DNA from: Solirubrobacterales bacterium
GTDB taxonomy: Bacteria > Actinomycetota > Thermoleophilia > Solirubrobacterales > Solirubrobacteraceae
Assembly: GCA_003244205.1 (NCBI GenBank)
Contig: QHBW01000098.1
Location: 1 to 64,000, forward strand
Length of the DNA: 64,000 nucleotides
Direction of reading: 5' to 3'
Shown: in pieces, positions 1-64,000 of the stretch
Layout of the letters: each line of letters begins with the position of its first letter
How positions within the stretch are numbered: position 1 is the stretch's first letter
The notes under the pieces: generated by a model
Database searches by the model: none
Seen by the model: the letters and a program-made list of their open reading frames with translations, nothing else
What the model was told of the DNA's origin: nothing
Position numbers and translations under genes: made by a program

Positions 1-78
1 CCACCGGACAGACCCCCCCCCCTGTGCGACAGCCTCCTATTTCGACCTAACGACGAGCTCGCTCCCTAACCTGGGGCG

Positions 79-537
79 ATCGCCTACACCACCGCCGAAG
101 CACGTCAAGACCTGCTCGACGCCCTCGCCCAGGCCGCCGATCAGATTGGCTTCGCGCTCGCGTGCCTCGGGGAGGCCTACGAGCAGCTCGACGAGGGCAA
201 CGCCGACAGGCTCGAGCGAGAGCTCTTCCGTCCGGTCCAGCTCGCCTACGGCCGCGTGCAACGGACCTACGCGGAGTTCGCCGACCGCCACGGCTTGCCG
301 AGCCGGGCGTTCACGAGCGCATCCCCGCGCGCCTCGTCGAACAGCCCGCGGGGGTTCCTGGGAAGCGCCGTGGAGGCCGCGACCCAGGCCAACGGCGCGC
401 TCGCGTCGCTGCAGGACACGATGCTGCCCGTCGAGGTCGGCGACGCCGAGCTGCGCGCCGGTCTGGAGGATGTTCGCCAGCTGCTGGGCGACATTCGCGT
501 ACGCGCGCGCGAGTTCGCGCGCACGCTGGGGCGCTAG
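79..537 (+). CDS. hypothetical helical protein, start codon uncertain
   Basis: Product of about 152 residues, rich in Ala, Glu, Leu and Arg and probably all helical, with no signal peptide or membrane segment. I do not recognise a family. Third codon positions are strongly G/C, as in neighbouring genes, and the frame is open from a stop at 67-69 to TAG at 535-537. No ATG or TTG exists before the GTG at 256, which would remove a third of the well-biased region. A -10-like TAACCT at 67-72 lies six bases before an in-frame ATC at 79, the same geometry seen at other starts in this window, so ATC is the best guess. A CTG at 112 is the alternative. Its stop overlaps the convergent monooxygenase stop in the shared bases CTAG. 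Confidence 0.5.
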   Translation: MAYTTAEARQDLLDALAQAADQIGFALACLGEAYEQLDEGNADRLERELFRPVQLAYGRVQRTYAEFADRHGLPSRAFTSASPRASSNSPRGFLGSAVEAATQANGALASLQDTMLPVEVGDAELRAGLEDVRQLLGDIRVRAREFARTLGR

Positions 538-2060
538 CTCCGGGCTGCCGACTGCTGCGGTTCCGGCGCGGCCGTGCTCAGCTCGTAGGTGCCTGGGGCG
601 ATCCGCGCGGTCTGGCGGCGGTAGGTGCTCCACAGCCATGGCCATTGGTTGGGGTCGTTGCCGTCCTTGTCGACGTACCAGTTCGTGCACCCGGTGTGCC
701 ACACCGTTGCGCTCAGCGCGCCACGCAGCTTGCCGTCGAAGGCCTCGGCCACCTGACGGCGGACCTCGATCCGGCGCGCGTCCGCGCGCCGGAGCTCGTC
801 GAGCGCCGCGATCACGTGGCTGACGCCGGCCTCGATCGTGTAGATCACCGAGCCCGTCCCGCCGTTCGTGTTCGGCCCGTAGAGCAGGAACATGTTCGGG
901 AAGCCTGGGACGCTCATCCCCAGATAGGCGCGCGGCACCGCTGCCCATTCCTGCGCCAGGCTGCTGGCGCCGGCGCCGACGATCTCCATCGGCGCGACGA
1001 AGGCATGGGACTTGAAGCCGGTGGCGAGCACGAGCACGTCAGCCGGACGGTGCTTGCCGTCCGCGGTGCGGATTCCCGACGCCGTCACCTCTGCGATCCG
1101 CTCGCTCACGAGCTCGACGTTGGGCTTGGCGAGCGTCGGATACCACTCATCGGTGAGCATCAGCCGCTTGCAGCCGACCTCGTCGCTCGGGGTCACCTTG
1201 GCGCGCAGCTCGGGGTCGCTGATCGCCGCGTTGATCTGGCGCCGGGCGATCGCGCGGAACGGTCGCAGCAGCCAGCGGTGCTTGGTCATCCCGGCGGCGC
1301 CGAGCTCCATGAAGGCAAAGATCGCTGCGCGGTCTAGCCGCTGAAGGACCGGTAAGCGCTCGAAGAGCCGCTGCGCGCGCTCGCTGTAGGCGAAGTCCAT
1401 CTTCGGGAACGTCCAGCCCGGCGAGCGCTGGTAGACGTCCACCTGGGCGACGGTCGCTTGGATCGCGGGGACGACCTGGATCGCGCTGCAGCCGGTCCCG
1501 ACGACGGCCACCCGCTTGCCGGCGAGCTCGACGTCGTGTCGCCATTGCGCGGTGTGAAACGCGGGGCCGTCAAAGTCCTGAAGGCCCGGGATCGCCGGCA
1601 CGCCCGGGACCGACAGCTGACCGCAAGCGGTGACGAGCACGTCGGCCTCGTGCACTCCGGCGCTCGTCTGAAGGATCCACTTGCTGCGCGGCTCGTCCCA
1701 GCGCGCGCGGTGGACCTCGGTGTTCGTGCGGATGCGGTCGAGCACGCCGTGGCGCCGTGCCACGTCCTCGAGATAAGCCTGGATCTCGACCTGGGGCGCG
1801 TAGCGGCGCGACCACCGTGGGTTGGGGTCAAACGAAAACTCGTAGAGGTGCGAGGGGACGTCGCAGGCGGCGCCCGGATAGGTGTTGTGGTGCCACACGC
1901 CGCCGACGCGCTCACCGCGCTCGAACACGACGACGTCCTCATAGCCGGCGCGGTGCAGCATCACGACCGCGCCCACGCCACCGAAACCACCACCGACCAC
2001 GGCGACGGAGCGCGATCCGTCCCTCTTCTCGTCGGCCACGTTGGGATCGTACCCCGCCAT
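534..2060 (-). CDS. flavin-containing monooxygenase (Baeyer-Villiger type)
   Basis: 508 residues. A first Rossmann motif GGGFGG (about 23-28) binds FAD and a second, GTGCSA (about 188-193), binds NADPH. Between them FDGPAFHTAQW (163-173) matches the Baeyer-Villiger fingerprint FxGxxxHxxxW. The expected reaction is NADPH- and O2-dependent oxygen insertion next to a ketone, or heteroatom oxidation; the substrate cannot be read from sequence. The ATG at 2060 is chosen because the Rossmann motif follows after about 20 residues, whereas the open frame further upstream lies inside the divergent gene. Only 13 bases separate its start from that of the divergent lyase-family gene. Confidence 0.9.
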   Translation of the reverse strand: MAGYDPNVADEKRDGSRSVAVVGGGFGGVGAVVMLHRAGYEDVVVFERGERVGGVWHHNTYPGAACDVPSHLYEFSFDPNPRWSRRYAPQVEIQAYLEDVARRHGVLDRIRTNTEVHRARWDEPRSKWILQTSAGVHEADVLVTACGQLSVPGVPAIPGLQDFDGPAFHTAQWRHDVELAGKRVAVVGTGCSAIQVVPAIQATVAQVDVYQRSPGWTFPKMDFAYSERAQRLFERLPVLQRLDRAAIFAFMELGAAGMTKHRWLLRPFRAIARRQINAAISDPELRAKVTPSDEVGCKRLMLTDEWYPTLAKPNVELVSERIAEVTASGIRTADGKHRPADVLVLATGFKSHAFVAPMEIVGAGASSLAQEWAAVPRAYLGMSVPGFPNMFLLYGPNTNGGTGSVIYTIEAGVSHVIAALDELRRADARRIEVRRQVAEAFDGKLRGALSATVWHTGCTNWYVDKDGNDPNQWPWLWSTYRRQTARIAPGTYELSTAAPEPQQSAARS

Positions 2061-2066
2061 TACCCT
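2061..2066 (+). promoter_or_regulatory. -10 element of a likely leaderless promoter
   Basis: TACCCT lies seven bases before the ATG at 2074, which puts the expected transcription start at or beside the start codon. The same TAnnnT plus 6-7 bases arrangement precedes several other genes here. Confidence 0.4.
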
Positions 2067-2073
2067 GCTGAGG

Positions 2074-2892
2074 ATGGCTGACCAAGCGGCAAAGGCCGAG
2101 CGCTTCCTGGGCCTACACCACGGCGGGGAGCTGCTGCTGCTGCCCAACCCCTGGGACCGGGGCTCTGCCAGGCTGCTGGCGTCGCTCGGCTTCCAGGCGC
2201 TGGCGACGACCAGCAGCGGCTTTGCCGCCACGCTCGGGCGACTCGACGGTGGCGTGACTCGGGAGGAAGCGATCGCTCACGCCAGCGCGATCGTCGAGGC
2301 GACGGAGCTGCCGGTCTCAGCTGATCTAGAGAACGGCTTCGCCGACGCGCCGGAGGCGGTCGCCGACACGTCGAGGCTCGCCCTGGAAGCGGGGGTTGCG
2401 GGCTGGTCGATCGAGGACTTCACGGGCCAGCGCGACGAGCCGATTTATGAGATCGGTCTCGCGGCAGAACGCATCGCCGCCGCCGCCGAGGTTGCGCACG
2501 GTGGCCCGGCGCGGCTCGTGCTCACGGGACGCGCCGAGAACTACGTCCACGGTCGGCCGGACCTGGGGGACACGATTGGCCGGCTGCAGGCCTACCAGGA
2601 GGCCGGGGCCGACGTCCTCTTCGCTCCCGGTTTGCAAAGTCTGGAGGAGATTCGCGAGGTCCTCGCCTCGGTGGACCGTCCACTCAACGTGCTCGCCGTC
2701 CCGGGCGCCCCGACGGTATCCCAGCTGGGCGCCGCCGGGGTCAGCCGGGTGTCGGTGGGCGGGGCGTTCGCCTTCGCGGCGCTGGGCGGCGCGATCGAGG
2801 CGGCCCGGGAGCTCAGCGAGCAGGGGACCTACGGATACTTGGAGCGCGCGGGCGTGGGCGCGAAGGGCGCCCGTGCTGCCTTCGGGTCCTAG
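2074..2892 (+). CDS. isocitrate lyase/PEP mutase superfamily protein
   Basis: 272 residues with the family's (beta/alpha)8 barrel pattern: LLLLPNPWDRGSARLL near the N-terminus, a DLENGF-type metal and substrate segment (about 85-90), SIEDF, and a late GVSRVSVGG phosphate-loop-like segment. Members cleave or form C-C or P-C bonds on oxaloacetate-, phosphonopyruvate- or methylisocitrate-like substrates using Mg2+. The KKCGH catalytic loop of true isocitrate lyases is not present, so it is more likely one of the poorly defined bacterial paralogues often annotated as carboxyvinyl-carboxyphosphonate phosphorylmutase. The ATG at 2074 is preferred over one at 2041 that would overlap the divergent monooxygenase. 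Confidence 0.85.
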   Translation: MADQAAKAERFLGLHHGGELLLLPNPWDRGSARLLASLGFQALATTSSGFAATLGRLDGGVTREEAIAHASAIVEATELPVSADLENGFADAPEAVADTSRLALEAGVAGWSIEDFTGQRDEPIYEIGLAAERIAAAAEVAHGGPARLVLTGRAENYVHGRPDLGDTIGRLQAYQEAGADVLFAPGLQSLEEIREVLASVDRPLNVLAVPGAPTVSQLGAAGVSRVSVGGAFAFAALGGAIEAARELSEQGTYGYLERAGVGAKGARAAFGS

Positions 2893-2908
2893 CCGGCGCG
2901 GGCGTGGG

Positions 2909-4003
2909 TCACGAGACTTGCCGATCGAGGAAGTCGCGCACGTAGCGCCACGTGGTGTGCGCCGCCGAGCGGCCGGCGAGCACGCCGAGGTGGCCGCCGG
3001 GGGCGTCGCGGATCTCGACCTCCGCGGCGTTGGGGAGCAGATCGCCGAGTGGGTGAACCGCAGCGCGTGGCGCGAGCACGTCGGCGGTGCCGGCGACGCT
3101 CAACACCGGCTGGCGGATCCCCTCGAGCGAGATCTCCGGCCGACGGCGTCCGAGCCCCAGCCGTCCCTCCGCCACCTCGTTGACCAGGAAGAAGCGGTGA
3201 TAGAGCTGACCGAACGTGCGCCCCGGATAAGCGAGCATGCGCCCCATGTAGTCGTCGACCGCCTCCATCTGGGCGAGTGCGTCGCGGTCGCCGAGGTTGC
3301 GCGCCAGCGCCAGCGGCCGGGTGAGCTGCTTGTCGATGGCCGACAGCTTGAAAGCCCAGCCGACCAGCGGTGCCGGTGCGCCTCCGAGCGCTCGGTAGAG
3401 CCCGGTCACGACGCCGCCACCGGTGAGGCCCGCGAGCCGCCGGATCGGGGCAAACAGCCGCACCTGCTGGAAGTCGAATGGGCTTGCGACCGCGGCGATC
3501 GCCTGCACCGGCAGCTCAGGGTGCGCGGCAACCGAGAACAGCGAGATGATCCCGCCGAGGCACCATCCAACGATCCGCACCGGCACCCCTCCGGCGTCGT
3601 CTGAGACATCGGCGACGGCGGTCGGGATGACCTCCTCGATCCAATGCTCGAGACCGAGCTGGCGATCGCTGAAGCCGATCGGTCCATAGTCGACGACGTA
3701 GCAGGGGAACCCGTGTGCGAGCAGGTACTCGGCGAGGCTGCAGCGCCGGCGAAGGTCAAAGCAGCTGATCGGCGCCGCGAGCGGTGGAACCAAGAGCACC
3801 GGCGCCGCGTCCGGGCGGGCATGCTGGGGCGAGCGATAGCGACGAACCGTGCGCTGGGGACCCTGGGCGACGATCGACGACGGGGTGGGACGAAGATCGG
3901 CCACGCCGCCGCCGATCAGCGTGTCCCAGGCGTTGGCGACGGCGTCGACAACCGTCTCCACGGGCGCGGTCACCGCGCCCAGCTCGATGACCTGCGTGTC
4001 CAT
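2909..4003 (-). CDS. PhaC-like alpha/beta hydrolase
   Basis: 364 residues with an alpha/beta-hydrolase core. The nucleophile elbow is GWCLGG, with Cys at about 148 instead of Ser; this lipase-box variant is characteristic of polyhydroxyalkanoate synthases. Asp in AGTADVLAPRAA and His in PGGHLG complete a plausible Cys-Asp-His triad. At this length it matches class III PhaC rather than the roughly 560-residue class I enzymes, but no PhaE, PhaA or PhaB gene lies nearby. A role in polyester synthesis or an acyl transfer is therefore inference. It converges on the lyase-family gene with a 16-base gap. Confidence 0.8.
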   Translation of the reverse strand: MDTQVIELGAVTAPVETVVDAVANAWDTLIGGGVADLRPTPSSIVAQGPQRTVRRYRSPQHARPDAAPVLLVPPLAAPISCFDLRRRCSLAEYLLAHGFPCYVVDYGPIGFSDRQLGLEHWIEEVIPTAVADVSDDAGGVPVRIVGWCLGGIISLFSVAAHPELPVQAIAAVASPFDFQQVRLFAPIRRLAGLTGGGVVTGLYRALGGAPAPLVGWAFKLSAIDKQLTRPLALARNLGDRDALAQMEAVDDYMGRMLAYPGRTFGQLYHRFFLVNEVAEGRLGLGRRRPEISLEGIRQPVLSVAGTADVLAPRAAVHPLGDLLPNAAEVEIRDAPGGHLGVLAGRSAAHTTWRYVRDFLDRQVS

Positions 4004-4014
4004 CGGCGGCGATC

Positions 4015-4872
4015 TTAGAGGCGCAGCGTTCCCTCGACCAGCGTCACCACGTTCCCGCTGACCTCCACGCGATCCCCGGAGAGCGAGGCGGTCAGGACGC
4101 TGGGACGGCCCATCTCGTCCCCCTGACGAATCCGCAGCTCGCGCCGGCCGGTGCGCCGATGCAGGTACGCCAGCAGCGGGCCGGCGGCCGAGCCTGTCGC
4201 GGGGTCCTCGAGCGTGCGTCCCGCGGCGTCGAGCAGGAAGCCGCGCGCTCTGGCATCGCCCCCCGGGGGGCAGTGAGCCAGGTAGAGGACGGTGGTCCCG
4301 GCCGCCTGCGAGAGCTCAGCGAGCGCGTGCGCGTCGGGCTCGGCGCGCGCGAGCGCCGCCGCCGAGCGCAACGGCGCGATCAGCTGCCAGAGGCCGGTCG
4401 ACACCGGCTGAGGCGGCAGCTGGGCAACGGACTCCTTCGCCGCCAGCGAGGCCACGCCCAGCACGTCCGCGGGGTCGAGCTCGGGCCCGAAGCTCGCTGG
4501 CTCCTGCAGCATCGCCGCCTGCGCGCGATCGCCGTCGAGGCGCACCTCTATCGGCTGCAGACCCGCGGTGGTCTGCTGCACGAAGCGCGCCTGGCTCTCG
4601 CCGCGCGCGCGAGCCACTGCCACCGCCGTGCCCAGCGACGGGTGCCCGGCGAACGCCAGCTCGCCGGCGAGCGTGAAGATGCGATTGCGGTAGTCGGCGC
4701 CGCTCTCGCTGGCGCGCTGCACGAACGTCGTCTCGCTCAGCCGCGTCTCCCGCGCCAGCGCGAGCATCGTGGCGTCGTCGAGATCGTCGGCGTCGTGGAC
4801 CACTGCGAGCCCGTTGCCTTCTAGCGGGGCGTCGGCGAAGACGTCGAGCCAGGTGAAGCGATGCTCGCTCAG
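4015..4872 (-). CDS. PhzF family epimerase/isomerase-like protein, CTG start
   Basis: About 285 residues with clear PhzF signatures: FTWLDVFADAPLEGNGLAVV at the N-terminus, LSETTF carrying the family's catalytic Glu, AGHPSLGT, and DPATGSAAG in the second half. Members fold as two diaminopimelate-epimerase-like halves; most lack a known substrate and phenazine synthesis is not implied. The stop of the upstream gene (4886) is 13 bases away, yet no ATG, GTG or TTG lies between it and the first beta strand. CTG at 4872 fits the expected N-terminus. Frameshift coupling to the upstream gene or a sequence error are alternatives. Confidence 0.8.
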   Translation of the reverse strand: MSEHRFTWLDVFADAPLEGNGLAVVHDADDLDDATMLALARETRLSETTFVQRASESGADYRNRIFTLAGELAFAGHPSLGTAVAVARARGESQARFVQQTTAGLQPIEVRLDGDRAQAAMLQEPASFGPELDPADVLGVASLAAKESVAQLPPQPVSTGLWQLIAPLRSAAALARAEPDAHALAELSQAAGTTVLYLAHCPPGGDARARGFLLDAAGRTLEDPATGSAAGPLLAYLHRRTGRRELRIRQGDEMGRPSVLTASLSGDRVEVSGNVVTLVEGTLRL

Positions 4873-4885
4873 GCCGGCTGGGACT

Positions 4886-5419
4886 TCACTTGTCGAAGTT
4901 GAAGTCGCGCGGCGGTTTCTGCTCGAACCAGAGCCTGTCGTGCTCGGGGGTCTCCTCGAGGAACTCCGGCGTCTTCTCGAGCAGGTCCGGGTCGTGCTCA
5001 GGCTGCGGCGGCTGGGCCGGCTCGTCCTCGGCGAACCAGTCCTGGCTGGCGGCCGCTGGACGCGCGCTGGCGGCGTCCGGGGCTGAAGCTGGGGGTGGCG
5101 CGCCGGGCGGATCGGTCTCCTGCGCGTGCTGCTCGGCAAGCGGATCGAAGGCTTGGGTATCGCCCAGCGCGGCATCGCCAGGGAGTTGCGGCGGCGGGAC
5201 CGGCGGAAGGTCCTGCGGCTCCGGCTCGGCCTGGTAGGGCGGTTCGGTGGCGAGCTCCGCGGCGGGTGCGGCTGGCACGGGAGCTGGGGCTGGGGCGCTG
5301 GCGGACTGCACCGGCCCGAGCGCCTCGCGCTCCAGCCGGGCGACCTCGGCCGGGTCGGCTCCCCTGGAGCGCTTGAGCTCGAGGTGCTCGCGGATGGCTT
5401 CTTCGAGAAGATCGCCCAT
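4886..5419 (-). CDS. hypothetical Pro/Ala-rich acidic protein
   Basis: 177 residues. The first 35 form a charged amphipathic helix (MGDLLEEAIREHLELKRSRG, then an Ala/Glu segment). The rest is a Pro/Ala/Glu-rich, probably disordered tail ending in an aromatic-acidic stretch around DRLWFEQKPPRDF. There is no signal peptide or membrane segment, so it should be cytoplasmic. I do not recognise the function; the layout suggests a short helical docking segment on a flexible linker. It lies directly upstream of the PhzF-like gene, probably cotranscribed, and 26 bases downstream of the GGDEF gene. Confidence 0.65.
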   Translation of the reverse strand: MGDLLEEAIREHLELKRSRGADPAEVARLEREALGPVQSASAPAPAPVPAAPAAELATEPPYQAEPEPQDLPPVPPPQLPGDAALGDTQAFDPLAEQHAQETDPPGAPPPASAPDAASARPAAASQDWFAEDEPAQPPQPEHDPDLLEKTPEFLEETPEHDRLWFEQKPPRDFNFDK

Positions 5420-5445
5420 CGACCCCCAACAGCCTAGACCGTCTG

Positions 5446-7341
5446 TCAGTCAGTCGAAGCGCCGGCCGTGCCCGCTGCGTGCGCGCGTTCGCTGCGATTC
5501 TTGCCTGCTCGCTTGGCGCGGTACAAGGCCGCGTCGGCGGCGGCTATCAGATCGTCGGCCGATCTCGCCGAGTCGGGTATCGCGGCCGCGCCGCAGCTGG
5601 CGGTCAGCCTCAGCTTCCCGCCTCCGTTGAGAAGCTCGACCTCCAGGGCACAGATCGCTTTGCGCAGGCGTTCTGCGAGGTGGTAGGCGCCCTCCAGATC
5701 GGTCTGCGGGAGCGCGACGACCAGCTCCTCCCCGCCGTAGCGCGCCGGCTCGTCGATCTCACGCGCCGACGCGCGCAGCAGCCTTCCCAGCTCGCGCAGC
5801 ACGACATCGCCCTGCTGGTGGCCGTAGGTGTCGTTGATCTGCTTGAAGTCATCGATGTCGAGCAGGACAAGGCCGAGGCTCTGGTTGAAGCGCCGGGCGC
5901 GCTCGACCTCATTCTTCAGCAGGTCGTGGAAGCGGCGGTAGTTGGCGAGACCGGTGAGGTCGTCGGTCGTCGCCTGCAGGCGCGTGAACTCGTGCAGCGA
6001 AACGTTCACCATCGAGCGGGCGGTCTGCTGACCGAGATAGGAGAAGAGGTCGCGCTGGGGACGGCTGAACGGCTCGCCGGCACGGGCCACCGAGATCAGC
6101 GCGAGCTCGCCGCGATCGCCTCTCGGCGCGAGCGGGTAGGCGAGCGCGCTCAAGCCGCCCGTATCCAGCTCGGCGACCTCGAGCGTGCGCTCGGCCTGAG
6201 CCTCGACGGCCGCCAGCGCGTCGCCGGCCGCGGGCAGCTCACCGGCCACGGCGACCTCCCTGAGCTCGCTGTCGAGCGAGCTTCGAACCAGGGCCCGTCC
6301 GCATTGTGCCTGCACACCGTCGATCGCCGTCTGGATGCCGATTGCCAGCAGGCCATCGCGGTCGAGCGAGGCGCCGAAGGCCTCTCCAGTCCGGCGGATC
6401 GTGTCGCGCAAGCGCCGACGCTCCTGCTCGAGCTCGTCGAGGCGCCCCTCGAGCTCGAGCGACATCTTGTTGAACGCGCGACCCAGCGCGGCAAACTCGT
6501 CGCGGCCCTCAACTGGCACCGGTGTGGAGAAGTCGCCGGAGGAGAGGCGACGGGCCGCGGCGAGGAAGCGGTCGAGCTGACCCTGCAGCGATCGTGAGAT
6601 GGCGACTGCGAAGACGAGCGCGAGCACGATGAAGGCGACGAGCAGCACCGCCGCAAGCACGCCCAGCGACCCCAGCGGGGTCTGCGACGCGCTCTGGTCC
6701 GCGAACACCGAGAGGCGCAGCGTCTCGCCGGGGAATCCGATGAGGCCTAGCGACGAGACGCGGTAGTGATGGCCGGCGATCGTCGCTGCGCCCTGGTTGG
6801 GGAGCTTTGCCGCCGCGGCGGCCGGGAATGCTGAGAACAGTGGCGTGCCGTTGCGGACGATCACGACCTTCAAGGCGGTCAGCATCTCGACGCGGCTGGC
6901 AAACGCCCCACCACGCGCGACCGCGACGTCGAGCGTCCCCAGCGCGCGACCACTGGTCGTCGTGAGCTGTCCTAGGTACGGGGCGATCGCCCCCGGATCA
7001 CCGACATCGGCGATCGTTCGCGTCCCGATCGTGGCGACGATCCGCGAGAGGCCTGCGCGGGCCAGCAGGAGGCGGGCCTGCGCCGTGGCGCGGGCGCTGT
7101 CGCTGGCGCGCAGGGCTGCGATCAGGGCGGCGTCGCCGGTTAGTCTCGGCAATGCGGCCTGGGCAGCGCGGCTCGCCTCGTCGTAGAGGTTCAGCGCTTC
7201 GATCTGACCTTGGGCCGCGCGAGCGTCGTCGCGGCCGGCTTGGCGCGTGGTCAGGACGCGGTCCAATACGACCGCGAGCGACCCGACCGGCACGAGCACG
7301 AGCAGGACGAAGAACAGCGTCAGGCGTGCACGAAAGTTCAT
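5446..7341 (-). CDS. membrane diguanylate cyclase (HAMP-GAF-GGDEF)
   Basis: 631 residues. An N-terminal membrane segment (about 7-27), an extracytoplasmic sensor region to about 225, a second membrane segment, a HAMP linker, a GAF-like region (about 320-450) and a C-terminal GGDEF domain. The signature is GGEEL, an active variant in many cyclases. An RxxD inhibitory-site motif (REID) sits five residues before it, so product inhibition by c-di-GMP is expected. It would make c-di-GMP from two GTP at the membrane in response to an unknown external cue. No EAL or HD-GYP gene accompanies it in the window. Confidence 0.93.
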   Translation of the reverse strand: MNFRARLTLFFVLLVLVPVGSLAVVLDRVLTTRQAGRDDARAAQGQIEALNLYDEASRAAQAALPRLTGDAALIAALRASDSARATAQARLLLARAGLSRIVATIGTRTIADVGDPGAIAPYLGQLTTTSGRALGTLDVAVARGGAFASRVEMLTALKVVIVRNGTPLFSAFPAAAAAKLPNQGAATIAGHHYRVSSLGLIGFPGETLRLSVFADQSASQTPLGSLGVLAAVLLVAFIVLALVFAVAISRSLQGQLDRFLAAARRLSSGDFSTPVPVEGRDEFAALGRAFNKMSLELEGRLDELEQERRRLRDTIRRTGEAFGASLDRDGLLAIGIQTAIDGVQAQCGRALVRSSLDSELREVAVAGELPAAGDALAAVEAQAERTLEVAELDTGGLSALAYPLAPRGDRGELALISVARAGEPFSRPQRDLFSYLGQQTARSMVNVSLHEFTRLQATTDDLTGLANYRRFHDLLKNEVERARRFNQSLGLVLLDIDDFKQINDTYGHQQGDVVLRELGRLLRASAREIDEPARYGGEELVVALPQTDLEGAYHLAERLRKAICALEVELLNGGGKLRLTASCGAAAIPDSARSADDLIAAADAALYRAKRAGKNRSERAHAAGTAGASTD

Positions 7342-7399
7342 CGCGGCCTATGACCCGTTGTGAGCCTAGCCGCGCGCGCGCCGAAGTCGCGCGGCCCGC

Positions 7400-8062
7400 C
7401 TAGCGCGAGTTGCCCAGCAGTCGCAGCATGAACAGGAAGATGTTGAAGATGTCGAGGAAGATCCCAGCCGCGATCGGCACCGCCATCTGCTTGTCGGCGC
7501 GGCGCAGCCGGTTGAAGTCGAAGATCGTGTAGGCGCCGAAGACCACCAGCCCGATCGCGCAGTAGATGACGTTGCCGCCCGGGATCGCGACGAAGAGCCC
7601 GACGATGCCGAACAGGATCAGCGCCAGCAGTGCCCAGAACAGCGTCCGCGCCCACGAGGAGAGGTCGCGACGCGTGGCGTAGCCGTAGGAGCCGAGCGCG
7701 CCGACGAACAGCGCGGTCGCGCCGCTCGCCTGCCACAGCGCAGCGGGGTCGGTGCTTGCGTAACGGGCGAGGACCGGGCCAACGCCGATGCCGAGCAGCA
7801 GCCCCAGCCCGAACAGCAGGGCGATCGCGAGCTGCTCGTGCTCGCGCGCGGCGGCGATGTTGAGCCCGATGATGCAGGCGAAGCCGCCGAGCAGGAAGAG
7901 GATCCCGGTACCGCCAGTGAGATTGCGCCCGATGTAGGCCCCGCCCGCGGTGAAGTCAACGGTAATCGCGACGAGGCCCATGACCTGGCCGAACACGGCA
8001 CGACTGCGATCGCGCGAGATCGCGGCGGGGGGCGCGAGTGGCGCTTCCCGGTACGTCGACAT
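7400..8062 (-). CDS. BI-1/TMBIM (Bax inhibitor-1) family membrane protein
   Basis: 220 residues with seven predicted membrane helices. The arrangement matches YbhL/YccA-type BI-1 proteins, including the segment around GAYTIFDFNRL whose Asp lies in the pH- and Ca2+-responsive region of the fold. The likely role is a Ca2+ leak or membrane-homeostasis channel; the bacterial function is poorly defined. The ATG at 8062 is chosen because AAGGAG lies six bases upstream and the family N-terminus follows; an upstream in-frame extension has no BI-1 character. It begins about 200 bases from the divergent tRNA gene. Confidence 0.9.
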   Translation of the reverse strand: MSTYREAPLAPPAAISRDRSRAVFGQVMGLVAITVDFTAGGAYIGRNLTGGTGILFLLGGFACIIGLNIAAAREHEQLAIALLFGLGLLLGIGVGPVLARYASTDPAALWQASGATALFVGALGSYGYATRRDLSSWARTLFWALLALILFGIVGLFVAIPGGNVIYCAIGLVVFGAYTIFDFNRLRRADKQMAVPIAAGIFLDIFNIFLFMLRLLGNSR

Positions 8063-8174
8063 TGACTGCTCCTTGTCTTGGGGAAAGAGACGGAGGACAA
8101 CCGTCCTCGCAAACGGTAGAGCACGGGCGCTGTGGCGCCCGTGGAATGTGGGCCCGGAGGGGCGTGGTAGCCGT

Positions 8175-8218
8175 CGAGAGTGCGGTCGACTGGAGCCGAG
8201 AGTGCGGTCGACTGGGGC
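8175..8218. repeat. two-copy 22-bp tandem repeat
   Basis: Two adjacent 22-base copies (8175-8196 and 8197-8218) share CGAGAGTGCGGTCGACTGG and differ only near their 3' ends. They lie just upstream of tRNA-Ala in otherwise non-coding DNA. A duplication or a paired protein-binding site is possible. Confidence 0.8.
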
Positions 8219-8259
8219 TACACTTCCTGGCGCCGTCGCGTCCACCCCTGGGCGCGCGC

Positions 8260-8332
8260 GGGGCTATAGCTCAGTTGGGAGAGCGCCTGGATCGCACCCA
8301 GGAGGTCGGGGGTTCGAGTCCCCCTAGCTCCA
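8260..8332 (+). tRNA. tRNA-Ala (anticodon CGC)
   Basis: Full cloverleaf. The acceptor GGGGCTA pairs with TAGCTCC and includes the G3-U70 wobble that identifies alanine tRNAs. The D arm is AGCTCAGTTGGGAGAGC. The anticodon stem CCTGG/CCAGG encloses loop ATCGCAC, giving anticodon CGC, which reads GCG. The T arm is GGGGG TTCGAGT CCCCC. The discriminator base is A at 8332 and CCA is not encoded. Confidence 0.97.
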
Positions 8333-8338
8333 TCTCGG

Positions 8339-8364
8339 AAAGGCGCTGCACAGCGGCGCCTTTT
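8339..8364 (+). terminator. rho-independent terminator after tRNA-Ala
   Basis: The stem AAGGCGCTGC/GCGGCGCCTT with a short loop is followed by TTTT, directly after the tRNA 3' end. Confidence 0.75.
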
Positions 8365-8406
8365 CGTTTGCGCGGACGGCCGGAGCCGCCGCGAATGGGC
8401 GCTCCG

Positions 8407-8428
8407 TTTCAGGCACTAGTGCCTGAAA
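8407..8428. repeat. 22-bp perfect palindrome
   Basis: Both strands read TTTCAGGCAC-TA-GTGCCTGAAA. It lies 75 bases after the tRNA at the edge of the decayed segment. Its left 12 bases recur exactly at 11535-11546, at the broken end of the dnaE2 fragment. It could be a recombination, operator or former mobile-element end site. Confidence 0.85.
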
Positions 8429-8590
8429 TCGCGGCGATAGCCGCGGATTGGCGGGGATTCGCGGCGATTCCGGCTCGCTTCGGCGGACGGCCAGAGCTAT
8501 GGTCGGTTCGACCTAGATAGATAGGCGGCCCCGGCGGCGCGGGAACGCCCCGGGGCCCGACACCGAGGAGCAGCCCCTCGATGCACGCCG

Positions 8591-9020
8591 TTCGATGAGA
8601 TGCTCGCTCTGACCAAGGCGGTCCGCCGCGAGCTGCGGACGCCGCTTCTGATCGGGGACCTGCCGTTCGGCTCCTACGAGCGCTCGCACGAGCAGGCGAT
8701 CGCCTCCGCCCAGCGGCTGGTCAAGGAGGGCGGCGCCGACGTGGTGAAGTTCGAGGGGCCCGCGGCCGAGCGGGCCGCGGCCATCGCCGCGGCCGGGATC
8801 CCGGTGATGGGCCATCTCGGGCTCACCCCTCAGACCGCCACCGCGCTCGGCGGCGGCTTCAAGGCCCAGGCCCGCTCGGGCGCCGCCGCCCGCAGGCTGC
8901 TCGACGACGCGCTCGCGCTCGAGACCGCCGGCTGCTTCGCGCTCGTCCTGGAGGCCGTGCCCGCCGAGGTGGCGGCCGTCGTCACCGAGCGGCTGGGGAT
9001 CCCGACGATCGGCATCGGTC
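8591..9020 (+). pseudogene. panB: panB fragment (ketopantoate hydroxymethyltransferase)
   Basis: The reading frame from about 8591 gives FDEMLALTKAV, IGDLPFGSYE, GADVVKFEG, IPVMGHLGLTPQ, LLDDALALE, and finally RLGIPTIGIGR. This is the middle of 3-methyl-2-oxobutanoate hydroxymethyltransferase, the enzyme adding a hydroxymethyl group to alpha-ketoisovalerate on the route to pantothenate and CoA. The first roughly 75 residues are missing, and homology stops abruptly after IGIG, where sequence of a different family begins. About 145 of some 270 residues remain. An intact copy is presumably elsewhere, as the pathway is normally essential. Confidence 0.88.
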
Positions 9021-9024
9021 GCTC

Positions 9025-9353
9025 CCGAAAGGACACATCGATCCGGGAGAGCACCCGGTGGAGACGACGCGACGGGAAATCCACGAAGAAGCCGGGATCG
9101 TGCAGCTCGATCTCGTTCAAGCGATGAACGCTGGAGGATTGGACAAGACGGCTCCGCGCATGACCACGAGCTGAAGACCATCCACATGTTCCTCTTTCGA
9201 ACCGCGCAGTCCGATCTCAGATCGATGGACCCGGACAATCCCGATGCGCGCTGGAGCAGACCCGAAGAGGTCTCGGCACTGCTCACGCATCCCGTGGACG
9301 CCGAGTTCTTCGAGAGCCTTCTGCCGCAGCTCAGCTCGGAGGGCCGCCGGTAG
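9025..9353 (+). pseudogene. NUDIX hydrolase fragment with frameshift
   Basis: From 9025 the frame reads PKGHIDPGEHPVETTRREIH followed by EEAGI, a complete NUDIX box (G-x5-E-x7-RE-x2-EE-x-G-I) that would bind Mg2+ and a nucleoside-diphosphate-X substrate. That frame stops at 9172. The expected C-terminal half (DHELKTIHMFLFRT, then RWSRPEEVSALL and DAEFFESLLPQL) continues in another frame to 9353, so about one base was lost near 9115-9128. The N-terminal beta strands are absent: the box begins right after the panB fragment. It is therefore a broken gene with both a deletion and a frameshift. Confidence 0.82.
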
Positions 9354-9362
9354 ACATAGGCC

Positions 9363-10022
9363 GTGGCGACTCGTCACACGAATCGGGACGTGAACGCCCC
9401 CGGGAAGCGCTGGGCCGGCGTAGACGTCGGCGCCGGCAAGGGATTCGACCTGGCGGTGATCGATCCCCATGGCCTCGTCGCCGGTCCCGAGCGGATCACC
9501 GCGATACCCGAGGTAGTGCGCTGGCTTCGCGACCAGCGTCCCCGCGTGGTGGCCGTCGACAGCCCACGCTCGCCGGCGCGCGAAGGTGAGCTGTCCAGAC
9601 GCGGGGAGAGGGACCTCGTCCGGGCAGGCGTCTGCGGAATCCGCTACACGCCGAACGAGGCTGCGCTGGGTCAGAACAAGACCTACTACGCCTGGATTGC
9701 CAACGGCTTCGACCTGTACGCGGCCGTGGTGGCGGCGAAGCGGTCGGCGCGCTGGCGGGTGATCGAGTGCTTCCCAACGGCGACGTGGTCGCGCCTCGGC
9801 GGCCGCAGGGACAAGCGCTCACGGGCTCGCTGGTCGCGCGAGGTCCTCGACGGCTTACGCCTTGAGCGCCTCCCGAGCAGGATGAACCAGGACGCGCGCG
9901 ACTCGATAGACGCGGCGGTGACGGCCAAGCTCTACGACGACAAAAAGGTCGAGGCCTTCGGCGAGATCATCGTACCGGCGATTCGGGCACTCGACGCTGA
10001 GGAGCGCCTGAAGCGTCTGCCT
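9363..10022 (+). CDS. DUF429 (RNase H-fold) protein, 3' end undefined
   Basis: The GTG start at 9363 is followed by WAGVDVGAGKGFDLAVID, VVAVDSPRSP and VIECFPTATW, then ARDSIDAAVTAKLY with a final IIVPA. This is the DUF429 pattern, a predicted nuclease with acidic residues of an RNase H-like fold. The domain appears complete by about 9985. The frame then stays open far into the antisense of the neighbouring ATPase gene, so no genuine stop can be assigned; a +1 or -1 shift would end it near 10008. I mark the end at the convergent gene. Its 3' end is probably damaged, in keeping with the broken genes around it. Confidence 0.65.
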
Positions 10023-11360
10023 TCAGCCCTCGAGCGCTCGCTCGCCGAGCGCCCAGTCGGGCAGGTCGTTGGGGTCATCGGTGTCGTAGATCATCACGTC
10101 GGCGCCGCGGTCGCTTGCGGCGATCCGGTCGGCCTCGGTCTGCGCCTCCTCGAGGGTCGAGTGCTCGGAACGCGTGAAGGCGAGCGAGGGACCGTCCGTG
10201 ACGACGAACGTGCCCGATGGCCCGGGGACCACGTAAACGCTGAGGCGCGCTCCCCCGTGGCGGCGCACCCAGCGGGCGAGGAGCGGGTCGAGGATGTGCA
10301 GCGCCTCGGCCTCGTCGCGCTCGAGGATCGCGCGGTCAAGCAGTGCCTGGGCGGCGCGCTGCGCGCTACTTGCGGAGGCCAATCCCGCCATCGCGCGGGC
10401 CTCCGCCTGGTAGGGAGAGAGGCCCGAGGCGACGGCGGCCAGCACGCGGCGCTCATTCGCGCTCAGCCCGTCCCACAGGTAGCGCAGCTCAAGGTCGACG
10501 GCCCTCATCGCGGAGTCGTAGGCGAGGCGCAGATCGGAGATCGTGGCGGGCTCGTCTCGCACCTGCTCCCAGAGGAAGTGCGCCAGCAGCATCAGCCGCT
10601 GGGGATGGAGCTCGGAGAGGTGGACGAGCTCGGGCGTGGCTGCTCCGCTGTCCTTGCCGGTCTGCGAGAACCTGGCGGCGACGAAGTCGTGTGCGGCCTC
10701 GAACGCGATTCGCCCGAGGCGAAGCTGCTGCGCCTGGCCGTAGAGCGGCCGCGCGCGGTCCTCGAACAGGGCGCGCAGCAGCGAGGGCTCCGAACCGCAG
10801 AAGACGTAGCTGACCTGCGCTTGGTGCTGGAGGTGGCTGCGAAACACCCCATCGAGTCCCTGCAGGTCGATCAGCGCCTGAAACTCGTCGAGGATGACGA
10901 GCACCCGCTGCCCGCTGCGCTCCGCGATCCGGGCGGGCACCTCGAGCAGCGAGTGCACGGTGGCGACCGGATCGCTCGCCTCCCCCCGCCGCTGGAAGGT
11001 GAACCCGCCGAGCGGCGTCGTGAACCCCAGCCCGCCGAGCTCGCGGCCGACCACTCGCGCGAGGCGACCGGGCAGGGCGCGGTATGCCTGCTCCAGGCGT
11101 ACCGCAACGTCGGCCACGCTGAGCACGTCGCTGAGGTCGATCAGGACGCTCGGCATCTTCTTCCCCTCCGCCGCCGCCCGCAGCTGCTTCAGGAGGCTCG
11201 TCTTCCCCATCCGCCTCGCGGCGTAGACGGTCATCGCATGCCCGCCCGCCGCCCGCTCGAGCAGCAGCCGCACCTCGTCGGCCCGCTCGATCGCCTCCTC
11301 GGGAGCCAGCGCCCGGGCGTAGACGAAGGGGTTGGCGTGGTCCGATCTTTTACGCGCCAT
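10023..11360 (-). CDS. P-loop ATPase (archaeal-ATPase/STAND-like) with DUF2188-like tail
   Basis: 445 residues. A Walker A-type loop AARRMGKTSLL (about 47-57), Walker B VLVILDEFQAL (about 145-155) and a sensor-like VFCGSEPSLL are typical of the MoxR-unrelated 'archaeal ATPase' group, relatives of STAND NTPases used in defence or stress switching. A winged-helix-like region follows (about 310-375). The last 65 residues (SVYVVPGPSGTFVVTDGP, then EEAQTEADRIA and ADVMIYD) resemble DUF2188, a small beta-rich domain; that assignment is by eye. The target is unknown. It converges on the DUF429 gene, and together they are the best-preserved genes of the segment. Confidence 0.8.
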   Translation of the reverse strand: MARKRSDHANPFVYARALAPEEAIERADEVRLLLERAAGGHAMTVYAARRMGKTSLLKQLRAAAEGKKMPSVLIDLSDVLSVADVAVRLEQAYRALPGRLARVVGRELGGLGFTTPLGGFTFQRRGEASDPVATVHSLLEVPARIAERSGQRVLVILDEFQALIDLQGLDGVFRSHLQHQAQVSYVFCGSEPSLLRALFEDRARPLYGQAQQLRLGRIAFEAAHDFVAARFSQTGKDSGAATPELVHLSELHPQRLMLLAHFLWEQVRDEPATISDLRLAYDSAMRAVDLELRYLWDGLSANERRVLAAVASGLSPYQAEARAMAGLASASSAQRAAQALLDRAILERDEAEALHILDPLLARWVRRHGGARLSVYVVPGPSGTFVVTDGPSLAFTRSEHSTLEEAQTEADRIAASDRGADVMIYDTDDPNDLPDWALGERALEG

Positions 11361-11468
11361 GCGTAGGGCAGTATACGCGCCGTGCGCAGCGCTGCCTACG
11401 CCAGCCGCGTGGGCGGTTGAGGCCTGCCGGCCCCCCGCTTCCGCTCTCTCTAACGGACCTCCTTATAG

Positions 11469-11482
11469 GCGGTTAGAACCGC
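11469..11482. repeat. 14-bp palindrome in the ATPase upstream gap
   Basis: GCGGTT-AG-AACCGC is a perfect inverted repeat in the 176-base gap between the ATPase start (11360) and the dnaE2 remnant. It is a possible operator for the ATPase gene. Nothing else is recognisable in the gap. Confidence 0.5.
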
Positions 11483-11536
11483 TTAGATCCGCACCGCCCG
11501 AATCCACAAGCCGAGCCGGCATCCACCACCGATCTT

Positions 11537-12530
11537 TCAGGCACTAATCGCCACGAGTGCCCACACGAGCTGCCACAGGATGAGGCGCCTTGGCGAGCCG
11601 GCGCCGGCAGCGAGCGAGTCGCATGCTCCCGACCAGGCAAGCAGCTCGAGCGAAGACGCGCTCGAGCCGGCACGCGAGGCGAGATCGGCGAGGCTGCTGA
11701 TGCGCCCGCTCGCTCGGCGAGCGCCGACCAGCTCGCTCACCTCCTGTGCCCGCACGCCTCGCACATAGCCGAGGCCGACTCGGACACGACCGCGTGTCGC
11801 CTCAAGTGGTTCTCCCCCCGAGTCGAGCTCGATCTCGCATTCCGTCTCACTCTCGTTGACGTCCGGGGGCAGTACATCGATCCCCCGTCGCTGCGCCTCG
11901 TGGACGAGCGCATCTGGCGGATAGAAGCCCATCGGCTGCTCGTTCCCAGCGAGCACAGGAACTCAGGACCGTAGTGAACGCGCAGCCATGTCGACTGGTA
12001 GGCAAGCAGACCAAAGGCGGCGCCGTGGGCCTTGGGGAAGCCAAAGCCCGAGAATCCCCGGACCATCGAGAACACCCGCTCGGCGGTCTCGTCATCTACC
12101 CCATGCAGGTGGCGCGCGCCTGCCACAAAAAGTTCGTGGTAAGCCTGGATCGCCGCCTCGGAGCGCTTGCGGCTCATTGCCCGGCGAAGCCCCTCCGCCT
12201 CGCCGGGAGTAAAGCCTGCGAAGGCGATCGCGACCTCGAGCACCTGGTCCTGGAAGATGATCGTGCCGAGCGTCTCGCGAAGAACCGGCTCGAGCGAGGG
12301 GTGCTCGTAGGGGATCCCGTAGTCGGGATCAACGCGCATGCGCTGGCGACGCTCGATGTACGGGTTGACCGCTCCTCCCTGGATTGGACCCGGGCGGACG
12401 ATCGCCACCTGGATTGTGATGTCCTGGAGGTTCTCGGGACGGGTGCGTCGCAGCGACTGCATCTGCGCTCGGCTCTCGATCTGGAAGACCCCGGTCGTAT
12501 CGGCGTTCTGGATGCACTCATACGTGGCCG
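11537..12530 (-). pseudogene. dnaE2: dnaE2 fragment (error-prone DNA polymerase III alpha)
   Basis: The minus strand reads ATYECIQNADTTGVFQIESR, VAIVRPGPIQGG, TLGTIIFQDQVLEVAIAFAG, FPKAHGAAFGLLAYQSTWLR and YGPEFLCSL. After a one-base shift near 11955 it continues with NEQPMGFYPPDALVHEAQRR and ends after an HhH-like region at RRLILWQL. This is the finger and HhH part of DnaE2, the translesion replicase of the imuA/imuB/dnaE2 cassette. Roughly 330 of more than 1000 residues remain, the PHP and catalytic Asp region is gone, and both ends stop abruptly. Neither imuA nor imuB is in the window. Confidence 0.88.
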
Positions 12531-12820
12531 GAGTCACACGAACAGAGGCCGTCGCGGCCGTAGGGAGTCGTGTTGAGGACGACCGGGAACCGTCCCGGGG
12601 CCGGCGCGCTGCCGTTCTGCGAAGGGAAGGTGATCGTCGCCCCGAGCTCGACGCCATCGTCCATGCGGATGAACTGCTGCTCGGAGTACGTCGCGGGATA
12701 CGTTGCGGGGGGCAGTGTGCTCGGCGGCGGCGCGATGGAGGCGGCAGGGGCCAAACCGGGCTCCACGGACGCGACCAGGACGAGCAGCAACAGCGTCCGG
12801 CGGGCCAACCGATACGCCAT
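12518..12820 (-). pseudogene. truncated CocE/NonD-type secreted hydrolase
   Basis: The frame starts at ATG 12820 with a signal peptide (MAYRLARRTLLLLVLVASVE) and a Pro-rich spacer. It then gives the first strands of an X-Pro dipeptidyl-peptidase-like hydrolase: MDDGVELGATITFP and FPVVLNTTPYGRDG. After about 92 residues homology ends and the DNA continues as the dnaE2 remnant; a chance stop falls at 12518. It lies 23 bases after an intact CocE-type gene on the same strand and looks like the start of a tandem paralogue. A short secreted peptide could still be made. Confidence 0.8.
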
Positions 12821-12843
12821 TGAGCGTCGCGCTCTGTGTCCCG

Positions 12844-14913
12844 TCAACCCCGGCCTCCCGGTCGTCGCGTTCGCTGACCCGACCCGCAGCTGTGATAGCT
12901 GCGCGTGAGGCGGATGCGCTCGCCGCGGTTGGTGACGCCATCGATGCGCACGCGGAAGCTGCCACGCGGCAGCCGCGTGAGCCTGACGCGCACGATCGCC
13001 GCGCGACGGATGTGATGTAACACGATCCGACGCCCTCGCAGTGTGACCGTGATCGCGACGATCCGCTGACCGCGCGGGGCACGAAGGTGGATCGTCAGCG
13101 CGTGACCCCTGACACACGCCGGCGACGCCGCACGCGGACGCGAGCCTGCTGTGCAGGATCCCGGTCCCCTCGCAGCGCACCAAGCGCTCAGCGCTGTCAC
13201 GGGCAGCAAGAGCCGCGACGGCGTAACCCCGCCGGCGGAGACCAGGTTCAACCCGGGCGGCCCCGGCAACATGAACCCGGATGAGCCCACGAGGTAAAGG
13301 CGCAGCCGGTGACCGGCGGCGAAGTGGTTGCCGATCGGCCAGAACTCGACGTGGTACTCGCGCGTCTGGCCCGGGATCGCCGGCGCTGTCGCGCTGTAGT
13401 CGCCGTAGGGCTGGACGACCTCGCCGCTGGAGTCCGTCAGCGATCGGCTGGCGACGATCTTCGGGTAGCTCGTCCGCAGCCGTCCCTGGCCCACCGGAAA
13501 CGCGGACCCGTTCGGCCAGACATCTGCAAGCACGGCGTGCAGATCGGATAGCGGCGTCGTGGCGGCGACGAAGACGTCGAGGCTCGCGGGACCGACCACG
13601 TCAACGGCGTGTGAGAACGGCGCCAGCGTGTAGGTCAGCGACAGCGGATCGACAACGTTCATCTGCGTCAGCGCGGGGACCACGTCTACGCCGGCACCGA
13701 GCGCGGCGGTCGTGTGCGGATCGGTGGCTGTCGGCAGCGAGGGCAGCGTCGGATATGCCTCGACGCTCCGCGACGCCGGGACCGAAGCGCTCAGCGTTCC
13801 GTCGTTGAGCGAGTTGGCGCTGGCGGCGCGGGCCGGGCTGAGGTAGAGCCGCTGCCAGCGGGTGCCGGGGAGCGGCCAGTCACTGGCGTTGATGCGAGTG
13901 AGGCTCCCCGACAGCAGCGCCTCGCGGCTGCCGTTGCCGACGAACGTCTGCACGACGGGGTCGCGCTCGACGCCATTCCCTTTACCAAGCAGGTAGTGGT
14001 CAAACCAGCGCTGGAACTCCGGGAATGGGCCCTCGGTCCCGGCCGGGTAGCCGTCGTGTGCGCCAAAGACAAGGAGGTGGCTGCCGCGAGACCGCAGCAG
14101 CTTGAAGCTCTCGAACGGGCCGCGTGCCTCGGGGTCATAGAAGCTCGTGTCGGCCAGGACGGGAAAACGGTTGACGTCCGGACGCTGCGTGCGCGCGTCC
14201 CAGAAGCTGTCCTCGGTCGGGTGCGCGAGGATCTCCGCCGACAGCGTTGCGAGTCCGATCCCCGCCTGCAGCTGGGAGACCGGGGACTCGCCCTGCTGCA
14301 CACCGCTGGGCGCACTCCCGAGCAGCAGCCCGCCAACGGTCAGGCCGACCACGGCCCCGGGGCCGATGTTGGAGATCCCGCCGGGGTAGAGCAGATCGCG
14401 GTAGAGGTCGGCAGTCCCTGCCATCAGCGACGCGGCGTCCACGCACGCGAGCGGCAGGTGCAGCGAGTTGTAGACGGCGATCGCGCTCGCCGAGAAGCCG
14501 TAGAGACCGATGTGGCCGTCGCTCCAGGGCTGGTGACAGGCCCAGGCGAGGACGTCGGCGACGTCCCGCTGGTCGTGCGGTCCCTCCGCACCCCAGACGC
14601 CGGTGCTCAGACCGGTGCCGCGCTGGTTGACGATCAGATAGTTGTAGGCCGCACTGAAGGAGCCCCCAAACGACGCCGGGCCGGCGAACTGCTGCGCAAA
14701 TGACGTCTCGGCGTAGGGACTGAACTCGACCACGAGCGGCCGGGCGCGCAGATCGCCCTCGCCGCTGACGTAGGCGCGCAGCTGCGCACCGTCGCTCGTC
14801 GTAAAAGTGAGCGGCTGCGTCACGGTTGCGGCCCCCGCGGCAGCGGGCAGGCTCGCGAGCAGCAGCGCGAGCGCGACCACGCAGAGCAGGGCGAACCTGA
14901 TCGGGCTGCTCAC
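12844..14913 (-). CDS. secreted CocE/NonD (S15-like) hydrolase
   Basis: 689 residues. A GTG start at 14913, with GGAGG five bases upstream, gives VSSPIRFALLCVVALALLLA, a Sec signal peptide. The hydrolase domain has FSPYAETSF, YLIVNQRGTGLSTG and the nucleophile elbow GLYGFSASA (Ser), with later Asp/His candidates in VFGAHDGYPAG. From about residue 400 there is the jelly-roll C-terminal X-Pro-dipeptidyl-peptidase domain, and a basic beta-rich tail of about 90 residues. Expected activity is ester or prolyl-peptide hydrolysis outside the membrane. The start shares GTGA with the stop of the SDR gene, so it is the third gene of the CMD-SDR-CocE operon. Confidence 0.88.
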   Translation of the reverse strand: MSSPIRFALLCVVALALLLASLPAAAGAATVTQPLTFTTSDGAQLRAYVSGEGDLRARPLVVEFSPYAETSFAQQFAGPASFGGSFSAAYNYLIVNQRGTGLSTGVWGAEGPHDQRDVADVLAWACHQPWSDGHIGLYGFSASAIAVYNSLHLPLACVDAASLMAGTADLYRDLLYPGGISNIGPGAVVGLTVGGLLLGSAPSGVQQGESPVSQLQAGIGLATLSAEILAHPTEDSFWDARTQRPDVNRFPVLADTSFYDPEARGPFESFKLLRSRGSHLLVFGAHDGYPAGTEGPFPEFQRWFDHYLLGKGNGVERDPVVQTFVGNGSREALLSGSLTRINASDWPLPGTRWQRLYLSPARAASANSLNDGTLSASVPASRSVEAYPTLPSLPTATDPHTTAALGAGVDVVPALTQMNVVDPLSLTYTLAPFSHAVDVVGPASLDVFVAATTPLSDLHAVLADVWPNGSAFPVGQGRLRTSYPKIVASRSLTDSSGEVVQPYGDYSATAPAIPGQTREYHVEFWPIGNHFAAGHRLRLYLVGSSGFMLPGPPGLNLVSAGGVTPSRLLLPVTALSAWCAARGPGSCTAGSRPRAASPACVRGHALTIHLRAPRGQRIVAITVTLRGRRIVLHHIRRAAIVRVRLTRLPRGSFRVRIDGVTNRGERIRLTRSYHSCGSGQRTRRPGGRG

Positions 14914-15779
14914 GATGTCCTCCCGCGGCCTGGCTGAACCGTGGTCAGCTCGACGTCTTCGCTGCGAGCGATCTCGAGCGTCTCGGCGAGCCCGAGATGG
15001 CCAGCGCCGCGCTCGAGCCCCCGGCGCACCACGGCGCCGAGCGCCAGCGCCACCGCGACCCAGCGCGGAGAGACGATCCGGCGCGAGCGCTTGCGGATGC
15101 CTTGCTCGAGCGCGTCGATCGCCGGTCCGACCGGCGCCACGGGCAGGCGGCCCCGGCCGCCGATGGGCATGCGCGAGGCCGCTTTCGTGGAGAAGCCGCG
15201 CGAGGTCATCTCGGTGTCCAGCTCGGCGTAGTAGGCGATGCCGACGCGCGCACCGGAAGGGCTCAGCTCGATTCGCAGCGCGTTGCCCAGCGCTTGCACG
15301 GCAGCCTTCGATGCACAGTAGGGAGCCATCAACGGAAGGTGCACGGCGGCTGCTAGCGACGCGGTCAAGAGCACGTAGCCGCCGGGACGCGAAACGTGCG
15401 GACCGGCCGCCCGGATCAGGTTGTAGGTGCCGGTCACGTTGACGGCCATCGTCGCGTCGAAGACCCCTGGATTGCCGCCGATCAGCGGCATCTGGGCGCC
15501 GATGCCGGCGTTCGCGACCGCGACGTCCAAACCGCCGAGCTCGCCTACGGCCTCGGCGACGGCAGCGTCGACCTGCATGCGGTCGGTCACGTCGCACTCG
15601 TACCAGGGCGCGTTGGCGCATGCCGCCGAGACCTCCGCGAGGTGCTCGGGCTCGAGCCCGAGCAGCGCAACGCGCGCGCCGCGCTCGTGCAGGCGGCGTG
15701 CGAGCAGCGCGCCGATGCCGCGCGCCGCCCCCGTGATCAGCACCCGCTGGCCTTCCAGGCTTGGATGGTCGCGATTCAC
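14910..15779 (-). CDS. short-chain dehydrogenase/reductase
   Basis: 289 residues, classical SDR. TGAARGIG binds the nucleotide (about 16-23), the NAG motif lies near 90, Ser near 141, and YCASK is the catalytic Tyr-x3-Lys. The C-terminal 60 residues carry a basic then hydrophobic extension often seen in lipid- or sterol-linked SDRs. It oxidises or reduces an unknown alcohol or ketone with NAD(P). The GTG start overlaps the CMD gene's TGA by four bases (15776-15779) and its stop overlaps the hydrolase start, so translation should be coupled. Confidence 0.9.
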   Translation of the reverse strand: MNRDHPSLEGQRVLITGAARGIGALLARRLHERGARVALLGLEPEHLAEVSAACANAPWYECDVTDRMQVDAAVAEAVGELGGLDVAVANAGIGAQMPLIGGNPGVFDATMAVNVTGTYNLIRAAGPHVSRPGGYVLLTASLAAAVHLPLMAPYCASKAAVQALGNALRIELSPSGARVGIAYYAELDTEMTSRGFSTKAASRMPIGGRGRLPVAPVGPAIDALEQGIRKRSRRIVSPRWVAVALALGAVVRRGLERGAGHLGLAETLEIARSEDVELTTVQPGRGRTS

Positions 15780-16396
15780 GAGCTCTGTGACCGTCCTCGG
15801 CGCTCAACGATCGACTGCAGCCTGCGCCTGATGCCCGAGGGCGGCCCGGACGTCAGCGCATCCGGCGCCACCTGCAGCGCGTTGAGCGTCATCGCGAGCA
15901 TCTCGTAGTGGCCGACAAGCATGCACAGCTCGATCAGCCCGCGCTCAGAGAGCATCTCGGCCAGCCGCGACCAGAGCGCGTCGGAGATCCTGCGCCCGGC
16001 GTGCAGCTCGTCGGCCGCCGCCAGCAGCAACGCGCGCTGGGGGGACCAGCCGTCGGCCTCGGGGCCGAGCCGCACGCGCTCGATCTCCTCGGCACTCAGC
16101 CCGGCCGAGCGGCCGAGGCGCTCGTGGTGGTGCCACTCGTAGTCGCAGCCGCAGTTGTGCGCGACGCGCAAGATCACTATCTCGGTCTGATCGCGCGCCA
16201 GCAGCCCGCCGGGCATCAGCGCGCCGGCGAAGCGCAGCCAGCGGCGAAAGAGCCTGCGATGGCGCGCCAGCGTGGTGAAGACATGCGGCGGCGCGCCGCC
16301 AACCGCCAGACCGATCAGGCGGGTGATCGCGAGATTGACGATCCCGATGTCGCCCCGCTTACCGGGCTCGATGCGTGGTCCAGGGCGCTCGCTCAC
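15776..16396 (-). CDS. carboxymuconolactone decarboxylase (AhpD-like) family protein
   Basis: 206 residues from a GTG at 16396. The core EIVILRVAHNCGCDYEWHHH is the CMD signature, with Glu, Cys and His of the proton-relay region. The second Cys of an AhpD CxxC pair is displaced (CxC), so peroxidase activity is doubtful, and lactone decarboxylase or dehydratase chemistry is equally possible. It is the first gene of the operon that includes the SDR and CocE-type hydrolase. Its start faces the TetR gene across a palindromic operator. Confidence 0.85.
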   Translation of the reverse strand: MSERPGPRIEPGKRGDIGIVNLAITRLIGLAVGGAPPHVFTTLARHRRLFRRWLRFAGALMPGGLLARDQTEIVILRVAHNCGCDYEWHHHERLGRSAGLSAEEIERVRLGPEADGWSPQRALLLAAADELHAGRRISDALWSRLAEMLSERGLIELCMLVGHYEMLAMTLNALQVAPDALTSGPPSGIRRRLQSIVERRGRSQSS

Positions 16397-16415
16397 GACA
16401 CCAACATACACCGTG

Positions 16416-16433
16416 ACGAACAAACCTGTTCGT
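16416..16433. promoter_or_regulatory. TetR operator candidate
   Basis: The perfect inverted repeat ACGAACA-AACC-TGTTCGT lies in the 65-base gap between the divergent CMD and TetR starts. It is upstream of the TetR -10 element (16450-16455), where a bound dimer would block both directions. Autoregulation and control of the CMD-SDR-CocE operon are inferred from position. Confidence 0.7.
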
Positions 16434-16449
16434 AAAACGCAAAGCGGGC

Positions 16450-16455
16450 TAAGCT
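16450..16455 (+). promoter_or_regulatory. -10 element of the TetR gene
   Basis: TAAGCT lies six bases before the ATG at 16462, which suggests a leaderless message. The operator palindrome occupies the -35 area. Confidence 0.45.
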
Positions 16456-16461
16456 GCCTCG

Positions 16462-17136
16462 ATGGAGATCGTCGAGAAGCTTCCGCGGGGGCGCCATCGC
16501 CTCAGCCGAGAGGACGTCGTGCGCTCACAACGCGAGCGCCTGCTGCGCGCGATGGCTGAAGCCGTCTGCGAGCAGGGCTACGCGAGCACGCCGGTCGCCG
16601 ACGTGCTGCGCCGCGCGCGCGTATCCCGCGAGACGTTCTACGAGCACTTCGCCAACAAGCAGGAGTGCTTCTTGGCCGCATACGACGCCAGCGCAACGAT
16701 TCTGCTCGAGGCGATCAGCACAGCGCTCCCCGCCGAGCCGCCCGAGCCCCCTGAGCCCCCTGAGCCCCTCGAGCCGATCGCGACGAACGTCGCCGATCCG
16801 CTGGACCGGGCGCTCGCGGAGTACCTCGCGGCGCTCGCGCGTGAGCCGGCCGTCGCGCGAACGTTCTTGGTCGAGGTCTACGCGGCTGGTCCCGCGGCCC
16901 TCGCTCGCCGCGTCGAGGTGCAGACACGCTTCGTCGATTGGGTCAGCGTCCTCGTTGGGGCAGGCGACGAGAACCAGCGCTTTGCCTGCGAGGCGATCGT
17001 GGCCGCGATCAGCACGCTCGTCACCCAACGAGTCTGCGCCGGGCGCACGGCGGAGATGCGCGAGCTCCACGGCCCGCTGTTGAGCTTCGCTCGCCGATCG
17101 CTGCAGGCTGTGGACATCGCGCCGCCCACTGCCTAG
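16462..17136 (+). CDS. TetR family transcriptional regulator
   Basis: 224 residues. The N-terminal helix-turn-helix region ADVLRRARVSRETFYEHFAN, followed by KQECFLAAYD, is the TetR DNA-binding signature (about 40-70). The C-terminal helical ligand domain is preceded by an unusual Pro-Glu run of PPE repeats near residue 94, probably a flexible linker. It would bind the palindrome at 16416-16433 and repress the CMD-SDR-CocE operon until a ligand, perhaps that pathway's substrate, releases it. It converges on the serine hydrolase gene 15 bases downstream. Confidence 0.92.
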   Translation: MEIVEKLPRGRHRLSREDVVRSQRERLLRAMAEAVCEQGYASTPVADVLRRARVSRETFYEHFANKQECFLAAYDASATILLEAISTALPAEPPEPPEPPEPLEPIATNVADPLDRALAEYLAALAREPAVARTFLVEVYAAGPAALARRVEVQTRFVDWVSVLVGAGDENQRFACEAIVAAISTLVTQRVCAGRTAEMRELHGPLLSFARRSLQAVDIAPPTA

Positions 17137-17151
17137 GACCCTGCCGTCGCG

Positions 17152-18033
17152 TTACAGCCCGCCCAGAAGCCGCGCAGCGACCCCGCGCAGTGTTTCCTTG
17201 CCGTAGGCGTGGGTCCCGTCATCGACGGTCAAGATCGCCAGCGCGACGCGCTTGCTGCCCTGCTCGAGCAGCGCCACCTGATGATCGACGCGTCCGGTTC
17301 CAGAGCCCCAGCCGCCCTTGAAGTACAGCTGCCAGCCGCGCGGGGCCGCTCGCGCGATCCCCCAGCGCTGCGGACCTATGACCGACGCCAGCAGCGCCAT
17401 CCCATACGCTCGATGGCGGGGCACGATGTAGCGGTCGATGTTAAGGAAGAACTGGGACTGGTCGCGCGCATCGATGAGGCTGTTGCCCCAGATCGGCGAT
17501 ACCGCCACGAAGCGGGTCATCCCCACGCGACTCGCCAGCGCCTGCAGACGGCCGTCGCCGACGATCGCATCGACCTGCGATGCCGCCGCGTTGTCCGACC
17601 AGCGGATCATTGGCGCCAGCAGCTGACGATCGCCGTCTGTCAGGTCGCGGTCGCGGACGCCGCCCATGTTCAGATATGCGACGAGCAGCATCGCCTTCAG
17701 CACGCTCGCCGAGGGCACGCTGTTGGTCGCGTGATAGCCGTAAAGGTGTCCGCGCAAGCGCAGCGCGATCATCACCTGGCCGTTGCGCCCCCGCGCGTAG
17801 GCGATTGCCTGGTCCATCCTGCGCTGCCAGAACGCCGGCGGCTGGAGATAGGCGGACTCCGGCGGGGGCTTGCCCGCGGAGGGGACAAGCGGCATTGCGT
17901 GAGTACCCGACGGGCGCGCCCAGCTGACTCCCGCCGGCACGACGATTGCGAGCGCGACCAGCGCCGCGGCGGCTGTCCTGGACCGGCAGGCTGGCGTCGC
18001 CCGCAGGCCTTCTGTGCGAACCCGTCCTCGCAT
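17152..18033 (-). CDS. secreted class A beta-lactamase-like serine hydrolase
   Basis: 293 residues. A signal peptide (hydrophobic core about 20-38) is followed by a penicillin-recognising fold: SVLK as the SxxK motif (about 110-113), SDN (about 147-149) and KGGWGSG in place of the KTG box. The Omega-loop Glu of true class A beta-lactamases is not evident, so it may be a D,D-peptidase-like or esterase member. It acts outside the membrane on the cell wall or a related amide. It diverges from the mauE-like operon across 93 bases. Confidence 0.82.
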   Translation of the reverse strand: MRGRVRTEGLRATPACRSRTAAAALVALAIVVPAGVSWARPSGTHAMPLVPSAGKPPPESAYLQPPAFWQRRMDQAIAYARGRNGQVMIALRLRGHLYGYHATNSVPSASVLKAMLLVAYLNMGGVRDRDLTDGDRQLLAPMIRWSDNAAASQVDAIVGDGRLQALASRVGMTRFVAVSPIWGNSLIDARDQSQFFLNIDRYIVPRHRAYGMALLASVIGPQRWGIARAAPRGWQLYFKGGWGSGTGRVDHQVALLEQGSKRVALAILTVDDGTHAYGKETLRGVAARLLGGL

Positions 18034-18113
18034 CGTGGCTCGACCCTACGTGAAAAGGCGGGGAGACGGCGAGACGGCCAGCTCCATGCAGCTCGGGGGG
18101 CACCCGACGCTGG

Positions 18114-18119
18114 TAGCTT
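18114..18119 (+). promoter_or_regulatory. -10 element of the mau-like operon
   Basis: TAGCTT lies seven bases before the ATG at 18127, giving a leaderless start for the eight-gene operon. Confidence 0.4.
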
Positions 18120-18126
18120 GCCCGCG

Positions 18127-18654
18127 ATGGCACTAATGCCAGCGTTTGGGGTCGCCTCCGCTCTGCTGATCTTCGCCGGGGTGGCGAAGTGGCGCTCGCC
18201 TGAGTCCGCCCGTTACGCGCTGGCCCTGGTGGGGAGGCGTGTGCCACGTTCCGCCGTCCGCGCACTGGGAGCTGCGGAGACAGGTCTCGGCGCAGTCGCG
18301 CTCGCGCGACCGGGCACGATTACGGCGTCGGCCGTGGCGCTCGCGTACGGAGCGTTCCTTGTCTTCATCGTCACCCTGCTCCGCAGCGCGGATCGGCCGG
18401 CGAGCTGCGGCTGCTTCGGCGATGTCGAATCGGGCGCTGGGGCTGTGCACGCGGCACTGAACGGGGTCGGAATGAGCGTGGCCGTCCTTGCAGCGATCGC
18501 ACCACCACCGGGTCTCGGCTGGATCCTCACGCGCGTTCCGCTGATCGCTGCGCCGCTTGCGATCGGGATCGCGACCGCCGCGTTCGCCGCCTACCTCGCC
18601 TTCACGGCCTTCCCTCTGGCATGGCGTTCGTACAGCTCGGACGCGCCGACATGA
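18127..18654 (+). CDS. MauE/DoxX-like redox membrane protein
   Basis: 175 residues with about four membrane helices and the motif CGCFG (94-98), the Cys-x-Cys signature of MauE-type proteins. In methylamine utilisation, MauE together with MauD supports disulfide formation and export of the Cys-rich light chain of methylamine dehydrogenase. By analogy it would pass oxidising or reducing equivalents through the membrane for the Cys-rich protein encoded next. The next gene starts in its stop codon (ATGA, 18651-18654). It is the first gene of an eight-gene operon; no heavy-chain gene (mauB) accompanies it. Confidence 0.8.
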   Translation: MALMPAFGVASALLIFAGVAKWRSPESARYALALVGRRVPRSAVRALGAAETGLGAVALARPGTITASAVALAYGAFLVFIVTLLRSADRPASCGCFGDVESGAGAVHAALNGVGMSVAVLAAIAPPPGLGWILTRVPLIAAPLAIGIATAAFAAYLAFTAFPLAWRSYSSDAPT

Positions 18655-19265
18655 GCCAGCGGCTCGCCGAGGCAGCCAGCTCGCTGCTCGAGCGTCGTAC
18701 CTCGCGGCGCAGCGTCTTGAGCCGCGCCGCGCTCACGGGCTCCGCCTTCGTCGTCGCGCCGCTTCGCTACCTGCTGCGCCCGGTGAGCGCGTGGGCCGTG
18801 GTGGCGCCGGGAAACTGTGGTGGGGGGCTCTGCGACGATGGATACACGGCCTTCTGCTGTGAGATCAACCACGGTAAGAACGTCTGCCCACCGCACACCT
18901 ACGTGGGGGGCTGGTGGATGTGCACGGCCTACCAGGGAAGGGGCCTGTGCGCGCCGCAAGGGGTTCGCTACTACGTCGATTGCAACCAGACTCCGGGGCA
19001 GGGCTTCCCGGGTGGCTGCCGTTGTGCGAATGACAATTGCAGCGAGCGGCGCGTCGACTGCAATGTCTTCCGTTACGGGCAGTGCAACACGCAGGTCGGC
19101 GGCACGACTGCCGTGGGCTGCCGGGTCGTCGTCTGCCAGAACCCGGCGTCGATCGACGGCTTCAACTGCAACGGCAGCGTCGCGGTGGATGACAACACGT
19201 GCACGCACGAGTGGAATTGCCTCACGCCGCTCGTGCAGCAGCTTCCAGGCGACGGCGGTGCCTAG
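18651..19265 (+). CDS. Tat-exported 18-cysteine protein, MauA-light-chain-like
   Basis: 204 residues. The N-terminus carries RRTSRRSVLSRAALTG, a Tat-type signal, then a short hydrophobic run. From residue 56 the mature part holds 18 cysteines, including FCCEIN, CRCAND and FRYGQCNTQ, plus Trp in GGWWMC and HEWNC. The Cys density, Tat export and company of MauE- and MauD-like genes resemble the methylamine dehydrogenase light chain, where two Trp form the TTQ cofactor. Sequence identity to MauA is not obvious by eye, so 'light-chain-like' rests on architecture and context. It probably folds outside the membrane with up to nine disulfides. Confidence 0.7.
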   Translation: MSQRLAEAASSLLERRTSRRSVLSRAALTGSAFVVAPLRYLLRPVSAWAVVAPGNCGGGLCDDGYTAFCCEINHGKNVCPPHTYVGGWWMCTAYQGRGLCAPQGVRYYVDCNQTPGQGFPGGCRCANDNCSERRVDCNVFRYGQCNTQVGGTTAVGCRVVVCQNPASIDGFNCNGSVAVDDNTCTHEWNCLTPLVQQLPGDGGA

Positions 19266-19267
19266 CG

Positions 19268-19984
19268 GTGACCGCGCTGATCGCCTGTGAGACCGTTCTG
19301 CTCGCGCTACTGACGCTGCTCGTCGCCGGTTTGCTGCGCAGCCACGCGGAGATCCTGCGCAGGCTGGGGTCACCCGACGGTGAGCAACCGTTGAGGGCGA
19401 CGCTACCCGAGCCGGGCGAGCGCGCCGGCGCGGCCCCCGCCCGCGATCTCGCCGGCACCACGCCCGACCGGGACGCCATCCAGATCGGCTTGGGCGGGAC
19501 CTCGCCACCGACGCTCCTCGCCTTCCTGACCACGGGGTGCACGATCTGCCACGCCTTCTGGGAGGACCTGCGCCGCGGGCGGCCCGCGGAGGTCCCGGCC
19601 GCAATCCGCATCGTTGCAGTCACCAAGGACTCAAGCCACGAGAGTCCAGCATCGCTACGCCAGTTGGCCCCAGATGGGCTGCCAGTCGTGATGTCGACGG
19701 ACGCCTGGAATGACTATCGCGTCCCAGCGGCACCGTACTTCGTGTACGTCGCCGGCGGAGAGGTGCAGGGCGAGGGCTCGGCGAGCTCCTGGCGGCAGAT
19801 CGCCTCCCTGCTCGGCGACGCGATCGACGATCTCGCCTACGCGCACGAGCGCCGCGGCGGCGAGCGCAGGGCCGATCAGATCGATCGAGCGCTGGCGACG
19901 GCGGGGATCGGACCGGGCCACCCAAGCCTCTACCCAGCCGGGCTTCCCGGCGAGAACCATCCTAACGAGGAGGATCGATCGTGA
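19268..19984 (+). CDS. MauD-like membrane-anchored thioredoxin-fold protein
   Basis: 238 residues from a GTG at 19268. A single N-terminal membrane helix (about 2-22) and a linker lead to a thioredoxin-like domain with FLTTGCTICHAFWEDL, a CxxC active site (CTIC). A cis-Pro-like segment VPAAPYFVYV follows, as in MauD/TlpA proteins. It should face outward and shuffle or reduce disulfides in the Cys-rich partner. Its C-terminal 40 residues are charged and probably flexible. The gene starts two bases after the Cys-rich gene and overlaps the next by GTGA. AGGAGG at 19968-19973, inside its 3' end, serves that next gene. Confidence 0.82.
   Translation: MTALIACETVLLALLTLLVAGLLRSHAEILRRLGSPDGEQPLRATLPEPGERAGAAPARDLAGTTPDRDAIQIGLGGTSPPTLLAFLTTGCTICHAFWEDLRRGRPAEVPAAIRIVAVTKDSSHESPASLRQLAPDGLPVVMSTDAWNDYRVPAAPYFVYVAGGEVQGEGSASSWRQIASLLGDAIDDLAYAHERRGGERRADQIDRALATAGIGPGHPSLYPAGLPGENHPNEEDRS
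19968..19973 (+). promoter_or_regulatory. consensus Shine-Dalgarno that decides a start
   Basis: AGGAGG lies seven bases before GTG 19981. It is among the best ribosome sites in the window, and it drives a frame that meets UGA after only 23 codons. This favours the view that the frame beyond the UGA belongs to the same gene. Confidence 0.75.
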
Positions 19985-20649
19985 CGCAGATCGTGCTGCT
20001 CGGCTGCGCGGCGGGCTTGATCGCCGCCGTCCGTTCGGCGTGGTCTCCCTGAGGCCAGTCGATGCTTGCGAGCATCACCCCGCTCGGTGAGCGGGCACGG
20101 CGATCCAACTGGCTGTTCACCGTGCTGGTGTACGTCGTGGGATCGCTTGGCGGCGGCACGACGATCGCGGCGCTCGCGGGGGCAGCGGGCTCACTTGCGC
20201 TAGGGGGCGTCAGCTGGCAGGCGCGCATCGTCGTCGTGGCGGCGGTGCTCGCGATCGGACTCGCGTGGGAGGTGCTGCGCGCCGGCGTCCCTGGTCCGCG
20301 GAGGCAGGTCAACGAGCGCTGGCTGAAGGAGTACCGCGGCTGGGTCTACGGGGTCGGCTTTGGTGCGCAGCTCGGCGCGGGAGTCGTGACGGTGGTCATG
20401 ACTTCGTCCGTCTATGTCGTCTTGGTCGCGGCCTTTGCGTCGGGTCAATGGCAGAGCGGCGCGCTGATCGGGGCTGTCGCAGGAGCGTTGCGTGGCGCAA
20501 CCGTGTTGGCAGCTGCCCGCGTCCGTACTCCTTCACAGCTGGTTGCCCTTCACGCCCGTATGGACGCATGGCGAGCCCCGATCCGCTCGGGCTCACTGGT
20601 GACTCAGCTCGTGCTGTCCGTGCTAGCGATCGCGCTCGTGGCGAGCTGA
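19981..20649 (+). CDS. MauF/CcdA-like membrane redox protein with in-frame UGA
   Basis: Translation from GTG 19981 gives a first helix ending VRSAWSP, then UGA (20050-20052), then GQSMLASITPLGER and about five more helices to 20649, all in one frame. If UGA is decoded the product is 222 residues. The segment SP-x-GxSMLxxITPL matches the DsbD/CcdA/MauF-type motif in which x is the redox-active Cys, so UGA replaces that residue. The rest of the protein has only one Cys (position 9). Options are selenocysteine insertion, a TGC-to-TGA nonsense mutation, or reinitiation at ATG 20062, which would lose the first helix. It shares GTGA with the mauD-like gene; position and fold suggest it feeds electrons to that protein. 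Confidence 0.7.
20061..20095 (+). promoter_or_regulatory. SECIS-like double hairpin after the UGA
   Basis: Two perfect stem-loops follow the UGA. GATGCT-TGCG-AGCATC (20061-20076) has its loop 14 bases after the UGA. CCCGCTC-GGT-GAGCGGG (20079-20095) has a 7-bp stem with a loop starting GG, 33 bases after the UGA. The second fits the usual bacterial SECIS spacing of about 16-37 bases and the need for a G at the start of the loop. GC-rich DNA forms hairpins easily, so this supports but does not prove recoding. Confidence 0.4.
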
Positions 20650-20651
20650 CG

Positions 20652-21125
20652 ATGCTGCTACGGGCGCACGGAATCGAGATCGAGCTCCCCGCGGGCTGGG
20701 ACGGCCGCATCTACAAGCGACCCAGCGGAGACCCCACGCTCCACGCGGCGAGCTTCGCCCTCCCACGCGACGACGGCGACTTCGGCAGTGGCGCGACGGC
20801 CCGGATGCCCCACGGCGGAACCTTCTTTGCACTGCGGGAATACCGGCCAGGTGACGGCCTCGTCCCCGGTGCCGGTCTGTTCGCCAGCCGGCAGCTGCCT
20901 CTCCCCCTAGACACGCGACGATTTCACCCGCGCGCACTGCAGGTCGGCCGCCGGGGGCAAGCTGGCTTCCAGCACTTCTTGACCTGGGGCGAGCGGCCCT
21001 TCTGCCTCTACGCCGTCGTCAAGCCCGACGTGCGCGCGGCTGTCGTCGCGTCGGGCGCCGGTCACCAGGTCGAGCGGCTCAACCGCATCCTCTCGACCGT
21101 CGTCCTGCAGACGAAGTCTCAATGA
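20652..21125 (+). CDS. hypothetical protein of the mau-like operon
   Basis: 157 residues, beginning MLLRAHGIEIELPAGWDGRI, with a mixed alpha/beta composition and no signal peptide or membrane helix. The opening resembles small actinobacterial proteins that share an 'ELPxGW' strand, but no function is known to me. The ATG is two bases after the upstream stop, and the stop overlaps the next gene by ATGA. It is therefore translated with the redox genes and likely serves the same pathway in the cytoplasm. Confidence 0.7.
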   Translation: MLLRAHGIEIELPAGWDGRIYKRPSGDPTLHAASFALPRDDGDFGSGATARMPHGGTFFALREYRPGDGLVPGAGLFASRQLPLPLDTRRFHPRALQVGRRGQAGFQHFLTWGERPFCLYAVVKPDVRAAVVASGAGHQVERLNRILSTVVLQTKSQ

Positions 21126-21964
21126 GTGAGCTCGCGAGGATCCCCCGTCGGCTAGGACGAGTGACGAACACCGCGCTCGCGATCGGACTGCTGCTTGGCG
21201 TCTTCGTCCATATCTCAGGCGCCTACGGCGCGACGGGTGCGCGCCTCGCGGGGCGCTTCGCGATGACCGGCAAGATCACCTATGCCCGCAACGTCTTCGG
21301 CGAGCACGCCGGCCAGGGTGTCCGTCGCAACTGGACGTTCTATCCGCAGTGCCCGGGGAGCGACTGCGCACGGGTGATCCTGTGGCGCCAGCGCTCTGGC
21401 CCGCGAACTCTCGACCGGGTTGTCCTCGACCGGGTCGCGCCAGGTCTCTATCGGGGCCGCGGGCGCTTCTGGGTCCGTCTGCGCTGCAGCGGGCGGATAG
21501 ATGAGCATGGGGGCGCGGCGCTCGAGGCAATCACGGTAACGGTAACGCGGGCGAGGACCGTGGGGATCACCCCATTCGCCACCGCGGTGAAGGCCACCTA
21601 CGACAACCCAGCTCGCTTCAACTACACGCGTTGCCCGGGCGGAATCGGTCGTGACGCCGCGCGCTACTCCGGCCCGCTTGCAAGCGCTCTGCCCCAGCCA
21701 CCGGTGACCGCCTTCACGCAAGCAATCAGCGCGCTACCGACGACCGTGTCGTTTACCGACGAATCCCGGCCGCAGCAAGGCGGGGCGCCACTTGTCTCCT
21801 GGCGGTGGGATTTCGGCGATCCCGGGTCGGGAGCCGCAAATGACAGCTCGAGCGCCAGGGATCCGGTGCATGCGTTCTCCGCGCATGGGACCTACACCGT
21901 GACGCTGACCGCAAAGGACGCTTTCGGGCTCGAGACGACCGTCGCGCACGCGATCACGGTCTGA
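21122..21964 (+). CDS. secreted PKD-domain protein
   Basis: 280 residues. An N-terminal membrane segment or signal (about 17-37) is followed by a beta-rich middle region with four scattered cysteines. A C-terminal PKD domain (about 195-280) has LVSWRWDFGD, then HAFSAHGTYTVTLTAKD, the WDFGDG and YTVTLT hallmarks of this Ig-like fold. PKD domains usually mediate surface or protein-protein contacts. It may present or anchor the operon's Cys-rich product at the surface. Its start overlaps the previous stop (ATGA). Confidence 0.82.
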   Translation: MSELARIPRRLGRVTNTALAIGLLLGVFVHISGAYGATGARLAGRFAMTGKITYARNVFGEHAGQGVRRNWTFYPQCPGSDCARVILWRQRSGPRTLDRVVLDRVAPGLYRGRGRFWVRLRCSGRIDEHGGAALEAITVTVTRARTVGITPFATAVKATYDNPARFNYTRCPGGIGRDAARYSGPLASALPQPPVTAFTQAISALPTTVSFTDESRPQQGGAPLVSWRWDFGDPGSGAANDSSSARDPVHAFSAHGTYTVTLTAKDAFGLETTVAHAITV

Positions 21965-21972
21965 GGGCAGAA

Positions 21973-22365
21973 GTGCTCGACGATACGCTCCGACCGCGAG
22001 CGCTCGGTTGCGTTGTGCTCGCAGGGCTCCTTACCGTCGTCGGTTGCGGCGGTGGCCACGTGTCGAGCGCGCCGCCCACTAAGTCCACGCCGAATGCGCG
22101 TCTGCTCGCTTCGGTCGAGCGGGCCCTGCGGCGCAATCCCAACCAAGCGGCGTCCTACGCTCGCTGCCGGACCGCGCCCGCGGGTGAGGTTCGGCACGCA
22201 CCCTTTGGAAACACGCGTCGCCCGGTGCTGCGCTGTCTAATCAAGCTGGGCGGTGCTCCGCTTGAGAGCTACGACGTGCAGGTGCTCGCCAACGGATGCT
22301 TTGTCGGAGAGCGCCTGCCCCCCGGACGAGCCGATAGTGGATGTGGGGCACTCGTCGTCCCTTAG
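21973..22365 (+). CDS. small lipoprotein, last gene of the mau-like operon
   Basis: 130 residues from a GTG at 21973. A lipobox-type ending LTVVGC at about residue 25 predicts lipid attachment at Cys, followed by a short Ser/Pro linker. The globular part has four further cysteines (RCRTAP-like, LRCLIK, NGCFVG and DSGCGAL), enough for two disulfides. No family is recognised. It starts eight bases after the PKD gene and looks like the end of the operon, since the next gene is convergent. Confidence 0.72.
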   Translation: MLDDTLRPRALGCVVLAGLLTVVGCGGGHVSSAPPTKSTPNARLLASVERALRRNPNQAASYARCRTAPAGEVRHAPFGNTRRPVLRCLIKLGGAPLESYDVQVLANGCFVGERLPPGRADSGCGALVVP

Positions 22366-22390
22366 CGCCCACGACCGCCGCGCGCGATCC

Positions 22391-24004
22391 TCAGCCGGCG
22401 CCCGCGCCCACCGGCTCGGCCTCGCGCTCGCCGGCGCGCGGCGACTCCGGGCGCTGCTCGCGGTTGGCGCCCACCAGCGCGCCTCCCGGGCAGTCGCCCG
22501 CCCTGACCTCGCGGCGCGGGTTGCGGATGCCCGCGAGGCTGAGCAGGCCTCCCGCCGCGGTCAGAGCAGCGCCGAGGATCGCCGCAAGGTGAAAAGCGTC
22601 GACGGACGCTGAGCGCAGCGTCGCTTGGACCCTCGGCGTCGAGCCCGAGACGGTCAGCGGTCGGCGCCGGCCATCGGCGATCGAGCGCTGCTCAAGCGGG
22701 GTCAGAGCAGCGTGGCGCACGCCGCCATCGACGCGGCTGGCGAAGTAGCCCGAGATGACAGCGCCGACGACAGCGATCGCCAATAACCCGGCTACCCGCG
22801 CGATCGCGTTATTGATCCCCGACGCCACTCCCGCGTGCCGGTCGTCGGCCGCCCCCAGCACGGTGGCGGTCAGGGGGGCAACGGTCATCGCCAGCCCCAA
22901 GGCGAAGACCAGCACCGCGGGGAGGATGTCGGCGACGTAGCTGGGGTGGGCGTTCACGCGCACGAAGAGCAACAAGCCGGCGCCCGCCGCGATCGGTCCA
23001 AGACCCATGAACAGACGCGGCCCGGCGCGGTCGGCGAGCGCTCCGAAGCGCCGTGAGAGGGCGAACATCACGACCGTGATCGGGAGCATCGACAGCCCCG
23101 CCTGCAGCGCCCGATAGCCCGCGACCTGCTGGAGGTAGACGGGCAGCGTGAACGTGAACGCCCCCAGCCCGCCGTAGATCGCCAGCGTCGCCCCGTTACC
23201 GACCGAGAAGTTGCGCGAGCGAAAGACGTCGAGCGGGAGCATCGGGCTGTGGGCGCGTCGCTCCCAGACCAAGAACGCCGCCAGCAGCGCCAGCCCGGCG
23301 ATCAGCGCCACGAGCACGAGCGGCGAGCTCCAGCCCTCCCGCGGCTGCTCGATCAGCGCGAACACCGGACCCGCCAGACCGAGCGCGGCCAGCAGCGCCC
23401 CGGTGAAATCGATACGCGCCGACTCGCGATGGCCCGGAGGTGCGAAGCGCAGCAGCAGCAGCGTGATGACAGCGGGCGCCAGATTGATCGCGAATACCCA
23501 GCGCCAGGACGCCGCGTCGACCAGCGCTCCTCCGCCGAGCGGCCCGATCACCGTCGCCACACCGCCAAACGCCGTCCATGTTCCAATCGCCGCGCCGCGC
23601 TCACTTTCGGGAAAGGTGTCCATCAGCAGCGCCAGCGTGCTCGGGACCAGCAGCGCCCCCGCCACCCCCTGGAGCACGCGCGCCGCGATCAGCGTGTCGA
23701 TCGTCGGTGCGATCGCGCAGACGAGCGAGAGCGCGCCGAAGCTGACGATCCCGGCGGCGAAGATCCGGCGGCGGCCGAGCAGGTCGCCGAGCGATCCGCC
23801 GATCAGCAAGAGCGCCGAGAGCGACAGCAGGTAGCCTTCGACGACCCATTCCTGGGCGGCCAGCCCCCCGCCGAGCTCGTGCCGGATCGCCGGCAGAGCG
23901 ACGTTGACGACGGTCCCGTCGAGGAAGACCATCCCCGACCCGACGATGCAGGCAACCAGCGTCAGCGTGCGGTGCAGCTGACGGGCGGGCGGCGCTGAGG
24001 CCAT
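22391..24004 (-). CDS. MFS drug exporter, DHA2 (EmrB/QacA) type
   Basis: 537 residues with about 14 membrane helices. Helix 1 has GSGMVFLDGTVVNVALPAI, the D-x-T-V-x-N-V-A-L-P signature of 14-TMS DHA2 antiporters. The loop GDLLGRRRIF matches the MFS motif A, and a motif C-like GPLGGGALVDA segment lies in helix 5. It should export hydrophobic or cationic compounds in exchange for protons. The last 60 residues are polar and proline-rich. It converges on the small lipoprotein gene 25 bases away, and no regulator adjoins it. Confidence 0.93.
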   Translation of the reverse strand: MASAPPARQLHRTLTLVACIVGSGMVFLDGTVVNVALPAIRHELGGGLAAQEWVVEGYLLSLSALLLIGGSLGDLLGRRRIFAAGIVSFGALSLVCAIAPTIDTLIAARVLQGVAGALLVPSTLALLMDTFPESERGAAIGTWTAFGGVATVIGPLGGGALVDAASWRWVFAINLAPAVITLLLLRFAPPGHRESARIDFTGALLAALGLAGPVFALIEQPREGWSSPLVLVALIAGLALLAAFLVWERRAHSPMLPLDVFRSRNFSVGNGATLAIYGGLGAFTFTLPVYLQQVAGYRALQAGLSMLPITVVMFALSRRFGALADRAGPRLFMGLGPIAAGAGLLLFVRVNAHPSYVADILPAVLVFALGLAMTVAPLTATVLGAADDRHAGVASGINNAIARVAGLLAIAVVGAVISGYFASRVDGGVRHAALTPLEQRSIADGRRRPLTVSGSTPRVQATLRSASVDAFHLAAILGAALTAAGGLLSLAGIRNPRREVRAGDCPGGALVGANREQRPESPRAGEREAEPVGAGAG

Positions 24005-24043
24005 CGCCGCAAACCGTATCCGCTCGCCGCGGGCCAGCCCGGC

Positions 24044-24907
24044 TCAGCCCAGTCGAGCCGTGATCACCTCGATCGCGGCGGGGTTCTCGTCGACGAGCAC
24101 GAAGCGCCGGTCGAGCCCGCGGCAGACCGCCCCGAGCGTGCCCGAGCCGGCGAAGAAGTCCAGGCACCATCCGCCCCGACGCGACGAGGCCGCGACCATC
24201 CGGCGCACGATCGCCTCCGGCTTCTGCGTCGGATAGCCGGTCTTCTCGCGCCCGTTGGTCGCGACGATCGTGTGCCACCAGACGCTCACCGGGCGCTTGC
24301 CGCGCGCCGCCTTCTCGGCGCCGACGAGCCCCGGGGCCATGTAGGGCTCGCGCTCCACGGCCTCGGCATCGAAGTGGTGGCCGCCGGGAGTTCGCACGTA
24401 CACGAGGATCGTGTCGTGCTTGGGCGGCCAGCGCCGGCGCGGCTTGGCTCCGTAATCGTAGGCCCAGATCAGCTCGTTGAGGAAGGCGTCGCGGCCGAAG
24501 AGCTCGTCGAGCGCGACCTTGACGTAGTGGGCCTCGCGGTAGTCGAGGTGGACGTAGAGTGTCCCGTGATCGGCGAGCAGGCGGCGAGCGTGCTCCAGCC
24601 GCGGGGCGAGGAAGCCGACGTAGTCCTCGCGACGATCGGGATAGGCGGCGCGGGCGAGCTCTGTCGTGCGATAGCGCTGACCGGCGAAGCCGGTGCGATC
24701 GCCTTCGCCGTCCTGTGCGCGCAGGGTCGCGAGCATCAGGCGGCGCTGGGCGTGTCCGGTGTTGAAGGGTGGGTCGATCACGATCGTGTCGAACGCGCCG
24801 TCGGGGAGCAGCGGCAGCACGACGGCGTTGTCGCCCTCGATCACGAGGTCCTCGGCATCGAGCTCGAGCGGACGCCCGTCGAGCTCGTCTGAGCGGATCA
24901 CGCGCAT
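24044..24907 (-). CDS. beta-class DNA methyltransferase (orphan)
   Basis: 287 residues. Motif IV DPPFNTG comes first (about 41-47) and the SAM-binding motif LDFFAGSGTLG near residue 255, the order of beta-class N6-adenine or N4-cytosine methyltransferases. A TQKP motif precedes the SAM site. No restriction endonuclease or specificity gene is nearby, so epigenetic marking or a solitary protective role is more likely than restriction. The recognition site cannot be read. ATG 24907 has TAACTT seven bases upstream (24915-24920), a leaderless arrangement. It diverges from the transglycosylase gene. Confidence 0.9.
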   Translation of the reverse strand: MRVIRSDELDGRPLELDAEDLVIEGDNAVVLPLLPDGAFDTIVIDPPFNTGHAQRRLMLATLRAQDGEGDRTGFAGQRYRTTELARAAYPDRREDYVGFLAPRLEHARRLLADHGTLYVHLDYREAHYVKVALDELFGRDAFLNELIWAYDYGAKPRRRWPPKHDTILVYVRTPGGHHFDAEAVEREPYMAPGLVGAEKAARGKRPVSVWWHTIVATNGREKTGYPTQKPEAIVRRMVAASSRRGGWCLDFFAGSGTLGAVCRGLDRRFVLVDENPAAIEVITARLG

Positions 24908-24914
24908 GCCGGCG

Positions 24915-24920
24915 AAGTTA
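24915..24920 (-). promoter_or_regulatory. -10 element of the methyltransferase gene
   Basis: On the minus strand, TAACTT is followed by CGCCGGC and then ATG, so the transcript is expected to begin at the start codon. Confidence 0.4.
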
Positions 24921-24954
24921 ACGCGCGACGCGGCGTCTGATATCGGTAGTGACG

Positions 24955-26399
24955 ATGGAGCGAGGCCAGCGCCGCCGAGCCCTGCTCGTCGCCGTTGCGG
25001 CGCTCGCGCTGGTCGCCGCCGTCGCCGGCGCGCTCCTCGGCGCATCCGGCGGCGGGGGATCGACCGACCCGTTCGCCTACACGCCGGCTCGCGCCGCCGA
25101 CTACCAGCAGCGGGCGACCGCTGGCTACGCGCACGTGCTCTACGCCAAGAGCCCCGGCGGCGTGATCGCCACGGCCCAGCGAGTAGCGGCGCTGCGCCCA
25201 CTCGTCGAGGCCGCAGCGCGGGCCAGCGGCAGCGACCCCAACCGACTCGAGGCGATCGTCTTCCTCGAAAGCGCCGGCCGGCCCGACGCGCTCGCGTCGT
25301 CGACTCCGGGGGCAGCCGCCGGGCTCACGCAGATCCTCGGCGAGACGGCGCGCGACTTCCTTGGCCTGCGCGTCGACCAAGCCGCGAGCGCTCGCCTGAC
25401 AGCGCAGATCGCTCAGGCAACGGCGCGAGGGCAGAGTGGGCGGGCGACGCAGCTGGCGGCAAAGCGTCGCAGCGTCGATCAGCGCTTTGACCCCGCGGCC
25501 GCCCTGGCCGCGGCGGGGCGCTACCTCGCGACCGCGCGGCGGACGTTCGCCGGGCGCGAGGATCTCGCGACCGAGAGCTACCACATGGGCATCGGCAACC
25601 TCGAGAACGTGCTGCGCGCCTATGGCTCCGGCGCCGCCGTCCCCTATGTCCAGCTCTTCTTCGACTCCTCGCCGCTGCGCCACCCCGCCTCCTGGCGCCT
25701 GCTGGACGCGCTGGGCGACGACTCCGACACCTACCTTTGGCGCGTGCTCGCCGCCGAGGGGATCATGTCGCTGTACCGTCAGCAGCGCCGGCGCTGCTGG
25801 ACCAGCTCGCGGTCCTTCAGGGCCAGAAGGGCTCCGCCGAGGAGGTCCTGCACCCGCGCGGCGTCACCACGGTCTTTGCCGATCCAGCCGCGCTCAGCGC
25901 TGCTTACGCCAGTCGCGCGCTGGTCGCCCTGCCCGCCGATCCGGCGCGGCTGGGCTTCGCGATCGATCCCGCCATGGGGCAGCTCGCGCCCAGGATCGGC
26001 AGCTCGCCGCCGCTCTATCGTGGCCTCACACCGCCGGCGCTCGCGCTGCTGGAATATCTCTCTAACGGCGTGCGTGCGCTGCTGCCCAAAGCGCCAGCGG
26101 GCGCCACAGCGCCGCTTCTGACGATCACCTCGAGCGTGCGCGACACGAGCTATCAGCAGCTGCTCGCTCGCTCGGACCCCGAAGCCACGCACGCCTACTC
26201 GCTGCACACCACCGGCTATGCCTTCGACGTCTCGCGGCGCTACGCCTCCCCGGCGCAGGCGCGGGCGTTGCAGTTCTGGCTCGACCGCCTCCAGGCGCTC
26301 AACCTGATCGCCTGGGTACGCGAGCCAACCGTCATCCACATCACGGCCGCCGCAGACGCATCCCGACTGCAAACGCCGGCGCATCCATCGTCTGGGTAG
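24955..26399 (+). pseudogene. lytic transglycosylase / VanY-like fusion, frameshifted
   Basis: An N-terminal membrane anchor (about 8-28) is followed by an SLT-type domain: RLEAIVFLESAGRPDALASS with the catalytic Glu, GLTQILGETA, and YHMGIGNLENVLRAYG. After EGIMSLYR near 25775 the homologous frame jumps back one base and continues with ALLDQLAVLQGQ. It ends in a D-Ala-D-Ala carboxypeptidase-like domain, HAYSLHTTGYAFDVSRRY, with the His and Asp metal ligands of the VanY/DUF5715 group. The two halves read as one envelope enzyme of about 480 residues cutting glycan and peptide. No slippery heptamer is evident, so mutation or a sequence error is more likely than programmed shifting. Confidence 0.75.
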
Positions 26400-26430
26400 C
26401 CTGGCGACCTCCCGCCGAAATGGAGCGATC

Positions 26431-27309
26431 GTGACCGACGCTGTGCGCACGCCCGACGAGTGCTTCGAGTCCCTCCCGGACTTCCCCTTTGCCCCGCGCT
26501 ACCGCGAAGTCGACGGGCTGCGACTGGCCCACCTCGACGAGGGCGAGGGATCCCCGCTGCTGATGGTCCACGGCGAGCCTACGTGGTCGTATCTGTGGCG
26601 CAAGGTGCTGGTCCCGATCCGCGACGCCGGCTATCGCTGCGTGGTCCCCGACCTCGCCGGCTTCGGTCGCTCCGACAAGCCGGTGGAGATCGACTGGTAC
26701 TCCTACGACCGCCACACCGAGCTGACCGGCGCGCTACTCGAGGAGCTCGATCTTCGCGACGCGACGGTCGTGGTCCACGACTGGGGCGGTCCGATCGGGC
26801 TGCGTGTCGCAGTCGAGCAGCGCGAGCGGATCTCGCGCCTGGTGATCCTCGACACCGGGCTTTTCACCGGCCACCAGACGATGACCGAGGCGTGGGTGGC
26901 GTTCCGCGACTTCGTCGCCCGTACCGAGGACCTCCCGATCGGCATGCTCGTGCGCGGCGCGTGCTTCAGCGACCCCGGGGACGACGTCATCGCGGGCTAC
27001 GACGCGCCCTTCCCCAGCGTTGCTTCCAAGGCCGGGGCGCGCTCGTTCCCGCTGATGCTCCCGACCGAGCCCAGCGCGCCGGGCGCGGACGCCGGCCAGC
27101 GCGTGCTCGAGGCCCTGCGCGAGGATCGTCGAGAAACGCTGATGCTGTGGGCGGACTCAGACCCGGTCCTGCCGGTGCAGACCGGCGAGCGCTTCGCCGC
27201 TGCGATTGGGCGCGAGCCGCCGCGGATCATCGAGCGCGCCAGCCACTTCCTCCAAGAGGATCAGGGCGCGGAGATCGGGCGCTTGATCGTCGACTGGCTG
27301 GCGGCCTGA
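26431..27309 (+). CDS. haloalkane dehalogenase-like alpha/beta hydrolase
   Basis: 292 residues from a GTG at 26431. HGEPTWSYLWRK forms the oxyanion region. The nucleophile elbow VVHDWGGPIG uses Asp, followed by the halide-binding Trp. The acid is in WADSDPVLP and the base His in ASHFLQED. This pattern is that of subfamily I haloalkane dehalogenases, which hydrolyse carbon-halogen bonds to alcohols through an aspartyl ester. Epoxide hydrolase is the main alternative, but the adjacent Trp and lack of the epoxide-binding Tyr pair favour the dehalogenase. Its 3' end overlaps the convergent SDR by 49 bases. Confidence 0.85.
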   Translation: MTDAVRTPDECFESLPDFPFAPRYREVDGLRLAHLDEGEGSPLLMVHGEPTWSYLWRKVLVPIRDAGYRCVVPDLAGFGRSDKPVEIDWYSYDRHTELTGALLEELDLRDATVVVHDWGGPIGLRVAVEQRERISRLVILDTGLFTGHQTMTEAWVAFRDFVARTEDLPIGMLVRGACFSDPGDDVIAGYDAPFPSVASKAGARSFPLMLPTEPSAPGADAGQRVLEALREDRRETLMLWADSDPVLPVQTGERFAAAIGREPPRIIERASHFLQEDQGAEIGRLIVDWLAA

Positions 27310-28184
27310 GGGGGAAACTCGGCCAGGCTCTCAGGCGGTGCAGCGGCAGTCGCCCGCGCCGCCCGCGCCTCGTACTGCACTCTCGCGGCATGGTTGGCGT
27401 CGAGCATCAGTCTGCTGGCGCCCATCGCGCGGCCGAGTCCCTCGGAGGCCCGCCGCGGAAGCAATACGATCGTCCGGAAGAGCCTCGCCAGCGACCCCGG
27501 CACCCAGACGTCGAACTTGGGCGCGCGCAGCGCACCGACGATCGCCGCCGCCACATCCTCGGGCTCGACCCACTTGAGCGCGCGCTTGTGCTCGACCCCC
27601 TGCACCAGCTCGGTGTTGACGACGGTGGGCATGACGACCGAGACCTCGATCCCGGTCCCGTGCAGCTCCTGGCGGATCGCATCTGAGAGGCCGACGACCG
27701 CGTGCTTGGTCGCCGTGTAGCTCGCCGCTCCGGCGATCGGGAGCCGGCCGGCCGCGGAGGCGATGTTGACGAGGTGGCCGCGGCCGCGGGCGCGGAAGCG
27801 TTGCAGCGCGAGCTTGGAGCCGAGGATGACCGCGACCAGGTTCACCTCGATCATGCGCCGCGCCGCGGCGTCGTCCTCGTCGCCGAACTCGCCGATGTGC
27901 ATGATTCCGGCGTTGTTGACGAGCACGTCGAGGGGACCGTGTCGCGCCTCGACCTCGTCGAGGAAGCGGGTGAAGGAGCCGCGCTCGGTGACGTCGACCT
28001 CGATTGCGATCGTGCCGCCGCCGATCTCCCCCGCGGTCTGAGCCGCGAGCTCGCCGTCGAGGTCTCCGAGGGCCACCTTGCAGCCGGCCGCGGCGCATGC
28101 GCTCGCCGTGGCGCGTCCGATGCCGCGAGCGCCGCCCGTGATCGCGACCACCGTGCCGGTGAGGCTGCGCAACTGCTTGGCCAT
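27261..28184 (-). CDS. short-chain dehydrogenase/reductase
   Basis: 307 residues from ATG 28184, which has GGAGG eight bases upstream. TGGARGIG (about 15-22), NNAGIM, an active-site Ser in VNIASAAG, and YTATK form a complete classical SDR site. The C-terminal 70 residues include a segment RTIVLLPRRASEGLG and a polar tail that overlaps the dehalogenase gene. Similar SDRs with this C-terminal extension are often lipid- or steroid-related in actinobacteria. The substrate is unknown. Confidence 0.9.
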   Translation of the reverse strand: MAKQLRSLTGTVVAITGGARGIGRATASACAAAGCKVALGDLDGELAAQTAGEIGGGTIAIEVDVTERGSFTRFLDEVEARHGPLDVLVNNAGIMHIGEFGDEDDAAARRMIEVNLVAVILGSKLALQRFRARGRGHLVNIASAAGRLPIAGAASYTATKHAVVGLSDAIRQELHGTGIEVSVVMPTVVNTELVQGVEHKRALKWVEPEDVAAAIVGALRAPKFDVWVPGSLARLFRTIVLLPRRASEGLGRAMGASRLMLDANHAARVQYEARAARATAAAPPESLAEFPPQAASQSTIKRPISAP

Positions 28185-28359
28185 CTCGCCCTCCTTTAGG
28201 TTCGCGCAACGGCTGCGCGGCAAGATAGCGCCGCCACGCAGGACACTTGGCGCGCAGCGCCGAAGAGGACATTGGCTTCGAGGCGCCGCGACGAGCCGCT
28301 GCTTTGCCAACCCCCGCAACCAAACCGTGTCGCAAGCGTTCAAAGATCTCTTGCTAGGG

Positions 28360-28388
28360 CTGACGACAGCGAGACAAGTGGATAGGAT
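28360..28388 (+). promoter_or_regulatory. promoter of the transglycosylase gene
   Basis: -35 CTGACG (28360-28365) and -10 TAGGAT (28383-28388) are separated by 17 bases. The start codon GTG 28396 follows seven bases later, so the message should be leaderless. The rest of the 211-base gap upstream shows nothing recognisable; no c-di-AMP riboswitch was found. Confidence 0.6.
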
Positions 28389-28395
28389 CGCCAAC

Positions 28396-30633
28396 GTGGG
28401 CGACCACGACCCCGACGTAACCCGCCGGCGCGCGCGAGCGCGTGGCGCTGCGCCTGATCCTGCTGGCGGGACTGTCGTTGCGCGGCGCGGCATCGGTGCG
28501 ACCGTTGCCGGCGTAGCCGTGATCGTGGGCGGCCTCGGCGCCGGAGCAGCAGGAGCGCTGACGGCTCCCGCGGTGGCCAACGGACCCTCCGGCGCGGTCG
28601 GGCCCGCCAACGGCACGGGCACGACGCCCAAGGCCCCGCCCTCGCCGTCGACTAAGCCAGCGTCGGGATCCAAGGGCGCACACAGGCCGAGCTCAAGCTC
28701 GCGCCCGGCCCCGCTCGCGGGCGCAGGCACTTCGGTCACGGTGACGACCACAACCAAGACCACGACCTCCAAATCGGTCAGCGCGGCGCCAGCGCCCGCC
28801 ACGCCCTCACTGCTTCCCGTGATCCCCGGCGCGATCGCCTCTGCGGTGCCCGACTTCTTCATCAACACCTACCGCATCCCGCCCTTTCTGCTGGGCGTCT
28901 ACCAGGCGGCCGGGATGGAGTACGACGTGCCGTGGCAGGTGCTCGCGGCGATCAACGAGATCGAGACCGACTACGGCAGCAACCAGTCCGTCAGCTCGGC
29001 TGGGGCGATCGGGTGGATGCAGTTCATGCCAGCAACCTGGCGCCTCTACGGCGTGGATGCCACCGGCAACGGCAAGCGCGATCCCTATAACCCCGTCGAC
29101 GCGATCTTCGCGGCGGCGCGTTACCTCGACGCCGCCGGCGCAGCCAGGGACCTCAAGGGTGCGATCTTCGCCTACAACCACGCCAGCTGGTACGTGCAAT
29201 CGGTGCTGCTGCGCGCGAAGCTGATCGCAGGCCTACCCGATGCGCTCGTCAACGGCCTCACCTCGTTGAGCCAGGGCCATTTCCCGGTCCTCGGTGCCGC
29301 TCACTACAGCGCGACGGGCGGCACGAGCCAGCCACAGGCGACCAGCATCGCCGGACGCCGCGACGCGCGCGTCGTCGCAGCGCAGGACGGTGTCATCTCC
29401 AAGCTCGGCGACAGCCCGGCGCTCGGGCACTTCGTCGTGCTCACCGACGACAACGGCAACCAGTACACCTACGCCCACCTCGGTGGCGTGGCCGCACGCT
29501 ACCCGTGGCCCAAGTCAAGCGCCTACAAGCCCGCGAGCGCCAGCGAGGCGACGCTGCCCTCCGGCGACCGCGCGCCGACGGTCGCCGCGACAGCCGGTGG
29601 CCACGCGGTCGGCGGCGCGCCGGCGTCGAGCGCGCTGGGGTCGCCGGTGGTGACGCCCCCGCGCGTGCGCTTGTTCGCCAACCCCTTGCGTCCGGCGGCC
29701 TACGCTGCCGGGGGCCGGCTGCAGGCGCAGACAGGCCAGAGCATCCCCGCCGGGCAGGGACTGGACCGCTATCTCGCCGACAACTTCGGCCTGCGCCCCA
29801 GCCAGGTCGAGCTGCGAGCCCTGCACCAGGGCGTTCGCGTGCTCGCCGGCACCGTCCTTGGGCGGCTTGGCTCCAGCGGCCTGCGCTTCGCGATCCGCCC
29901 GGCTGGGACGGGCTCGCCGCCGATCGATCCGCGCCCGATCCTCGACGGCTGGAAGCTGGCGGCGGCGAGCGCGATCTACAGCGCACCGGGTCCGGGCAGC
30001 GCGCTCAGCTCGCACAGCTCGGTCGGCCAGATCCTGCTCGCCGGCAAGGAGCGCCTCGTGCAGACGCTACTCAGCGACCCGCGCATCCATCTCAACGGCT
30101 GCGCGCGCCAGGACATCGCCGCGGGCGTGGTCAATCGGCACCTGCTGGCGGCGCTCGAGTTCCTCGCGGCGAGCGGGGTCTCGCCCACGGTTGGCGGGCT
30201 CGCGTGCAACCCGGCAGTGGGCAGCGGGGAGGTCGACGCGCTCGACCTGACCGCCCTCAACGGCACCTCGGTGCTGGGTCACCAGGGCAGCGGCAGCATC
30301 ACCGACGGCACGCTGCGGCGCCTGCTGCTGCTGCAGGGCACAATGAAGCCAACCCAGATCGTCAGCCTGATGAAGTTCCCTGGTGCCGGCAACGCGGTCG
30401 CGCTTCCCGGCTACGCCGATCGCGTGCACCTCTCCTTCGGTGGACCCGCCGCCGTGTCGGCGAGCATCCCCGCGCCCAAGGACGTGCTCGCGCGGAATTC
30501 GGCCTTCACGTCGACGCTGGCGCCCGAGCAGTGGCAGCGACTGATGTCGCGCCTCGAGCAGCTGGCCGAGCCGCGCGTGCTCGACCATCCCTCCGGCGCC
30601 GCGATCGCCGATGTGCCGGGCTCGACGGGCTAG
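28396..30633 (+). CDS. secreted lytic transglycosylase with degenerate M23-like domain
   Basis: 745 residues from GTG 28396, chosen because a promoter ends seven bases upstream. A membrane segment or signal (about 33-58) and a Ser/Thr/Pro linker lead to an SLT domain (about 155-280): PWQVLAAINEIETDYG with the catalytic Glu, AGAIGWMQFMPATW, and IFAYNHASWYV. Next comes an M23-like beta fold (GHFVVLTDDNGNQYTYAHL) split by an insert of roughly 140 residues. It keeps the late His but lacks the first HxxxD zinc ligands, so this part is probably non-catalytic binding. It cleaves glycan strands outside the membrane. The last 200 residues are unassigned. Confidence 0.85.
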   Translation: MGDHDPDVTRRRARARGAAPDPAGGTVVARRGIGATVAGVAVIVGGLGAGAAGALTAPAVANGPSGAVGPANGTGTTPKAPPSPSTKPASGSKGAHRPSSSSRPAPLAGAGTSVTVTTTTKTTTSKSVSAAPAPATPSLLPVIPGAIASAVPDFFINTYRIPPFLLGVYQAAGMEYDVPWQVLAAINEIETDYGSNQSVSSAGAIGWMQFMPATWRLYGVDATGNGKRDPYNPVDAIFAAARYLDAAGAARDLKGAIFAYNHASWYVQSVLLRAKLIAGLPDALVNGLTSLSQGHFPVLGAAHYSATGGTSQPQATSIAGRRDARVVAAQDGVISKLGDSPALGHFVVLTDDNGNQYTYAHLGGVAARYPWPKSSAYKPASASEATLPSGDRAPTVAATAGGHAVGGAPASSALGSPVVTPPRVRLFANPLRPAAYAAGGRLQAQTGQSIPAGQGLDRYLADNFGLRPSQVELRALHQGVRVLAGTVLGRLGSSGLRFAIRPAGTGSPPIDPRPILDGWKLAAASAIYSAPGPGSALSSHSSVGQILLAGKERLVQTLLSDPRIHLNGCARQDIAAGVVNRHLLAALEFLAASGVSPTVGGLACNPAVGSGEVDALDLTALNGTSVLGHQGSGSITDGTLRRLLLLQGTMKPTQIVSLMKFPGAGNAVALPGYADRVHLSFGGPAAVSASIPAPKDVLARNSAFTSTLAPEQWQRLMSRLEQLAEPRVLDHPSGAAIADVPGSTG

Positions 30634-30646
30634 CCGAGCCCCACAA

Positions 30647-30652
30647 TAGGCT
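30647..30652 (+). promoter_or_regulatory. -10 element upstream of the hydrolase gene
   Basis: TAGGCT lies six bases before GTG 30659, giving a probable leaderless transcript separate from the transglycosylase message. Confidence 0.4.
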
Positions 30653-30658
30653 GTCTCG

Positions 30659-31504
30659 GTGCCGTACTTCGCCCACGAGGGTCAGCGAATCGCCTACACG
30701 GAGTACGGGGACGGTCCCCGCGCTGTCGTGCTCGTCCATGGGCTGCTGCTCTCGCAGCGCATGCAGGAGCCGCTCGCGCGCGAGCTCGCGCGCCACGGCA
30801 ACCGTGTGATCACGCTCGACGTGCTCGGTCACGGACGCTCGGACCGCCCGCGCGACATGTCGCGCTACTCGATGTCGATCTTCGCGACCCAGGTGCTTGC
30901 GCTGCTGGAGCACCTGGAGCTCGAGGAGGCGGTCGTGGGCGGCACCTCGCTGGGGGCGAACGTCACGCTCGAGCTGGTCTCTCTCGCACCCGAGCGCGTG
31001 CGCGGCATGATCATCGAGATGCCCGTGCTCGACAACGCGCTGATGGCTTGCGCGCTCGCCTTCACGCCGCTGATGGTCGCGCTGACGTTCGGGGAGCCGA
31101 TCATGCGCGCGGTCGCGCGCGTCACCGGGCTCGTGCCCGAACGGGCGCTGCCGCTGTGGGGCGACATCGTGCTCGACCTCTTTCGCCAGGACCCGGCCCC
31201 GAGCGCCGCGATCCTGCACGGCATCTTCTTCGGGCGCACCGCGCCTCACAGCAGCGAGCGGCGCACCTTCACCCAGCCAGCGCTGATCATCGGCCATCAC
31301 CGTGATCCCGTGCACCCCTTCTCCGACGCGGGCATGCTCGCCGACGAGCTCCCCAACGCACAGCTGCTGGAGGCCAGCTCGCTGCTCGAGCTGCGGATGT
31401 CGCCCGAGCGGCTCACGGGGGAGATCACAACGTTCGTGCAGCGTTGCTGGCGCAGGCGCGCTCGCGGACGAGCGGGTGGCCGGCGCGTCGCAGCCCGCGC
31501 CTGA
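30659..31504 (+). CDS. alpha/beta fold hydrolase
   Basis: 281 residues. VVLVHGLLLSQ is the oxyanion loop, LDVLGHGRSDRP follows the usual strand, and the nucleophile elbow is GGTSLGAN with Ser. The acid is suggested by HRDPVHPFSD. The expected base His near the C-terminus is not obvious: SSLLELRMSPERL sits where a conserved His motif is usual, so the triad may be altered. It resembles small esterase or peptidase members of unknown substrate. It converges on the PGRP amidase gene 13 bases away. Confidence 0.82.
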   Translation: MPYFAHEGQRIAYTEYGDGPRAVVLVHGLLLSQRMQEPLARELARHGNRVITLDVLGHGRSDRPRDMSRYSMSIFATQVLALLEHLELEEAVVGGTSLGANVTLELVSLAPERVRGMIIEMPVLDNALMACALAFTPLMVALTFGEPIMRAVARVTGLVPERALPLWGDIVLDLFRQDPAPSAAILHGIFFGRTAPHSSERRTFTQPALIIGHHRDPVHPFSDAGMLADELPNAQLLEASSLLELRMSPERLTGEITTFVQRCWRRRARGRAGGRRVAARA

Positions 31505-31517
31505 GCCGGCGTTCCCG

Positions 31518-32936
31518 TCAAGCGACGGCCACCAGCGGCGAGCTCGCGCGCGCCCGGCTTCCGGGGCTGGGGGTCACCGCCCGCAGGAGATCGCCGGGCT
31601 GCGCCGCTGCCGTCGCCGTCCATGCGCCGCTTGCGTCGCTCAACGCGGTTGCGAGCGCGACAGCACGACCGTGCGTGAGGCGCTCGACGAGGACAGTTGC
31701 GCCGACGATCGGCGCCCCGCTCAGCAGCATGTAGACGCCGCCCAGCTGCACGGCGCCGGCGAGCGGCGTGGCGGCGATCGTCAGCCGACGGGGGCGCAGC
31801 TGCCGCTGGCGAGCGGCCACTCCCGCGCGCAGCGCGGCGAGCTCGCCGTAGAGAGCGTTGCCTGGGCAGTCGGTCTGATCCACGTCGCGGTGTCCACAGA
31901 CGCGCGCCACCGTCACCCGCTGCCCACGTGCGAAGGCGGTGAATCGCCCCCCGCCCGAGAGCACCGTTACGCGCCGCCTGACCAGGACCCCGTGAACCGC
32001 GAGCTTCCAGGCGAGCAGGTCGCGCAGCGTCCGAAAAGCGCCGCCGACCACCCGCTCGCCCATGAAGTTGCCGAGCATCGCGACGCCCGTGGAGATCCCA
32101 TTGAACCCCCCTGCGTGCGCCCCGATCACCGGCAGATCAAGGCCGCCGGCGCGGCCCTCCCAAGCGCGCCCGAAGCGATCGACAAGGAAGTTGTAGCCGA
32201 TGTCGTTCCAACCGTTGCCATCGATGTGAAACTGGGCGATCGCCAGGATCATCGCCGGCACTTCGCCAGGGCTATAGCGGTTGAGCGATTGCGTGTGATG
32301 GACGACGGCGAAGCGCACCGCGCCGTAGGCAGGGGGCCGCCGCGGCCGCGCCAACGCAGCGTGCCACGCGGCGCGCGGGGCGATCAGCGGAGCCGCCGTG
32401 GCGGCCGATGCCTGCGGGAGCAGCGCCGGGCCGCGGCCATCGACGGCGACGCAATGCAAGCGCAGCGCCGGCGCAGACCCTTGCCAGCGGAGCTGGAGCA
32501 CCTGCGCCCGCCCCGTCCAGAGGGGCTCACCGGCAGACGGTGCGCTCGCGCCATCGGGGTGATGATGCGCCGCGAGCAGGCGTGCCCAGCGACTCCATCC
32601 GCGTGGACCGACGACGCGCAGCTCGAGCTTGCGCGCCTCGGCGCTGCCCGCCGCGAGCCCAACCAGATCGAAGGGGCGAGTAGCACGAATCGGTGCGCCC
32701 ACCGCCCACGAACCGGCCGCCGTCGCCGCGCCTCGCTGGCGCGGCGCAGCGACAAGGAAGGACTCGACAGCCCAAGCACCGGAGCCTGCGCCTCCCAGCG
32801 AGCGCGCACCCGCCAGCGGCGAGGCGGCGGCGAGCGGCGAGCGCCAGGCGCCCTCGCCCGCCAACGCGGCCCACGCCGCCAAGCCGCCGCCGAGCAGCGC
32901 TCGTCGCGTGATCTGGTCGTCGGGCCGTGCGGGCAC
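31518..32936 (-). CDS. Tat-exported PGRP-type N-acetylmuramoyl-L-alanine amidase
   Basis: 472 residues. DQITRRALLGGGLAAWAALA is a Tat signal. After a beta-rich region of about 150 residues comes a PGRP/amidase_2 domain: FAVVHHTQSLNRY (first Zn His), FHIDGNGWNDIGYNFLVDRF, GAHAGGFN, and VCGHRDVDQTDCPG with the second His and the Cys ligand, separating amidases from non-catalytic PGRPs. A C-terminal immunoglobulin-like domain of about 90 residues probably binds the wall. It would cut the bond between MurNAc and the stem peptide. The gap upstream (32937-33199) holds three TTGTGA/TCACAA half-sites. Confidence 0.9.
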   Translation of the reverse strand: MPARPDDQITRRALLGGGLAAWAALAGEGAWRSPLAAASPLAGARSLGGAGSGAWAVESFLVAAPRQRGAATAAGSWAVGAPIRATRPFDLVGLAAGSAEARKLELRVVGPRGWSRWARLLAAHHHPDGASAPSAGEPLWTGRAQVLQLRWQGSAPALRLHCVAVDGRGPALLPQASAATAAPLIAPRAAWHAALARPRRPPAYGAVRFAVVHHTQSLNRYSPGEVPAMILAIAQFHIDGNGWNDIGYNFLVDRFGRAWEGRAGGLDLPVIGAHAGGFNGISTGVAMLGNFMGERVVGGAFRTLRDLLAWKLAVHGVLVRRRVTVLSGGGRFTAFARGQRVTVARVCGHRDVDQTDCPGNALYGELAALRAGVAARQRQLRPRRLTIAATPLAGAVQLGGVYMLLSGAPIVGATVLVERLTHGRAVALATALSDASGAWTATAAAQPGDLLRAVTPSPGSRARASSPLVAVA

Positions 32937-33057
32937 GCAGTCAGGGTGTCAAGCGCCGAGGTGCGGATGCAAGCAGCAACAGAGGATTCTCAGGTTCCCT
33001 GGGATCAGTTGCAGGGATCAAAACTGCAAATTTCGAGCCCCGAATCGCCCCGGCTGC

Positions 33058-33128
33058 TTGTGAATACGCAGATGGTCACAAATGTCCCCACTCGGCGCAC
33101 CGAACGCGACGAGTGAGACTGTTTGTGA
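33058..33128. promoter_or_regulatory. cluster of TTGTGA/TCACAA half-sites
   Basis: TTGTGA at 33058-33063, its inverse TCACAA at 33076-33081 and TTGTGA again at 33123-33128 lie in the gap between the PGRP gene and the end of the ATP-grasp gene. They resemble half-sites for a CRP/FNR-type regulator, but the 12-base inner spacing is not the usual six. Confidence 0.3.
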
Positions 33129-33199
33129 TCCGCTTCCCGCTTACGACCCTCGACCCTACGACCCCCGACCTCACCCCCACGACCCCACCCCCAGCACGC

Positions 33200-34210
33200 T
33201 CAGCGCGGCCGCGACGGCCCTCCCTCGACGATCTCGCGGCCGGTCGGTCGCAGCTGCTCGTCGAGCTCGAGCTGCCAGAAGTAACGAGTGAACGTCACGC
33301 CGGCCTGGTAATCGCCGACATGGGGAGCGATCGTCTCGCCCGCCGCCAACGCCACGATCAGCTCCGGGTAGGTGCGCCCCGCCCGCGCCGCATACATCGG
33401 CGCAGGGAAGGCGCCCCCGAAGCGCGTGTTGACGTCGGTGATCCCGAGCCCGATCTGTTTGTCGCGAAACGCCTGCACGGTGCACGCTCCGCGGACCCCG
33501 AGCGCCTCGACCACGCGCTGGCCGAGCTCGATCAGCTCGCGATCGGCAATCACCGTCCCCTTGATCGATTCGCCGCCGCGGGACTCGATCATCGTGCGCG
33601 CGATTGCGTTCAAGCAGCGGCCCTCGAGGTCCGACAGGCAGTCGATCGAGAACTCCGGGCCGTCCATCAGCCGCTGAACCATCACCGGCTCGCGCACGTA
33701 GCGACAGAAGAAGGCAGCCTCCTCGGCGTCGGCGGCCGGGTGGATCGAGCGCGCGGCCGACCCGCGGCGTGGCTTGACCATCACCGGGTATGACGGAGCC
33801 CGCTCGTCGGGCAGCACTGTCGGGGGCGAAGGCAGGCCGAGGCGCTCGAGCAGCAGGTGGGTCTCGTACTTGTCGTAGGTCGCCCGTGCGATCTCGGGAT
33901 CGGGTACGAACGCCGGCAGGCGGCCTTCCGCGCGTGCGACGGCGAGCACATCGAGATCGAGATCGGTGAGCGGGACGACCGCCCCGACTGCGAACTCCGC
34001 GCAGAGCGTGGCGAGCGCCGGCACGTACTCGCGGTCGTCGATCGGCGGGACGGCGCGGCGGACGTGGGCGGCGTACTGCGCCGGGGCGAGCGGGTTGGGA
34101 TCGGCCGCCACGGTGACGGTGTGCTGGGCGAAGGCCGAGACGATGTCGTAGCGCTTGCCCACGCCCGTGAGCAGCACCGCGGGGCGTGACGCTGGCGCGA
34201 GCGGGCTCAT
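33200..34210 (-). CDS. ATP-grasp carboxylate-amine ligase-like protein
   Basis: 336 residues. The start is ATG 34210, overlapping the sugar-transferase stop as ATGA. An N-terminal Rossmann-like half (RPAVLLTGVGKRY, then VTVAADPNPLAPA) precedes an ATP-grasp domain resembling the CarB group: YPVMVKPRRGSAARSI for the nucleotide, MVQRLMDGPEFSIDC, and ITDVNTRFGGAFPA with the Mg2-binding Asn. Such enzymes activate a carboxylate by phosphorylation and join it to an amine. As the last gene of a polysaccharide operon, it may add an amino acid or similar group to a sugar; this role is inferred from position only. Confidence 0.85.
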   Translation of the reverse strand: MSPLAPASRPAVLLTGVGKRYDIVSAFAQHTVTVAADPNPLAPAQYAAHVRRAVPPIDDREYVPALATLCAEFAVGAVVPLTDLDLDVLAVARAEGRLPAFVPDPEIARATYDKYETHLLLERLGLPSPPTVLPDERAPSYPVMVKPRRGSAARSIHPAADAEEAAFFCRYVREPVMVQRLMDGPEFSIDCLSDLEGRCLNAIARTMIESRGGESIKGTVIADRELIELGQRVVEALGVRGACTVQAFRDKQIGLGITDVNTRFGGAFPAPMYAARAGRTYPELIVALAAGETIAPHVGDYQAGVTFTRYFWQLELDEQLRPTGREIVEGGPSRPR

Positions 34211-34839
34211 CGCCCCCAGCCGCCGCTGGCGCCCTTGTAGAGCCCACGGCCGCCGAGCACCAGCGCGACCGTACGGGCGATGATGCGCAGGTCCAAGGCG
34301 AGCGAGCGGCGCGTCACGTACTCGAGGTCCAGCTCGATCCGCGTCGACCACGGCAGCGAGGCGCGGCCGTGCACCTGAGCCCATCCGGTGAGCCCGGGCT
34401 TGACCGTCAGGCGCGCGCGCTGACGCTCGCTGTACTGGGCGACCTGCACGGGGATCGTCGGTCGCGGCCCCACCAGCGACATCTCACCGCGGAGGATGTT
34501 GAGCAGGTTCGGCAGCTCGTCGAGCGAGAGGCGCCGCAGCAGCGCGCCGACGCGGGTGATGCGGGGGTCGCCCTCCTGCACGGCCAGGCCGGCGCCGACG
34601 AACTCTGCGTCGGGGATCATCGTGCGCAGCTTGAGCATCTCGAACGTCTCGCCGTCGAGGCCGACGCGCAGCTGGCGGTAGAGCACCGGTCCGGGCGACT
34701 CCGCGCGGATCGCGCCCGCCGCCGCGGCGAGCAGCGGCGAGGCGAGCGCGAGCCCCGCGGCCGCCGCGACGACATCGAGGAGGCGCTTGGCGCGCAGGTA
34801 GAGCGCGCCGCCCGCGGGTGAGGGTGCGGGCTCGCTCAC
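34207..34839 (-). CDS. priming sugar-1-phosphate transferase (WbaP/PglC-like)
   Basis: 210 residues. KRLLDVVAAAAGLALASPLL is the single membrane or re-entrant helix. LYRQLRVGLDGETFEMLKLR, SLDELPNLLNILRGEMSLVG and KPGLTGWAQVHGR are the conserved cytoplasmic motifs of the bacterial sugar transferase family, including the catalytic Asp-Glu pair. It would move a sugar phosphate from a UDP-sugar onto undecaprenyl phosphate and so begin each repeat unit of the surface polymer. The GTG start overlaps the GT2 stop and its stop overlaps the ATP-grasp start. Confidence 0.95.
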   Translation of the reverse strand: MSEPAPSPAGGALYLRAKRLLDVVAAAAGLALASPLLAAAAGAIRAESPGPVLYRQLRVGLDGETFEMLKLRTMIPDAEFVGAGLAVQEGDPRITRVGALLRRLSLDELPNLLNILRGEMSLVGPRPTIPVQVAQYSERQRARLTVKPGLTGWAQVHGRASLPWSTRIELDLEYVTRRSLALDLRIIARTVALVLGGRGLYKGASGGWGR

Positions 34840-35978
34840 CGCGTGCCCTCCGCGGCTTCCCAGCCCGCCGGCGTGCCGTGTCGCAGCCAGTCCCACAGGC
34901 CGGCTGCCAGCGACGCTGTCGCGAGGACGTAGTAGCGGGCGAGCAGGAGCGGGCGCCAGCGCAGCGAGCCGCCCGCGAGCGCCGCCGCGAGCAGCGTCAG
35001 CTGAAGCGCCAGGCAGACGGCGTAGAGCGGACTCAGCCAGGCGATCACGATCGCCAGGTTGGTCGCGAGCGCGATCAAATGAAGAAATGGTGACGCGTAG
35101 CGCAGCACCCGATGGGAGAGGATCATCAGCGCATAGAGCGGTCCGTACCCGCGCGGTGAGAGCAGCCCGCCGCGCAGCACGATCGGCCAGGCGTGGCTCA
35201 TCATCCTGCGCTTGCGGGCGAACTCGCCCTCGACGCTGGGGGCCATCTTCTCGCTGGCGCGCGCCGCGGGCGCGTAGACGGCACGCCAGCCACGCTTGAC
35301 CATGTTGAAGGGGAAGGAGAGGTCGTGACCCATGATCGGGTCCACGACGACGTAAGCCTCGCGGCGGGTCGCGTAGATCGCGCCGTTGCCGCCGGTGACC
35401 GAGGCGAGCCGGGACTCCAGCGCGCGCAGCGCCATCTCGTAGCGCCAGTAGACGCCCTCCTGGTTTGAACCGCCGCCGTCGATGAAGGTCACCTGGCCGC
35501 AGACGTAGCCGACACGCCTGTTACGGAAGGGCGCCACGAGCTCGCGCAGCGCGCCGGGCTCCCACTGCACGTTGGCGTCCGAGAAGGCCACGATCTCGGC
35601 CTGCGACAGCGAGACCGCTCTGTCCTGCGCGCGGATCTTGCCGCCGCGGGGCAGCTCGAGCACGCGGTCGGCGCCGGCGGCGCGGGCGCGTTCGGGCGTG
35701 CCGTCGCTGGAGCCGTCACAGCTGACGATCAGCTCGAGGCGCTCGCGCGGGTAATCGAGCGCGAGCATGTTGACGACCTTCGCCGCGATCACCTCCGCCT
35801 CCTGGTAGGCGGCGACGATCAGCGACACCGAGGGCGTCTGGGCGCCGCTGTCGGGCGCTGGTGCCGTGGGCCTGCGACGCGCGCTCGCGAGCGCCGCGAG
35901 CAGCACGCCGTAGCCGGCCTGGGTGTAGACGAGCAGGCCGGCGGCGACCCAGAAGACGATCTCGAGCACGGTGCACAC
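34836..35978 (-). CDS. membrane glycosyltransferase family 2
   Basis: 380 residues from GTG 35978. A membrane helix at the N-terminus (about 4-26) is followed by a GT-A domain: VSLIVAAYQEAEVIAAKVVN, SCDGSSDGT, AFSDAN (the DxD-like site), and GGNGAIYATRREAY. A membrane region of three or four helices closes the protein. It resembles processive GT2 enzymes but lacks the QxxRW motif of cellulose and hyaluronan synthases; ARKRRMMSHAW occupies that area. It probably adds one residue to the lipid-linked intermediate. Its stop overlaps the sugar transferase start (GTGA), and the GT4 gene ends 27 bases upstream. Confidence 0.9.
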   Translation of the reverse strand: MCTVLEIVFWVAAGLLVYTQAGYGVLLAALASARRRPTAPAPDSGAQTPSVSLIVAAYQEAEVIAAKVVNMLALDYPRERLELIVSCDGSSDGTPERARAAGADRVLELPRGGKIRAQDRAVSLSQAEIVAFSDANVQWEPGALRELVAPFRNRRVGYVCGQVTFIDGGGSNQEGVYWRYEMALRALESRLASVTGGNGAIYATRREAYVVVDPIMGHDLSFPFNMVKRGWRAVYAPAARASEKMAPSVEGEFARKRRMMSHAWPIVLRGGLLSPRGYGPLYALMILSHRVLRYASPFLHLIALATNLAIVIAWLSPLYAVCLALQLTLLAAALAGGSLRWRPLLLARYYVLATASLAAGLWDWLRHGTPAGWEAAEGTR

Positions 35979-36004
35979 AGCCGCGACAGTCTGGCGGACC
36001 GCGC

Positions 36005-37099
36005 TCAGAGCAGCGCGCGATAGAGCGCAAGCGTGCGGCGAGCGATCTGATCCCATCCGTAGGTCCCGGCCGCGGCGGCGCGCGCGCCTGCCGCGAGGCG
36101 CTCGCGCGCCGCCTCGTCCCCCAGCAGCGCCACGAGCGCGGCGCGCAGCGCCGCCGGGTCCGCTGGCGCTACGAGCTGCGCCGCCCCCGCCGCCGCCACC
36201 TCGGGGAAGCCGCCGACCGCGCTGAGCACGGTCGGCTTGCCGAACGCCAGCGCCGTGGAGAGCACGCCGGACTGGTCGATCTCCCGGTAGGGCAGCACGA
36301 CGAGGTCCGCACGGCGGAAGTACGCCGGCAGCTCTGCGTCGGAGATGAAGCGCGCGACGAAGCGCACCGACGCCGTCGCGGCGGCGCGGAGCGCCGCAAT
36401 ATCCATCTTCGGCAGGCCGACGATCCACAGCTCGGCGTCCTCGATAGCGCGCCAGGCCTCGATCAGCACGTCGATGCCCTTGTAGGGACGCACCAGGCCA
36501 AAGCAGAGGACGACGGGGCGCTCGACGGCAGCCAGCTCCTGCGGGAGCGCACGCTCATCGGGCTGCGCCACCAGGTAGTCGAACGCTCCGTGGGGGATCA
36601 CGTGCACGTGCGCGGGGTCGATGCCGAGACCATCGACCAAGCGGCCGCGGCCGTACTCGGAGTGGACCACGACGGCGTCCATGCGCCGGTAGAGGCGCCG
36701 CTGGGCCGAGCGCTGGCCGGGGCGGGGCTCGCGCGGAAGGAGGTCGTGGGCCGTCAGCACGCGCGGGCGCCCGCGGGGCAGCAGGTGGGCGTCGAGCGGC
36801 TGGACCGGCAGCCACTGGAAGTGCACGACGTCGGCGGCGCGCGCCGCGCGGCGGTAGCGAGCCATGTCGGGGGCGTGCTGGGCGAGCTTGGTGGCGAGCC
36901 GCAGCCGCGACCCCGGCGCTCCGACGGAGTGACGGTAGAAGGCCTCGCGCACGCCGTAGCCCCGCGCCTCGGGCACCGGCCCGTAGGCGAAGGGACTGGT
37001 GATCAGCTCGACATCGGCCCCGGCCGCGGCGAGCGCCGCGCACAGGGCGTGGTCGTAGGGGGGCGTGTAGGCGCTCGGGTCGACGACATGGACACGCAC
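36005..37099 (-). CDS. glycosyltransferase family 4 (GT-B fold)
   Basis: 364 residues. The acceptor half begins VHVVDPSAYTPPYDHALC. The donor half has VLCFGLVRPYKGIDVLIEAW, ADLVVLPYREIDQSGVLSTA and GKPTVLSAVGGFPEV, with the E-x7-E-like segment shifted to an Asp/Gln pair. This is the GT4 retaining pattern that uses nucleotide sugars. It acts in the cytoplasm on the undecaprenyl-linked oligosaccharide. The start GTG 37099 is 30 bases from the divergent GT2 gene. Confidence 0.92.
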   Translation of the reverse strand: MRVHVVDPSAYTPPYDHALCAALAAAGADVELITSPFAYGPVPEARGYGVREAFYRHSVGAPGSRLRLATKLAQHAPDMARYRRAARAADVVHFQWLPVQPLDAHLLPRGRPRVLTAHDLLPREPRPGQRSAQRRLYRRMDAVVVHSEYGRGRLVDGLGIDPAHVHVIPHGAFDYLVAQPDERALPQELAAVERPVVLCFGLVRPYKGIDVLIEAWRAIEDAELWIVGLPKMDIAALRAAATASVRFVARFISDAELPAYFRRADLVVLPYREIDQSGVLSTALAFGKPTVLSAVGGFPEVAAAGAAQLVAPADPAALRAALVALLGDEAARERLAAGARAAAAGTYGWDQIARRTLALYRALL

Positions 37100-37129
37100 G
37101 AGAGGGGCAGTATCGCGGCGCCGTCAGCG

Positions 37130-38077
37130 ATGATCCCCCAGGTGGCCGTCGAGCTCAGCTACTGCATCGTCAACACCGAGCACCGCGAGCTGCTGCAGCG
37201 CTGCCTCGACGCCGTCGCGCGCGAGCGCGCGAGCGTGGTCTACGACACCGAGGTGCTCGTGCTCGACAACGCCTCGCGCGACGGGTCGGCGACCGCCGCC
37301 CGGCGCCACCCCGCCGGCGCCGAGGTGATCGGGCTGCGCAAGCGGCGCGGCAAGGGCGAAAACGACTCGGCGCTGCTCGAACGCGCTCGGGGCCGCTTCT
37401 GCCTGATGCTCAACGAGGACTCCGAGCTGCTCCCCGGCGCGACGGAGGCGTTGCGCACGTCGCTGATCGAGCACCCGCGGGCGGGGGCTGCGGGGGCCGC
37501 GCTCTATGACCCCAACAGCGTGCGCCAACCCTCGGCGTGGCGCTTCCCGGGACCAGCGACGGCGCTGGCCGGCGCGCTGCTGGCGCACCGGCGCTTCACC
37601 GTGCAGAGTCGTGGCGAGCGCGTGCGCGAGGTCCACTGGGCGCAGTCGGCGGCGCTGATGGTGCGGCGCGACGCCGCCGAGGAGATCGGCTGGTTTGACC
37701 CTGAGTTCTTCGTCTACTCCGATGAGGTCGACTTCTGCAGGCGGCTACGCGACGCGGGCTGGCGCACGCTCTACGTCCCCGCAGCCAGGGCGATCCATCA
37801 CGAGCAGCTCGTGCGCGGACCGATCCCCCAGCGACGCATCGTCGAGTTTTCGCGCAACCGCGACCGCTACATGCGCAAGCACCACTCCGCGGGCGCCGCG
37901 TGGGTCGTGCGCTGGCTGACGGCGTGGACGTACTTCCTTCGGACCGTTGCCGCGCTCGTGCTGCCGGGGCACGATCCCCGACGCTATTGGCGCCACGTGC
38001 GCGCAACGCTGGGACCCGAGCGCGGCGAGGGCCTGCGCGAGGCCGCCGCGGAGCTTAACCGCGGCCCGCGGCTGTGA
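37130..38077 (+). CDS. glycosyltransferase family 2 (rhamnosyltransferase-like)
   Basis: 315 residues from ATG 37130. VELSYCIVNTEHRELLQRCL and VLVLDNASRDGS form the nucleotide-binding half; MLNEDSELLPGA carries the acidic metal site. VHWAQSAALMVRRDAAEEIG followed by WFDPEFFVYSDEVDFCRRLR is typical of WbbL/rhamnosyltransferase-like GT2 enzymes. It is the only plus-strand gene of the polysaccharide locus. Its 3' end overlaps the convergent flippase by 23 bases. Transfer of a deoxyhexose is inferred from family resemblance. Confidence 0.9.
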   Translation: MIPQVAVELSYCIVNTEHRELLQRCLDAVARERASVVYDTEVLVLDNASRDGSATAARRHPAGAEVIGLRKRRGKGENDSALLERARGRFCLMLNEDSELLPGATEALRTSLIEHPRAGAAGAALYDPNSVRQPSAWRFPGPATALAGALLAHRRFTVQSRGERVREVHWAQSAALMVRRDAAEEIGWFDPEFFVYSDEVDFCRRLRDAGWRTLYVPAARAIHHEQLVRGPIPQRRIVEFSRNRDRYMRKHHSAGAAWVVRWLTAWTYFLRTVAALVLPGHDPRRYWRHVRATLGPERGEGLREAAAELNRGPRL

Positions 38078-39548
38078 GCTGGGCGCGCGCCCGCGCTCGG
38101 CCCGCGGCCACCAGCCGGCGCAGTCCCTCGCGCTCGCCCGGGTCCAGGAAGCCCGCCAGCCACAGCACCAGCGGCACCGCCACGATCACTCCGGCGCGCG
38201 AGACGAACCCGACCACGCCGTCGTCGGGCAGAAACGCATCGCCCGCGCCCCAGGCGCCGCCCAGCACGACGACCAGCAGCGCCAGCCGCCGCCACTCGAA
38301 GGCCACGTGAAAGAGCCGGCGCGTGAGCACGCGCATGACGGTCAGGATCGCGACGTAGGCGAGACAGAGCGCGAGCCCGGCGCCGGCGATCCCGAGCGGC
38401 CCGACGAGCAAGACGATCGCGACCACGTTGACGAGCAGGCCCGCGGCGGCCGCGGGGAGGTTGCGCGACGTCATCCGCGCGCGCCCCGCAATCACCACGA
38501 ACACCAGGAAGAGCCCGTACAGCGCCCACCCCAGCGCGACCCACGGCAACGCGCGGTACGCGCCGAAGAAGCTGTGGGCGGCGAACACTCGCAGCACCCA
38601 GCGCCCGACCAGGGCGAGCCCGACGACGACAGCTCCGGTGACCGCTACGTACCACGTCGTCACGCGGGCGTAGAGCTTGGAGGCCTCTTCGTCTGATTCG
38701 ATCGAGTAGGCGAGCGGCGGCCACGCGTACTGGAAGCCGCGCACCGCCAGTGTCACCGCCGTCGCCAGCTTGACCGCGAGCGAATAGCGCCCGGCGTCCG
38801 CCGGGCTGACGTGGCGGTAGAGGTAGATGCGGTCGACTACGTTGAGCGCGTAGACGGAGAGGTCGGCGGGCATCGTCGGCAGCCCGAAGCGCAGCATCGG
38901 GCCGAGCTCCGGACGGTGCCAGCGGCCCGGGGTGAAGCCGAGCTGGTTGCGCAAACGCCACCACAGCCCCAGCAGCACGATCGTCGAAGCGGTGTAGTTC
39001 CCGAGGATCAGCCCGCGAGCCCCCATGCGCGCGGCGACCACCAGCGGTACCGTCAATGAGATGGTCAGCGCGACGTTGGTGAGCGACGCGAAGAGGTACT
39101 CACGGGCGCGCTCCTCCACGCGCAGCAGCGCGTAGGCCACCTCCAGGTTGGTGAATGCCCACAGTCCCATCGCGGCGAAGGACATCAGCGTCGCGTCGCG
39201 GTAGCCGAGGATGAGCTGGGACACCGACCCGGCGAAGGCGAGCGCCACGAGCAGGGCGACCGTCGAGCAGAGCGCGGTGAACCCGGTCGCCAGGCGCGCG
39301 ATGCGAATGCGCCGCTCCGGCTCGGCGTCGAGGAAGTGCAAGCGCACGAAGGCCGCGTCGATGCCGAGGCGCAGCACGATCGAGATCAGCACGACCGCCG
39401 TCGTGAGCACCTCCGCGGTCCCGTAGTCGCGCGGGGTGAGGAAGTGCGTGTAGACGGGCAGCAGCCCGAGGGCGACGACCTTGGCGAGCGCCTCGCCGAG
39501 CTGGTAGGCGAAGCCGGTCCTCAGCAGACGGCGGAAGTAGCCGATCAC
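38055..39548 (-). CDS. oligosaccharide flippase (Wzx/MATE-like)
   Basis: 497 residues with about 12-14 membrane helices. The N-terminal amphipathic GYFRRLLRTGFAYQLGEALA and the segment FLTPRDYGTAEVLTT are typical of the polysaccharide-biosynthesis branch of the MOP superfamily. It should flip the undecaprenyl-linked repeat unit across the membrane before polymerisation. It ends in a basic cytoplasmic tail and lies 12 bases downstream of the polymerase gene. Confidence 0.93.
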   Translation of the reverse strand: MIGYFRRLLRTGFAYQLGEALAKVVALGLLPVYTHFLTPRDYGTAEVLTTAVVLISIVLRLGIDAAFVRLHFLDAEPERRIRIARLATGFTALCSTVALLVALAFAGSVSQLILGYRDATLMSFAAMGLWAFTNLEVAYALLRVEERAREYLFASLTNVALTISLTVPLVVAARMGARGLILGNYTASTIVLLGLWWRLRNQLGFTPGRWHRPELGPMLRFGLPTMPADLSVYALNVVDRIYLYRHVSPADAGRYSLAVKLATAVTLAVRGFQYAWPPLAYSIESDEEASKLYARVTTWYVAVTGAVVVGLALVGRWVLRVFAAHSFFGAYRALPWVALGWALYGLFLVFVVIAGRARMTSRNLPAAAAGLLVNVVAIVLLVGPLGIAGAGLALCLAYVAILTVMRVLTRRLFHVAFEWRRLALLVVVLGGAWGAGDAFLPDDGVVGFVSRAGVIVAVPLVLWLAGFLDPGEREGLRRLVAAGRARARAQLTAAGRG

Positions 39549-39560
39549 GGCCTCGTCCAG

Positions 39561-41099
39561 CTATCGGGCCGGCGCGGGGTCCGCCGGCGGCGCCGCGGCA
39601 AGCGCCGCTGCGACGCCGAGCAGCGCCCACGTCGAGGGGTCCGAGAGGAAGTCCGCGTAGAGCAGCGTGTGCACGATGAGGGCCGCGAATGCCGCCGCCA
39701 GCCCGGCTCGCGCGGGCGAGCGCCGTGCGCCGCGCACGAGCAGCAAGCGCGCGGCGACCAGCAGGCCGAGATAGAGCGCGAGCCCGGGCGCTCCCTGTTC
39801 GCTGGCCACGGTGATCGGAATCGTGTGCGACGCCGCGACCGCGCGATCCTCCGGCGAAACCGCCGCCGGGTCCTCGACGCGACTCTGCTCGCGCCTGCGG
39901 AACTCGGCGGCGAAGCTGCCGGAGCCCCAGCCGCCCAGCGGCCGCTGAGCAAACAGGTCCGCGCCGCCCTGGATCAGCGAGCTGCGTCCGCTCGAGGCGG
40001 TCGCGAGCGCCTGCGCGCGGTTGAGGTTCACGTGCACAACGTCGCCGAAGGCCAGCAGAAAGACCGCGCCGAGCACGACCGCGACGCCCGCGACGAGCCC
40101 GACGATGCGCAGCGAGAAGCGCAGCGCGGCGAGCGCGAGCAAGCCCGCCAGCAGGGCGACAAAGCTCGACTGCGAGAGCGATGAGAGCAGCGCCAACCAG
40201 ATCACGACGAGCGCGCCGGTGGCGACCAGGACCTCGCGCCTGCTGCGAGTCCAGAGCATGGCAGCGACGAGCAGCGTGGCGACCAGGGCGAGAAAGCGGC
40301 CGTAGACGTTGGGGTCATAGAAGAGCGAGTTCACGCGAAAGCTCGACCCGAACACGTTGGCCGCCTTGAGGTTCGAGTTCAGCAACAGGTGACGCGTGGC
40401 GAGCTCGACAAAGCCGACCAGCGCGAGTACGCCGGCGATCGACACGAGCGCCAGCAGGCACAGGCGCATCAGGCGGGCGTCCCAGCGCAGCTCGGCGATC
40501 AGCGCCAGCAGCAGCGCGAACGGGACATAGAAGAAGATCACCTGCCCCAGCGCGATGTTGAAACGCGTCGAGTAGAGCGCCTGAACGGCATAGAGGACGA
40601 TGCTCGCGGCCAGCAGCCAGCGCACCGCCCCCGGGAGGCCGCGGACGGCAGCTGCGGGTCCCTGGACACGGCCTCGCAGCAGCACCACGATCCACGCCAG
40701 CGCTCCGGCGGCGATGACCGCGTAGAGGGGGATCAACAGGTTGTACGTCGTGCCGCTGAGCGTCACCGGCACGCGGAAGGGCAGCGCCGCGACGGCCAGC
40801 AGCGCGAACAGCTGCGGTCGGCGTCGAATCAGCCAGGCCAGGCCAGCGAGCGAAACCAGGCCCACGACCGCAGCGGCGGCGGCAACCGCCGGGTGATTGC
40901 GAACCACGGAGAAGCTCGAGGTGTCCCAGCGGTGCAGCGCCAGCAGCGTCGGCGTCGCGATCAGCGCGAGCGCCATCGCGACGGCGCGCAGCCGAGGCTG
41001 TGGAGCCACGAGCGCCCCAGCCGCCAGCACGGCGCACACGATCGCGATCGCCTGCTCGGCACCGGCGCCGACGACGGCGGCGAGCACCGGGGTGTTCAT
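39561..41099 (-). CDS. O-antigen ligase/polymerase-like membrane protein
   Basis: 512 residues with about 12 membrane helices and one large extracytoplasmic loop (about 375-440) containing PLGGWGSGSFAAEFRRRE, an arginine-rich loop expected in Wzy/WaaL-type GT-C enzymes. It also has SLFYDPNVYGRFLAL, a common Wzy_C motif. It either polymerises flipped repeat units or ligates the finished polymer to an acceptor. No other polymerase gene is present in the locus, so polymerase is the likelier role. The start ATG lies one base after the histidine-phosphatase stop. Confidence 0.9.
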   Translation of the reverse strand: MNTPVLAAVVGAGAEQAIAIVCAVLAAGALVAPQPRLRAVAMALALIATPTLLALHRWDTSSFSVVRNHPAVAAAAAVVGLVSLAGLAWLIRRRPQLFALLAVAALPFRVPVTLSGTTYNLLIPLYAVIAAGALAWIVVLLRGRVQGPAAAVRGLPGAVRWLLAASIVLYAVQALYSTRFNIALGQVIFFYVPFALLLALIAELRWDARLMRLCLLALVSIAGVLALVGFVELATRHLLLNSNLKAANVFGSSFRVNSLFYDPNVYGRFLALVATLLVAAMLWTRSRREVLVATGALVVIWLALLSSLSQSSFVALLAGLLALAALRFSLRIVGLVAGVAVVLGAVFLLAFGDVVHVNLNRAQALATASSGRSSLIQGGADLFAQRPLGGWGSGSFAAEFRRREQSRVEDPAAVSPEDRAVAASHTIPITVASEQGAPGLALYLGLLVAARLLLVRGARRSPARAGLAAAFAALIVHTLLYADFLSDPSTWALLGVAAALAAAPPADPAPAR

Positions 41100-41100
41100 C

Positions 41101-41646
41101 TCAGAGCTCGATCAGCGCCGCGTTGGGGATCGTCCAGCTGTGAAAGCGCTGCAGGGCGAGATCACCGTTGGCATGGCACAGCGCCACCCGGATCGAGCCC
41201 CCGTGGCAGACTGCGAGCCCGGGCTGGCGATCGGCGCTGCCAATCTCGCCGAGCGCCTCCACGACACGTCTCAGCTGCTCGCCCAGCGACTCACCACCGG
41301 GGAAGCGAAAGCTGGCGCCGGCCCGCCGCCAGGCGGCGTAGCTTTCGGGGTCCTCGCGCTCGACCTCATACCAGCAGCGTCCCTCCCAGATGCCGCGACT
41401 GCCTTCGCGCAGGCGCGGATCGAGCCGCGGCTGCAAGCCGATGTGCGCGCCCACGATCTCGGCGGTTTCGCATGCCCGGCTCAAATCGGAGGAGTAGAGC
41501 GCGCCGATCTGCTTGCACTCGACGCGCTCGGCGAGCTCGTGAGCCTGTGCACGGCCGGCGTCGTTGAGCGGCGTGTCGCGGAAGCCCTGGATCCGTATTG
41601 GCTCGCGATTGTCGTCGGTCTCGCCATGGCGGGCGAGGAGGATCAC
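41101..41646 (-). CDS. histidine phosphatase family protein
   Basis: 181 residues. LLARHGETDDN is the RHG signature with the phosphorylated His. YSSDLSRACETAEIVG and LREGSRGIWEGRCW carry the second Arg and the acid, and VCHGGSIRVAL the second His. It removes phosphate from a small metabolite through a phosphohistidine intermediate. It starts in the stop of the phosphosulfolactate-synthase-like gene (ATGA, 41643-41646), so the two are translated together and may act in succession. Confidence 0.92.
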   Translation of the reverse strand: MILLARHGETDDNREPIRIQGFRDTPLNDAGRAQAHELAERVECKQIGALYSSDLSRACETAEIVGAHIGLQPRLDPRLREGSRGIWEGRCWYEVEREDPESYAAWRRAGASFRFPGGESLGEQLRRVVEALGEIGSADRQPGLAVCHGGSIRVALCHANGDLALQRFHSWTIPNAALIEL

Positions 41647-42398
41647 CTCTTCACCGAGGACAACGTGTCGGAGCGCAGGCCGAGGCGCAGAGTCTCCAGC
41701 GAGAGCACCTCGTCGGGCGCGATGTTGCCGAGGTTGACCTCGCTGCCGAAGCGCTTGAGCAGGAAGACCTGCTGCTCCTTGCGCGGTGCCTCGAAGATCA
41801 TCCGCTCGACGTCCACACCGTGGGCGATCTCGTCGATCAGCCCCATCCGTGGCTCGCCGTCTGCCCGGTAGAGGCCCACGGTGCCCGACTCACGCGCCTC
41901 GGCGATCACCTTCCAGGCGCCGGCGTCCAGCTCCGCGGCGATCTGCTCGACCCACCGATAGGGGGCCATGACCTTGGCAGCGTCCTTGCTGCCGACCTCC
42001 GAGAAGACGCGGAACTCTGCCGCCAAGCGCGCGATCAGCGCCAGCTTGCGCTCCGGCTCGAGCTCGATCGTGCCGTCGGAGACCTCGACATGGACGATCC
42101 CCAGCTCGTGCAGCCAGGCAACCATCTGCTCGACGCGATCCTGGCGGATCGCCAGCTCGGTGAGGGTGCCGCCGAGCACGACGGGGATCCCGTGGGCGCT
42201 GTAGCGCTCTAGCTTTGAGGCGAGGTTGGCCGTGGCCAGCGCCGTCCCCCATCCGAGCTTGACGATGTCAACGGCGCCGCCGGCAACCTCGACGAGGCCG
42301 TCGACCTCGGCCACCGACAGCCCGCGATCGAGCACATGGGTTAGGCCGCGCTCGCGAGGCTTGCCACCGCGGGCTGGAAGGTCGAGGAATGGGGACAC
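41643..42398 (-). CDS. phosphosulfolactate synthase (ComA) family protein
   Basis: 251 residues from GTG 42398. The TIM-barrel pattern fits: GLTHVLDRGLSVAEVDGLVE, VDIVKLGWGTALA, VVLGGTLTELA, HVEVSDGTIELE, and FSEVGSKDA. These match the ComA/YitD family, whose archaeal member adds sulfite to phosphoenolpyruvate to give (2R)-phosphosulfolactate in coenzyme M synthesis. Bacterial members may serve sulfolactate formation instead. Neither comB, comC nor comDE is in the window. Its setting in a polysaccharide locus, coupled to a histidine phosphatase, is unusual; a sulfonated-lactate product is inference. Confidence 0.85.
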   Translation of the reverse strand: MSPFLDLPARGGKPRERGLTHVLDRGLSVAEVDGLVEVAGGAVDIVKLGWGTALATANLASKLERYSAHGIPVVLGGTLTELAIRQDRVEQMVAWLHELGIVHVEVSDGTIELEPERKLALIARLAAEFRVFSEVGSKDAAKVMAPYRWVEQIAAELDAGAWKVIAEARESGTVGLYRADGEPRMGLIDEIAHGVDVERMIFEAPRKEQQVFLLKRFGSEVNLGNIAPDEVLSLETLRLGLRSDTLSSVKR

Positions 42399-42411
42399 GC
42401 CTAGGTGCGCG

Positions 42412-43659
42412 TCAGTGCTTCGTCGCCCGATCGGTCCCGACGGTGACCACGACGTTGGCGGCCGGTGCGAGTGCGCGCGTGCCGGCGTCGATCGGTGTGA
42501 CAAAGGCGCTCGGGGGGCCGAGCAGCCGCGCGATCTCCACGGCCGCCTGACGCTGGCCGGAGGCGTAGGCGACCTGGGTCTGGAAGAGCTGCTGCGTGGC
42601 GGCGTTCGCAGTCGAGCCACCCTTGAAGCCGCCACGCACGAGCTGGTCTGAGACCTGCTTGGCGAGACCGGGGGTGGTGGTCCCGTTGAGCACCGCCACG
42701 GTCACCGAGCTGCGGTTCAAGCCGGACGTGGAGGTGCGGTGGTGACGGACCGCCGCGGCGGCGGGGGCGGGGGCGGTGGAGCCCTGGTTGGCAGGCGCGC
42801 TGCTTCCGCCGCCGAGCTGGGTGATGAGGACCACGGCGACGGCGATGATCGCGACGGCGACACCGGCGATCAGGGCGAGCGCTCGCGGGGGCAACCTCCT
42901 TCTGCGGTTGGGGGCGCTGCCCCGGATCGGAGGCGGAACCTGGCCGCCGCCGGGGGCGACGCGGCTGGCCGAGGGAACTCCCAGCGGACTGGAGCGGACG
43001 GGCTGCTGTGTGGCGGCGGGCGCGGCTGGAGCAGCGGCTGCGGCTGCGGCTGGAGCAGCGGCGGCGGCTGCGGGCGCGGCGGCGGCCGTGGCGGGCGGGG
43101 GCGGGGCGTCGGGCGCCCTGGCGGGCGCGTCTGCACGCGCGACGCCAGCGCTCGGGATGGGCGCAGGCGAGCCGTTGCCGCCCGCCTGCTCGGCGGGGGC
43201 GACCGCGGCCGCGGCTGCCGCGGGTGCAGCTGCTGCGACACGAGCGGCCGACGTTGCGGCCGGCGTGCCTGTCGCCGTCGGCGCGGGAGGCGCTGCTCCA
43301 GCGTGCACGGCGGTCGGGGGGGGCGCCTCGGGCCCAGACGGGCCGCCAGCGCCCGCCGGACGAGCCGGCGGCTGACCAGGCCGGCCGCCAGCCGGAGGGG
43401 TCTGCTGAGCAGGGGGCTGGGCGGGACGCTGCTGGGCGACCGGGCGGCGCTGCTGCGCCACGGTGGAGCCGCGTGAAAGCCGCGACTGAAGCTCGGCCTC
43501 GCGCTCGCTGGCGGCGGCCGCCCACTCCCGCAGGCGGGTCATCTCCCTCGCCTGCGTGAAGTAGAGCAGCGCGAGCAGCGCCAGGCCTGGGATCGCCGCG
43601 ATCCCGGCATAGACCCCTAGCTTGTCCACGAGGCTGTTGGTGCTGAGCGCTAGCAGCAT
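42412..43659 (-). CDS. membrane protein with C-terminal LytR_C domain
   Basis: 415 residues. A first membrane helix (about 15-37) leads to a short charged coil and a long Ala/Pro/Gln-rich disordered stretch (about 70-255). A second membrane helix (about 265-288) is followed by an extracytoplasmic LytR_C domain: SSVTVAVLNGTTTPGLAKQV and QLFQTQVAYASGQRQAAVEI. That domain usually follows LytR-CpsA-Psr catalytic domains that attach polymers to peptidoglycan; here the catalytic part is absent. It may sense or guide attachment of the polysaccharide. It sits between the epimerase and ComA-like genes. Confidence 0.88.
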   Translation of the reverse strand: MLLALSTNSLVDKLGVYAGIAAIPGLALLALLYFTQAREMTRLREWAAAASEREAELQSRLSRGSTVAQQRRPVAQQRPAQPPAQQTPPAGGRPGQPPARPAGAGGPSGPEAPPPTAVHAGAAPPAPTATGTPAATSAARVAAAAPAAAAAAVAPAEQAGGNGSPAPIPSAGVARADAPARAPDAPPPPATAAAAPAAAAAAPAAAAAAAPAAPAATQQPVRSSPLGVPSASRVAPGGGQVPPPIRGSAPNRRRRLPPRALALIAGVAVAIIAVAVVLITQLGGGSSAPANQGSTAPAPAAAAVRHHRTSTSGLNRSSVTVAVLNGTTTPGLAKQVSDQLVRGGFKGGSTANAATQQLFQTQVAYASGQRQAAVEIARLLGPPSAFVTPIDAGTRALAPAANVVVTVGTDRATKH

Positions 43660-43668
43660 CGCCGCAGT

Positions 43669-45642
43669 CTAGGCGGGTGTCCCGCTCGCGTCGCTGCCGA
43701 TCTCGGTCATTGCGGTGCGTGAGCTCGCCAGCTCGCCGACGGCGGCGGCGAGCGCCGCCGCGTCGCCTTCGAGCACGAGCAGGTTGACCCGGTCGAACGT
43801 CTCGGCGAGCCAATCGGGGTCGAGCCGCGAGCGATCGGCGCGCTGGATCTTTGCGGCGGGAGTGGGCTGGGGGCGCTCGTAGGGGTTGAACAGCTCCTCG
43901 TGCAGCTTCTCCCCCGGCCGCCTGCCGATCTCCTGGATGTCGATGTCGCGGTAAGGCTCGAGTCCCGAGAGGCGGACCATGTCGGTGGCCAGCTCGAGCA
44001 CGGACACCGGCTCCCCCATCTCGAGCACGAAGACCTCGCCGCCGGCGGCGAGCGAGCCCGCGCGGATCACGAGCTGGACGGCCTCCGGAATCGTCATGAA
44101 GTAGCGCGTCATCCGCGGGTCGGTGATCGTCAGGGGTCCGCCGGCAGCGATCTGGCGACGGAAGATCGGCACCACGGAGCCCGATGAGCCCAGCACGTTG
44201 CCGAAGCGCACGGTCGTGTAGCGCGTGCCGGGGTAGTGCAGGTCAGCTGCCTCCACGGCCCATTCGGCGAGCGCCTTCGTCGCGCCCATCACGGTCGCGG
44301 GAGACACCGCCTTGTCGGTCGAGACGAGCACGAACCGACCCACCGCCGCCTCTCCGGCGACCCGCGCGACCAGGCGGGTCGCGAGCGCGTTGTTGCGGAA
44401 GGCCTCGACCGGGTTGCCTTCCATCAGGCCGACGTGCTTGTAGGCGGCGGCGTGGAAGACGATCGACGGGCGGAGCTCGGCGAAGACCTCGCGCATGCGC
44501 TCCTCTTCCTTGCAGTCGGCGAGGATCGCGACGGCGTTGCGCACGTGACGCTCCTCCTCGAGCTCGCGCGAGATCTCGAAGAGGTTGTCCTCCGCATGGT
44601 CGAGCAAGATCACGCGGCGGGGTCCGACATGGGCGATCTGACGCGCGAGCTCGGATCCAACCGAGCCGCCGGCCCCCGTCACCAGCACGGTCTCGTCCTT
44701 GAGATAGCGCCCCACGCGTTCGAGCTCCATCACCACCGGCTCGCGCCCGAGCACGTCCTCGACCTGGACGGGACGGATCTGGCGCACGGCATTGGCGCCG
44801 CTCTGCAGCATCTCGAAGACCGTCGGCAGCGTGCGCACCGGAATCCCCCGGACCCGGCAGGCCGCGACGACGCGACCGCGCAGCGTGCCGGGGGCAGACG
44901 GGATCGCGATGATGACTTCGTCGGGCGCGGCCTCGTCGAGCACGCGCGGGAGGTCCTCGTCGGTGTCGCCGAGCACGCGCAGGCCATCGACACGTACCCG
45001 CCGCTGGCGAGGATCGTCGTCGAGGAAGCCGATCGGTCGCAGGCGCAGCTCGGGGTTGCGCGTCATCTCGCGCAACACCAGACGCCCGCCCTGGCCGGCG
45101 CCGACGACAAGGACGTTGTGGGAGTCGCCAGCCCGCCTGCGCAGACCGCGCAGCGGCCGCTCGTAGAAGGTGCGCACCGCAAAGCGCGCTCCGCCCAGCA
45201 GCAGCAGGCAGAGCATGAAGTCGAGCGCGATCACGCCGGCGGGCGAGTTGACCGCGACGTCGTGGAAGAGCTCGCGGTGGCTGACGTGTCCGTAGGCCTC
45301 GCTCGTCACGTACGGGTGCGCGAAGGCGATGTAGGCCACCCAGGCCATCACCGCGAGCAGCACGGAGCGCAGCAGGACCGCGTAGTCGCGCTGGCTGAAG
45401 AACCGCCAGCCGCGCTCGTAGAGCCCCGACAACACGAAGATCACGAGCCCGCTGCCGACAACCGGGAGGATGGTCGCGTCCAGCAGGTGCTGGTAGCGAG
45501 GCAGGACCCCGGCGTCGAATCGGAGCACGTAGGCGAGGTAGTACGCGAGCGCGACCAGGCACCCGTCGACGGCGATCTGTGGAAGCGCGTGCCGATGGAC
45601 GACGGGCAACAGGCCGCGGCGGACCGAGAGCCGGCGGCGCAT
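43669..45642 (-). CDS. membrane NDP-sugar 4,6-dehydratase (CapD/PglF/WbpM-like)
   Basis: 657 residues. Four N-terminal membrane helices (to about 150) and a CoA-binding-like Rossmann domain (VLVVGAGQGGRLVLREM) precede a second Rossmann/SDR domain with VTGAGGSVGSELARQI. Catalytic elements are VSTDKAVSPATVMGATK, where Met replaces the usual Tyr of the Y-x3-K motif, as is normal in this membrane subfamily. It converts UDP-GlcNAc to a 4-keto-6-deoxy sugar, feeding bacillosamine- or QuiNAc-type residues, probably the first sugar moved by the priming transferase of this locus. Confidence 0.94.
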   Translation of the reverse strand: MRRRLSVRRGLLPVVHRHALPQIAVDGCLVALAYYLAYVLRFDAGVLPRYQHLLDATILPVVGSGLVIFVLSGLYERGWRFFSQRDYAVLLRSVLLAVMAWVAYIAFAHPYVTSEAYGHVSHRELFHDVAVNSPAGVIALDFMLCLLLLGGARFAVRTFYERPLRGLRRRAGDSHNVLVVGAGQGGRLVLREMTRNPELRLRPIGFLDDDPRQRRVRVDGLRVLGDTDEDLPRVLDEAAPDEVIIAIPSAPGTLRGRVVAACRVRGIPVRTLPTVFEMLQSGANAVRQIRPVQVEDVLGREPVVMELERVGRYLKDETVLVTGAGGSVGSELARQIAHVGPRRVILLDHAEDNLFEISRELEEERHVRNAVAILADCKEEERMREVFAELRPSIVFHAAAYKHVGLMEGNPVEAFRNNALATRLVARVAGEAAVGRFVLVSTDKAVSPATVMGATKALAEWAVEAADLHYPGTRYTTVRFGNVLGSSGSVVPIFRRQIAAGGPLTITDPRMTRYFMTIPEAVQLVIRAGSLAAGGEVFVLEMGEPVSVLELATDMVRLSGLEPYRDIDIQEIGRRPGEKLHEELFNPYERPQPTPAAKIQRADRSRLDPDWLAETFDRVNLLVLEGDAAALAAAVGELASSRTAMTEIGSDASGTPA

Positions 45643-45672
45643 CTGCGAGATTCTAGGCGCTCAGTGCGGGTT

Positions 45673-46680
45673 TCACAGCGCGGCCGCCCCGCCGACAGGC
45701 GTGCAGAGCAGCGCCGTCAACTCGCGCGGGTCGCGGCGAATGCGCTGCGTGTCCTCGCGCGCGCGCTTGCGCAGCTCCAGCGTGTCGACGTCGCGCAGCT
45801 GATGCAGGCGGCCGGCGGCGATCAGCTGCTCGTCGACAGCGCCCATTCGCCCCTCAAACGTGCTGTACACGGGCGTGCCGAGCGCGACTGCCTCGCGGTT
45901 CATCGTCCCGCCGGCGGAGATCACGAGGTCGGCGTAGGCGATCAGCGATTGGGCGTCGATCGCGCGCTCGGGAACGATGAAGCCGCCTGAGGCGGCGAGC
46001 TCGGCCCGCTGCGCGGGGGTTCGCGGCAGCACAACGGCCTGCGCGCCGCGCACCCGCTCGAGCACGCGCGCGAAGATCGGGTTCTCGAAGCGGTGGTACA
46101 GCGACACAGCCGGCGGCGTCCGGACGACCAGGATCGGCTCGCCGCGATCGAGGCTCAGCTCGTCGAGCACTGCGGGATCGGGTGTGAAGTCGGCGAGGTA
46201 GTACTCCTCCTTGAGCCCCGGGTAGCGCTCCAGCTTGCGAGCGGCCCCGTAGCGCTCGAGGCGCGATGGCGGGATTGCCTCGGGCACGACGACCGACTTG
46301 GCCAGGTGGCAGTTGACGAGATGCTGGACGCTCGCCCACTCGTAATCGAAGGTGGTCGATGAGGGGATTCTCAGCAGCGCAGCCGCGACGCTGACGTCGT
46401 TTGAGCCGTGACCGAGCGCGAGTTGCAAGCCGCGGCCGCGAGCCCAGCGCGTGAGCGCCAGCGAGCGGCTCACCAGGCCCGCGCCCTTCGCGCCCAGCCT
46501 GCCGCCGCGATGACGCCCGATCGCCTCGGCGTCGACGCCGAGGCGATCGCACAGCTCGAGCGTCTGGGCGAAGTCGCGCGCGGTCACCGAGACCTCGTGC
46601 CCGCAGGCTCGCAGCACGCCGATGACCGGCCGCATGACGAGCACATGGGGACTGTTGGTGAGGTCGATCCAGACCCGCAC
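45673..46680 (-). CDS. DUF354 protein (GT-B-like)
   Basis: 335 residues opening MRVWIDLTNSPHVLVMRPVI, the DUF354 signature. A later GT-B-like donor half has YADLVISAGGTMNREAVALG, then TPVYSTFEGRMGAVDEQLIA. These proteins resemble UDP-GlcNAc 2-epimerase or MurG-type folds and occur in archaeal and bacterial polysaccharide loci, without a proven reaction. It is the first clear gene of the minus-strand locus, 30 bases before the dehydratase gene. Confidence 0.88.
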   Translation of the reverse strand: MRVWIDLTNSPHVLVMRPVIGVLRACGHEVSVTARDFAQTLELCDRLGVDAEAIGRHRGGRLGAKGAGLVSRSLALTRWARGRGLQLALGHGSNDVSVAAALLRIPSSTTFDYEWASVQHLVNCHLAKSVVVPEAIPPSRLERYGAARKLERYPGLKEEYYLADFTPDPAVLDELSLDRGEPILVVRTPPAVSLYHRFENPIFARVLERVRGAQAVVLPRTPAQRAELAASGGFIVPERAIDAQSLIAYADLVISAGGTMNREAVALGTPVYSTFEGRMGAVDEQLIAAGRLHQLRDVDTLELRKRAREDTQRIRRDPRELTALLCTPVGGAAAL

Positions 46681-46706
46681 GCGGTCGCTCAGGTTCCCGC
46701 CACGCG

Positions 46707-46889
46707 TCAGCTGACCGGAACGACCTGACCCGACGCCGCGATGTCGCGGGCGTCGGTGGGATTGGGCGCAAAGACCTCGACGAGGTACTGCCCGCCCGCG
46801 GCGCGCCGGCAGCGTCGCGGCGGCCGTGTCTGGGGCCGAAGCTGGGGGTGCGGGTCGAGTGGGGGCGGGCTTGCGGAAGGCGTCGACAT
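46707..46889 (-). CDS. possible small protein upstream of the polysaccharide locus
   Basis: 60 codons from ATG 46889 to 46707, with a Pro/Arg-rich first half and the segment QYLVEVFAPNPTDARDIA. No family is recognised and the opposite strand is also open, so this may be chance. It would be the first gene of the DUF354 operon, 26 bases before it. The 308-base gap 46681-46988 otherwise shows only an AT-richer patch near 46927-46955 that could hold the divergent promoters. Confidence 0.2.
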   Translation of the reverse strand: MSTPSASPPPLDPHPQLRPQTRPPRRCRRAAGGQYLVEVFAPNPTDARDIAASGQVVPVS

Positions 46890-46975
46890 GAGCAGGAGTG
46901 CTGGGCGTCCCGGCGGAGCGCCGATCCTAAACTTAGTGTGAGCGCGGATTAATCGGCGAATCGCGGCCCGCTCGC

Positions 46976-46981
46976 TACGCT
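46976..46981 (+). promoter_or_regulatory. -10 element of the dedA-uppP operon
   Basis: TACGCT lies seven bases before GTG 46989, the same leaderless arrangement seen at other operon-leading genes here. Confidence 0.4.
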
Positions 46982-46988
46982 GCCCGCC

Positions 46989-47648
46989 GTGCTCGCCGCC
47001 TCGATCACCGGGTCGCTCGTCACGTTTGCGACCAACGTCGTGCACGACATTGGCCTCGCCGGCGTCTTCGTGCTGATGACGCTGGAGAGCGCGTGCATCC
47101 CGATCCCCTCGGAGACGACGATGCTGTTCGCCGGCGCCAACGTCTCGGATCCCCAGATCGCCCACCACCTTACGCTCCTGGGGATCACGGTTGCCGGCGT
47201 CGCGGGCAATGTCCTCGGATCCTGGATCGCATACGGGGTGGGCTACTTCGGCCGCCTCGAGCTGGTCGAGCGTCACGGCAGCAAGCTCCACATCAAGCCG
47301 GCTCAGCTCGCCCGCGCCGACCGCTGGTTTGAGCGCTACGGCGGCATCACGGTCCTCGTCTGCCGCGTGCTCCCCGTCGTGCGCACGTTCATCTCGCTGC
47401 CGGCCGGCGTGGCACGCATGCCCTTCTGGCGCTTCACGGCTCTGACGACGCTCGGCTGCATCCCCTGGGTGCTGATGCTGGCGATCATCGGCGATCAGGT
47501 CGGCGGCAAGTGGCGCAGCTGGAAGGACGCCTTCTCCTATGCCGACTACGTGGTCGCCGCGCTCGTCGTCGTCTGGCTGATGTGGCTGATCGTGCGGCGA
47601 GTGCGGCGCGGCGGCGGAACGTCCCAGCCGGCGCCGGACGCCGGCTGA
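46989..47648 (+). CDS. DedA family membrane protein
   Basis: 219 residues with five or six helices. LMTLESACIPIPSETTMLFA carries the acidic and Pro residues of the first re-entrant loop. GSWIAYGVGYFGR and FERYGGITVLVCRVLPVVRT followed by PAGVARM match the DedA/SNARE-associated domain with its conserved Arg residues. DedA proteins, including UptA, carry undecaprenyl phosphate or other lipids back across the membrane. The next gene, uppP, overlaps its stop, which supports the carrier-recycling role. Confidence 0.92.
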   Translation: MLAASITGSLVTFATNVVHDIGLAGVFVLMTLESACIPIPSETTMLFAGANVSDPQIAHHLTLLGITVAGVAGNVLGSWIAYGVGYFGRLELVERHGSKLHIKPAQLARADRWFERYGGITVLVCRVLPVVRTFISLPAGVARMPFWRFTALTTLGCIPWVLMLAIIGDQVGGKWRSWKDAFSYADYVVAALVVVWLMWLIVRRVRRGGGTSQPAPDAG

Positions 47649-48445
47649 GCCAGCTGCTCTCCCTCCCCCGCGCCGCGGCGCTCGGTCTTCTGCACGGCCC
47701 GGCGGAGCTGCTGCCGATCTCCTCGTCGGCGCACATCGCGCTCGTCCCGTGGCTGCTGCGCTGGCCCTACGCGGAGCTCGACGACGATCTGCGCAAGTCC
47801 TTCGAAGTCGCTCTGCACGCGGGCACGGCGGTCGGCATGGCGGTCGGGATGCGAGAGCAGCTTGGGGGCGCGGCGCGTGCGCTGAATGCTCGCCGACTGC
47901 TGCTGCTTGCGATCGCCTCCACTCCAGCCGCCGTCTCGGGCTATGCGCTCGAGCGACCGATCGAGCGGCGCCTGGGTGGGGCGGGATCGATCGCCATCGG
48001 CTTGGTGATCGGATCGGCGGCCAGCCTGCTGGCCGAGCTGGTAGCCGAGCGACGGCGCTGGCCGGATGCCCGAATCGCGGACGCAGTCTCGCTCGGTCTG
48101 GCCCAGGCCGCTGCGCTGTTCCCCGGCGTTTCGCGCTCGGGCGCCACCGTGGCCGCCGCCCGCGCACGTGGCTTCGCCCGCGCCGACGCTCGCGTGCTCG
48201 CGCGTGTAGCGGCGGTCCCCGTGATCGCCGGCGCCACCGCGCTGAAGGCGATGCGTATCTCGCGACGCGACTTGCCACCCGGCCTGCGCAGCGCTTTCGC
48301 GGTGGGAATCTCCGCCGCCGCCTTCTCCGCGCTTGCGTGCGCGCGCGCCGTCCGCGCGCTCGACCGAGCGGGGCCGGGCCCTGTCGCCGCCTACCGGCTC
48401 GCGCTCGCCGGCGTCGTCGTACAGCGGCTGCGCTCGACGCGATAG
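47645..48445 (+). CDS. uppP: undecaprenyl-diphosphatase UppP, probable CTG start
   Basis: About 266 residues with eight membrane helices. The catalytic motifs are GLLHGPAELLPISSSAHIAL and FPGVSRSGATVAAAR. They match BacA/UppP, which removes a phosphate from undecaprenyl diphosphate to restore the carrier for peptidoglycan and the polysaccharide locus. The frame has no ATG or GTG close to the first motif. CTG at 47645 overlaps the DedA stop as CTGA, the same geometry as ATGA/GTGA couplings elsewhere, and gives the usual length. A longer form from an upstream GTG inside dedA is possible. Its 3' end overlaps the convergent acetyltransferase by 55 bases. Confidence 0.88.
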   Translation: MSQLLSLPRAAALGLLHGPAELLPISSSAHIALVPWLLRWPYAELDDDLRKSFEVALHAGTAVGMAVGMREQLGGAARALNARRLLLLAIASTPAAVSGYALERPIERRLGGAGSIAIGLVIGSAASLLAELVAERRRWPDARIADAVSLGLAQAAALFPGVSRSGATVAAARARGFARADARVLARVAAVPVIAGATALKAMRISRRDLPPGLRSAFAVGISAAAFSALACARAVRALDRAGPGPVAAYRLALAGVVVQRLRSTR

Positions 48446-48936
48446 ACCAGCAGCTCCGCGCCGTAGTGACGTCCGTGACCGGCCTCGTACATGCCGCACT
48501 TCTCCAGCACGCGTCGCGAAGCCGCGTTCGCCGGATCCACAACGGCTACAACACGCGGGAGGTTGAGCTGGCGCAGGCCATGACGCACCCAGGCGCGCCC
48601 GGCCTCGGTCGCCAGACCCCGACCCCAGGCGCGCTTGTTGAGGCGGTATCCCAACTCGACGTCGGGGTGGACGAACTCGAGGTGAAGCAGCCCGGCGAAG
48701 CCGATCGTCTCGCCGGTGTCGCGCTCGATCACGGGACCCATGGCGAAGCCGTGCTTGCGCTCGTGCTCGACGTGGCGCTCCAGCCACGTACGGCTTTCAG
48801 CGAGGTTGTGCGCGGGGCCATGCGAGCTGAAGCTCATCGCATCGGCATCGCCGAAGACCCCGGCGTGGAGCCCATCGAGGTCGTCGGGTGTGGGCGCGCG
48901 CAGGATCAGGCGCTCGGTGTGGAGCTCGATCGGCAT
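48391..48936 (-). CDS. GNAT acetyltransferase, RimJ/RimL-like
   Basis: 181 residues from ATG 48936. IELHTERLILRAPTPDDLDG is the usual opening of acetyltransf_3 proteins; IGFAGLLHLEFVHPDVELGY and KRAWGRGLATEAGRAWVRHG hold the acetyl-CoA pyrophosphate loop; NAASRRVLEKCGM the conserved Asn-Ser region. It acetylates an amine, perhaps a protein N-terminus or small molecule. It is divergent from purM across 47 bases. Confidence 0.92.
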   Translation of the reverse strand: MPIELHTERLILRAPTPDDLDGLHAGVFGDADAMSFSSHGPAHNLAESRTWLERHVEHERKHGFAMGPVIERDTGETIGFAGLLHLEFVHPDVELGYRLNKRAWGRGLATEAGRAWVRHGLRQLNLPRVVAVVDPANAASRRVLEKCGMYEAGHGRHYGAELLVYRVERSRCTTTPASASR

Positions 48937-48983
48937 GGGCGAGCGGAGCCTACGCCGCCGCATCGGCGAGAATCGCGGGCGGC

Positions 48984-50066
48984 GTGACTGACTCCTATAC
49001 CAACGCCGGCGTCGACACCGCGGCCGCCGAGCGAGCGGTCGATGGGCTCGTGGCGGTGCTGCGGACGATCGACCTGGGGCGCCCGTCGCGCGCCGTCTTG
49101 GGCTCGGGTCACTACGCCAACGTGCTCGCGCTGTCCGACACTCTGGGAATCGCGCTCTCGACGGACGGCGTGGGCTCCAAGCTGATCGTCGCCGAGCAGT
49201 TGCAGCGCTTTGACACGGTCGGAATCGACTGCATCGCGATGAACGTCAACGACGTCGTCTGCGTCGGCGCCGAGCCGCTGGCGGTGCTCGACTATGTCGC
49301 CGTCGAGCGGGCCGACCCGGCGATGCTGCGCGAGCTCGCGGTCGGGCTGAAGGCCGGTGCCGAGCTCGCCGGCGTCGAGATCCCAGGCGGCGAGCTCGCC
49401 CAGCTCCCCGAGTTGATCCGCGGTCATCCGTCGCCGCTGGGCCTCGATCTGGTCGGGGCGTGCTTCGGCACCGTGGCGCTCGACGCGATCGTCACGGGTG
49501 CGGCGTGCAAACCGGGGGACGCGGTCATCGGGCTGCCCTCCAGCGGACTGCACTCCAACGGTTACACGCTCGCGCGGCGAGCGCTGCAGCAGGACGGTGA
49601 GCTCGGCCTCGGCGACCGACCCGACGAGCTCGGCGGCGCCAGCGTCGGCGAGGCGCTGCTGGAGCCGACCGCGATCTACGTCCGCGCCGTGCTCGAGCTG
49701 CTGGGAGACCCGGCGATCGATGTCCACGGTCTCGCCCACATCACCTCCGGGGGACTACTCAACCTGCTGCGCCTGGACGCGCACGTCGGCTTTGAGATCG
49801 ACGTGCCGCTGCCGCGGCCGGCGATCGTCGAGCTGGTCGCGCGCCTGGGCGCCGTCGCGGAGACCGAGCTGCTGGAGATCTTCAACTGCGGCTGCGGCTT
49901 CTGCATCGTGGTGCCGGCGGCCAACACCGACGCAGCGCTGACGCGACTCGAGGCTCACCACCCGGGATCCGCGCGGATCGGCGCGGTCACCGACCGCGAC
50001 GGCCTCGTCGAGCTGCCGGGGAGCGGTCTCCTCGGTCGCGCAGCCGGCGGATTTCAGGTCGTCTGA
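48984..50066 (+). CDS. purM: phosphoribosylformylglycinamidine cyclo-ligase
   Basis: 360 residues from GTG 48984. SYTNAGVDTAAAERAVDGLV, ALSTDGVGSKLIVAEQLQRF, GIDCIAMNVNDVVCVGAEPL, LPSSGLHSNGYTLAR and AHITSGGLLNLL are PurM hallmarks. The enzyme closes the imidazole ring, converting FGAM and ATP to AIR in purine synthesis. Length is normal (about 345-360). No other pur gene is in the window, so it stands apart from the rest of the pathway here. Confidence 0.96.
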   Translation: MTDSYTNAGVDTAAAERAVDGLVAVLRTIDLGRPSRAVLGSGHYANVLALSDTLGIALSTDGVGSKLIVAEQLQRFDTVGIDCIAMNVNDVVCVGAEPLAVLDYVAVERADPAMLRELAVGLKAGAELAGVEIPGGELAQLPELIRGHPSPLGLDLVGACFGTVALDAIVTGAACKPGDAVIGLPSSGLHSNGYTLARRALQQDGELGLGDRPDELGGASVGEALLEPTAIYVRAVLELLGDPAIDVHGLAHITSGGLLNLLRLDAHVGFEIDVPLPRPAIVELVARLGAVAETELLEIFNCGCGFCIVVPAANTDAALTRLEAHHPGSARIGAVTDRDGLVELPGSGLLGRAAGGFQVV

Positions 50067-50090
50067 GGTGCGCCCTGCTCTACACAAGGC

Positions 50091-50888
50091 TCACGCCCGA
50101 GCCCATAGCTGCGCGCCAGCGAGCTCGCCGATCACGCGCACCCGCCATTCCGTTGCCGCAGCCCACAGTGCCGCTGCGGCGCGCGGCCCGGGGAGCGCGC
50201 AGAGCGCGGCGATCTCCGCCGTCGCCAGCGGCCCGTGACGCTCGAGCGCGGCCTCGACCGCGAGCTGCGCGCCATCGGACCCGAGCGTGCTCGCACCTGC
50301 AGCCTCAGCCGTGGCGCGCAGCTCGTCGTAGCCGCGCGCGCCGCGGACGACGTGCTCGGCGCCGTCCTCACCCACAAACACCAGCGTGGGCAGCGCAGGA
50401 GTGGTGTCCTTGGCGCCGTACGAACGCGCATGGCGCAGATCGGCGTCGAAACGCTCGAGGATTGCGTGCGACGCCAGGTCGATGCGCAGGCGCTCGGCGT
50501 CGAGACCGGCGCCAGCCGCTTCACAGACCAGCGCGTCAGCGGTGTCCAAGCGGCGACGACCGACCGCGAACCCCTCGCGCAGGCGGCGCAGGTAGGCGCC
50601 CGGATCGCCCTGCTCAGCTGCCGCGCACACCGCCATGCAGGCGGGATAGCTGCTTCGCGGCGGGTCCGAGAGCCACAGCCGCACATCGACGGGCATGCCG
50701 CTGCGCGCCGCCGCCTCGAGCCATTGAACGGCGATCGCCTGAGCGTCTCGGACCTCGCGCCAGAGCCCGGCCATCACCCAGCGAATGCTCAGCTCACCCG
50801 CGAACTCGTGCTCCAGACGGCGGCGCGCGGGCTCCAGCGCCCAGGCCTCGGGGCACGCGGGATCGGTGAGGTACTCGACTCTGACCAT
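50091..50888 (-). CDS. DsbA-fold protein lacking the CxxC pair
   Basis: 265 residues from ATG 50888. VRVEYLTDPACPEAWALEP corresponds to the DsbA/FrnE opening, where DPxCPWC is usual; here the second Cys is replaced, leaving ACPEA. LPTLVFVGEDG holds the cis-Pro, so the fold is intact. The rest is a helical insert and a C-terminal extension. A dithiol oxidoreductase is therefore unlikely; a monothiol or binding role, or a GST-kappa-like isomerase, fits better. It is adjacent to, and diverges from, the kinase gene. Confidence 0.78.
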   Translation of the reverse strand: MVRVEYLTDPACPEAWALEPARRRLEHEFAGELSIRWVMAGLWREVRDAQAIAVQWLEAAARSGMPVDVRLWLSDPPRSSYPACMAVCAAAEQGDPGAYLRRLREGFAVGRRRLDTADALVCEAAGAGLDAERLRIDLASHAILERFDADLRHARSYGAKDTTPALPTLVFVGEDGAEHVVRGARGYDELRATAEAAGASTLGSDGAQLAVEAALERHGPLATAEIAALCALPGPRAAAALWAAATEWRVRVIGELAGAQLWARA

Positions 50889-50950
50889 CGCGCGCTGCAA
50901 AATAGACCGCGCAGCGTGACCAAACCCCCTCTCCCTCCCTTCGCGCCGAC

Positions 50951-52480
50951 ATGAGTCCGGTTCCGGCCAACGCTCTGATCGGGACGATGATCCATGGGCG
51001 CTACCGCTTGGAGGAGCGCGTCGGCGCGGGTGGGATGTCGATGGTGTACCGCGCGCTCGACCTCACGCTGGAGCGCCACGTCGCGATCAAGCTGATGCAC
51101 CGCGAGGTGGCCGAGGACTCCGACCAGCTCGAGCGCTTCCGCCGCGAAGCACGCTCGGTAGCGCAGCTGTCGCACCCGCACATCGTCACGGTGATCGACA
51201 CCGGGCAGGATGGCGGACGTCCCTACATCGTCTTCGAGTACGTCGCGGGGGCCACGCTCAAGGAGCGCATCCGCGCCGGGCCGCTGCCGGTCCCCGACGC
51301 CGTCGCCTACGCGATCGAGATCGCGCGCGCACTCGGGGCCGCGCACGCGCGCGGGATCGTCCATCGCGACGTCAAGCCTCAGAACGTGCTGATCGACAGC
51401 GAGGGATCCGCCAAGGTCACCGACTTCGGGATCGCGCGATCGCTGCACGAAGAAGGGCTGACGGCGGATGGCCGCGTGCTGGGGACCACGGACTACGTCT
51501 CACCCGAGCAGGCTATGGGCCAGCGCGTGACCGGCCAGTCAGACATCTACTCGCTCGGGATCGTGCTCTGGGAGATGCTCGTCGGCGCCCCTCCCTACCG
51601 GGGCGACAACCAGGTGGCGATCGCGATGAAGCACGTGCGCGAGCCCTTGCCCGACATCCAGAGCCGGCGCGCGGACGTGTCGGCCGCGCTGGCGGCGGTG
51701 ATTGACCGCGCTACCGCAAAACCGCTCAACAAACGCTACCTCGAGGTCTCTGAGCTCGTGGCCGACCTCGAAGAGGTACTCGCGCTGGAGATGGCGCGCT
51801 CGGGGCAGGCGACCGACGAGGCCACCAGCGTGCTGCAGACGCTCCCCGCCGGCGCCAGGCGGCGGCTGCCCTTCCATCTGCGAGCGCCTCGTTGGCTGCC
51901 CGCCGCGGGCGCCCTGATCGTGGTGCTCGTCGCGGTCGTGCTCGCGATCATCCTCGCCAGTCGCACCCACCGCGGCACCGGCACCCCGCCACGCGCCGCC
52001 GCGATCCGGGGAGCGACGGCGCTCACCGGCGTCGACTTGGCAGCCGACGCCGCCCACGGCTACAACCCGCTCGGCTCACCGAAGGACGAGCATGCGGGCG
52101 CGGGCCTGACGATCGACAACGACCCCAACACATACTGGAGCACGCAGCACTACCTGGGCGGCAACCTCGGCAAGGCGGGTGTCGGCATCTACCTCGACGC
52201 TGCCCCCCAGGTGCTCGCCCGCCAGCTGCTCGTGCGTACCGACACGCCGGGGTTCATCGCAATCGTCTACGGCGCCAAACCGCCCAGCGTGCCGCCGAGC
52301 GTGCCGGATCCGGCGTGGATCCAGCTCGCGCCCGCCACCGTGATCCAGCGCAGCACGCGTATCGCGCTCGACACGAGCCACGGTCCGTTTCGCTATTACC
52401 TGCTCTGGATCATCAAGCTCCAGCCGTCGAGCGCCTCGAGCGTGGCGGCCGACATCCAGGAGCTGTCGCTGTACCACTGA
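50951..52480 (+). CDS. Ser/Thr protein kinase with extracellular beta-sandwich domain
   Basis: 509 residues. The kinase domain (about 17-280) has VGAGGMSMVYRA, AIKLMHR (Lys), IVHRDVKPQNVLI and TDFGIARS, all catalytic residues present. A membrane helix follows (about 317-340). The extracellular C-terminal part (about 370-509) has GYNPLGSPKDEHAG, the TIDNDPNTYWST motif and IQELSLY, resembling the F5/8-type-C galactose-binding fold. That domain probably binds a wall glycan or surface sugar and would report it to the kinase. Start ATG 50951 is preferred; a run of C/T-rich bases lies upstream. Confidence 0.92.
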   Translation: MSPVPANALIGTMIHGRYRLEERVGAGGMSMVYRALDLTLERHVAIKLMHREVAEDSDQLERFRREARSVAQLSHPHIVTVIDTGQDGGRPYIVFEYVAGATLKERIRAGPLPVPDAVAYAIEIARALGAAHARGIVHRDVKPQNVLIDSEGSAKVTDFGIARSLHEEGLTADGRVLGTTDYVSPEQAMGQRVTGQSDIYSLGIVLWEMLVGAPPYRGDNQVAIAMKHVREPLPDIQSRRADVSAALAAVIDRATAKPLNKRYLEVSELVADLEEVLALEMARSGQATDEATSVLQTLPAGARRRLPFHLRAPRWLPAAGALIVVLVAVVLAIILASRTHRGTGTPPRAAAIRGATALTGVDLAADAAHGYNPLGSPKDEHAGAGLTIDNDPNTYWSTQHYLGGNLGKAGVGIYLDAAPQVLARQLLVRTDTPGFIAIVYGAKPPSVPPSVPDPAWIQLAPATVIQRSTRIALDTSHGPFRYYLLWIIKLQPSSASSVAADIQELSLYH

Positions 52481-52512
52481 GGATCGCTGCGCCCGCTCAC
52501 GAGATGAGGTTC

Positions 52513-52518
52513 TAGGCT
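52513..52518 (+). promoter_or_regulatory. -10 element of the rhomboid-like gene
   Basis: TAGGCT lies six bases before GTG 52525, giving a probable leaderless transcript. Confidence 0.35.
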
Positions 52519-52524
52519 GATGGT

Positions 52525-53157
52525 GTGGTCAGGCGTCGAGCTTTCTTCTTCATTGCCGTCAGCTACTTCGGCGTGGTCGCTGTGCTCAGCGGACTCGCGG
52601 CGGCCGGCGCGCTCGATCCCGCAGATCTCGCGTCCAACCCTGTCGGCGTAAGCCACGGCCGCCTCTGGACGCTGCTCTCCAGCGGGCTGCTCGTCGCCGG
52701 CCCCGGGGTGCTGGTTGCGCTCCTGGCTGCGGCCGCGGCCGCACTGGCACTCGCCGTTCACGGCGGCTGGGCGCTCTTCTGGCGAGTGGCCCTTGCGGGA
52801 CACGTGGGCTCGGCGCTCGTGGCCTATGTCGTGCTTGGCTTGCTCGTCGCCGTCGGTGCGACGAGCTCAGGCGCGCCGTCGCTGACGGCCCCCGACTACG
52901 GGATCTCGTGCGTGTGGTTCGCCTCCGTCGGCGCGCTGCTCTGCCTGCTCGCCCTGCGCGTGCGCAGCGGCCAGTGGAGGGCGTTCGCCGACGGACCGCT
53001 CGCGGCGGCTGCGCTGAGCGCGCTCTTCCTGCCGACCTCGATCCTCAGCGACGGACTGACGACCGCCGAGCACGTGCTCGCGCTCGTCCTCGGGGCCTGC
53101 GCCGTGGTCCTTGCGCCCCAGCGCGCTGGGGCGCGGCCAGCGTGGTCTGCTGCGTGA
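52525..53157 (+). CDS. rhomboid-like polytopic membrane protein
   Basis: 210 residues with about six membrane helices. The segment HGRLWTLLSSGLLVAG and later LAGHVGSALVAYVVL recall rhomboid folds. DYGISCVWFAS holds a GxS-like motif, and HVLALVLGACA a late His, so a Ser-His dyad is conceivable. The match is loose, and it may be a non-catalytic rhomboid relative or an unrelated membrane protein. It begins 44 bases after the kinase stop but seems to have its own promoter. Confidence 0.6.
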   Translation: MVRRRAFFFIAVSYFGVVAVLSGLAAAGALDPADLASNPVGVSHGRLWTLLSSGLLVAGPGVLVALLAAAAAALALAVHGGWALFWRVALAGHVGSALVAYVVLGLLVAVGATSSGAPSLTAPDYGISCVWFASVGALLCLLALRVRSGQWRAFADGPLAAAALSALFLPTSILSDGLTTAEHVLALVLGACAVVLAPQRAGARPAWSAA

Positions 53158-53170
53158 CCGGCGTGGGCCG

Positions 53171-53250
53171 CGGTCGCCCAGACGCGCCCGCTCACGGCGA
53201 TCGCGAGGAGCGGTGGCCCAGACGCGCCCCGCTCGGCGATCGCGGGCCGG
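53171..53250. repeat. two-copy 40-bp tandem repeat
   Basis: Copies at 53171-53210 and 53211-53250 share the core GCCCAGACGCGCCC and a CGGCGATCGCG block, with a few substitutions. They occupy the first part of the 314-base gap between the rhomboid-like gene and ddl. No gene is recognised there. Confidence 0.75.
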
Positions 53251-53304
53251 GCGGGAGTGTGCGATGAAGACCCAAATAATTGCCGGGGAGACCGCACACC
53301 CCGT

Positions 53305-53426
53305 GCTCGGGGTCGCAACGGGACCACCCGCTCGGGTCGCAACGAGACCACCCGCTCGGGGTCGCAACGAGACCACCCGCTCGGGTCGCAACGGGGTCCC
53401 TGCTCAGAGCGGCAACGGGACATCCC
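53305..53426. repeat. five-unit 23-25-bp tandem repeat
   Basis: Units begin at 53305, 53330, 53354, 53379 and 53402. The core is GCTCGGGTCGCAACGAGACC followed by ACCC; the last two units are degraded. The units directly abut one another, so this is not a CRISPR array. It lies after the ddl stop, on the side away from that operon. Possible roles are a structured RNA end, a protein-binding array or slipped-strand duplication. Confidence 0.85.
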
Positions 53427-53471
53427 GCGCCCGCAGCGGATCTCTGCCTCCGACGCGGAGCGCTCCTAGGC

Positions 53472-54467
53472 TCAGTAGCGAAACGCCCGCTCGGCGCGGT
53501 GGCGCTCGAGCGCGTGGCCTGCGAGGCGCTCGAGCAGCTCGGCGTAGGTCATCCCCGACGCCAGGAAGAGCCGCGGGAAGACGCTCGTCTCGGTGAACCC
53601 AGGCATCGTGTTGAGCTCGTTGACAAGCACCGTGTCGCCCTCGACGAAGAAGTCGATGCGCGCCAGCCCGCTGCAGCCAAAGCGCACGAACGTCTGGACC
53701 GCGAGTTCGCGTACCGTCTCGCGCGCGCGAGACGAGATCCGCGCGGGCACGACCAGGTCCATACCACCCGGGGTGTACTTCGCCTTGTAGTCGTACCAGT
53801 CGTCGGGAGCGTCCCCGACGAGCACGATCTCGCCAGGCTCCGACGCGAGCGCCTCGGCGTGGCCGATGACCGCGCACTCGACCTCGAGCCCGCTCGACAT
53901 CGCCTCCACGATCACGCGCGGGTCGTGGGCGAATGCAGCCTCCAGCGCGGCGGCCAGCTCAGCGGCCCCGGACACGCGCGCGATCCCCACAGAGGAGCCC
54001 AGGCGCGCGGGCTTGACGAACACGGGCAGTCCGAGCTCGGCGAGCTCGTCTGCGAGCTCGGCGGGCGCCGCACGCCAGCGCTTTAGCAGCGCCGGCGCGT
54101 AGCGCACCTGCGGCAGGCCGGCGCGCTCCATCAGCTCCTTGAAGACGAGCTTGTCGAGGCAGACCGCCGATGCGAGCACGCCGGTGCCGACGTAGGGGAC
54201 GTCGAGACACTCGAGCAGGCCCTGTACAGTCCCGTCCTCACCGTAGGGGCCATGAAGGATCGGGAAGGCCACCTCGACGCCGAGCAGGCCCCGCCCGAGC
54301 CGCACCGCGACCTCCTCACCGGCGTGGCGCCAGACCCCAGCGGCGTCGATCAGCACGTCCACGACGTCGTGCCCGGCATCACGCAGGGCGGCTGAGACCG
54401 AGCGCCCCGAGGCGAGCGACACCTCGTGCTCGGAGGAGCGACCGCCGGAGAGCACCGCTGCCCTCAC
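53472..54467 (-). CDS. ddl: D-alanine--D-alanine ligase
   Basis: 331 residues. LSGGRSSEHEVSLASG is the N-terminal Ddl signature, PILHGPYGEDGTVQGLLECL the second. KPARLGSSVGIARV, EVECAVIG and ARIDFFVEG plus NELNTMPGFTETSVFP form the ATP-grasp site with Mg2+ ligands. It joins two D-Ala to give the dipeptide for UDP-MurNAc-pentapeptide. The Ser/Tyr/Lys set is of the D-Ala-specific type, not VanA-like. Its GTG start overlaps the pknB stop (GTGA), tying it to the cell-wall regulatory operon, which is not its place in mycobacteria. Confidence 0.96.
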   Translation of the reverse strand: MRAAVLSGGRSSEHEVSLASGRSVSAALRDAGHDVVDVLIDAAGVWRHAGEEVAVRLGRGLLGVEVAFPILHGPYGEDGTVQGLLECLDVPYVGTGVLASAVCLDKLVFKELMERAGLPQVRYAPALLKRWRAAPAELADELAELGLPVFVKPARLGSSVGIARVSGAAELAAALEAAFAHDPRVIVEAMSSGLEVECAVIGHAEALASEPGEIVLVGDAPDDWYDYKAKYTPGGMDLVVPARISSRARETVRELAVQTFVRFGCSGLARIDFFVEGDTVLVNELNTMPGFTETSVFPRLFLASGMTYAELLERLAGHALERHRAERAFRY

Positions 54468-56377
54468 GTCGTCGTCGACGTCGTGGTCGTGCTAGTCGGC
54501 GGCGTCGTGGACTTACCCACGACGATGCTCACCCGGCTGCCCTTCGGCCGCGATCCAGTGCTCTGGTGCAGCACGATCCCGTCTTGGGCGGCGCTTGTGA
54601 CAGGCGCTTGTGAGGCCACCGGCACGAAGCCCGCCGCAGTCAGCGCCGCCTCGGCCTTGGCCTGCGTCATGCCGGTGACGGTCGGGATGGTCACGAGCTG
54701 AGGCGCCTGGGCCACGGTGATCGTCACCGAGCTGCCGTGAGGAACGCTCGAGCCGGCGGTCGGTGACTGGTCGATCACCGTCCCAGCGACCTGCGAGGAG
54801 GTCTGCTTGACAATCGAAGGGGTGAGCCCGGCGTCGTCGAGTCTCGTTACGGCGACGTCCTGGGTGACGTTGACAACGTTGGGGACGGTGACGGCAGGCT
54901 GGCCGGTTGACACCTCGAGGGTGACGGGCGTACCTGGGGCCACCTGGCTGTTCGCCGCGGGCGTGGTGCCAATCGCGTTGCCGGCGGGAATGCTCGCTGA
55001 GGACGTCGTGCTGACGGTGACGATGAAGCCGGCTTGGCGCAGACGCTTGAGCGCGACACCCTTGCTCAGCGCGGCCACGTCCGGGATCGTCACGGTCCCG
55101 GGACCATTGGAGACCGTCAGCGAGACCGTTGAGCCCCTGTCGACCTTGACTCCCGGCGAGGGGTCCTCGCGCAGGACGGTGTCAACTGGCGCGATGTTCT
55201 GCACCCGCGTGACTGCCACCTTGAAGCCGGCGTTCTGGAGCACTGCGCTCGCGGTCGTCAGCGTCTGCGGCGGGTTGACGACGTTGGGGACCGCAACCTG
55301 GGTCGGACGCGTCAGCTCGTAGACGCCGAAGGCAATCGCGCCGAGCAGCAGCAGGGCCAGCAGGGCGAGCAGCCACGGCCGCCAGCGCCGCCAGCGGCTG
55401 ACGGGCGCAGCGGTCTCCAGCGCCTCTTCCCGGGCCGGGGGATAGGCGAGCGGGATTGGCGCCACAAGCGGCAACGCCGCTGCGGGCGGGCCCTCGGAGA
55501 CGGCCGCCCACGACGCCGTCGCCTCGCCGGCGGCGATCGCCTCGAGACCCTCGCGCACGGTCTGCAGAGCGACGATGAACTCGTCGGCGTCGGCAAAGCG
55601 CTGTGCCGGATCCTTCTCCAGCGCGCGCAGCACGACCGCGTCGAGGGCGCTGCTGACTACTGGATTGATGTGGCTCGGCGGAATCGGCACCTCGGTCACC
55701 TGCTTGAGCGCGACCGTGACGGCGGTGTCGCCTTCGAAGGGGACCCTTCCAGTCAGCAGCTCGTAGAGCACAACACCGATCGCATAGACGTCAGAGGCAG
55801 CCGAGACCGCGTGTCCCTGAGCCTGCTCGGGTGAGAGGTATTGCGCGGTGCCCATGATCGACCCGGTCTCGGTCATGTCCGAGGCGCCGGCCCGCGCGAT
55901 CCCGAAGTCGGTCACCTTCGCGCGATCCTCGGAGGGGTCGATGATCACGTTGTGGGGCTTGAGGTCACGGTGAATGACGCCCCGGCGGTGCGCGTGGCGC
56001 GTTGCCTTGAGGATCTGGATCGTGATGTCGATCGCGCGCGCGGGGTCCAGCGCACCCTCTGCCTGGACGAGCTGCTTGAGCGAAGTGCCCTCGAGGAACT
56101 CCATCGCGATGTAGTACGTCCCCTCCCATTCTCCGCGGTCGTACACCGAGACGACATTGGGGTGCTGCAGGCCAGCCGCGTGAGAGGCCTCGCGTCGAAA
56201 GCGCTCCACGAACTCGGCGTCGCGCGCGAAACGGCGGTAGAGAAGCTTGAGCGCCACCTTTCTGCCCAACTGCTCGTCGTGGGCGGCCCACACGTCGGCC
56301 ATGCCCCCCGAGCCGACGCGCTCGATCAGGCGATAGCGCCCGTCGATGACCACATCCGGGGCGACCTCGGGGCTCAC
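54464..56377 (-). CDS. pknB: PASTA-domain Ser/Thr kinase PknB/StkP type
   Basis: 637 residues. Kinase domain (about 11-275) with VGSGGMADVWAA, VALKLLYR, VIHRDLKPHNVII and TDFGIARA; a juxtamembrane region; a membrane helix (about 335-357); then four PASTA units (about 365-620), each with a VPNVV- or IPDV-like opening and a GTVxxxxP-type turn. A Thr/Ser/Pro tail closes it. PASTA units bind lipid II or muropeptides, so the kinase reports on wall synthesis and phosphorylates partners such as the FHA proteins and RodA encoded upstream. Overlaps pbpA and ddl by four bases at either end. Confidence 0.97.
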   Translation of the reverse strand: MSPEVAPDVVIDGRYRLIERVGSGGMADVWAAHDEQLGRKVALKLLYRRFARDAEFVERFRREASHAAGLQHPNVVSVYDRGEWEGTYYIAMEFLEGTSLKQLVQAEGALDPARAIDITIQILKATRHAHRRGVIHRDLKPHNVIIDPSEDRAKVTDFGIARAGASDMTETGSIMGTAQYLSPEQAQGHAVSAASDVYAIGVVLYELLTGRVPFEGDTAVTVALKQVTEVPIPPSHINPVVSSALDAVVLRALEKDPAQRFADADEFIVALQTVREGLEAIAAGEATASWAAVSEGPPAAALPLVAPIPLAYPPAREEALETAAPVSRWRRWRPWLLALLALLLLGAIAFGVYELTRPTQVAVPNVVNPPQTLTTASAVLQNAGFKVAVTRVQNIAPVDTVLREDPSPGVKVDRGSTVSLTVSNGPGTVTIPDVAALSKGVALKRLRQAGFIVTVSTTSSASIPAGNAIGTTPAANSQVAPGTPVTLEVSTGQPAVTVPNVVNVTQDVAVTRLDDAGLTPSIVKQTSSQVAGTVIDQSPTAGSSVPHGSSVTITVAQAPQLVTIPTVTGMTQAKAEAALTAAGFVPVASQAPVTSAAQDGIVLHQSTGSRPKGSRVSIVVGKSTTPPTSTTTTSTTT

Positions 56378-57882
56378 GGCGTGCTCGTGCCCGTCGTCGA
56401 GGTGCTCGAACCACCGCCGCTGGCGCTCGAGCCGCTGCCTGCGCCGGCCCCCTGGTTGAGTAGCGAGGAGAGCACGTCGCGCACGATCGGGCCGGCCACC
56501 GGACCGCCGAAGGATCCGCTCGGCTGACTTTCGAGCGTGACGGCGATCGCCACCGTGGGGCGGCTGATCGGCGCCAGCGCGATGAACCAGACCTGGTTGC
56601 GTCCGCTCCCCACGTCCGCTGTGCCGGTCTTGCCGGCGATCGAGAGGCCAGGGATGGCGACCGGAGTGCCGGTGCCCTCCTCGACGACCTTCGTCATCAT
56701 CTGCGTGAGTGCCCCGGCGGCGCTCTGGCTCATCACAGTCGACTGCAGCTCAGGCTTCACCTGACTGACTATGCGCCCGTCCTTGTCGATGACGCGGTCG
56801 GTGATGTGAGGGCGCATCAGCTTGCCGCCGTTTGCGACCGCGGCGGCGACCATCGCCATCTGCAGCGGCGTTACCGCGAGCTTGTCCTGGCCGATGCCCA
56901 TGCGCCCGAGATCGACGAAGCTCGAGGTGGGAGGGAGCAGACGGCCGCGCAGGCGCTCACCGCTCGAGGCGATCTCGGAGATGGGCAGGTCGATCGGCGG
57001 CTGTGAGTAGAAGCCAAAGCGACGCATGTAGCGCTCCATCGTCTGGCGGCCGAGCTGGACCGCCACGTTTGCCCAGGCGGTGTTGACGGAGTAGGTCAGC
57101 GCCGTCGTGAGGTCGACCGGACCCCAGCTCTGGTTGGCGTCATTGGAGAGCGGCGTGCCGGAGAACGTCTGCGGGGAGTTACCGTTGACGGTCGAGTTCG
57201 GGGTGAAGCGACCGCTGTCGAGCGCCGCCGCGGCAGTCACCACCTTGAACGTCGATCCGGGTGGGTAGCCCGCCTGCGTGGCCCGGTCGAGCAGCGGCGC
57301 TGCGCCAGCCTCCTGGTTGAGTTGGGTGAAGCGCTGGGGGCTCAGCCCGTTGGGGTCATAACCGGGCGACGCCGCGAAGACGAGCACCTTCCCCGTCGAT
57401 GGATCGAGGGCCACGACGGCACCGCGACTCGAGCCCAGATCATTGAGCGCGATCTGCTGCGCCGCGGGATCGAGCGAGGTGACCACGTCGTTGCCGGTTC
57501 GCTGACGACCCTGAAGCTGGTCGAGGATCGTCGATACCGACTGCGACTGCCCGGTGAGCGCGTCGTTCTGGGACTGCTCCAGTCCGGCCTGGCCGATCGT
57601 CAAATAGGAGTAGCCGAGCGGGTGGGAGAAGAGCCCGCCCTTGGGGTAGCTGCGGACATAGAGTCCGTTTGGGCCCTTGTGTGAGATGGCCAGCACCGTG
57701 CGGCCGTCGGCGGCGTAGATCGTCCCGCGCGGGATCATCGCCTGCTCCAGCAGCGCGCGCCGGTTGAGCGGGTTGTCGCGCAGCCCCTTGGCTCCGATCA
57801 CCGAGTTCCACGTGGTACCCGCGACAAGCACCGCGAACAGCAAGGCAAGGAAAAGGAAGACACGGCGGATGGGGTCGCTCAT
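56374..57882 (-). CDS. pbpA: penicillin-binding protein 2 / class B transpeptidase PbpA
   Basis: 502 residues. One N-terminal membrane helix (about 7-27), a dimerisation region, then a transpeptidase domain with YPPGSTFKVVTAA (SxxK), SVNTAW (SxN) and GKTGTAD (KTG). It cross-links stem peptides during septal or polar growth, paired with the SEDS glycosyltransferase encoded upstream. The C-terminal Ser/Gly/Thr-rich tail is probably flexible. Its start overlaps the stop of the rodA-type gene and its stop overlaps the pknB start. Confidence 0.96.
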   Translation of the reverse strand: MSDPIRRVFLFLALLFAVLVAGTTWNSVIGAKGLRDNPLNRRALLEQAMIPRGTIYAADGRTVLAISHKGPNGLYVRSYPKGGLFSHPLGYSYLTIGQAGLEQSQNDALTGQSQSVSTILDQLQGRQRTGNDVVTSLDPAAQQIALNDLGSSRGAVVALDPSTGKVLVFAASPGYDPNGLSPQRFTQLNQEAGAAPLLDRATQAGYPPGSTFKVVTAAAALDSGRFTPNSTVNGNSPQTFSGTPLSNDANQSWGPVDLTTALTYSVNTAWANVAVQLGRQTMERYMRRFGFYSQPPIDLPISEIASSGERLRGRLLPPTSSFVDLGRMGIGQDKLAVTPLQMAMVAAAVANGGKLMRPHITDRVIDKDGRIVSQVKPELQSTVMSQSAAGALTQMMTKVVEEGTGTPVAIPGLSIAGKTGTADVGSGRNQVWFIALAPISRPTVAIAVTLESQPSGSFGGPVAGPIVRDVLSSLLNQGAGAGSGSSASGGGSSTSTTGTSTP

Positions 57883-59171
57883 GCCGGCCTTCTTGCACGG
57901 TCTGAGATCAACAGCAGCAGTGCCAGCAAGACGAAGTTGGCGACGATCGACGAGCCGCCATAGGAGATGAAGGGCAACGTCACGCCCGTGAGCGGGATCA
58001 CCTTGGTGACACCACCCACGATCACGAACACCTGCAGCCCGACGACCGTGGTGAGCCCGGCCGCCAGCAGCGTGCCGAACGAGTCGCGCGCCAGCATCGC
58101 GATCTTGAAGCCGCGCTCGAGGATCAGCAGGTAGATGACGAGCACGGCGGTGGCGCCAGCGAGGCCGAGCTCGTTGGCGATCACGGCGTAGATCAGGTCG
58201 GTGTGGGCGGCCGGGATGATCGTCCCGCCCCCCGGGAGCTTGAGCAGCGCCTGGCCGAAGCCAGTGCCGAAGAGGCCGCCGTCGGCCTGCGCGAAGAGCG
58301 ACTGGCTGATCTGGTAGCTGCCGCCGAGGCGGTTGTAGAGCGCGGGCTCGAAGGGATGCAGCCAGGCGTCGACGCGATCGCGGATGTGGGCGATGTTGCT
58401 ACCCACGACCCAGGCGCCGCCGCCAAACAGGGCGACGCCGGCGACGACGAACGACGCGCGGTTGGTCGCGATGTACAGCAGCGTGACGAGCGCGCCGAAG
58501 AACATCACCGACGTGCCGATGTCGTGCGTCACGAACAGCATCACCATCGCGAGCCCCCAGACCGCCAGCAGCGGGCCGAAGTGGCGCAGCGGTGGGAGCG
58601 TCAGCCCGAGCACCCGCCGCGCGCCGAGTACGAGCACCTGACGCGTATCGCGCAGGTAGGCGGCGAGGAAGATGACGATGCCGAGCTTGGAGAACTCGGC
58701 GGGCTGGAATGAGATCCCACCGACGTGAACCGCGATGAAGGCACCGTTGTCGCTGCTGCCGACGACTCGCGGGAGCAGCAGCAGACCAATCGCGATCACC
58801 GCGATCGTGTAGCGGTAGCGCTCGAGCTTGCGGTAGTCGCGCAGGAGCACGATCGTCGCCGCAAAGCAGCCCAGCCCGAGCACGAACCACTGTGCCTGCT
58901 CGCGCGCCAGGTTGTCGTCGATCCGGTAGATCATCACCAGCCCGAAGCACGCCAGCAGCGCGACGAGCGGAAACAGGTACGGATCGGCGTGCGGCAGCGT
59001 CATCCGCACCACCAGGTGAACTGCCACGCACAGCCCGAGGAAGATCGCGCCGTAGGTGAGTGAGAGGTTCGAGTGCGAGGACTGCCGCTGGATGAAGACG
59101 GCGGTGAAGCCGGCCGTTACGAGCAGCGAGGCCGGAATCAGTCCCAGCAGCTCGCGGTTGCGCGCGCTCAC
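57879..59171 (-). CDS. rodA: SEDS peptidoglycan glycosyltransferase (RodA/FtsW)
   Basis: 430 residues from GTG 59171 with about 11-12 membrane helices. FQPAEFSKLGIVIFLAAYL carries the conserved Pro-Glu-Lys region, VTHDIGTSVMFFGALVTLLY the catalytic Asp, and LTGVTLPFISYGGSSIVANF the family's C-terminal motif. It polymerises glycan strands from lipid II and acts with PbpA. In mycobacteria the gene at this locus is rodA, which is why that symbol is used; FtsW would have similar motifs. Overlaps pstP upstream and pbpA downstream by four bases. Confidence 0.95.
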   Translation of the reverse strand: MSARNRELLGLIPASLLVTAGFTAVFIQRQSSHSNLSLTYGAIFLGLCVAVHLVVRMTLPHADPYLFPLVALLACFGLVMIYRIDDNLAREQAQWFVLGLGCFAATIVLLRDYRKLERYRYTIAVIAIGLLLLPRVVGSSDNGAFIAVHVGGISFQPAEFSKLGIVIFLAAYLRDTRQVLVLGARRVLGLTLPPLRHFGPLLAVWGLAMVMLFVTHDIGTSVMFFGALVTLLYIATNRASFVVAGVALFGGGAWVVGSNIAHIRDRVDAWLHPFEPALYNRLGGSYQISQSLFAQADGGLFGTGFGQALLKLPGGGTIIPAAHTDLIYAVIANELGLAGATAVLVIYLLILERGFKIAMLARDSFGTLLAAGLTTVVGLQVFVIVGGVTKVIPLTGVTLPFISYGGSSIVANFVLLALLLLISDRARRPA

Positions 59172-60499
59172 GGAGTGAGCTTCCCGGCGTCGATGTCGCG
59201 CACGAGGCTGAAGGCGTCGCTCTGTGAGCGCAGCTTGTGGTTGAGCAGGGTGGCGCGACGGGCGGGCGCGAGCTCGTCGGCGGCGACCCCGGAGCGGAAG
59301 ACCGTGCTGTAGAGGTGCACGCCGAAGGGGAGGTCGTAGGGCAGCCCGCGATCCACCGCCACGAAGCCATCGGGCGTGGTGGAGACGAAGTACACGTCGC
59401 GCGATGCCAGCCACCCGCCCACGCCGAGCGCAACGAGCACGAGCACGACAAAGGTGGCGAAGGCGTAGCGGCGCGCGTGACGGCGGCGGCGGGGCTGGGG
59501 CGGCGGAGCTGGGGGGCGCGGCGGAATCGTCCGCCGCCCTTCGCCCTCGCCTACCTGCGCATCGGTAGCGGTCGCGTCGGGCGCCACGAGCCAGGGCGAC
59601 CTGGCTTCTGCACCTGCTTCGGCTGGGGCTTGCGCTGCGGCCGCTGGCTGGCTGGCCGCGAGCGCCGCGCGCACCTCGGCCGCCGTCGGCGCGGACTCAC
59701 CCACCTGGGTCACCCCCGCCTCGTCGGCTTGGGCCGCGGCGTCGGCTTCGCCCGCGGCGGGCTGCTCGCCGGTGGCGGTGTCTGCGCCGCCGCCGACGCG
59801 GAAGAGCACGACGGTGATGTTGTCGCGACCGCCGCGGCTGTTGGCTTCGCCGACCAGCCGCTCGGCGATCTCCTTGAGCGCGCCCCCACTGCCCAACAGC
59901 GCGCCGATTTCGGCGTCCGGGATCATCGACGTGAGGCCGTCGGAGCAGAGCAGAAAGAGGTCGCCAGGGCGCGCCGGCGACGTCTGGGTCTCGATGTCGA
60001 CGTTGGGCTCCGGACCGAGGGCGCGAGTGATGACCGAGCGCTGCGGGTGCTCCTCGGCCTCCTCCTCGGTGATGTCACCGCGCTCGATCCACATCCCGAC
60101 CAACGAGTGGTCGCGGGTCAAGCGTTCGAGCTCGCCCTCGCGCCAGCGGTAGGCACGCGAATCGCCGACGTGGGCGATCGCGACGCCGTCGCCGTCGAGA
60201 TACGCCGCGATCAGCGTCGAGCCCATCCCGGCGCGTTGGCGATCGGCGCTCGCGAGCTCGTGAATGCGCGTGTTGGCGTCCCGCGCCACGGCAGCGAGGC
60301 GCTCCTCGGCGCTGCCCGTGCTCGGCAGCCCGCCCGCGAAGGCGTCGATCGCGATCCCCGAAGCGACCTCGCCGGCTTGGGCGCCGCCCATGCCGTCGGC
60401 GACGACGAACACCGGTGGGGAGGCGTAGAGGGCGTCCTCGTTGGAGCGGCGCTGAAGGCCCGTGTCGGTGAGCTCGGCGTAGTCGACGATCTGCAGCAT
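59168..60499 (-). CDS. pstP: PP2C-type Ser/Thr phosphatase PstP
   Basis: 443 residues. The PP2C domain (about 1-240) has VVADGMGGAQAGEVAS, AHVGDSRAYRWRE, RDHSLVG, LLCSDGLTSMI and GRDNITVVL with the Asp residues that bind Mn2+/Mg2+. An Ala/Pro-rich linker leads to a membrane helix (about 348-368) and a short external domain. It reverses phosphorylation by PknB-type kinases. The gene order fhaB-pstP-rodA matches mycobacteria. Confidence 0.96.
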   Translation of the reverse strand: MLQIVDYAELTDTGLQRRSNEDALYASPPVFVVADGMGGAQAGEVASGIAIDAFAGGLPSTGSAEERLAAVARDANTRIHELASADRQRAGMGSTLIAAYLDGDGVAIAHVGDSRAYRWREGELERLTRDHSLVGMWIERGDITEEEAEEHPQRSVITRALGPEPNVDIETQTSPARPGDLFLLCSDGLTSMIPDAEIGALLGSGGALKEIAERLVGEANSRGGRDNITVVLFRVGGGADTATGEQPAAGEADAAAQADEAGVTQVGESAPTAAEVRAALAASQPAAAAQAPAEAGAEARSPWLVAPDATATDAQVGEGEGRRTIPPRPPAPPPQPRRRRHARRYAFATFVVLVLVALGVGGWLASRDVYFVSTTPDGFVAVDRGLPYDLPFGVHLYSTVFRSGVAADELAPARRATLLNHKLRSQSDAFSLVRDIDAGKLTP

Positions 60500-60512
60500 C
60501 GGCTAGCTCACG

Positions 60513-61013
60513 CTACGTGACGTAGGAGAACTCGGAGTCGCCAATACGGATGCGGTCGCCCGGATGCAGTGGTTGCGGCCCCTCGACCCCTTCGCCATTG
60601 AGGTAGGTGCCGTTGGTCGATCCGAGGTCCTCGAGCACGGGCAGCGCCCCCTCCCAGACGATGCGCGCGTGGCGCTGGGAGGCAAACGGGTCCTCGAGCT
60701 GGATCTCGGCCAGCGCGCCCCTGCCCAGGACGGCGCCGCCCGCGAGCTCGAAGGTCGAGCCCGGCTGGAGCCCCGGGGCGCGATCGACGCGCAGCCGGGG
60801 ATTGCCCTCGAGCTCGCGGCCCGGGCCGAGGCCCTCCGACGCGGCGTGCAATCCGGTGGCATCCGATCCCCGCTCCCAGCCTCGGTCATCGCCCTCGACG
60901 GGCTGGCCCGTGGTGCGCAGGTCCTTCAGCGCGCTGCGCGCCACCCACAGCAAGAACAGGTAGAGCACGAGCAGAAAGCCGAACTTCAACGCGACGGAGA
61001 CAGGCGAGAGCAC
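60513..61013 (-). CDS. fhaB: FHA-domain protein FhaB (FipA-like)
   Basis: 166 residues. A membrane helix at the N-terminus (about 7-27), then a short linker, then an FHA domain (about 75-165): GAVLGRGALAEIQLEDPFAS, QRHARIVWEG, and LEDLGSTNGTYLNGEGV. The Arg, Ser and Asn of the phosphothreonine pocket are present. It would recruit phosphorylated PknB substrates or the kinase itself at the membrane. The gene starts six bases after fhaA. Confidence 0.95.
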   Translation of the reverse strand: MLSPVSVALKFGFLLVLYLFLLWVARSALKDLRTTGQPVEGDDRGWERGSDATGLHAASEGLGPGRELEGNPRLRVDRAPGLQPGSTFELAGGAVLGRGALAEIQLEDPFASQRHARIVWEGALPVLEDLGSTNGTYLNGEGVEGPQPLHPGDRIRIGDSEFSYVT

Positions 61014-61019
61014 GCCGGC

Positions 61020-61817
61020 TCAGCTCAGCTCGAAGCGCAGCTCGTCGGTGCCCAGGACGAGTACGTCGCCCGAGCTCAGCGGCGCCGCGCCTTCGATCCG
61101 CTGCCCGTTGACGCGCACCCCGTTGGTCGATCCGAGGTCAGCCACGACCCAGTCGCTGCCGTCGTGGCGGATCTCGGCATGGCGGCGCGAGACGTTGGCA
61201 TCGCCGAGCACGATGTCGCACTCGCGGCTGCGGCCGATGACGACCCCGCCGGGACCGACGCGCATGCGCCGGCCCTCGACGATCAGCCTGGCGCTCGTCA
61301 GCAGAGGCGGCGCCGCCGGCGTGGCGGGCGAGCGGCGCAGGCGCCGTGCCGAGGAGTAGACCATCGTGTGCCCGCTGGGGCTCTCCGCCGCCGCGACGGC
61401 CGGGCTGGGCGGCGCTGCCTCTGCGACCTGGGGGGAGCCCCCGGACGGCGGGCTCACCGCGCGGGCGGCGATGCCGAACTCGCCAAGCCTGAGGCGCTCG
61501 TCGACATGGAAGGAGATCTGCGGTCGGGAGAGCAGCGAGAAGCGCTCGCGGCGGGCGTGCTCGAGCAGGTAGCCGGCGAGCTCGTGGGAGAGCGCCTCCT
61601 CATAGCCCGCGAAGCGGTCGTGGTCGCGCGCGGAGAGGTAGACGGAGTAGTCGTTGGGGACGTAGGTGCGAGACAGCGACAGCGATTTGTGCTCCTCCAT
61701 CTCGCGCGCGAGCCTGCGCGCGATCTCAACCGGACGCACCTCCGAGCGGAAGGCACGGCCGAACGCCCCCTCGACGAGGCCTGCGATCTTGCTTTCCAGG
61801 CTACGGAGGACGCTCAT
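61020..61817 (-). CDS. fhaA: FhaA: DUF3662 plus FHA domain
   Basis: 265 residues. The N-terminal DUF3662 (about 1-115) has LRSLESKIAGLVEGAFGRAF and RPVEIARRLAREMEEHKSLS, followed by a beta-rich half. After an Ala/Pro linker comes a C-terminal FHA domain (about 180-265) with IGRSRECDIVLGDANVSRRH and DLGSTNGVRVNG. In mycobacteria FhaA binds phosphorylated MviN/MurJ and thereby slows lipid II export. No murJ gene is in this operon, so the partner here must lie elsewhere. Confidence 0.95.
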   Translation of the reverse strand: MSVLRSLESKIAGLVEGAFGRAFRSEVRPVEIARRLAREMEEHKSLSLSRTYVPNDYSVYLSARDHDRFAGYEEALSHELAGYLLEHARRERFSLLSRPQISFHVDERLRLGEFGIAARAVSPPSGGSPQVAEAAPPSPAVAAAESPSGHTMVYSSARRLRRSPATPAAPPLLTSARLIVEGRRMRVGPGGVVIGRSRECDIVLGDANVSRRHAEIRHDGSDWVVADLGSTNGVRVNGQRIEGAAPLSSGDVLVLGTDELRFELS

Positions 61818-61843
61818 CTGCTACCCGCACGGCCTGACCCATG

Positions 61844-63643
61844 CTACGCAACCGGCTCGCTTTCAGGCCGCCGCGGCTGCTCTGCGGCGTCAGCTCTGCG
61901 CGGGGAGCGGGTCGGTGCCAGCAGGATCAAGGCGGCGGCGGCGAGGGCTCCCGCCGCGGCCCCGAGGACCAATCCTCGGGGTGCGCTGAGCCCCAGTGCT
62001 CGATCCAGCGCGCTCGTGCTCGCCACCATCGCAACGGCCCAGACCAGCGCTCCGGCGATCACCCCGGCGATCGATCGACGGCAGATCAGCAGCGGCATGA
62101 TCGCGGCGCCTGCAGCCCACACGAGCCCCACCGCGAGCCTGCCAGACGCCAGCAGTGGCCACAACGCGTGCGCGATCGCGTCAGTCGCCGACGCCCCCCA
62201 GCGCGCCTCGGGACGCGCTGCCGCGGGCGGCCCGAAGGCGAGCGTGCGCCCCGAGAGGAGCTCGGCCAGCGCGAGCCACCACCACGAGAGCGCGGCGACC
62301 GCCGCGCGTTGCCACCAGCCACGCAGCGTCGCTGCTGCCGCCGCCGCCCCGGCGGCGACCCCCAGCGCGCCGGCGAGCGGACCCGCAAGGGCGAGCGACC
62401 ACGCAACCCCCGTCCGGGCAAGCAGCAAGGGGGCCATCAGCAGGCCCGCCGCGAGGACCGTTGCCTGGCCGCCGTGCCCAGGATCGGCGAATGCCAGCCA
62501 CCCGACCGCGCCTGCCGCTGCGGCCAACCAGGCCACGCGCGGGGCGAGCGCGAGGGCGAGCGCGACGGCGATCAGCGCTGTCGTGGCGGCCAGCGGGGGG
62601 CGCGGGTCGGCGAAGACGAACAGCGCCGCTGCCAGGGCCGCGCCGGCGGTGGCGGCGATGACGCGCGCGCCGAAGCCGGCTTGACGCCGCGTCAAGGCCC
62701 GCTCCACTGGGCTCGGCGCGACGATGCCGCCCTCGTCGGCGAGCTCGGCGATCGTCTCGATCAGCGCCTCGTGCAGGTCCGCGATCGACCCGCGACGGTC
62801 GGGCTCGGGCGCGAGTGCGCGGTCGATCGCGGCGCTCAGCGGGATCGGAAGCCCACGACGCTGGCGGCGCAGTGAGGGGATCGGTGCGCCCAGGCGCCGT
62901 AGGCTCGCGGCCGGGCTGCTCGCGCGCACCGGATGCTCGCCGGCGAGTGCCTCGTAGAGCACGAGGCTGAGCGAGTAGAGATCTGCGCGCGCGTCGACCT
63001 CGCGACCTTCGGCCTGCTCGGGGGCCATGTAGGCGAGCGTCCCGAGCACGTCGCCGGTGAGCGTGAGCGGGTCGTCGCCGACGAGCTGGGCGACGCCGAA
63101 GTCCGTCAGCTTTGCCGGCGCCGGGCCATCTGTGGCGTCGGGGATGAGGACGTTCTGGGGCTTGACGTCGCGGTGCACGACGCCGTGAGCATGGGCGTGC
63201 TCGAGCGCTTCACAGAGCGCGATTCCGATGCGTGCAACGTCGCGATCGGAGAGTGCGCCCTCGCGCTCGAGTGCGGCCAGCGTGCGTCCCGCCACCAATT
63301 CGGAGACCAGGTAGGCATCGGCGCCCTCAAACCAGGCCTCGTAGAGGACGACGACAGCGGGGTGATTGAGGCGCGCCGCTGCGGCGGCTTCGCGCGCGGC
63401 GCGCTTGGCGCGGTCGCCCGGGGCTCCGGCGCCGGGGATGACCTTCAGCGCAACGGGGCGCCCGAGCCGCTCGTCACGGGCCTGCCAGACCTCGCCGAAG
63501 CCCCCAGCACCGAGTCGGTGCTCGATCCGGTAGCGGTCGAGCACCAGCGCACCTGCGCTGGGAGCGCGGGCCGCAGAGGGGGCGTGTGCCAGCGCGTAGC
63601 GGGATTGCGGCGCCCCGCGCGGCGCGGTTCTGCTCGTGTGCAC
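61844..63643 (-). CDS. Ser/Thr kinase with polytopic membrane C-terminus
   Basis: About 599 residues from GTG 63643; upstream in-frame starts exist, so the first 40 residues are uncertain. The kinase domain (about 35-300) has LGAGGFGEVWQA, ALKVIPG, VVHRDVKPQNVLI and TDFGVAQL. The rest (about 320-590) is a region of eight to ten Ala/Leu/Gly-rich membrane helices in place of the single helix and PASTA tail of PknB-type kinases. It takes the first position of the operon upstream of fhaA. The signal it senses may be in the membrane itself. Confidence 0.9.
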   Translation of the reverse strand: MHTSRTAPRGAPQSRYALAHAPSAARAPSAGALVLDRYRIEHRLGAGGFGEVWQARDERLGRPVALKVIPGAGAPGDRAKRAAREAAAAARLNHPAVVVLYEAWFEGADAYLVSELVAGRTLAALEREGALSDRDVARIGIALCEALEHAHAHGVVHRDVKPQNVLIPDATDGPAPAKLTDFGVAQLVGDDPLTLTGDVLGTLAYMAPEQAEGREVDARADLYSLSLVLYEALAGEHPVRASSPAASLRRLGAPIPSLRRQRRGLPIPLSAAIDRALAPEPDRRGSIADLHEALIETIAELADEGGIVAPSPVERALTRRQAGFGARVIAATAGAALAAALFVFADPRPPLAATTALIAVALALALAPRVAWLAAAAGAVGWLAFADPGHGGQATVLAAGLLMAPLLLARTGVAWSLALAGPLAGALGVAAGAAAAAATLRGWWQRAAVAALSWWWLALAELLSGRTLAFGPPAAARPEARWGASATDAIAHALWPLLASGRLAVGLVWAAGAAIMPLLICRRSIAGVIAGALVWAVAMVASTSALDRALGLSAPRGLVLGAAAGALAAAALILLAPTRSPRRADAAEQPRRPESEPVA

Positions 63644-63781
63644 GCTCCAGCGAGGTTCGTCGTTGGTGGCAGGCACCCTGCCGCAGAGGGCGAATGACAG
63701 CAATCAAATGCACGCGTGCGTGCGCACCCGTCCCGGCGCGCCGGTCATACTGGCCGCCGGGTCCAGCCAAGGAGCGAACGT

Positions 63782-64000
63782 TTGTCGTTCTTCGATGAGG
63801 GAGACGAGCCCCTAACGGAGGCACGTCCGCGGCGCACGCCGGGCCGCGGTGCGCCCCGCAGGACATCGGGCCGCGCCGGCGGAAGCCGGGGCGGCGGCGC
63901 CGACCCCGACGCCCTGCGCAATCGCCGGCTGGCCGCCATGGCTGTGGCGCTCGTCGTGATCATCCTGCTGATCATCGGGATCAAGAGCTGCGTCGACAGT
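63782..64000 (+). CDS. small single-helix membrane protein, cut by the window end
   Basis: 73 residues are visible from TTG 63782, chosen because AAGGAG lies seven bases upstream. The N-terminus is acidic (LSFFDEGDEP), followed by an Arg/Gly/Pro-rich cytoplasmic stretch, then one helix (MAVALVVIILLIIGIKSC). The frame continues past 64000 and the C-terminal part should be outside the membrane. No function is recognised. It diverges from the kinase gene, placing it at the border of the cell-wall regulatory operon. Confidence 0.7.
   Translation, partial: MSFFDEGDEPLTEARPRRTPGRGAPRRTSGRAGGSRGGGADPDALRNRRLAAMAVALVVIILLIIGIKSCVDS

What the first reader, a model, noticed from the sequence alone, without database searches (positions are those of the whole stretch)
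18127..22365. A mau-like cluster without MauB or MauG: possible maturation system for an unknown Cys-rich protein
Eight genes are linked by overlaps or gaps of at most nine bases: MauE-like, Tat-exported Cys-rich protein, MauD-like, MauF/CcdA-like, hypothetical, PKD protein and lipoprotein (the UGA splits the MauF frame if read as a stop). The order echoes mauF-B-E-D-A, but the beta-propeller heavy chain and the MauG cofactor enzyme are missing. That suggests a redox machine dedicated to folding, or installing a cofactor in, a secreted protein that is not methylamine dehydrogenase.
Basis: partly seen in the sequence, partly recalled or inferred. Interest (0 to 1): 0.75.

Follow-up and report, generated by a model that had tools for sequence, protein, structure and literature searches.

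The report
Selenium-using mau-like protein maturation operon
A small operon widespread in actinobacteria appears to build a secreted cysteine-rich protein with a helper membrane protein that uses the rare amino acid selenocysteine, a selenoprotein family we did not find in the catalogue we checked.

Summary
The cluster is real: seven (not eight) tightly packed genes at 18127-22365. Five form a conserved set found across Actinomycetota: MauE, a Tat-exported Cys-rich protein, a MauD homologue, a MauF homologue and a small unknown protein (all five in 60 of 80 related loci). The UGA in MauF is not a lesion. It stands where MauF has its invariant Cys (WSP-C/U-G). It is UGA in 60 of 67 loci and Cys in 7, is followed by a SECIS-like double hairpin conserved beyond codon needs and degraded in the Cys forms, and goes with SelB. 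The window's genome has SelB, SelD and tRNA-Sec. In 7 of 80 loci sel genes lie beside the cluster. So MauF here is a selenoprotein, absent from a 119-family 2026 catalogue.

The Cys-rich protein probably has the TTQ light-chain fold (weak evidence). It keeps one Trp but lacks the partner Trp, and MauB and MauG are not found in the assembly. The best reading is a selenium-dependent disulfide-maturation machine for a secreted/surface protein.

The parts
18127..18654 (+). MauE homologue, membrane protein with a CGC motif (SCGCFGD)
   Evidence: Pfam PF07291 E 9.5e-13; homologue found at 70 of 80 related loci above the score used
18651..19265 (+). Tat-exported Cys-rich protein (18 Cys after the signal), likely TTQ-light-chain-like fold, lacks the second TTQ Trp
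19268..19984 (+). MauD/TlpA-like protein with CxxC (TTGCTICH)
   Evidence: hhalign of the family against proteobacterial MauD 98.1%, E 1e-13; C91 and C94 invariant
19981..20649 (+). MauF homologue read through UGA as a selenoprotein (SPUGQSML), 222 aa, predicted polytopic membrane protein
   Evidence: hhalign against MauF 99.3%, E 2e-20, Sec24 aligned to MauF Cys; model pLDDT 95.7
20050..20052 (+). UGA codon, selenocysteine
   Evidence: TGA in 60 of 67 loci, TGC/TGT in 7
20061..20076 (+). first hairpin of the SECIS-like element (GATGCT-N4-AGCATC)
   Evidence: 6 of 6 pairs in 54 of 60 Sec forms and 0 of 7 Cys forms; synonymous null mean 7.4, max 15 of 60
20080..20094 (+). second hairpin of the SECIS-like element, apical loop GGU, 33 nt after the UGA
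   Evidence: at least 5 of 6 pairs in 49 of 60 Sec forms (null mean 19.9, max 29) and 0 of 7 Cys forms; fits the published bSECIS limits
20652..21125 (+). small conserved protein of unknown family, fifth core gene, no signal peptide seen by eye
   Evidence: homologue at 71 of 80 loci above the score used; no Pfam or PDB relative
21122..21964 (+). secreted PKD-domain protein, lineage-specific neighbour
   Evidence: Pfam PKD; homologue adjacent in 14 of 80 loci
21973..22365 (+). lipoprotein-like gene (LTVVGC lipobox read by eye), only in the window
   Evidence: 0 of 80 other loci

Best explanation
A dedicated, selenocysteine-dependent machine that makes disulfides in (oxidatively folds) one secreted/surface protein. 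SHOWN by sequence comparison: the set MauE + MauD + MauF + small protein travels with a Tat-exported protein carrying 18 Cys in the window, and the redox-active Cys of MauF is replaced by selenocysteine encoded by UGA plus a SECIS-like element. INFERRED: the Cys-rich protein leaves by Tat and its roughly nine disulfides are formed and corrected outside; MauD (CxxC, thioredoxin-like) acts on them; the MauF selenoprotein, a CcdA-like membrane protein, passes reducing or oxidising equivalents across the membrane to MauD through its single Sec; MauE couples the pair to another redox carrier. Sec would make thiol exchange faster and harder to inactivate by over-oxidation. The product is probably not an enzyme with TTQ but a disulfide-stapled secreted domain; in other lineages it is fused to LGFP repeats (recalled as cell-envelope-associated).
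For: Sec: 60 of 67 TGA, the rest Cys, none any other residue; MauF Cys aligned to Sec; SECIS-like hairpins beyond codon needs, lost in Cys forms; SelB over cut-off in 28 of 36 Sec-form genomes against 1 of 14 with a Cys form or no MauF in the cluster, Fisher p 6e-6, not corrected for kinship; SelB, SelD and tRNA-Sec in the window's genome; sel genes beside the cluster in 7 of 80 loci. Machine: gene set kept in 60 of 80 loci; MauD and MauF homology, MauE Pfam; invariant CxxC in MauD. Product: C, W, Y, D, R pattern invariant in 76 sequences; all 13 of 436 compared chains with Z 2 or more are MADH/AADH light chains; LGFP repeats in 3 of 7 long homologues.
Against: No direct evidence that selenium is present or that disulfides are made. 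Electron direction is unknown. Light-chain kinship is weak: VIA Z only 2.0-2.5, Foldseek alone none, no Pfam PF02975 hit in 76 members, mature-region hhalign E 0.0038 with 2 of 200 column shuffles as high. MauF has no second conserved Cys/Sec in the protein to close an intramolecular bond. 4 of 36 Sec-form genomes (draft MAGs L049, L055, L056, L067) show no SelB. The window's own element folds only modestly (z -1.21 against synonymous recodings; -1.81 against shuffles). [quoted passage not shown]
Confidence: 0.7

Rival explanations
1. Cofactor factory: the cluster installs a Trp- or Tyr-derived quinone in the light-chain-like protein, using W88 or W89 with a partner other than Trp108, as an amine dehydrogenase without a beta-propeller.
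For: W88, W89, R106, Y107, D110 and Y142 are invariant in 76 of 76 sequences; light-chain-like fold hint; mau accessory genes present.
Against: The position next to the relevant Cys, where MADH has Trp108, is Q144 in 72 of 76 (or C/D at 136 under the other alignment). No MauG, no MauB, no conserved oxidoreductase neighbour seen. 20 of 76 members do have some Trp between residues 120 and 164, so an unusual partner is not excluded.
Confidence: 0.1
2. The UGA is a stop: a truncated leader peptide and an internally initiated MauF, or a recent nonsense mutation or assembly error.
For: An internal ATG at 20062 could start a 195-aa frame.
Against: Same codon in 60 of 67 loci from several classes; Cys is the only alternative; the frame upstream of UGA is conserved (RSxWSP); SECIS-like structure; SelB co-occurrence.
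Confidence: 0.03
3. Metal- or metalloid-related surface protein: the Cys-rich domain binds metal or captures electrophiles and MauE/D/F keep it reduced rather than oxidised.
For: High Cys content; redox relays of this type can run in the reducing direction (recalled, CcdA/DsbD).
Against: MauE has been tied to disulfides of the MADH light chain (van der Palen 1997, known here only through a passage in PMC7794033); 18 Cys in the mature part is even and the proposed fold is disulfide-rich.
Confidence: 0.15

Closest known systems
mau cluster of methylamine dehydrogenase (Paracoccus denitrificans mauRFBEDA-amicyanin-JGMN, L131)
   Same: Homologous MauE, MauD, MauF; Tat-signal Cys-rich light-chain-like product; tight operon
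   Different: No MauB, MauG, amicyanin or second TTQ Trp; gene order E-A-D-F; MauF uses Sec; extra conserved small protein
CcdA/DsbD transmembrane thiol-disulfide carriers
   Same: Weak Pfam DsbD_2 match in 4 of 9 members; predicted helices broken at the SPUG site, as recalled for CcdA
   Different: A single conserved Cys/Sec (invariant C24 only) instead of the pair recalled for CcdA
Rhodanese/DsbD fusion-like selenoprotein TsoB (NF045694)
   Same: Named as a selenoprotein with a DsbD-like part
   Different: Motif UxxxxU with two Sec and a rhodanese part; our family does not match its model
MauE/MauD with Cys-rich precursors in Streptomyces candidate RiPP clusters (decRiPPter, PMC7794033)
   Same: mauE or mauD homologues beside a precursor with at least 8 Cys, without mau dehydrogenase (passages)
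   Different: Predicted peptide precursors; no MauF and no selenocysteine mentioned in the passages read
Thermomicrobium roseum light-chain-like proteins with MauE (L136)
   Same: MADH-light-chain-like secreted proteins next to MauE, with no MauB annotated in the stretch shown
   Different: Closer to true MADH light chain; our family profile does not match them

Membership tests
Methylamine/aromatic amine dehydrogenase (mau/aau) system | MauE present | tested here: met
   PF07291 E 9.5e-13 over cut-off
Methylamine/aromatic amine dehydrogenase (mau/aau) system | MauD homologue with CxxC | tested here: met
   hhalign 98.1%, E 1e-13, C91/C94 invariant; below the TIGR02661 cut-off
Methylamine/aromatic amine dehydrogenase (mau/aau) system | MauF homologue | tested here: met
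   hhalign 99.3%, E 2e-20
Methylamine/aromatic amine dehydrogenase (mau/aau) system | Light-chain fold of the product | tested here: inconclusive
   13 of 436 chains with Z 2.0-2.5, all MADH/AADH light chains; sequence tests weak
Methylamine/aromatic amine dehydrogenase (mau/aau) system | Both TTQ tryptophans (Trp57 and Trp108) | tested here: not met
   Trp57 equivalent kept (W88 or W89, 76 of 76); Trp108 site is Q144 in 72 of 76 or C/D at 136; mapping rests on a weak alignment
Methylamine/aromatic amine dehydrogenase (mau/aau) system | Heavy chain MauB/AauB in the genome | tested here: not met
   PF06433 absent in G000 (93% complete), found in 3 of 3 positive-control plasmids; absent in 9 of 9 genomes incl. 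G000
Methylamine/aromatic amine dehydrogenase (mau/aau) system | MauG in the genome | tested here: not met
   PF03150 absent in G000, found in the Paracoccus control; the amine dehydrogenase clusters show no MauG in the stretch either, so this feature is not universal
Bacterial selenoprotein | In-frame UGA at a position that is Cys in homologues | tested here: met
   60 TGA and 7 Cys of 67; Cys in MauF
Bacterial selenoprotein | bSECIS downstream of UGA (loop 16-37 nt away, G in loop) | tested here: met
   Second hairpin: loop GGN in 60 of 60, 33 nt after UGA; at least 5 of 6 pairs in 49 of 60
Bacterial selenoprotein | Sec machinery in the genome | tested here: met
   SelB, SelD, tRNA-Sec with tca anticodon; SelA seen only as an ORF beside selB, by eye
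Bacterial selenoprotein | Selenium in the protein | not testable with these tools
   needs 75Se or mass spectrometry
CcdA/DsbD family | Pair of redox Cys in the membrane core (recalled) | tested here: not met
   Only position 24 is an invariant Cys/Sec in 64 sequences

The most novel reading that the evidence does not exclude
This is an undescribed selenoprotein family, a MauF/CcdA-like membrane redox carrier working with a single selenol. It powers maturation of one secreted TTQ-light-chain-like protein that has lost its quinone, and in part of the Actinomycetota the whole selenocysteine apparatus sits beside, and may be kept for, this machine.
Probability: 0.5. Interest if true: 0.85.

Novelty: new variant of a known kind. 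Interest (0 to 1): 0.75.

Why it matters
It would add a selenoprotein family spread over several classes of Actinomycetota and give transmembrane thiol chemistry a selenium-based carrier. It would also show that the mau accessory proteins are a general maturation kit rather than parts of one amine dehydrogenase. MauF, whose role is poorly understood (recalled), would gain a marked catalytic residue. Because ordinary annotation stops at the UGA, the gene is likely to be cut short or missed in such genomes. The Cys-for-Sec swaps and culturable hosts (Phycicoccus, Pedococcus, Knoellia) make the question testable.

Tried and rejected
Foldseek of both models against PDB gave nothing at E 0.001. The VIA second look on the MauF-like model gave common helical transporters with Z up to 6.6, uninformative, and no CcdA chain among the rows shown. 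PDB sequence searches with A1, A2, A3 and A9 gave no hits; A4 gave only weak GAPDH hits, taken as chance. A profile of the Cys-rich family does not find the Thermomicrobium light-chain-like proteins, so they are no sequence bridge. A second MauF-like UGA gene (P0008) first looked widespread, but the matches in the 15 other genomes lie in regions that hold the known cluster; only G340 has the second gene. PF06433 first ran with a silent control and was repeated with a positive control. Literature: searches (listings) found no paper on a MauF/CcdA-like selenoprotein; the library is open-access only and no supplements could be read. PMC13188914: abstract, section 7 parts 1-2 of 3 and section 5 read; no Mau or CcdA entry. 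PMC12013277, PMC5029168 and PMC7794033: passages only.
Full report
THE OBSERVATION. 'Eight' holds only if the MauF frame is split at the UGA. MauE passes its Pfam cut-off and the PKD domain is clear; the window's Cys-rich, MauF-like and small proteins match no curated family above cut-off.

CONSERVATION. In the window's class, 9 of 299 genomes drawn, the window's own included, have the Cys-rich protein. In the 8 others the core order mauE - Cys-rich - mauD - mauF - small protein recurs, with MauE not detected in two, L029 and L030. All five core genes are found in 60 of 80. Of the other 20, 7 have E, A, D and the small gene but no mauF in the locus (L066, L068, L069, L078, L079, L081, L093), 2 lack a detected mauE (L051, L053), and the other 11 show only part of the set; many of these loci are short or reach a contig end, which I did not check one by one. 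Six of the seven genomes without a linked mauF carry a Cys-form mauF elsewhere; L081's genome does not. The PKD gene is next to the cluster in 14 of 80, the lipoprotein gene in none. So the unit is five genes, not seven.

THE UGA IS SELENOCYSTEINE. Translated through, the MauF-like protein reads RSAWSP-U-GQSML. In 67 loci that could be scored (66 plus the window) the codon is TGA in 60 and TGC/TGT in 7, never anything else. Profile comparison with proteobacterial MauF gives 99.3%, E 2e-20, over 192 columns, and the Sec aligns with the invariant Cys of STWSPCGYSS. Two hairpins follow the codon. The first, GATGCT-N4-AGCATC, has 6 of 6 pairs in 54 of 60 Sec forms and in 0 of 7 Cys forms; synonymous recoding would give a mean of 7.4, at most 15 in 1000 trials. 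The Ser codon in its 3' arm is AGC in 60 of 60, although AGC is about a third of Ser codons in these genes. The second has a GGN apical loop in 60 of 60, 33 nt after the UGA, and at least 5 of 6 pairs in 49 of 60 Sec forms (null mean 19.9, maximum 29 in 300 trials) and 0 of 7 Cys forms. It fits the bSECIS limits printed in a 2026 review (PMC13188914 section 5). Folding energy against synonymous recodings has mean z -1.59 for Sec forms and +0.54 for Cys forms; the window alone is -1.21.

SEC MACHINERY. The window's genome (2.66 Mb, 93% complete) has SelB over cut-off, SelD and tRNA-Sec with anticodon tca. Among genomes of 50 of the 80 loci, SelB is over cut-off in 28 of 36 with a Sec form. Four more (L038, L083, L100, L102) have a probable SelB just under it, judged by frame length or match extent, and four draft genomes (L049, L055, L056, L067) show none. 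It is over cut-off in 1 of 7 with a Cys form (L077) and 0 of 7 without mauF in the cluster. Fisher p is 6e-6 on cut-off calls alone; the genomes are related, so this overstates independence. In 7 of 80 loci (L044, L104, L105, L110, L112, L113, L115) selA, selB or selD lies within the held flank, and tRNA-Sec in three of them. A quick tree of 73 MauF-like rows, with three proteobacterial MauF as outgroup, needs 3 changes between Sec and Cys; the deep order is unresolved, so direction is open.

THE CYS-RICH PROTEIN. It carries a Tat-like signal and 18 Cys after it. Across 76 sequences 25 positions are invariant, among them W88, W89, R106, Y107, D110 and Y142 (76 of the 79 scored loci and the window being aligned). 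It does not match Pfam's MADH light chain or any PDB sequence. Its model is fair (pLDDT 76.9, about 90 in the core). Foldseek finds nothing significant, but of 436 chains re-aligned by VIA, the 13 with Z of 2 or more are all MADH or AADH light chains, model 65-164 on chain 32-128 in the MADH rows. The Z values are low (2.0-2.5), and mature-region profile comparison is weak (E 0.0038, 2 of 200 shuffles as high), so I call the fold likely, not proved. On that mapping Trp57 corresponds to W88 or W89 and the Trp108 site to Q144 (72 of 76) or to residue 136 (C or D mostly); neither is Trp. TTQ in its known form therefore cannot be made. In Acidimicrobiia, Nitriliruptoraceae and Intrasporangiaceae the protein continues into a long C-terminal part; 3 of 7 such proteins scanned have LGFP repeats, which I recall as cell-envelope repeats.

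NO AMINE DEHYDROGENASE. MauB is absent from the window's genome and from eight others that carry the cluster (silent control), and again from the window's genome with three of three positive controls found. MauG is absent with its control found. The assembly is about 93% complete, so absence is strong but not absolute. No enzyme family recurs in the flanks beyond close-kin synteny.

MECHANISM. MauD is thioredoxin-like with an invariant CxxC. The MauF-like model is a confident polytopic helical protein (pLDDT 95.7) whose first helix breaks at residues 20-23, at the SPUG site, with another break near 133-143; I read this as a CcdA-like layout, which is inference, since the fold search gave only common transporter folds. 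It has one invariant Cys/Sec. I propose that MauF's selenol exchanges electrons with MauD, which shuffles disulfides in the exported protein, with MauE as the third redox partner. Order, direction and redox partners are inferred. The paper on MauE and MauD (van der Palen 1997) is known to me only through a passage in PMC7794033.

NOVELTY. Neither NCBIfam 20.0 nor Pfam has a model that fits this selenoprotein (only a weak DsbD_2 match), and the 119-family catalogue of PMC13188914 lists none like it. Ten literature searches of an open-access library found none (listed under Tried and rejected). Subscription papers were not searchable, so priority is likely, not certain.

Noticed in passing
L126:6538-8634 (G340, Phycicoccus sp. 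HDW14): A second set directly upstream of tRNA-Sec, selA and selB: a MauD-like protein with CSSC, a Tat-signal secreted protein and a MauF-like protein with its own in-frame UGA (GSVUSFNSADLL). Found in 1 of 34 genomes searched.
   Followed up: partly
L136 (Thermomicrobium roseum plasmid): MADH-light-chain-like secreted proteins near MauE with no MauB annotated in the stretch shown; perhaps a separate use of this fold.
   Followed up: partly
window 17152-18033 (-): Divergent gene upstream of the cluster reads as a secreted serine beta-lactamase-like protein (by eye).
   Followed up: no
window 22391-24004 (-): MFS-type transporter reading convergent with the cluster (by eye).
   Followed up: no
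L042:9229-10552: MauF-like matches on both strands in one contig, which may be an assembly artefact or a duplication.
   Followed up: no
L057:9555-10208 and relatives: In Nitriliruptoraceae and kin a small secreted protein with SLH-like repeats (by eye) recurs near the Cys-rich gene in 7 loci.
   Followed up: no
L111:6825-7244: A second copy of the small fifth gene upstream of mauE.
   Followed up: no

What the first reader, a model, noticed from the sequence alone, without database searches (positions are those of the whole stretch)
19981..20649. In-frame UGA at the redox-cysteine position of a MauF/CcdA-like protein: candidate selenoprotein
Seen in the sequence: a frame with a consensus Shine-Dalgarno (AGGAGG, seven bases before GTG 19981) meets UGA after 23 codons and then stays open in the same frame for 198 sense codons of membrane protein. 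The UGA falls in SP-x-GxSMLxxITPL. From family knowledge, x is the conserved redox Cys in DsbD/CcdA-type proteins, and I recall 'SPCG' in actinobacterial relatives. Apart from one Cys at position 9 the protein has no thiol, and its neighbours are MauE- and MauD-like thiol proteins. Inference: UGA encodes selenocysteine. A nonsense mutation from TGC is the main competitor.
Basis: partly seen in the sequence, partly recalled or inferred. Interest (0 to 1): 0.9.

Follow-up and report, generated by a model that had tools for sequence, protein, structure and literature searches.

The report
New selenocysteine membrane redox protein family
A gene that looks broken by a stop codon almost certainly encodes a membrane redox protein whose key residue is selenocysteine; the same in-frame UGA is kept in about a hundred related genes across the Actinomycetota, and I found this selenoprotein family in no catalogue or model library I could search.

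Summary
Confirmed and much extended. The frame 19981-20649 has a consensus Shine-Dalgarno, an in-frame TGA at codon 24 and 198 further sense codons. The window's own genome has tRNA-Sec, selA, selB, selD and a canonical Sec formate dehydrogenase. The UGA is not a private nonsense mutation: it sits at the same SP-U-G codon in 20 genomes of the order, at 59 of 67 motif sites in GTDB genomes, and in several divergent subfamilies; other homologues have TGC/TGT (Cys). Downstream lies a bacterial SECIS-like hairpin (GGN loop, 33 nt after the UGA): 60/63 Sec genes fit the published model, against 3/14 Cys genes and 16% of random windows. Synonymous codons are frozen in the stems, free in the loops, and several stem pairs change together. 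All 46 phylum genomes with a verified UGA have SelA. The protein is a small DsbD/CcdA-like membrane protein whose only conserved chalcogen is this Sec. Its conserved operon holds MauE, a MauD-like thioredoxin and a Tat-exported Cys-rich surface protein, so it probably serves as a thiol relay for that protein's disulfides (inferred). The family is absent from the 2026 catalogue of 119 prokaryotic selenoprotein families and from NCBIfam.

The parts
18127..18654 (+). MauE-like membrane protein with a CGCFG motif; first gene of the conserved cluster
   Evidence: Pfam PF07291 MauE E 9.5e-13, 49 bits against cut-off 27; homologues next to the Cys-rich gene in 16 loci
18651..19265 (+). Tat-exported Cys-rich protein (about 16 conserved Cys in the family), likely client of the redox relay
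   Evidence: Twin-arginine leader; 57-71% identity in most orthologous loci of the order; Cys columns; fused to LGFP repeats or SLH domains in other classes; no Pfam family of its own
19268..19984 (+). MauD-like membrane-anchored thioredoxin-fold protein with CxxC (GCTIC); stop overlaps the start of the Sec gene
   Evidence: NCBIfam TIGR02661 MauD, sub-threshold E 0.0015 here, 3.5e-4 in relatives; conserved neighbour
19968..19973 (+). Shine-Dalgarno AGGAGG, 7 bases before GTG 19981
   Evidence: sequence
19981..20649 (+). Selenoprotein gene: DsbD/CcdA-like (MauF-like) membrane protein, 222 residues with Sec24
20050..20052 (+). UGA codon for selenocysteine (Sec24)
   Evidence: Invariant UGA in Sec genes, Cys in other homologues
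20061..20076 (+). Hairpin 1 (GATGCT-TGCG-AGCATC), nearly invariant; role unknown
   Evidence: Paired in 99.4% of cells; frozen synonymous codons
20079..20095 (+). SECIS-like hairpin CCCGCTC-GGT-GAGCGGG; apical loop GGU at 20086-20088, 33 nt after the UGA
   Evidence: 60/63 Sec genes fit the published bSECIS model against 3/14 Cys genes; covariation
20652..21125 (+). Conserved protein of unknown function that follows the Sec gene
   Evidence: Homologue next to the Sec gene in nearly all loci; no Pfam match
21122..21964 (+). PKD-domain protein, conserved in the order but often inverted; peripheral
   Evidence: Pfam PKD_4 E 3.6e-13; neighbour in most order loci

Best explanation
The gene encodes a genuine selenoprotein. 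UGA 20050-20052 is decoded as selenocysteine by the cell's SelB and tRNA-Sec, directed by the hairpin at 20079-20095. The product is a small DsbD/CcdA-superfamily membrane protein (MauF-like) whose one conserved chalcogen is this Sec, at a helix break near the N-terminus. Decoding as Sec is shown as far as comparative genomics can show it. Inferred: with MauE (CGC motif) and the MauD-like thioredoxin (CxxC) it forms a membrane thiol/selenol relay that sets the redox state of the exported thioredoxin, so that the many disulfides of the Tat-exported Cys-rich surface protein form correctly. Confidence about 0.97 for Sec, about 0.45 for this particular relay; the figure below is for Sec decoding in a thiol-redox membrane protein.
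For: Full Sec machinery and a Sec formate dehydrogenase in the same genome. UGA at the same codon in about 100 homologues, Cys in the rest. SECIS-like hairpin in 60/63, 18/20 and 28/30 Sec genes against 3/14 and 1/3 Cys genes and 16% background. Synonymous codons frozen in stems only; compensatory changes. SelA in 46/46 verified Sec genomes of the phylum sample. Pfam DsbD_2 in 19/40 relatives; operon with MauE, a MauD-like thioredoxin and a Cys-rich exported protein.
Against: No protein, Se-labelling or ribosome data. Two low-completeness genomes carry the UGA gene without detected SelA or SelB. Three Sec genes miss the strict SECIS model. The PDB fold search gave no significant DsbD/CcdA match. 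Direction of electron flow and the client protein are inferred from gene order alone.
Confidence: 0.95

Rival explanations
1. A nonsense mutation or sequencing error turned TGC into TGA; the gene is a pseudogene.
For: One base separates TGC from TGA; the window's genome is a draft in 100 contigs.
Against: The same TGA in about 100 homologues over several classes, no other stop in the frame, strong protein conservation downstream, and duplicated copies that also keep it (G056, G202).
Confidence: 0.01
2. The functional product starts downstream of the UGA (e.g. ATG 20062) and the UGA ends a short leader peptide or uORF.
For: An ORF of 195 codons starts at ATG 20062; the hairpins could regulate initiation.
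Against: The 23 codons upstream are conserved as protein with free synonymous codons (WSP invariant, Ser-2 1.5 and Pro-1 1.8 bits); homologues have Cys in a continuous frame; ATG 20062 is inside hairpin 1 and lacks its own Shine-Dalgarno; SelA co-occurrence would be unexplained.
Confidence: 0.02
3. The UGA is read as another amino acid (for example Trp) or by SelB-independent readthrough.
For: Some bacteria reassign UGA (established knowledge).
Against: The replacing residue in homologues is Cys, never Trp; UGA is also the normal stop of these genes; tRNA-Sec, SelB and a SECIS-like hairpin are present.
Confidence: 0.01
4. It is a selenoprotein, but not a redox relay for disulfides: for example a transporter, or a metal- or thiol-binding membrane protein that uses the selenol as ligand.
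For: A single conserved chalcogen differs from two-Cys CcdA/DsbD. The wider fold superfamily includes transporters (established knowledge).
Against: Strict gene-order link with MauE, a CxxC thioredoxin and a Cys-rich exported protein.
Confidence: 0.35

Closest known systems
CcdA / DsbD transmembrane domain (Pfam PF13386 DsbD_2, PF02683 DsbD_TM)
   Same: Small polytopic membrane protein; the redox residue follows S-P at a helix break near the N-terminus; next to a thioredoxin-fold partner; profile match in 19/40 relatives.
   Different: One conserved redox residue instead of two, and it is Sec in most members.
MauF with MauD/MauE of methylamine dehydrogenase clusters
   Same: Order and type of neighbours: MauE (PF07291), MauD-like thioredoxin, Cys-rich exported protein.
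   Different: MauD only sub-threshold; the Cys-rich protein is not a recognised methylamine dehydrogenase light chain; no heavy chain or MauG was identified in the window cluster; MauF itself has no Pfam model to test.
Selenoprotein TsoB, rhodanese/DsbD fusion-like (NF045694; PMC13188914 Table 1)
   Same: A catalogued selenoprotein with a DsbD-like part.
   Different: Two Sec (UxxxxU) and a rhodanese domain; no member of this family matches NF045694.
Sec formate dehydrogenase (FdhA) of the same genome
   Same: In-frame UGA at an active site decoded by the same machinery (...QARI-U-HSSTVPG).
   Different: A well-known family of soluble Mo/W enzymes.

Membership tests
Bacterial selenoprotein | Sec machinery (tRNA-Sec, SelA, SelB, SelD) in the genome | tested here: met
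   All above curated cut-offs in G000
Bacterial selenoprotein | In-frame UGA conserved among homologues, with Cys as the alternative | tested here: met
   20 genomes of the order, 59/67 motif sites, 46 phylum genomes with TGA; TGC/TGT otherwise
Bacterial selenoprotein | SECIS hairpin just downstream of the UGA (3-9 nt loop with G, 16-37 nt spacing, <= -7.5 kcal/mol) | tested here: met
   Window: 7 bp, loop GGU, 33 nt, -11.5 kcal/mol; 60/63 of the family
Bacterial selenoprotein | Co-occurrence with Sec machinery | tested here: met
   SelA in 46/46 verified Sec genomes of the phylum sample; 0/7 genomes with a stop-free homologue
Bacterial selenoprotein | Selenium shown in the protein | not testable with these tools
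   Needs 75Se labelling or mass spectrometry
A selenoprotein family already catalogued | Match to an NCBIfam selenoprotein model or an entry of the 2026 catalogue | tested here: not met
   No NCBIfam 20.0 selenoprotein model in 40 members; no such entry in PMC13188914 Table 1 or in the deep-Sep list
CcdA/DsbD superfamily | Profile match to a DsbD/CcdA transmembrane model | tested here: met
   PF13386 in 19/40 relatives, best E 9.9e-8; the window protein alone does not match
CcdA/DsbD superfamily | Two conserved redox Cys in the membrane domain | tested here: not met
   Position 24 is the only conserved Cys/Sec
CcdA/DsbD superfamily | Fold match to a solved CcdA/DsbD structure | tested here: inconclusive
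   Model pLDDT 95.5, but no significant Foldseek match in the PDB
Methylamine dehydrogenase (mau) cluster | MauE and MauD | tested here: inconclusive
   MauE above cut-off; MauD below cut-off
Methylamine dehydrogenase (mau) cluster | Light chain (MauA) as the exported Cys-rich protein | tested here: not met
   No Pfam match in 46 members, no PDB sequence match, 2bbk_L only as a non-significant fold hit

The most novel reading that the evidence does not exclude
A widespread, mostly Sec-containing family of single-selenol membrane redox carriers in Actinomycetota, old enough that Cys forms nested inside it are secondary replacements. It would power a dedicated disulfide-maturation pathway (MauE, MauD-like thioredoxin, Sec protein) for a family of Tat-exported Cys-rich cell-surface proteins.
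Probability: 0.45. Interest if true: 0.82.

Novelty: new variant of a known kind. Interest (0 to 1): 0.75.

Why it matters
It adds a new selenoprotein family of an uncommon sort: a polytopic membrane redox carrier with Sec at its only conserved redox site, widespread in Actinomycetota. Because standard gene callers end genes at UGA, many of these genes are probably truncated or missing in public annotation. Two carriers are named, non-MAG genome records (Phycicoccus sp. Soil802, Acidiferrimicrobium sp. IK), so it can be tested directly. The shift of SECIS register with the protein sequence, and the Sec/Cys switches inside one family, make it a good case for studying the evolution of Sec use.

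Tried and rejected
A per-sequence folding test against codon-shuffled versions was weak (mean z -1.05 for Sec genes, -0.23 for Cys genes) because the region is GC-rich; codon-level and model-based tests were used instead. RNAalifold on the alignment found hairpin 1 plus two pairs and missed hairpin 2, probably because one subgroup (SPVGEA) uses a shifted register with a GGUC loop. My first MauE coordinates were out of frame and gave no Pfam match; corrected. PDB searches by sequence and by fold gave nothing significant for the Sec protein or the Cys-rich protein. My first reading of the order loci ignored strand and was redone. Rejected: pseudogene, downstream start, UGA reassignment (see rivals).

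Full report
Observation. The frame is as described: AGGAGG 19968-19973, GTG 19981, TGA 20050-20052 at codon 24, 198 further sense codons and a TGA stop at 20647-20649. The GTG overlaps the stop of the upstream MauD-like gene, and the next gene begins 2 nt after the stop, so it sits inside a tight operon.

Sec machinery. The window's genome (G000, 2.66 Mb, 93% complete) has a tRNA-Sec (65.8 bits; ARAGORN calls it tRNA-SeC with anticodon TCA), selB and selA side by side on contig 9, and selD, all above curated cut-offs. It also has a formate-dehydrogenase-like gene with an in-frame TGA at the canonical place...QARI-U-HSSTVPGLGTSFGRGG (below the Fdh-alpha cut-off because the match is split), so UGA very probably encodes Sec elsewhere in this cell.

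Conservation of the UGA. A search of 232 genomes of the order found homologues with exactly one in-frame TGA in 20 genomes of the main family; all lie at SP-U-G[E/Q]SM. Relatives L041, L043, L044 and the more distant SPCGF/L group have TGC or TGT. A scan of GTDB genome contigs kept 80 loci, in which the motif occurs at 67 sites: 59 TGA, 8 TGC/TGT, from Solirubrobacterales, Acidimicrobiia, Nitriliruptoria and Frankiales MAGs and from Phycicoccus sp. Soil802 and Acidiferrimicrobium sp. IK. Of 396 genomes drawn from the phylum, 53 have a homologue with one TGA; I read the site in 46 and it is the same codon in all, including divergent subfamilies with quite different flanking sequence. Duplicated copies within one genome (G056, G202) also keep it.

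Co-occurrence. In the phylum sample SelA is present in all 46 verified Sec genomes (50 of the 53 with one TGA), against 232 of 396 overall and 0 of 7 genomes whose homologue has no in-frame stop (Fisher p = 3e-7 for 50/53 against 0/7; Cys was read directly in four of those seven). In the order, SelA is in 15 of 20 Sec genomes and SelB in three more (one partial); the two left are 75% complete. One Cys genome, G117, also has SelA and SelB. Related genomes are not independent, so the p-values overstate the evidence.

SECIS. I applied the published bacterial model (loop of 3-9 nt, G in the first two loop positions, 16-37 nt from the UGA, at most -7.5 kcal/mol; PMC13188914). It is met by 60 of 63 unique Sec genes, 18 of 20 divergent Sec genes, 3 of 14 Cys genes and 506 of 3200 random windows of the same loci. 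At codon level, synonymous choice is frozen where the stems lie (Ser+7 AGC 63/63, Ile+8 ATC 62/62, Ser+3 TCG 61/63, Pro+10 CCG 60/63) and free in the loops (Leu+5, Gly+12: 1.5-1.7 bits) and just upstream (Ser-2 1.5, Pro-1 1.8 bits). Four pairs of the SECIS stem change on both sides: 21 cells against 7.7 expected, and none of 500 shuffles as high (the tool warns that relatedness inflates this). In L131 CCT..AGG replaces CCG..CGG, both changes synonymous. The SPVGEA subgroup shifts the hairpin by 4 nt and shows a GGUC loop. Divergent subfamilies reach the same hairpin position with another sequence, such as CCCCCGTG-GTC-CACGGGGG. Hairpin 1 (20061-20076) is nearly invariant and its function is unknown.

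Protein. Nineteen of 40 relatives match Pfam DsbD_2 (best 9.9e-8; the window protein alone does not). The AlphaFold2 model is confident (pLDDT 95.5, pTM 0.90) and all-helical, with a helix break just before Pro23-Sec24, but Foldseek found no significant PDB match. Position 24 is the only conserved Cys/Sec, unlike two-Cys CcdA/DsbD.

Operon. MauE (PF07291, 49 bits), the Tat-exported Cys-rich protein, the MauD-like thioredoxin (weak TIGR02661), the Sec gene and an unknown protein are kept together through the order and in most loci of other classes, where the Cys-rich gene often lies downstream instead (MauE was checked in order loci only). In other classes the Cys-rich domain (about 16 conserved Cys) is fused to LGFP repeats or SLH domains, which points to a cell-surface protein. 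Its likeness to the methylamine dehydrogenase light chain is only a lead: no Pfam or PDB sequence match, and 2bbk_L as a non-significant fold hit.

Evolution. A quick tree of 118 proteins (101 Sec, 17 Cys) needs three changes, with two Cys clades nested among Sec proteins. This suggests that Sec was present early in the main family and was replaced by Cys at least twice, but the root is not inferred and the tree was built fast.

Mechanism. Shown by comparative evidence: UGA decoded as Sec, with a SECIS-like hairpin, in a membrane protein of a thiol-redox operon. Inferred: the Sec relays electrons across the membrane, with MauE, to the MauD-like thioredoxin, which corrects wrong disulfides in the Cys-rich protein. 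The opposite, oxidising direction is not excluded.

Novelty. The 2026 catalogue of 119 prokaryotic selenoprotein families and subfamilies has no such entry, nor has the deep-Sep list, nor any NCBIfam model. Text searches found no report. Subscription papers and preprints were not searched, so earlier notice cannot be ruled out.

Noticed in passing
L200-L219 (divergent homologues), e.g. L211, L215, L216, L218: Other DsbD_2/MauF-like subfamilies of Actinomycetota (TPVVHGG, TPSVRG, FTWPVGHA, GRAML types) also have TGA at the same codon, each with its own SECIS-like hairpin: probably further Sec families.
   Followed up: partly
L164 (G000 contig 71, 4166-4915, - strand): Formate-dehydrogenase-like gene in the same genome with an in-frame TGA at the canonical Sec site (QARI-U-HSSTVPG).
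   Followed up: partly
window 18651-19265; L094, L109, L119, L124: A Tat-exported domain with about 16 conserved Cys and no Pfam family, fused to LGFP or SLH surface domains in other classes: an undescribed surface protein family.
   Followed up: partly
window 20652-21125: A conserved protein with no family match follows the Sec gene in nearly every locus and may be a further part of the system.
   Followed up: no
window 20061-20076: Hairpin 1 between the UGA and the SECIS-like hairpin is almost invariant in Sec genes, beyond what the published SECIS model asks for.
   Followed up: partly
L061 (G202) and L069 (G056): Inverted and tandem partial duplicates of the Sec gene within one contig, each copy that covers the site keeping the TGA; could be real or assembly artefacts.
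   Followed up: no
window 17152-18033, - strand: Divergent gene next to the cluster whose translation looks like a serine beta-lactamase-type hydrolase; not conserved in the related loci by tblastn.
   Followed up: no
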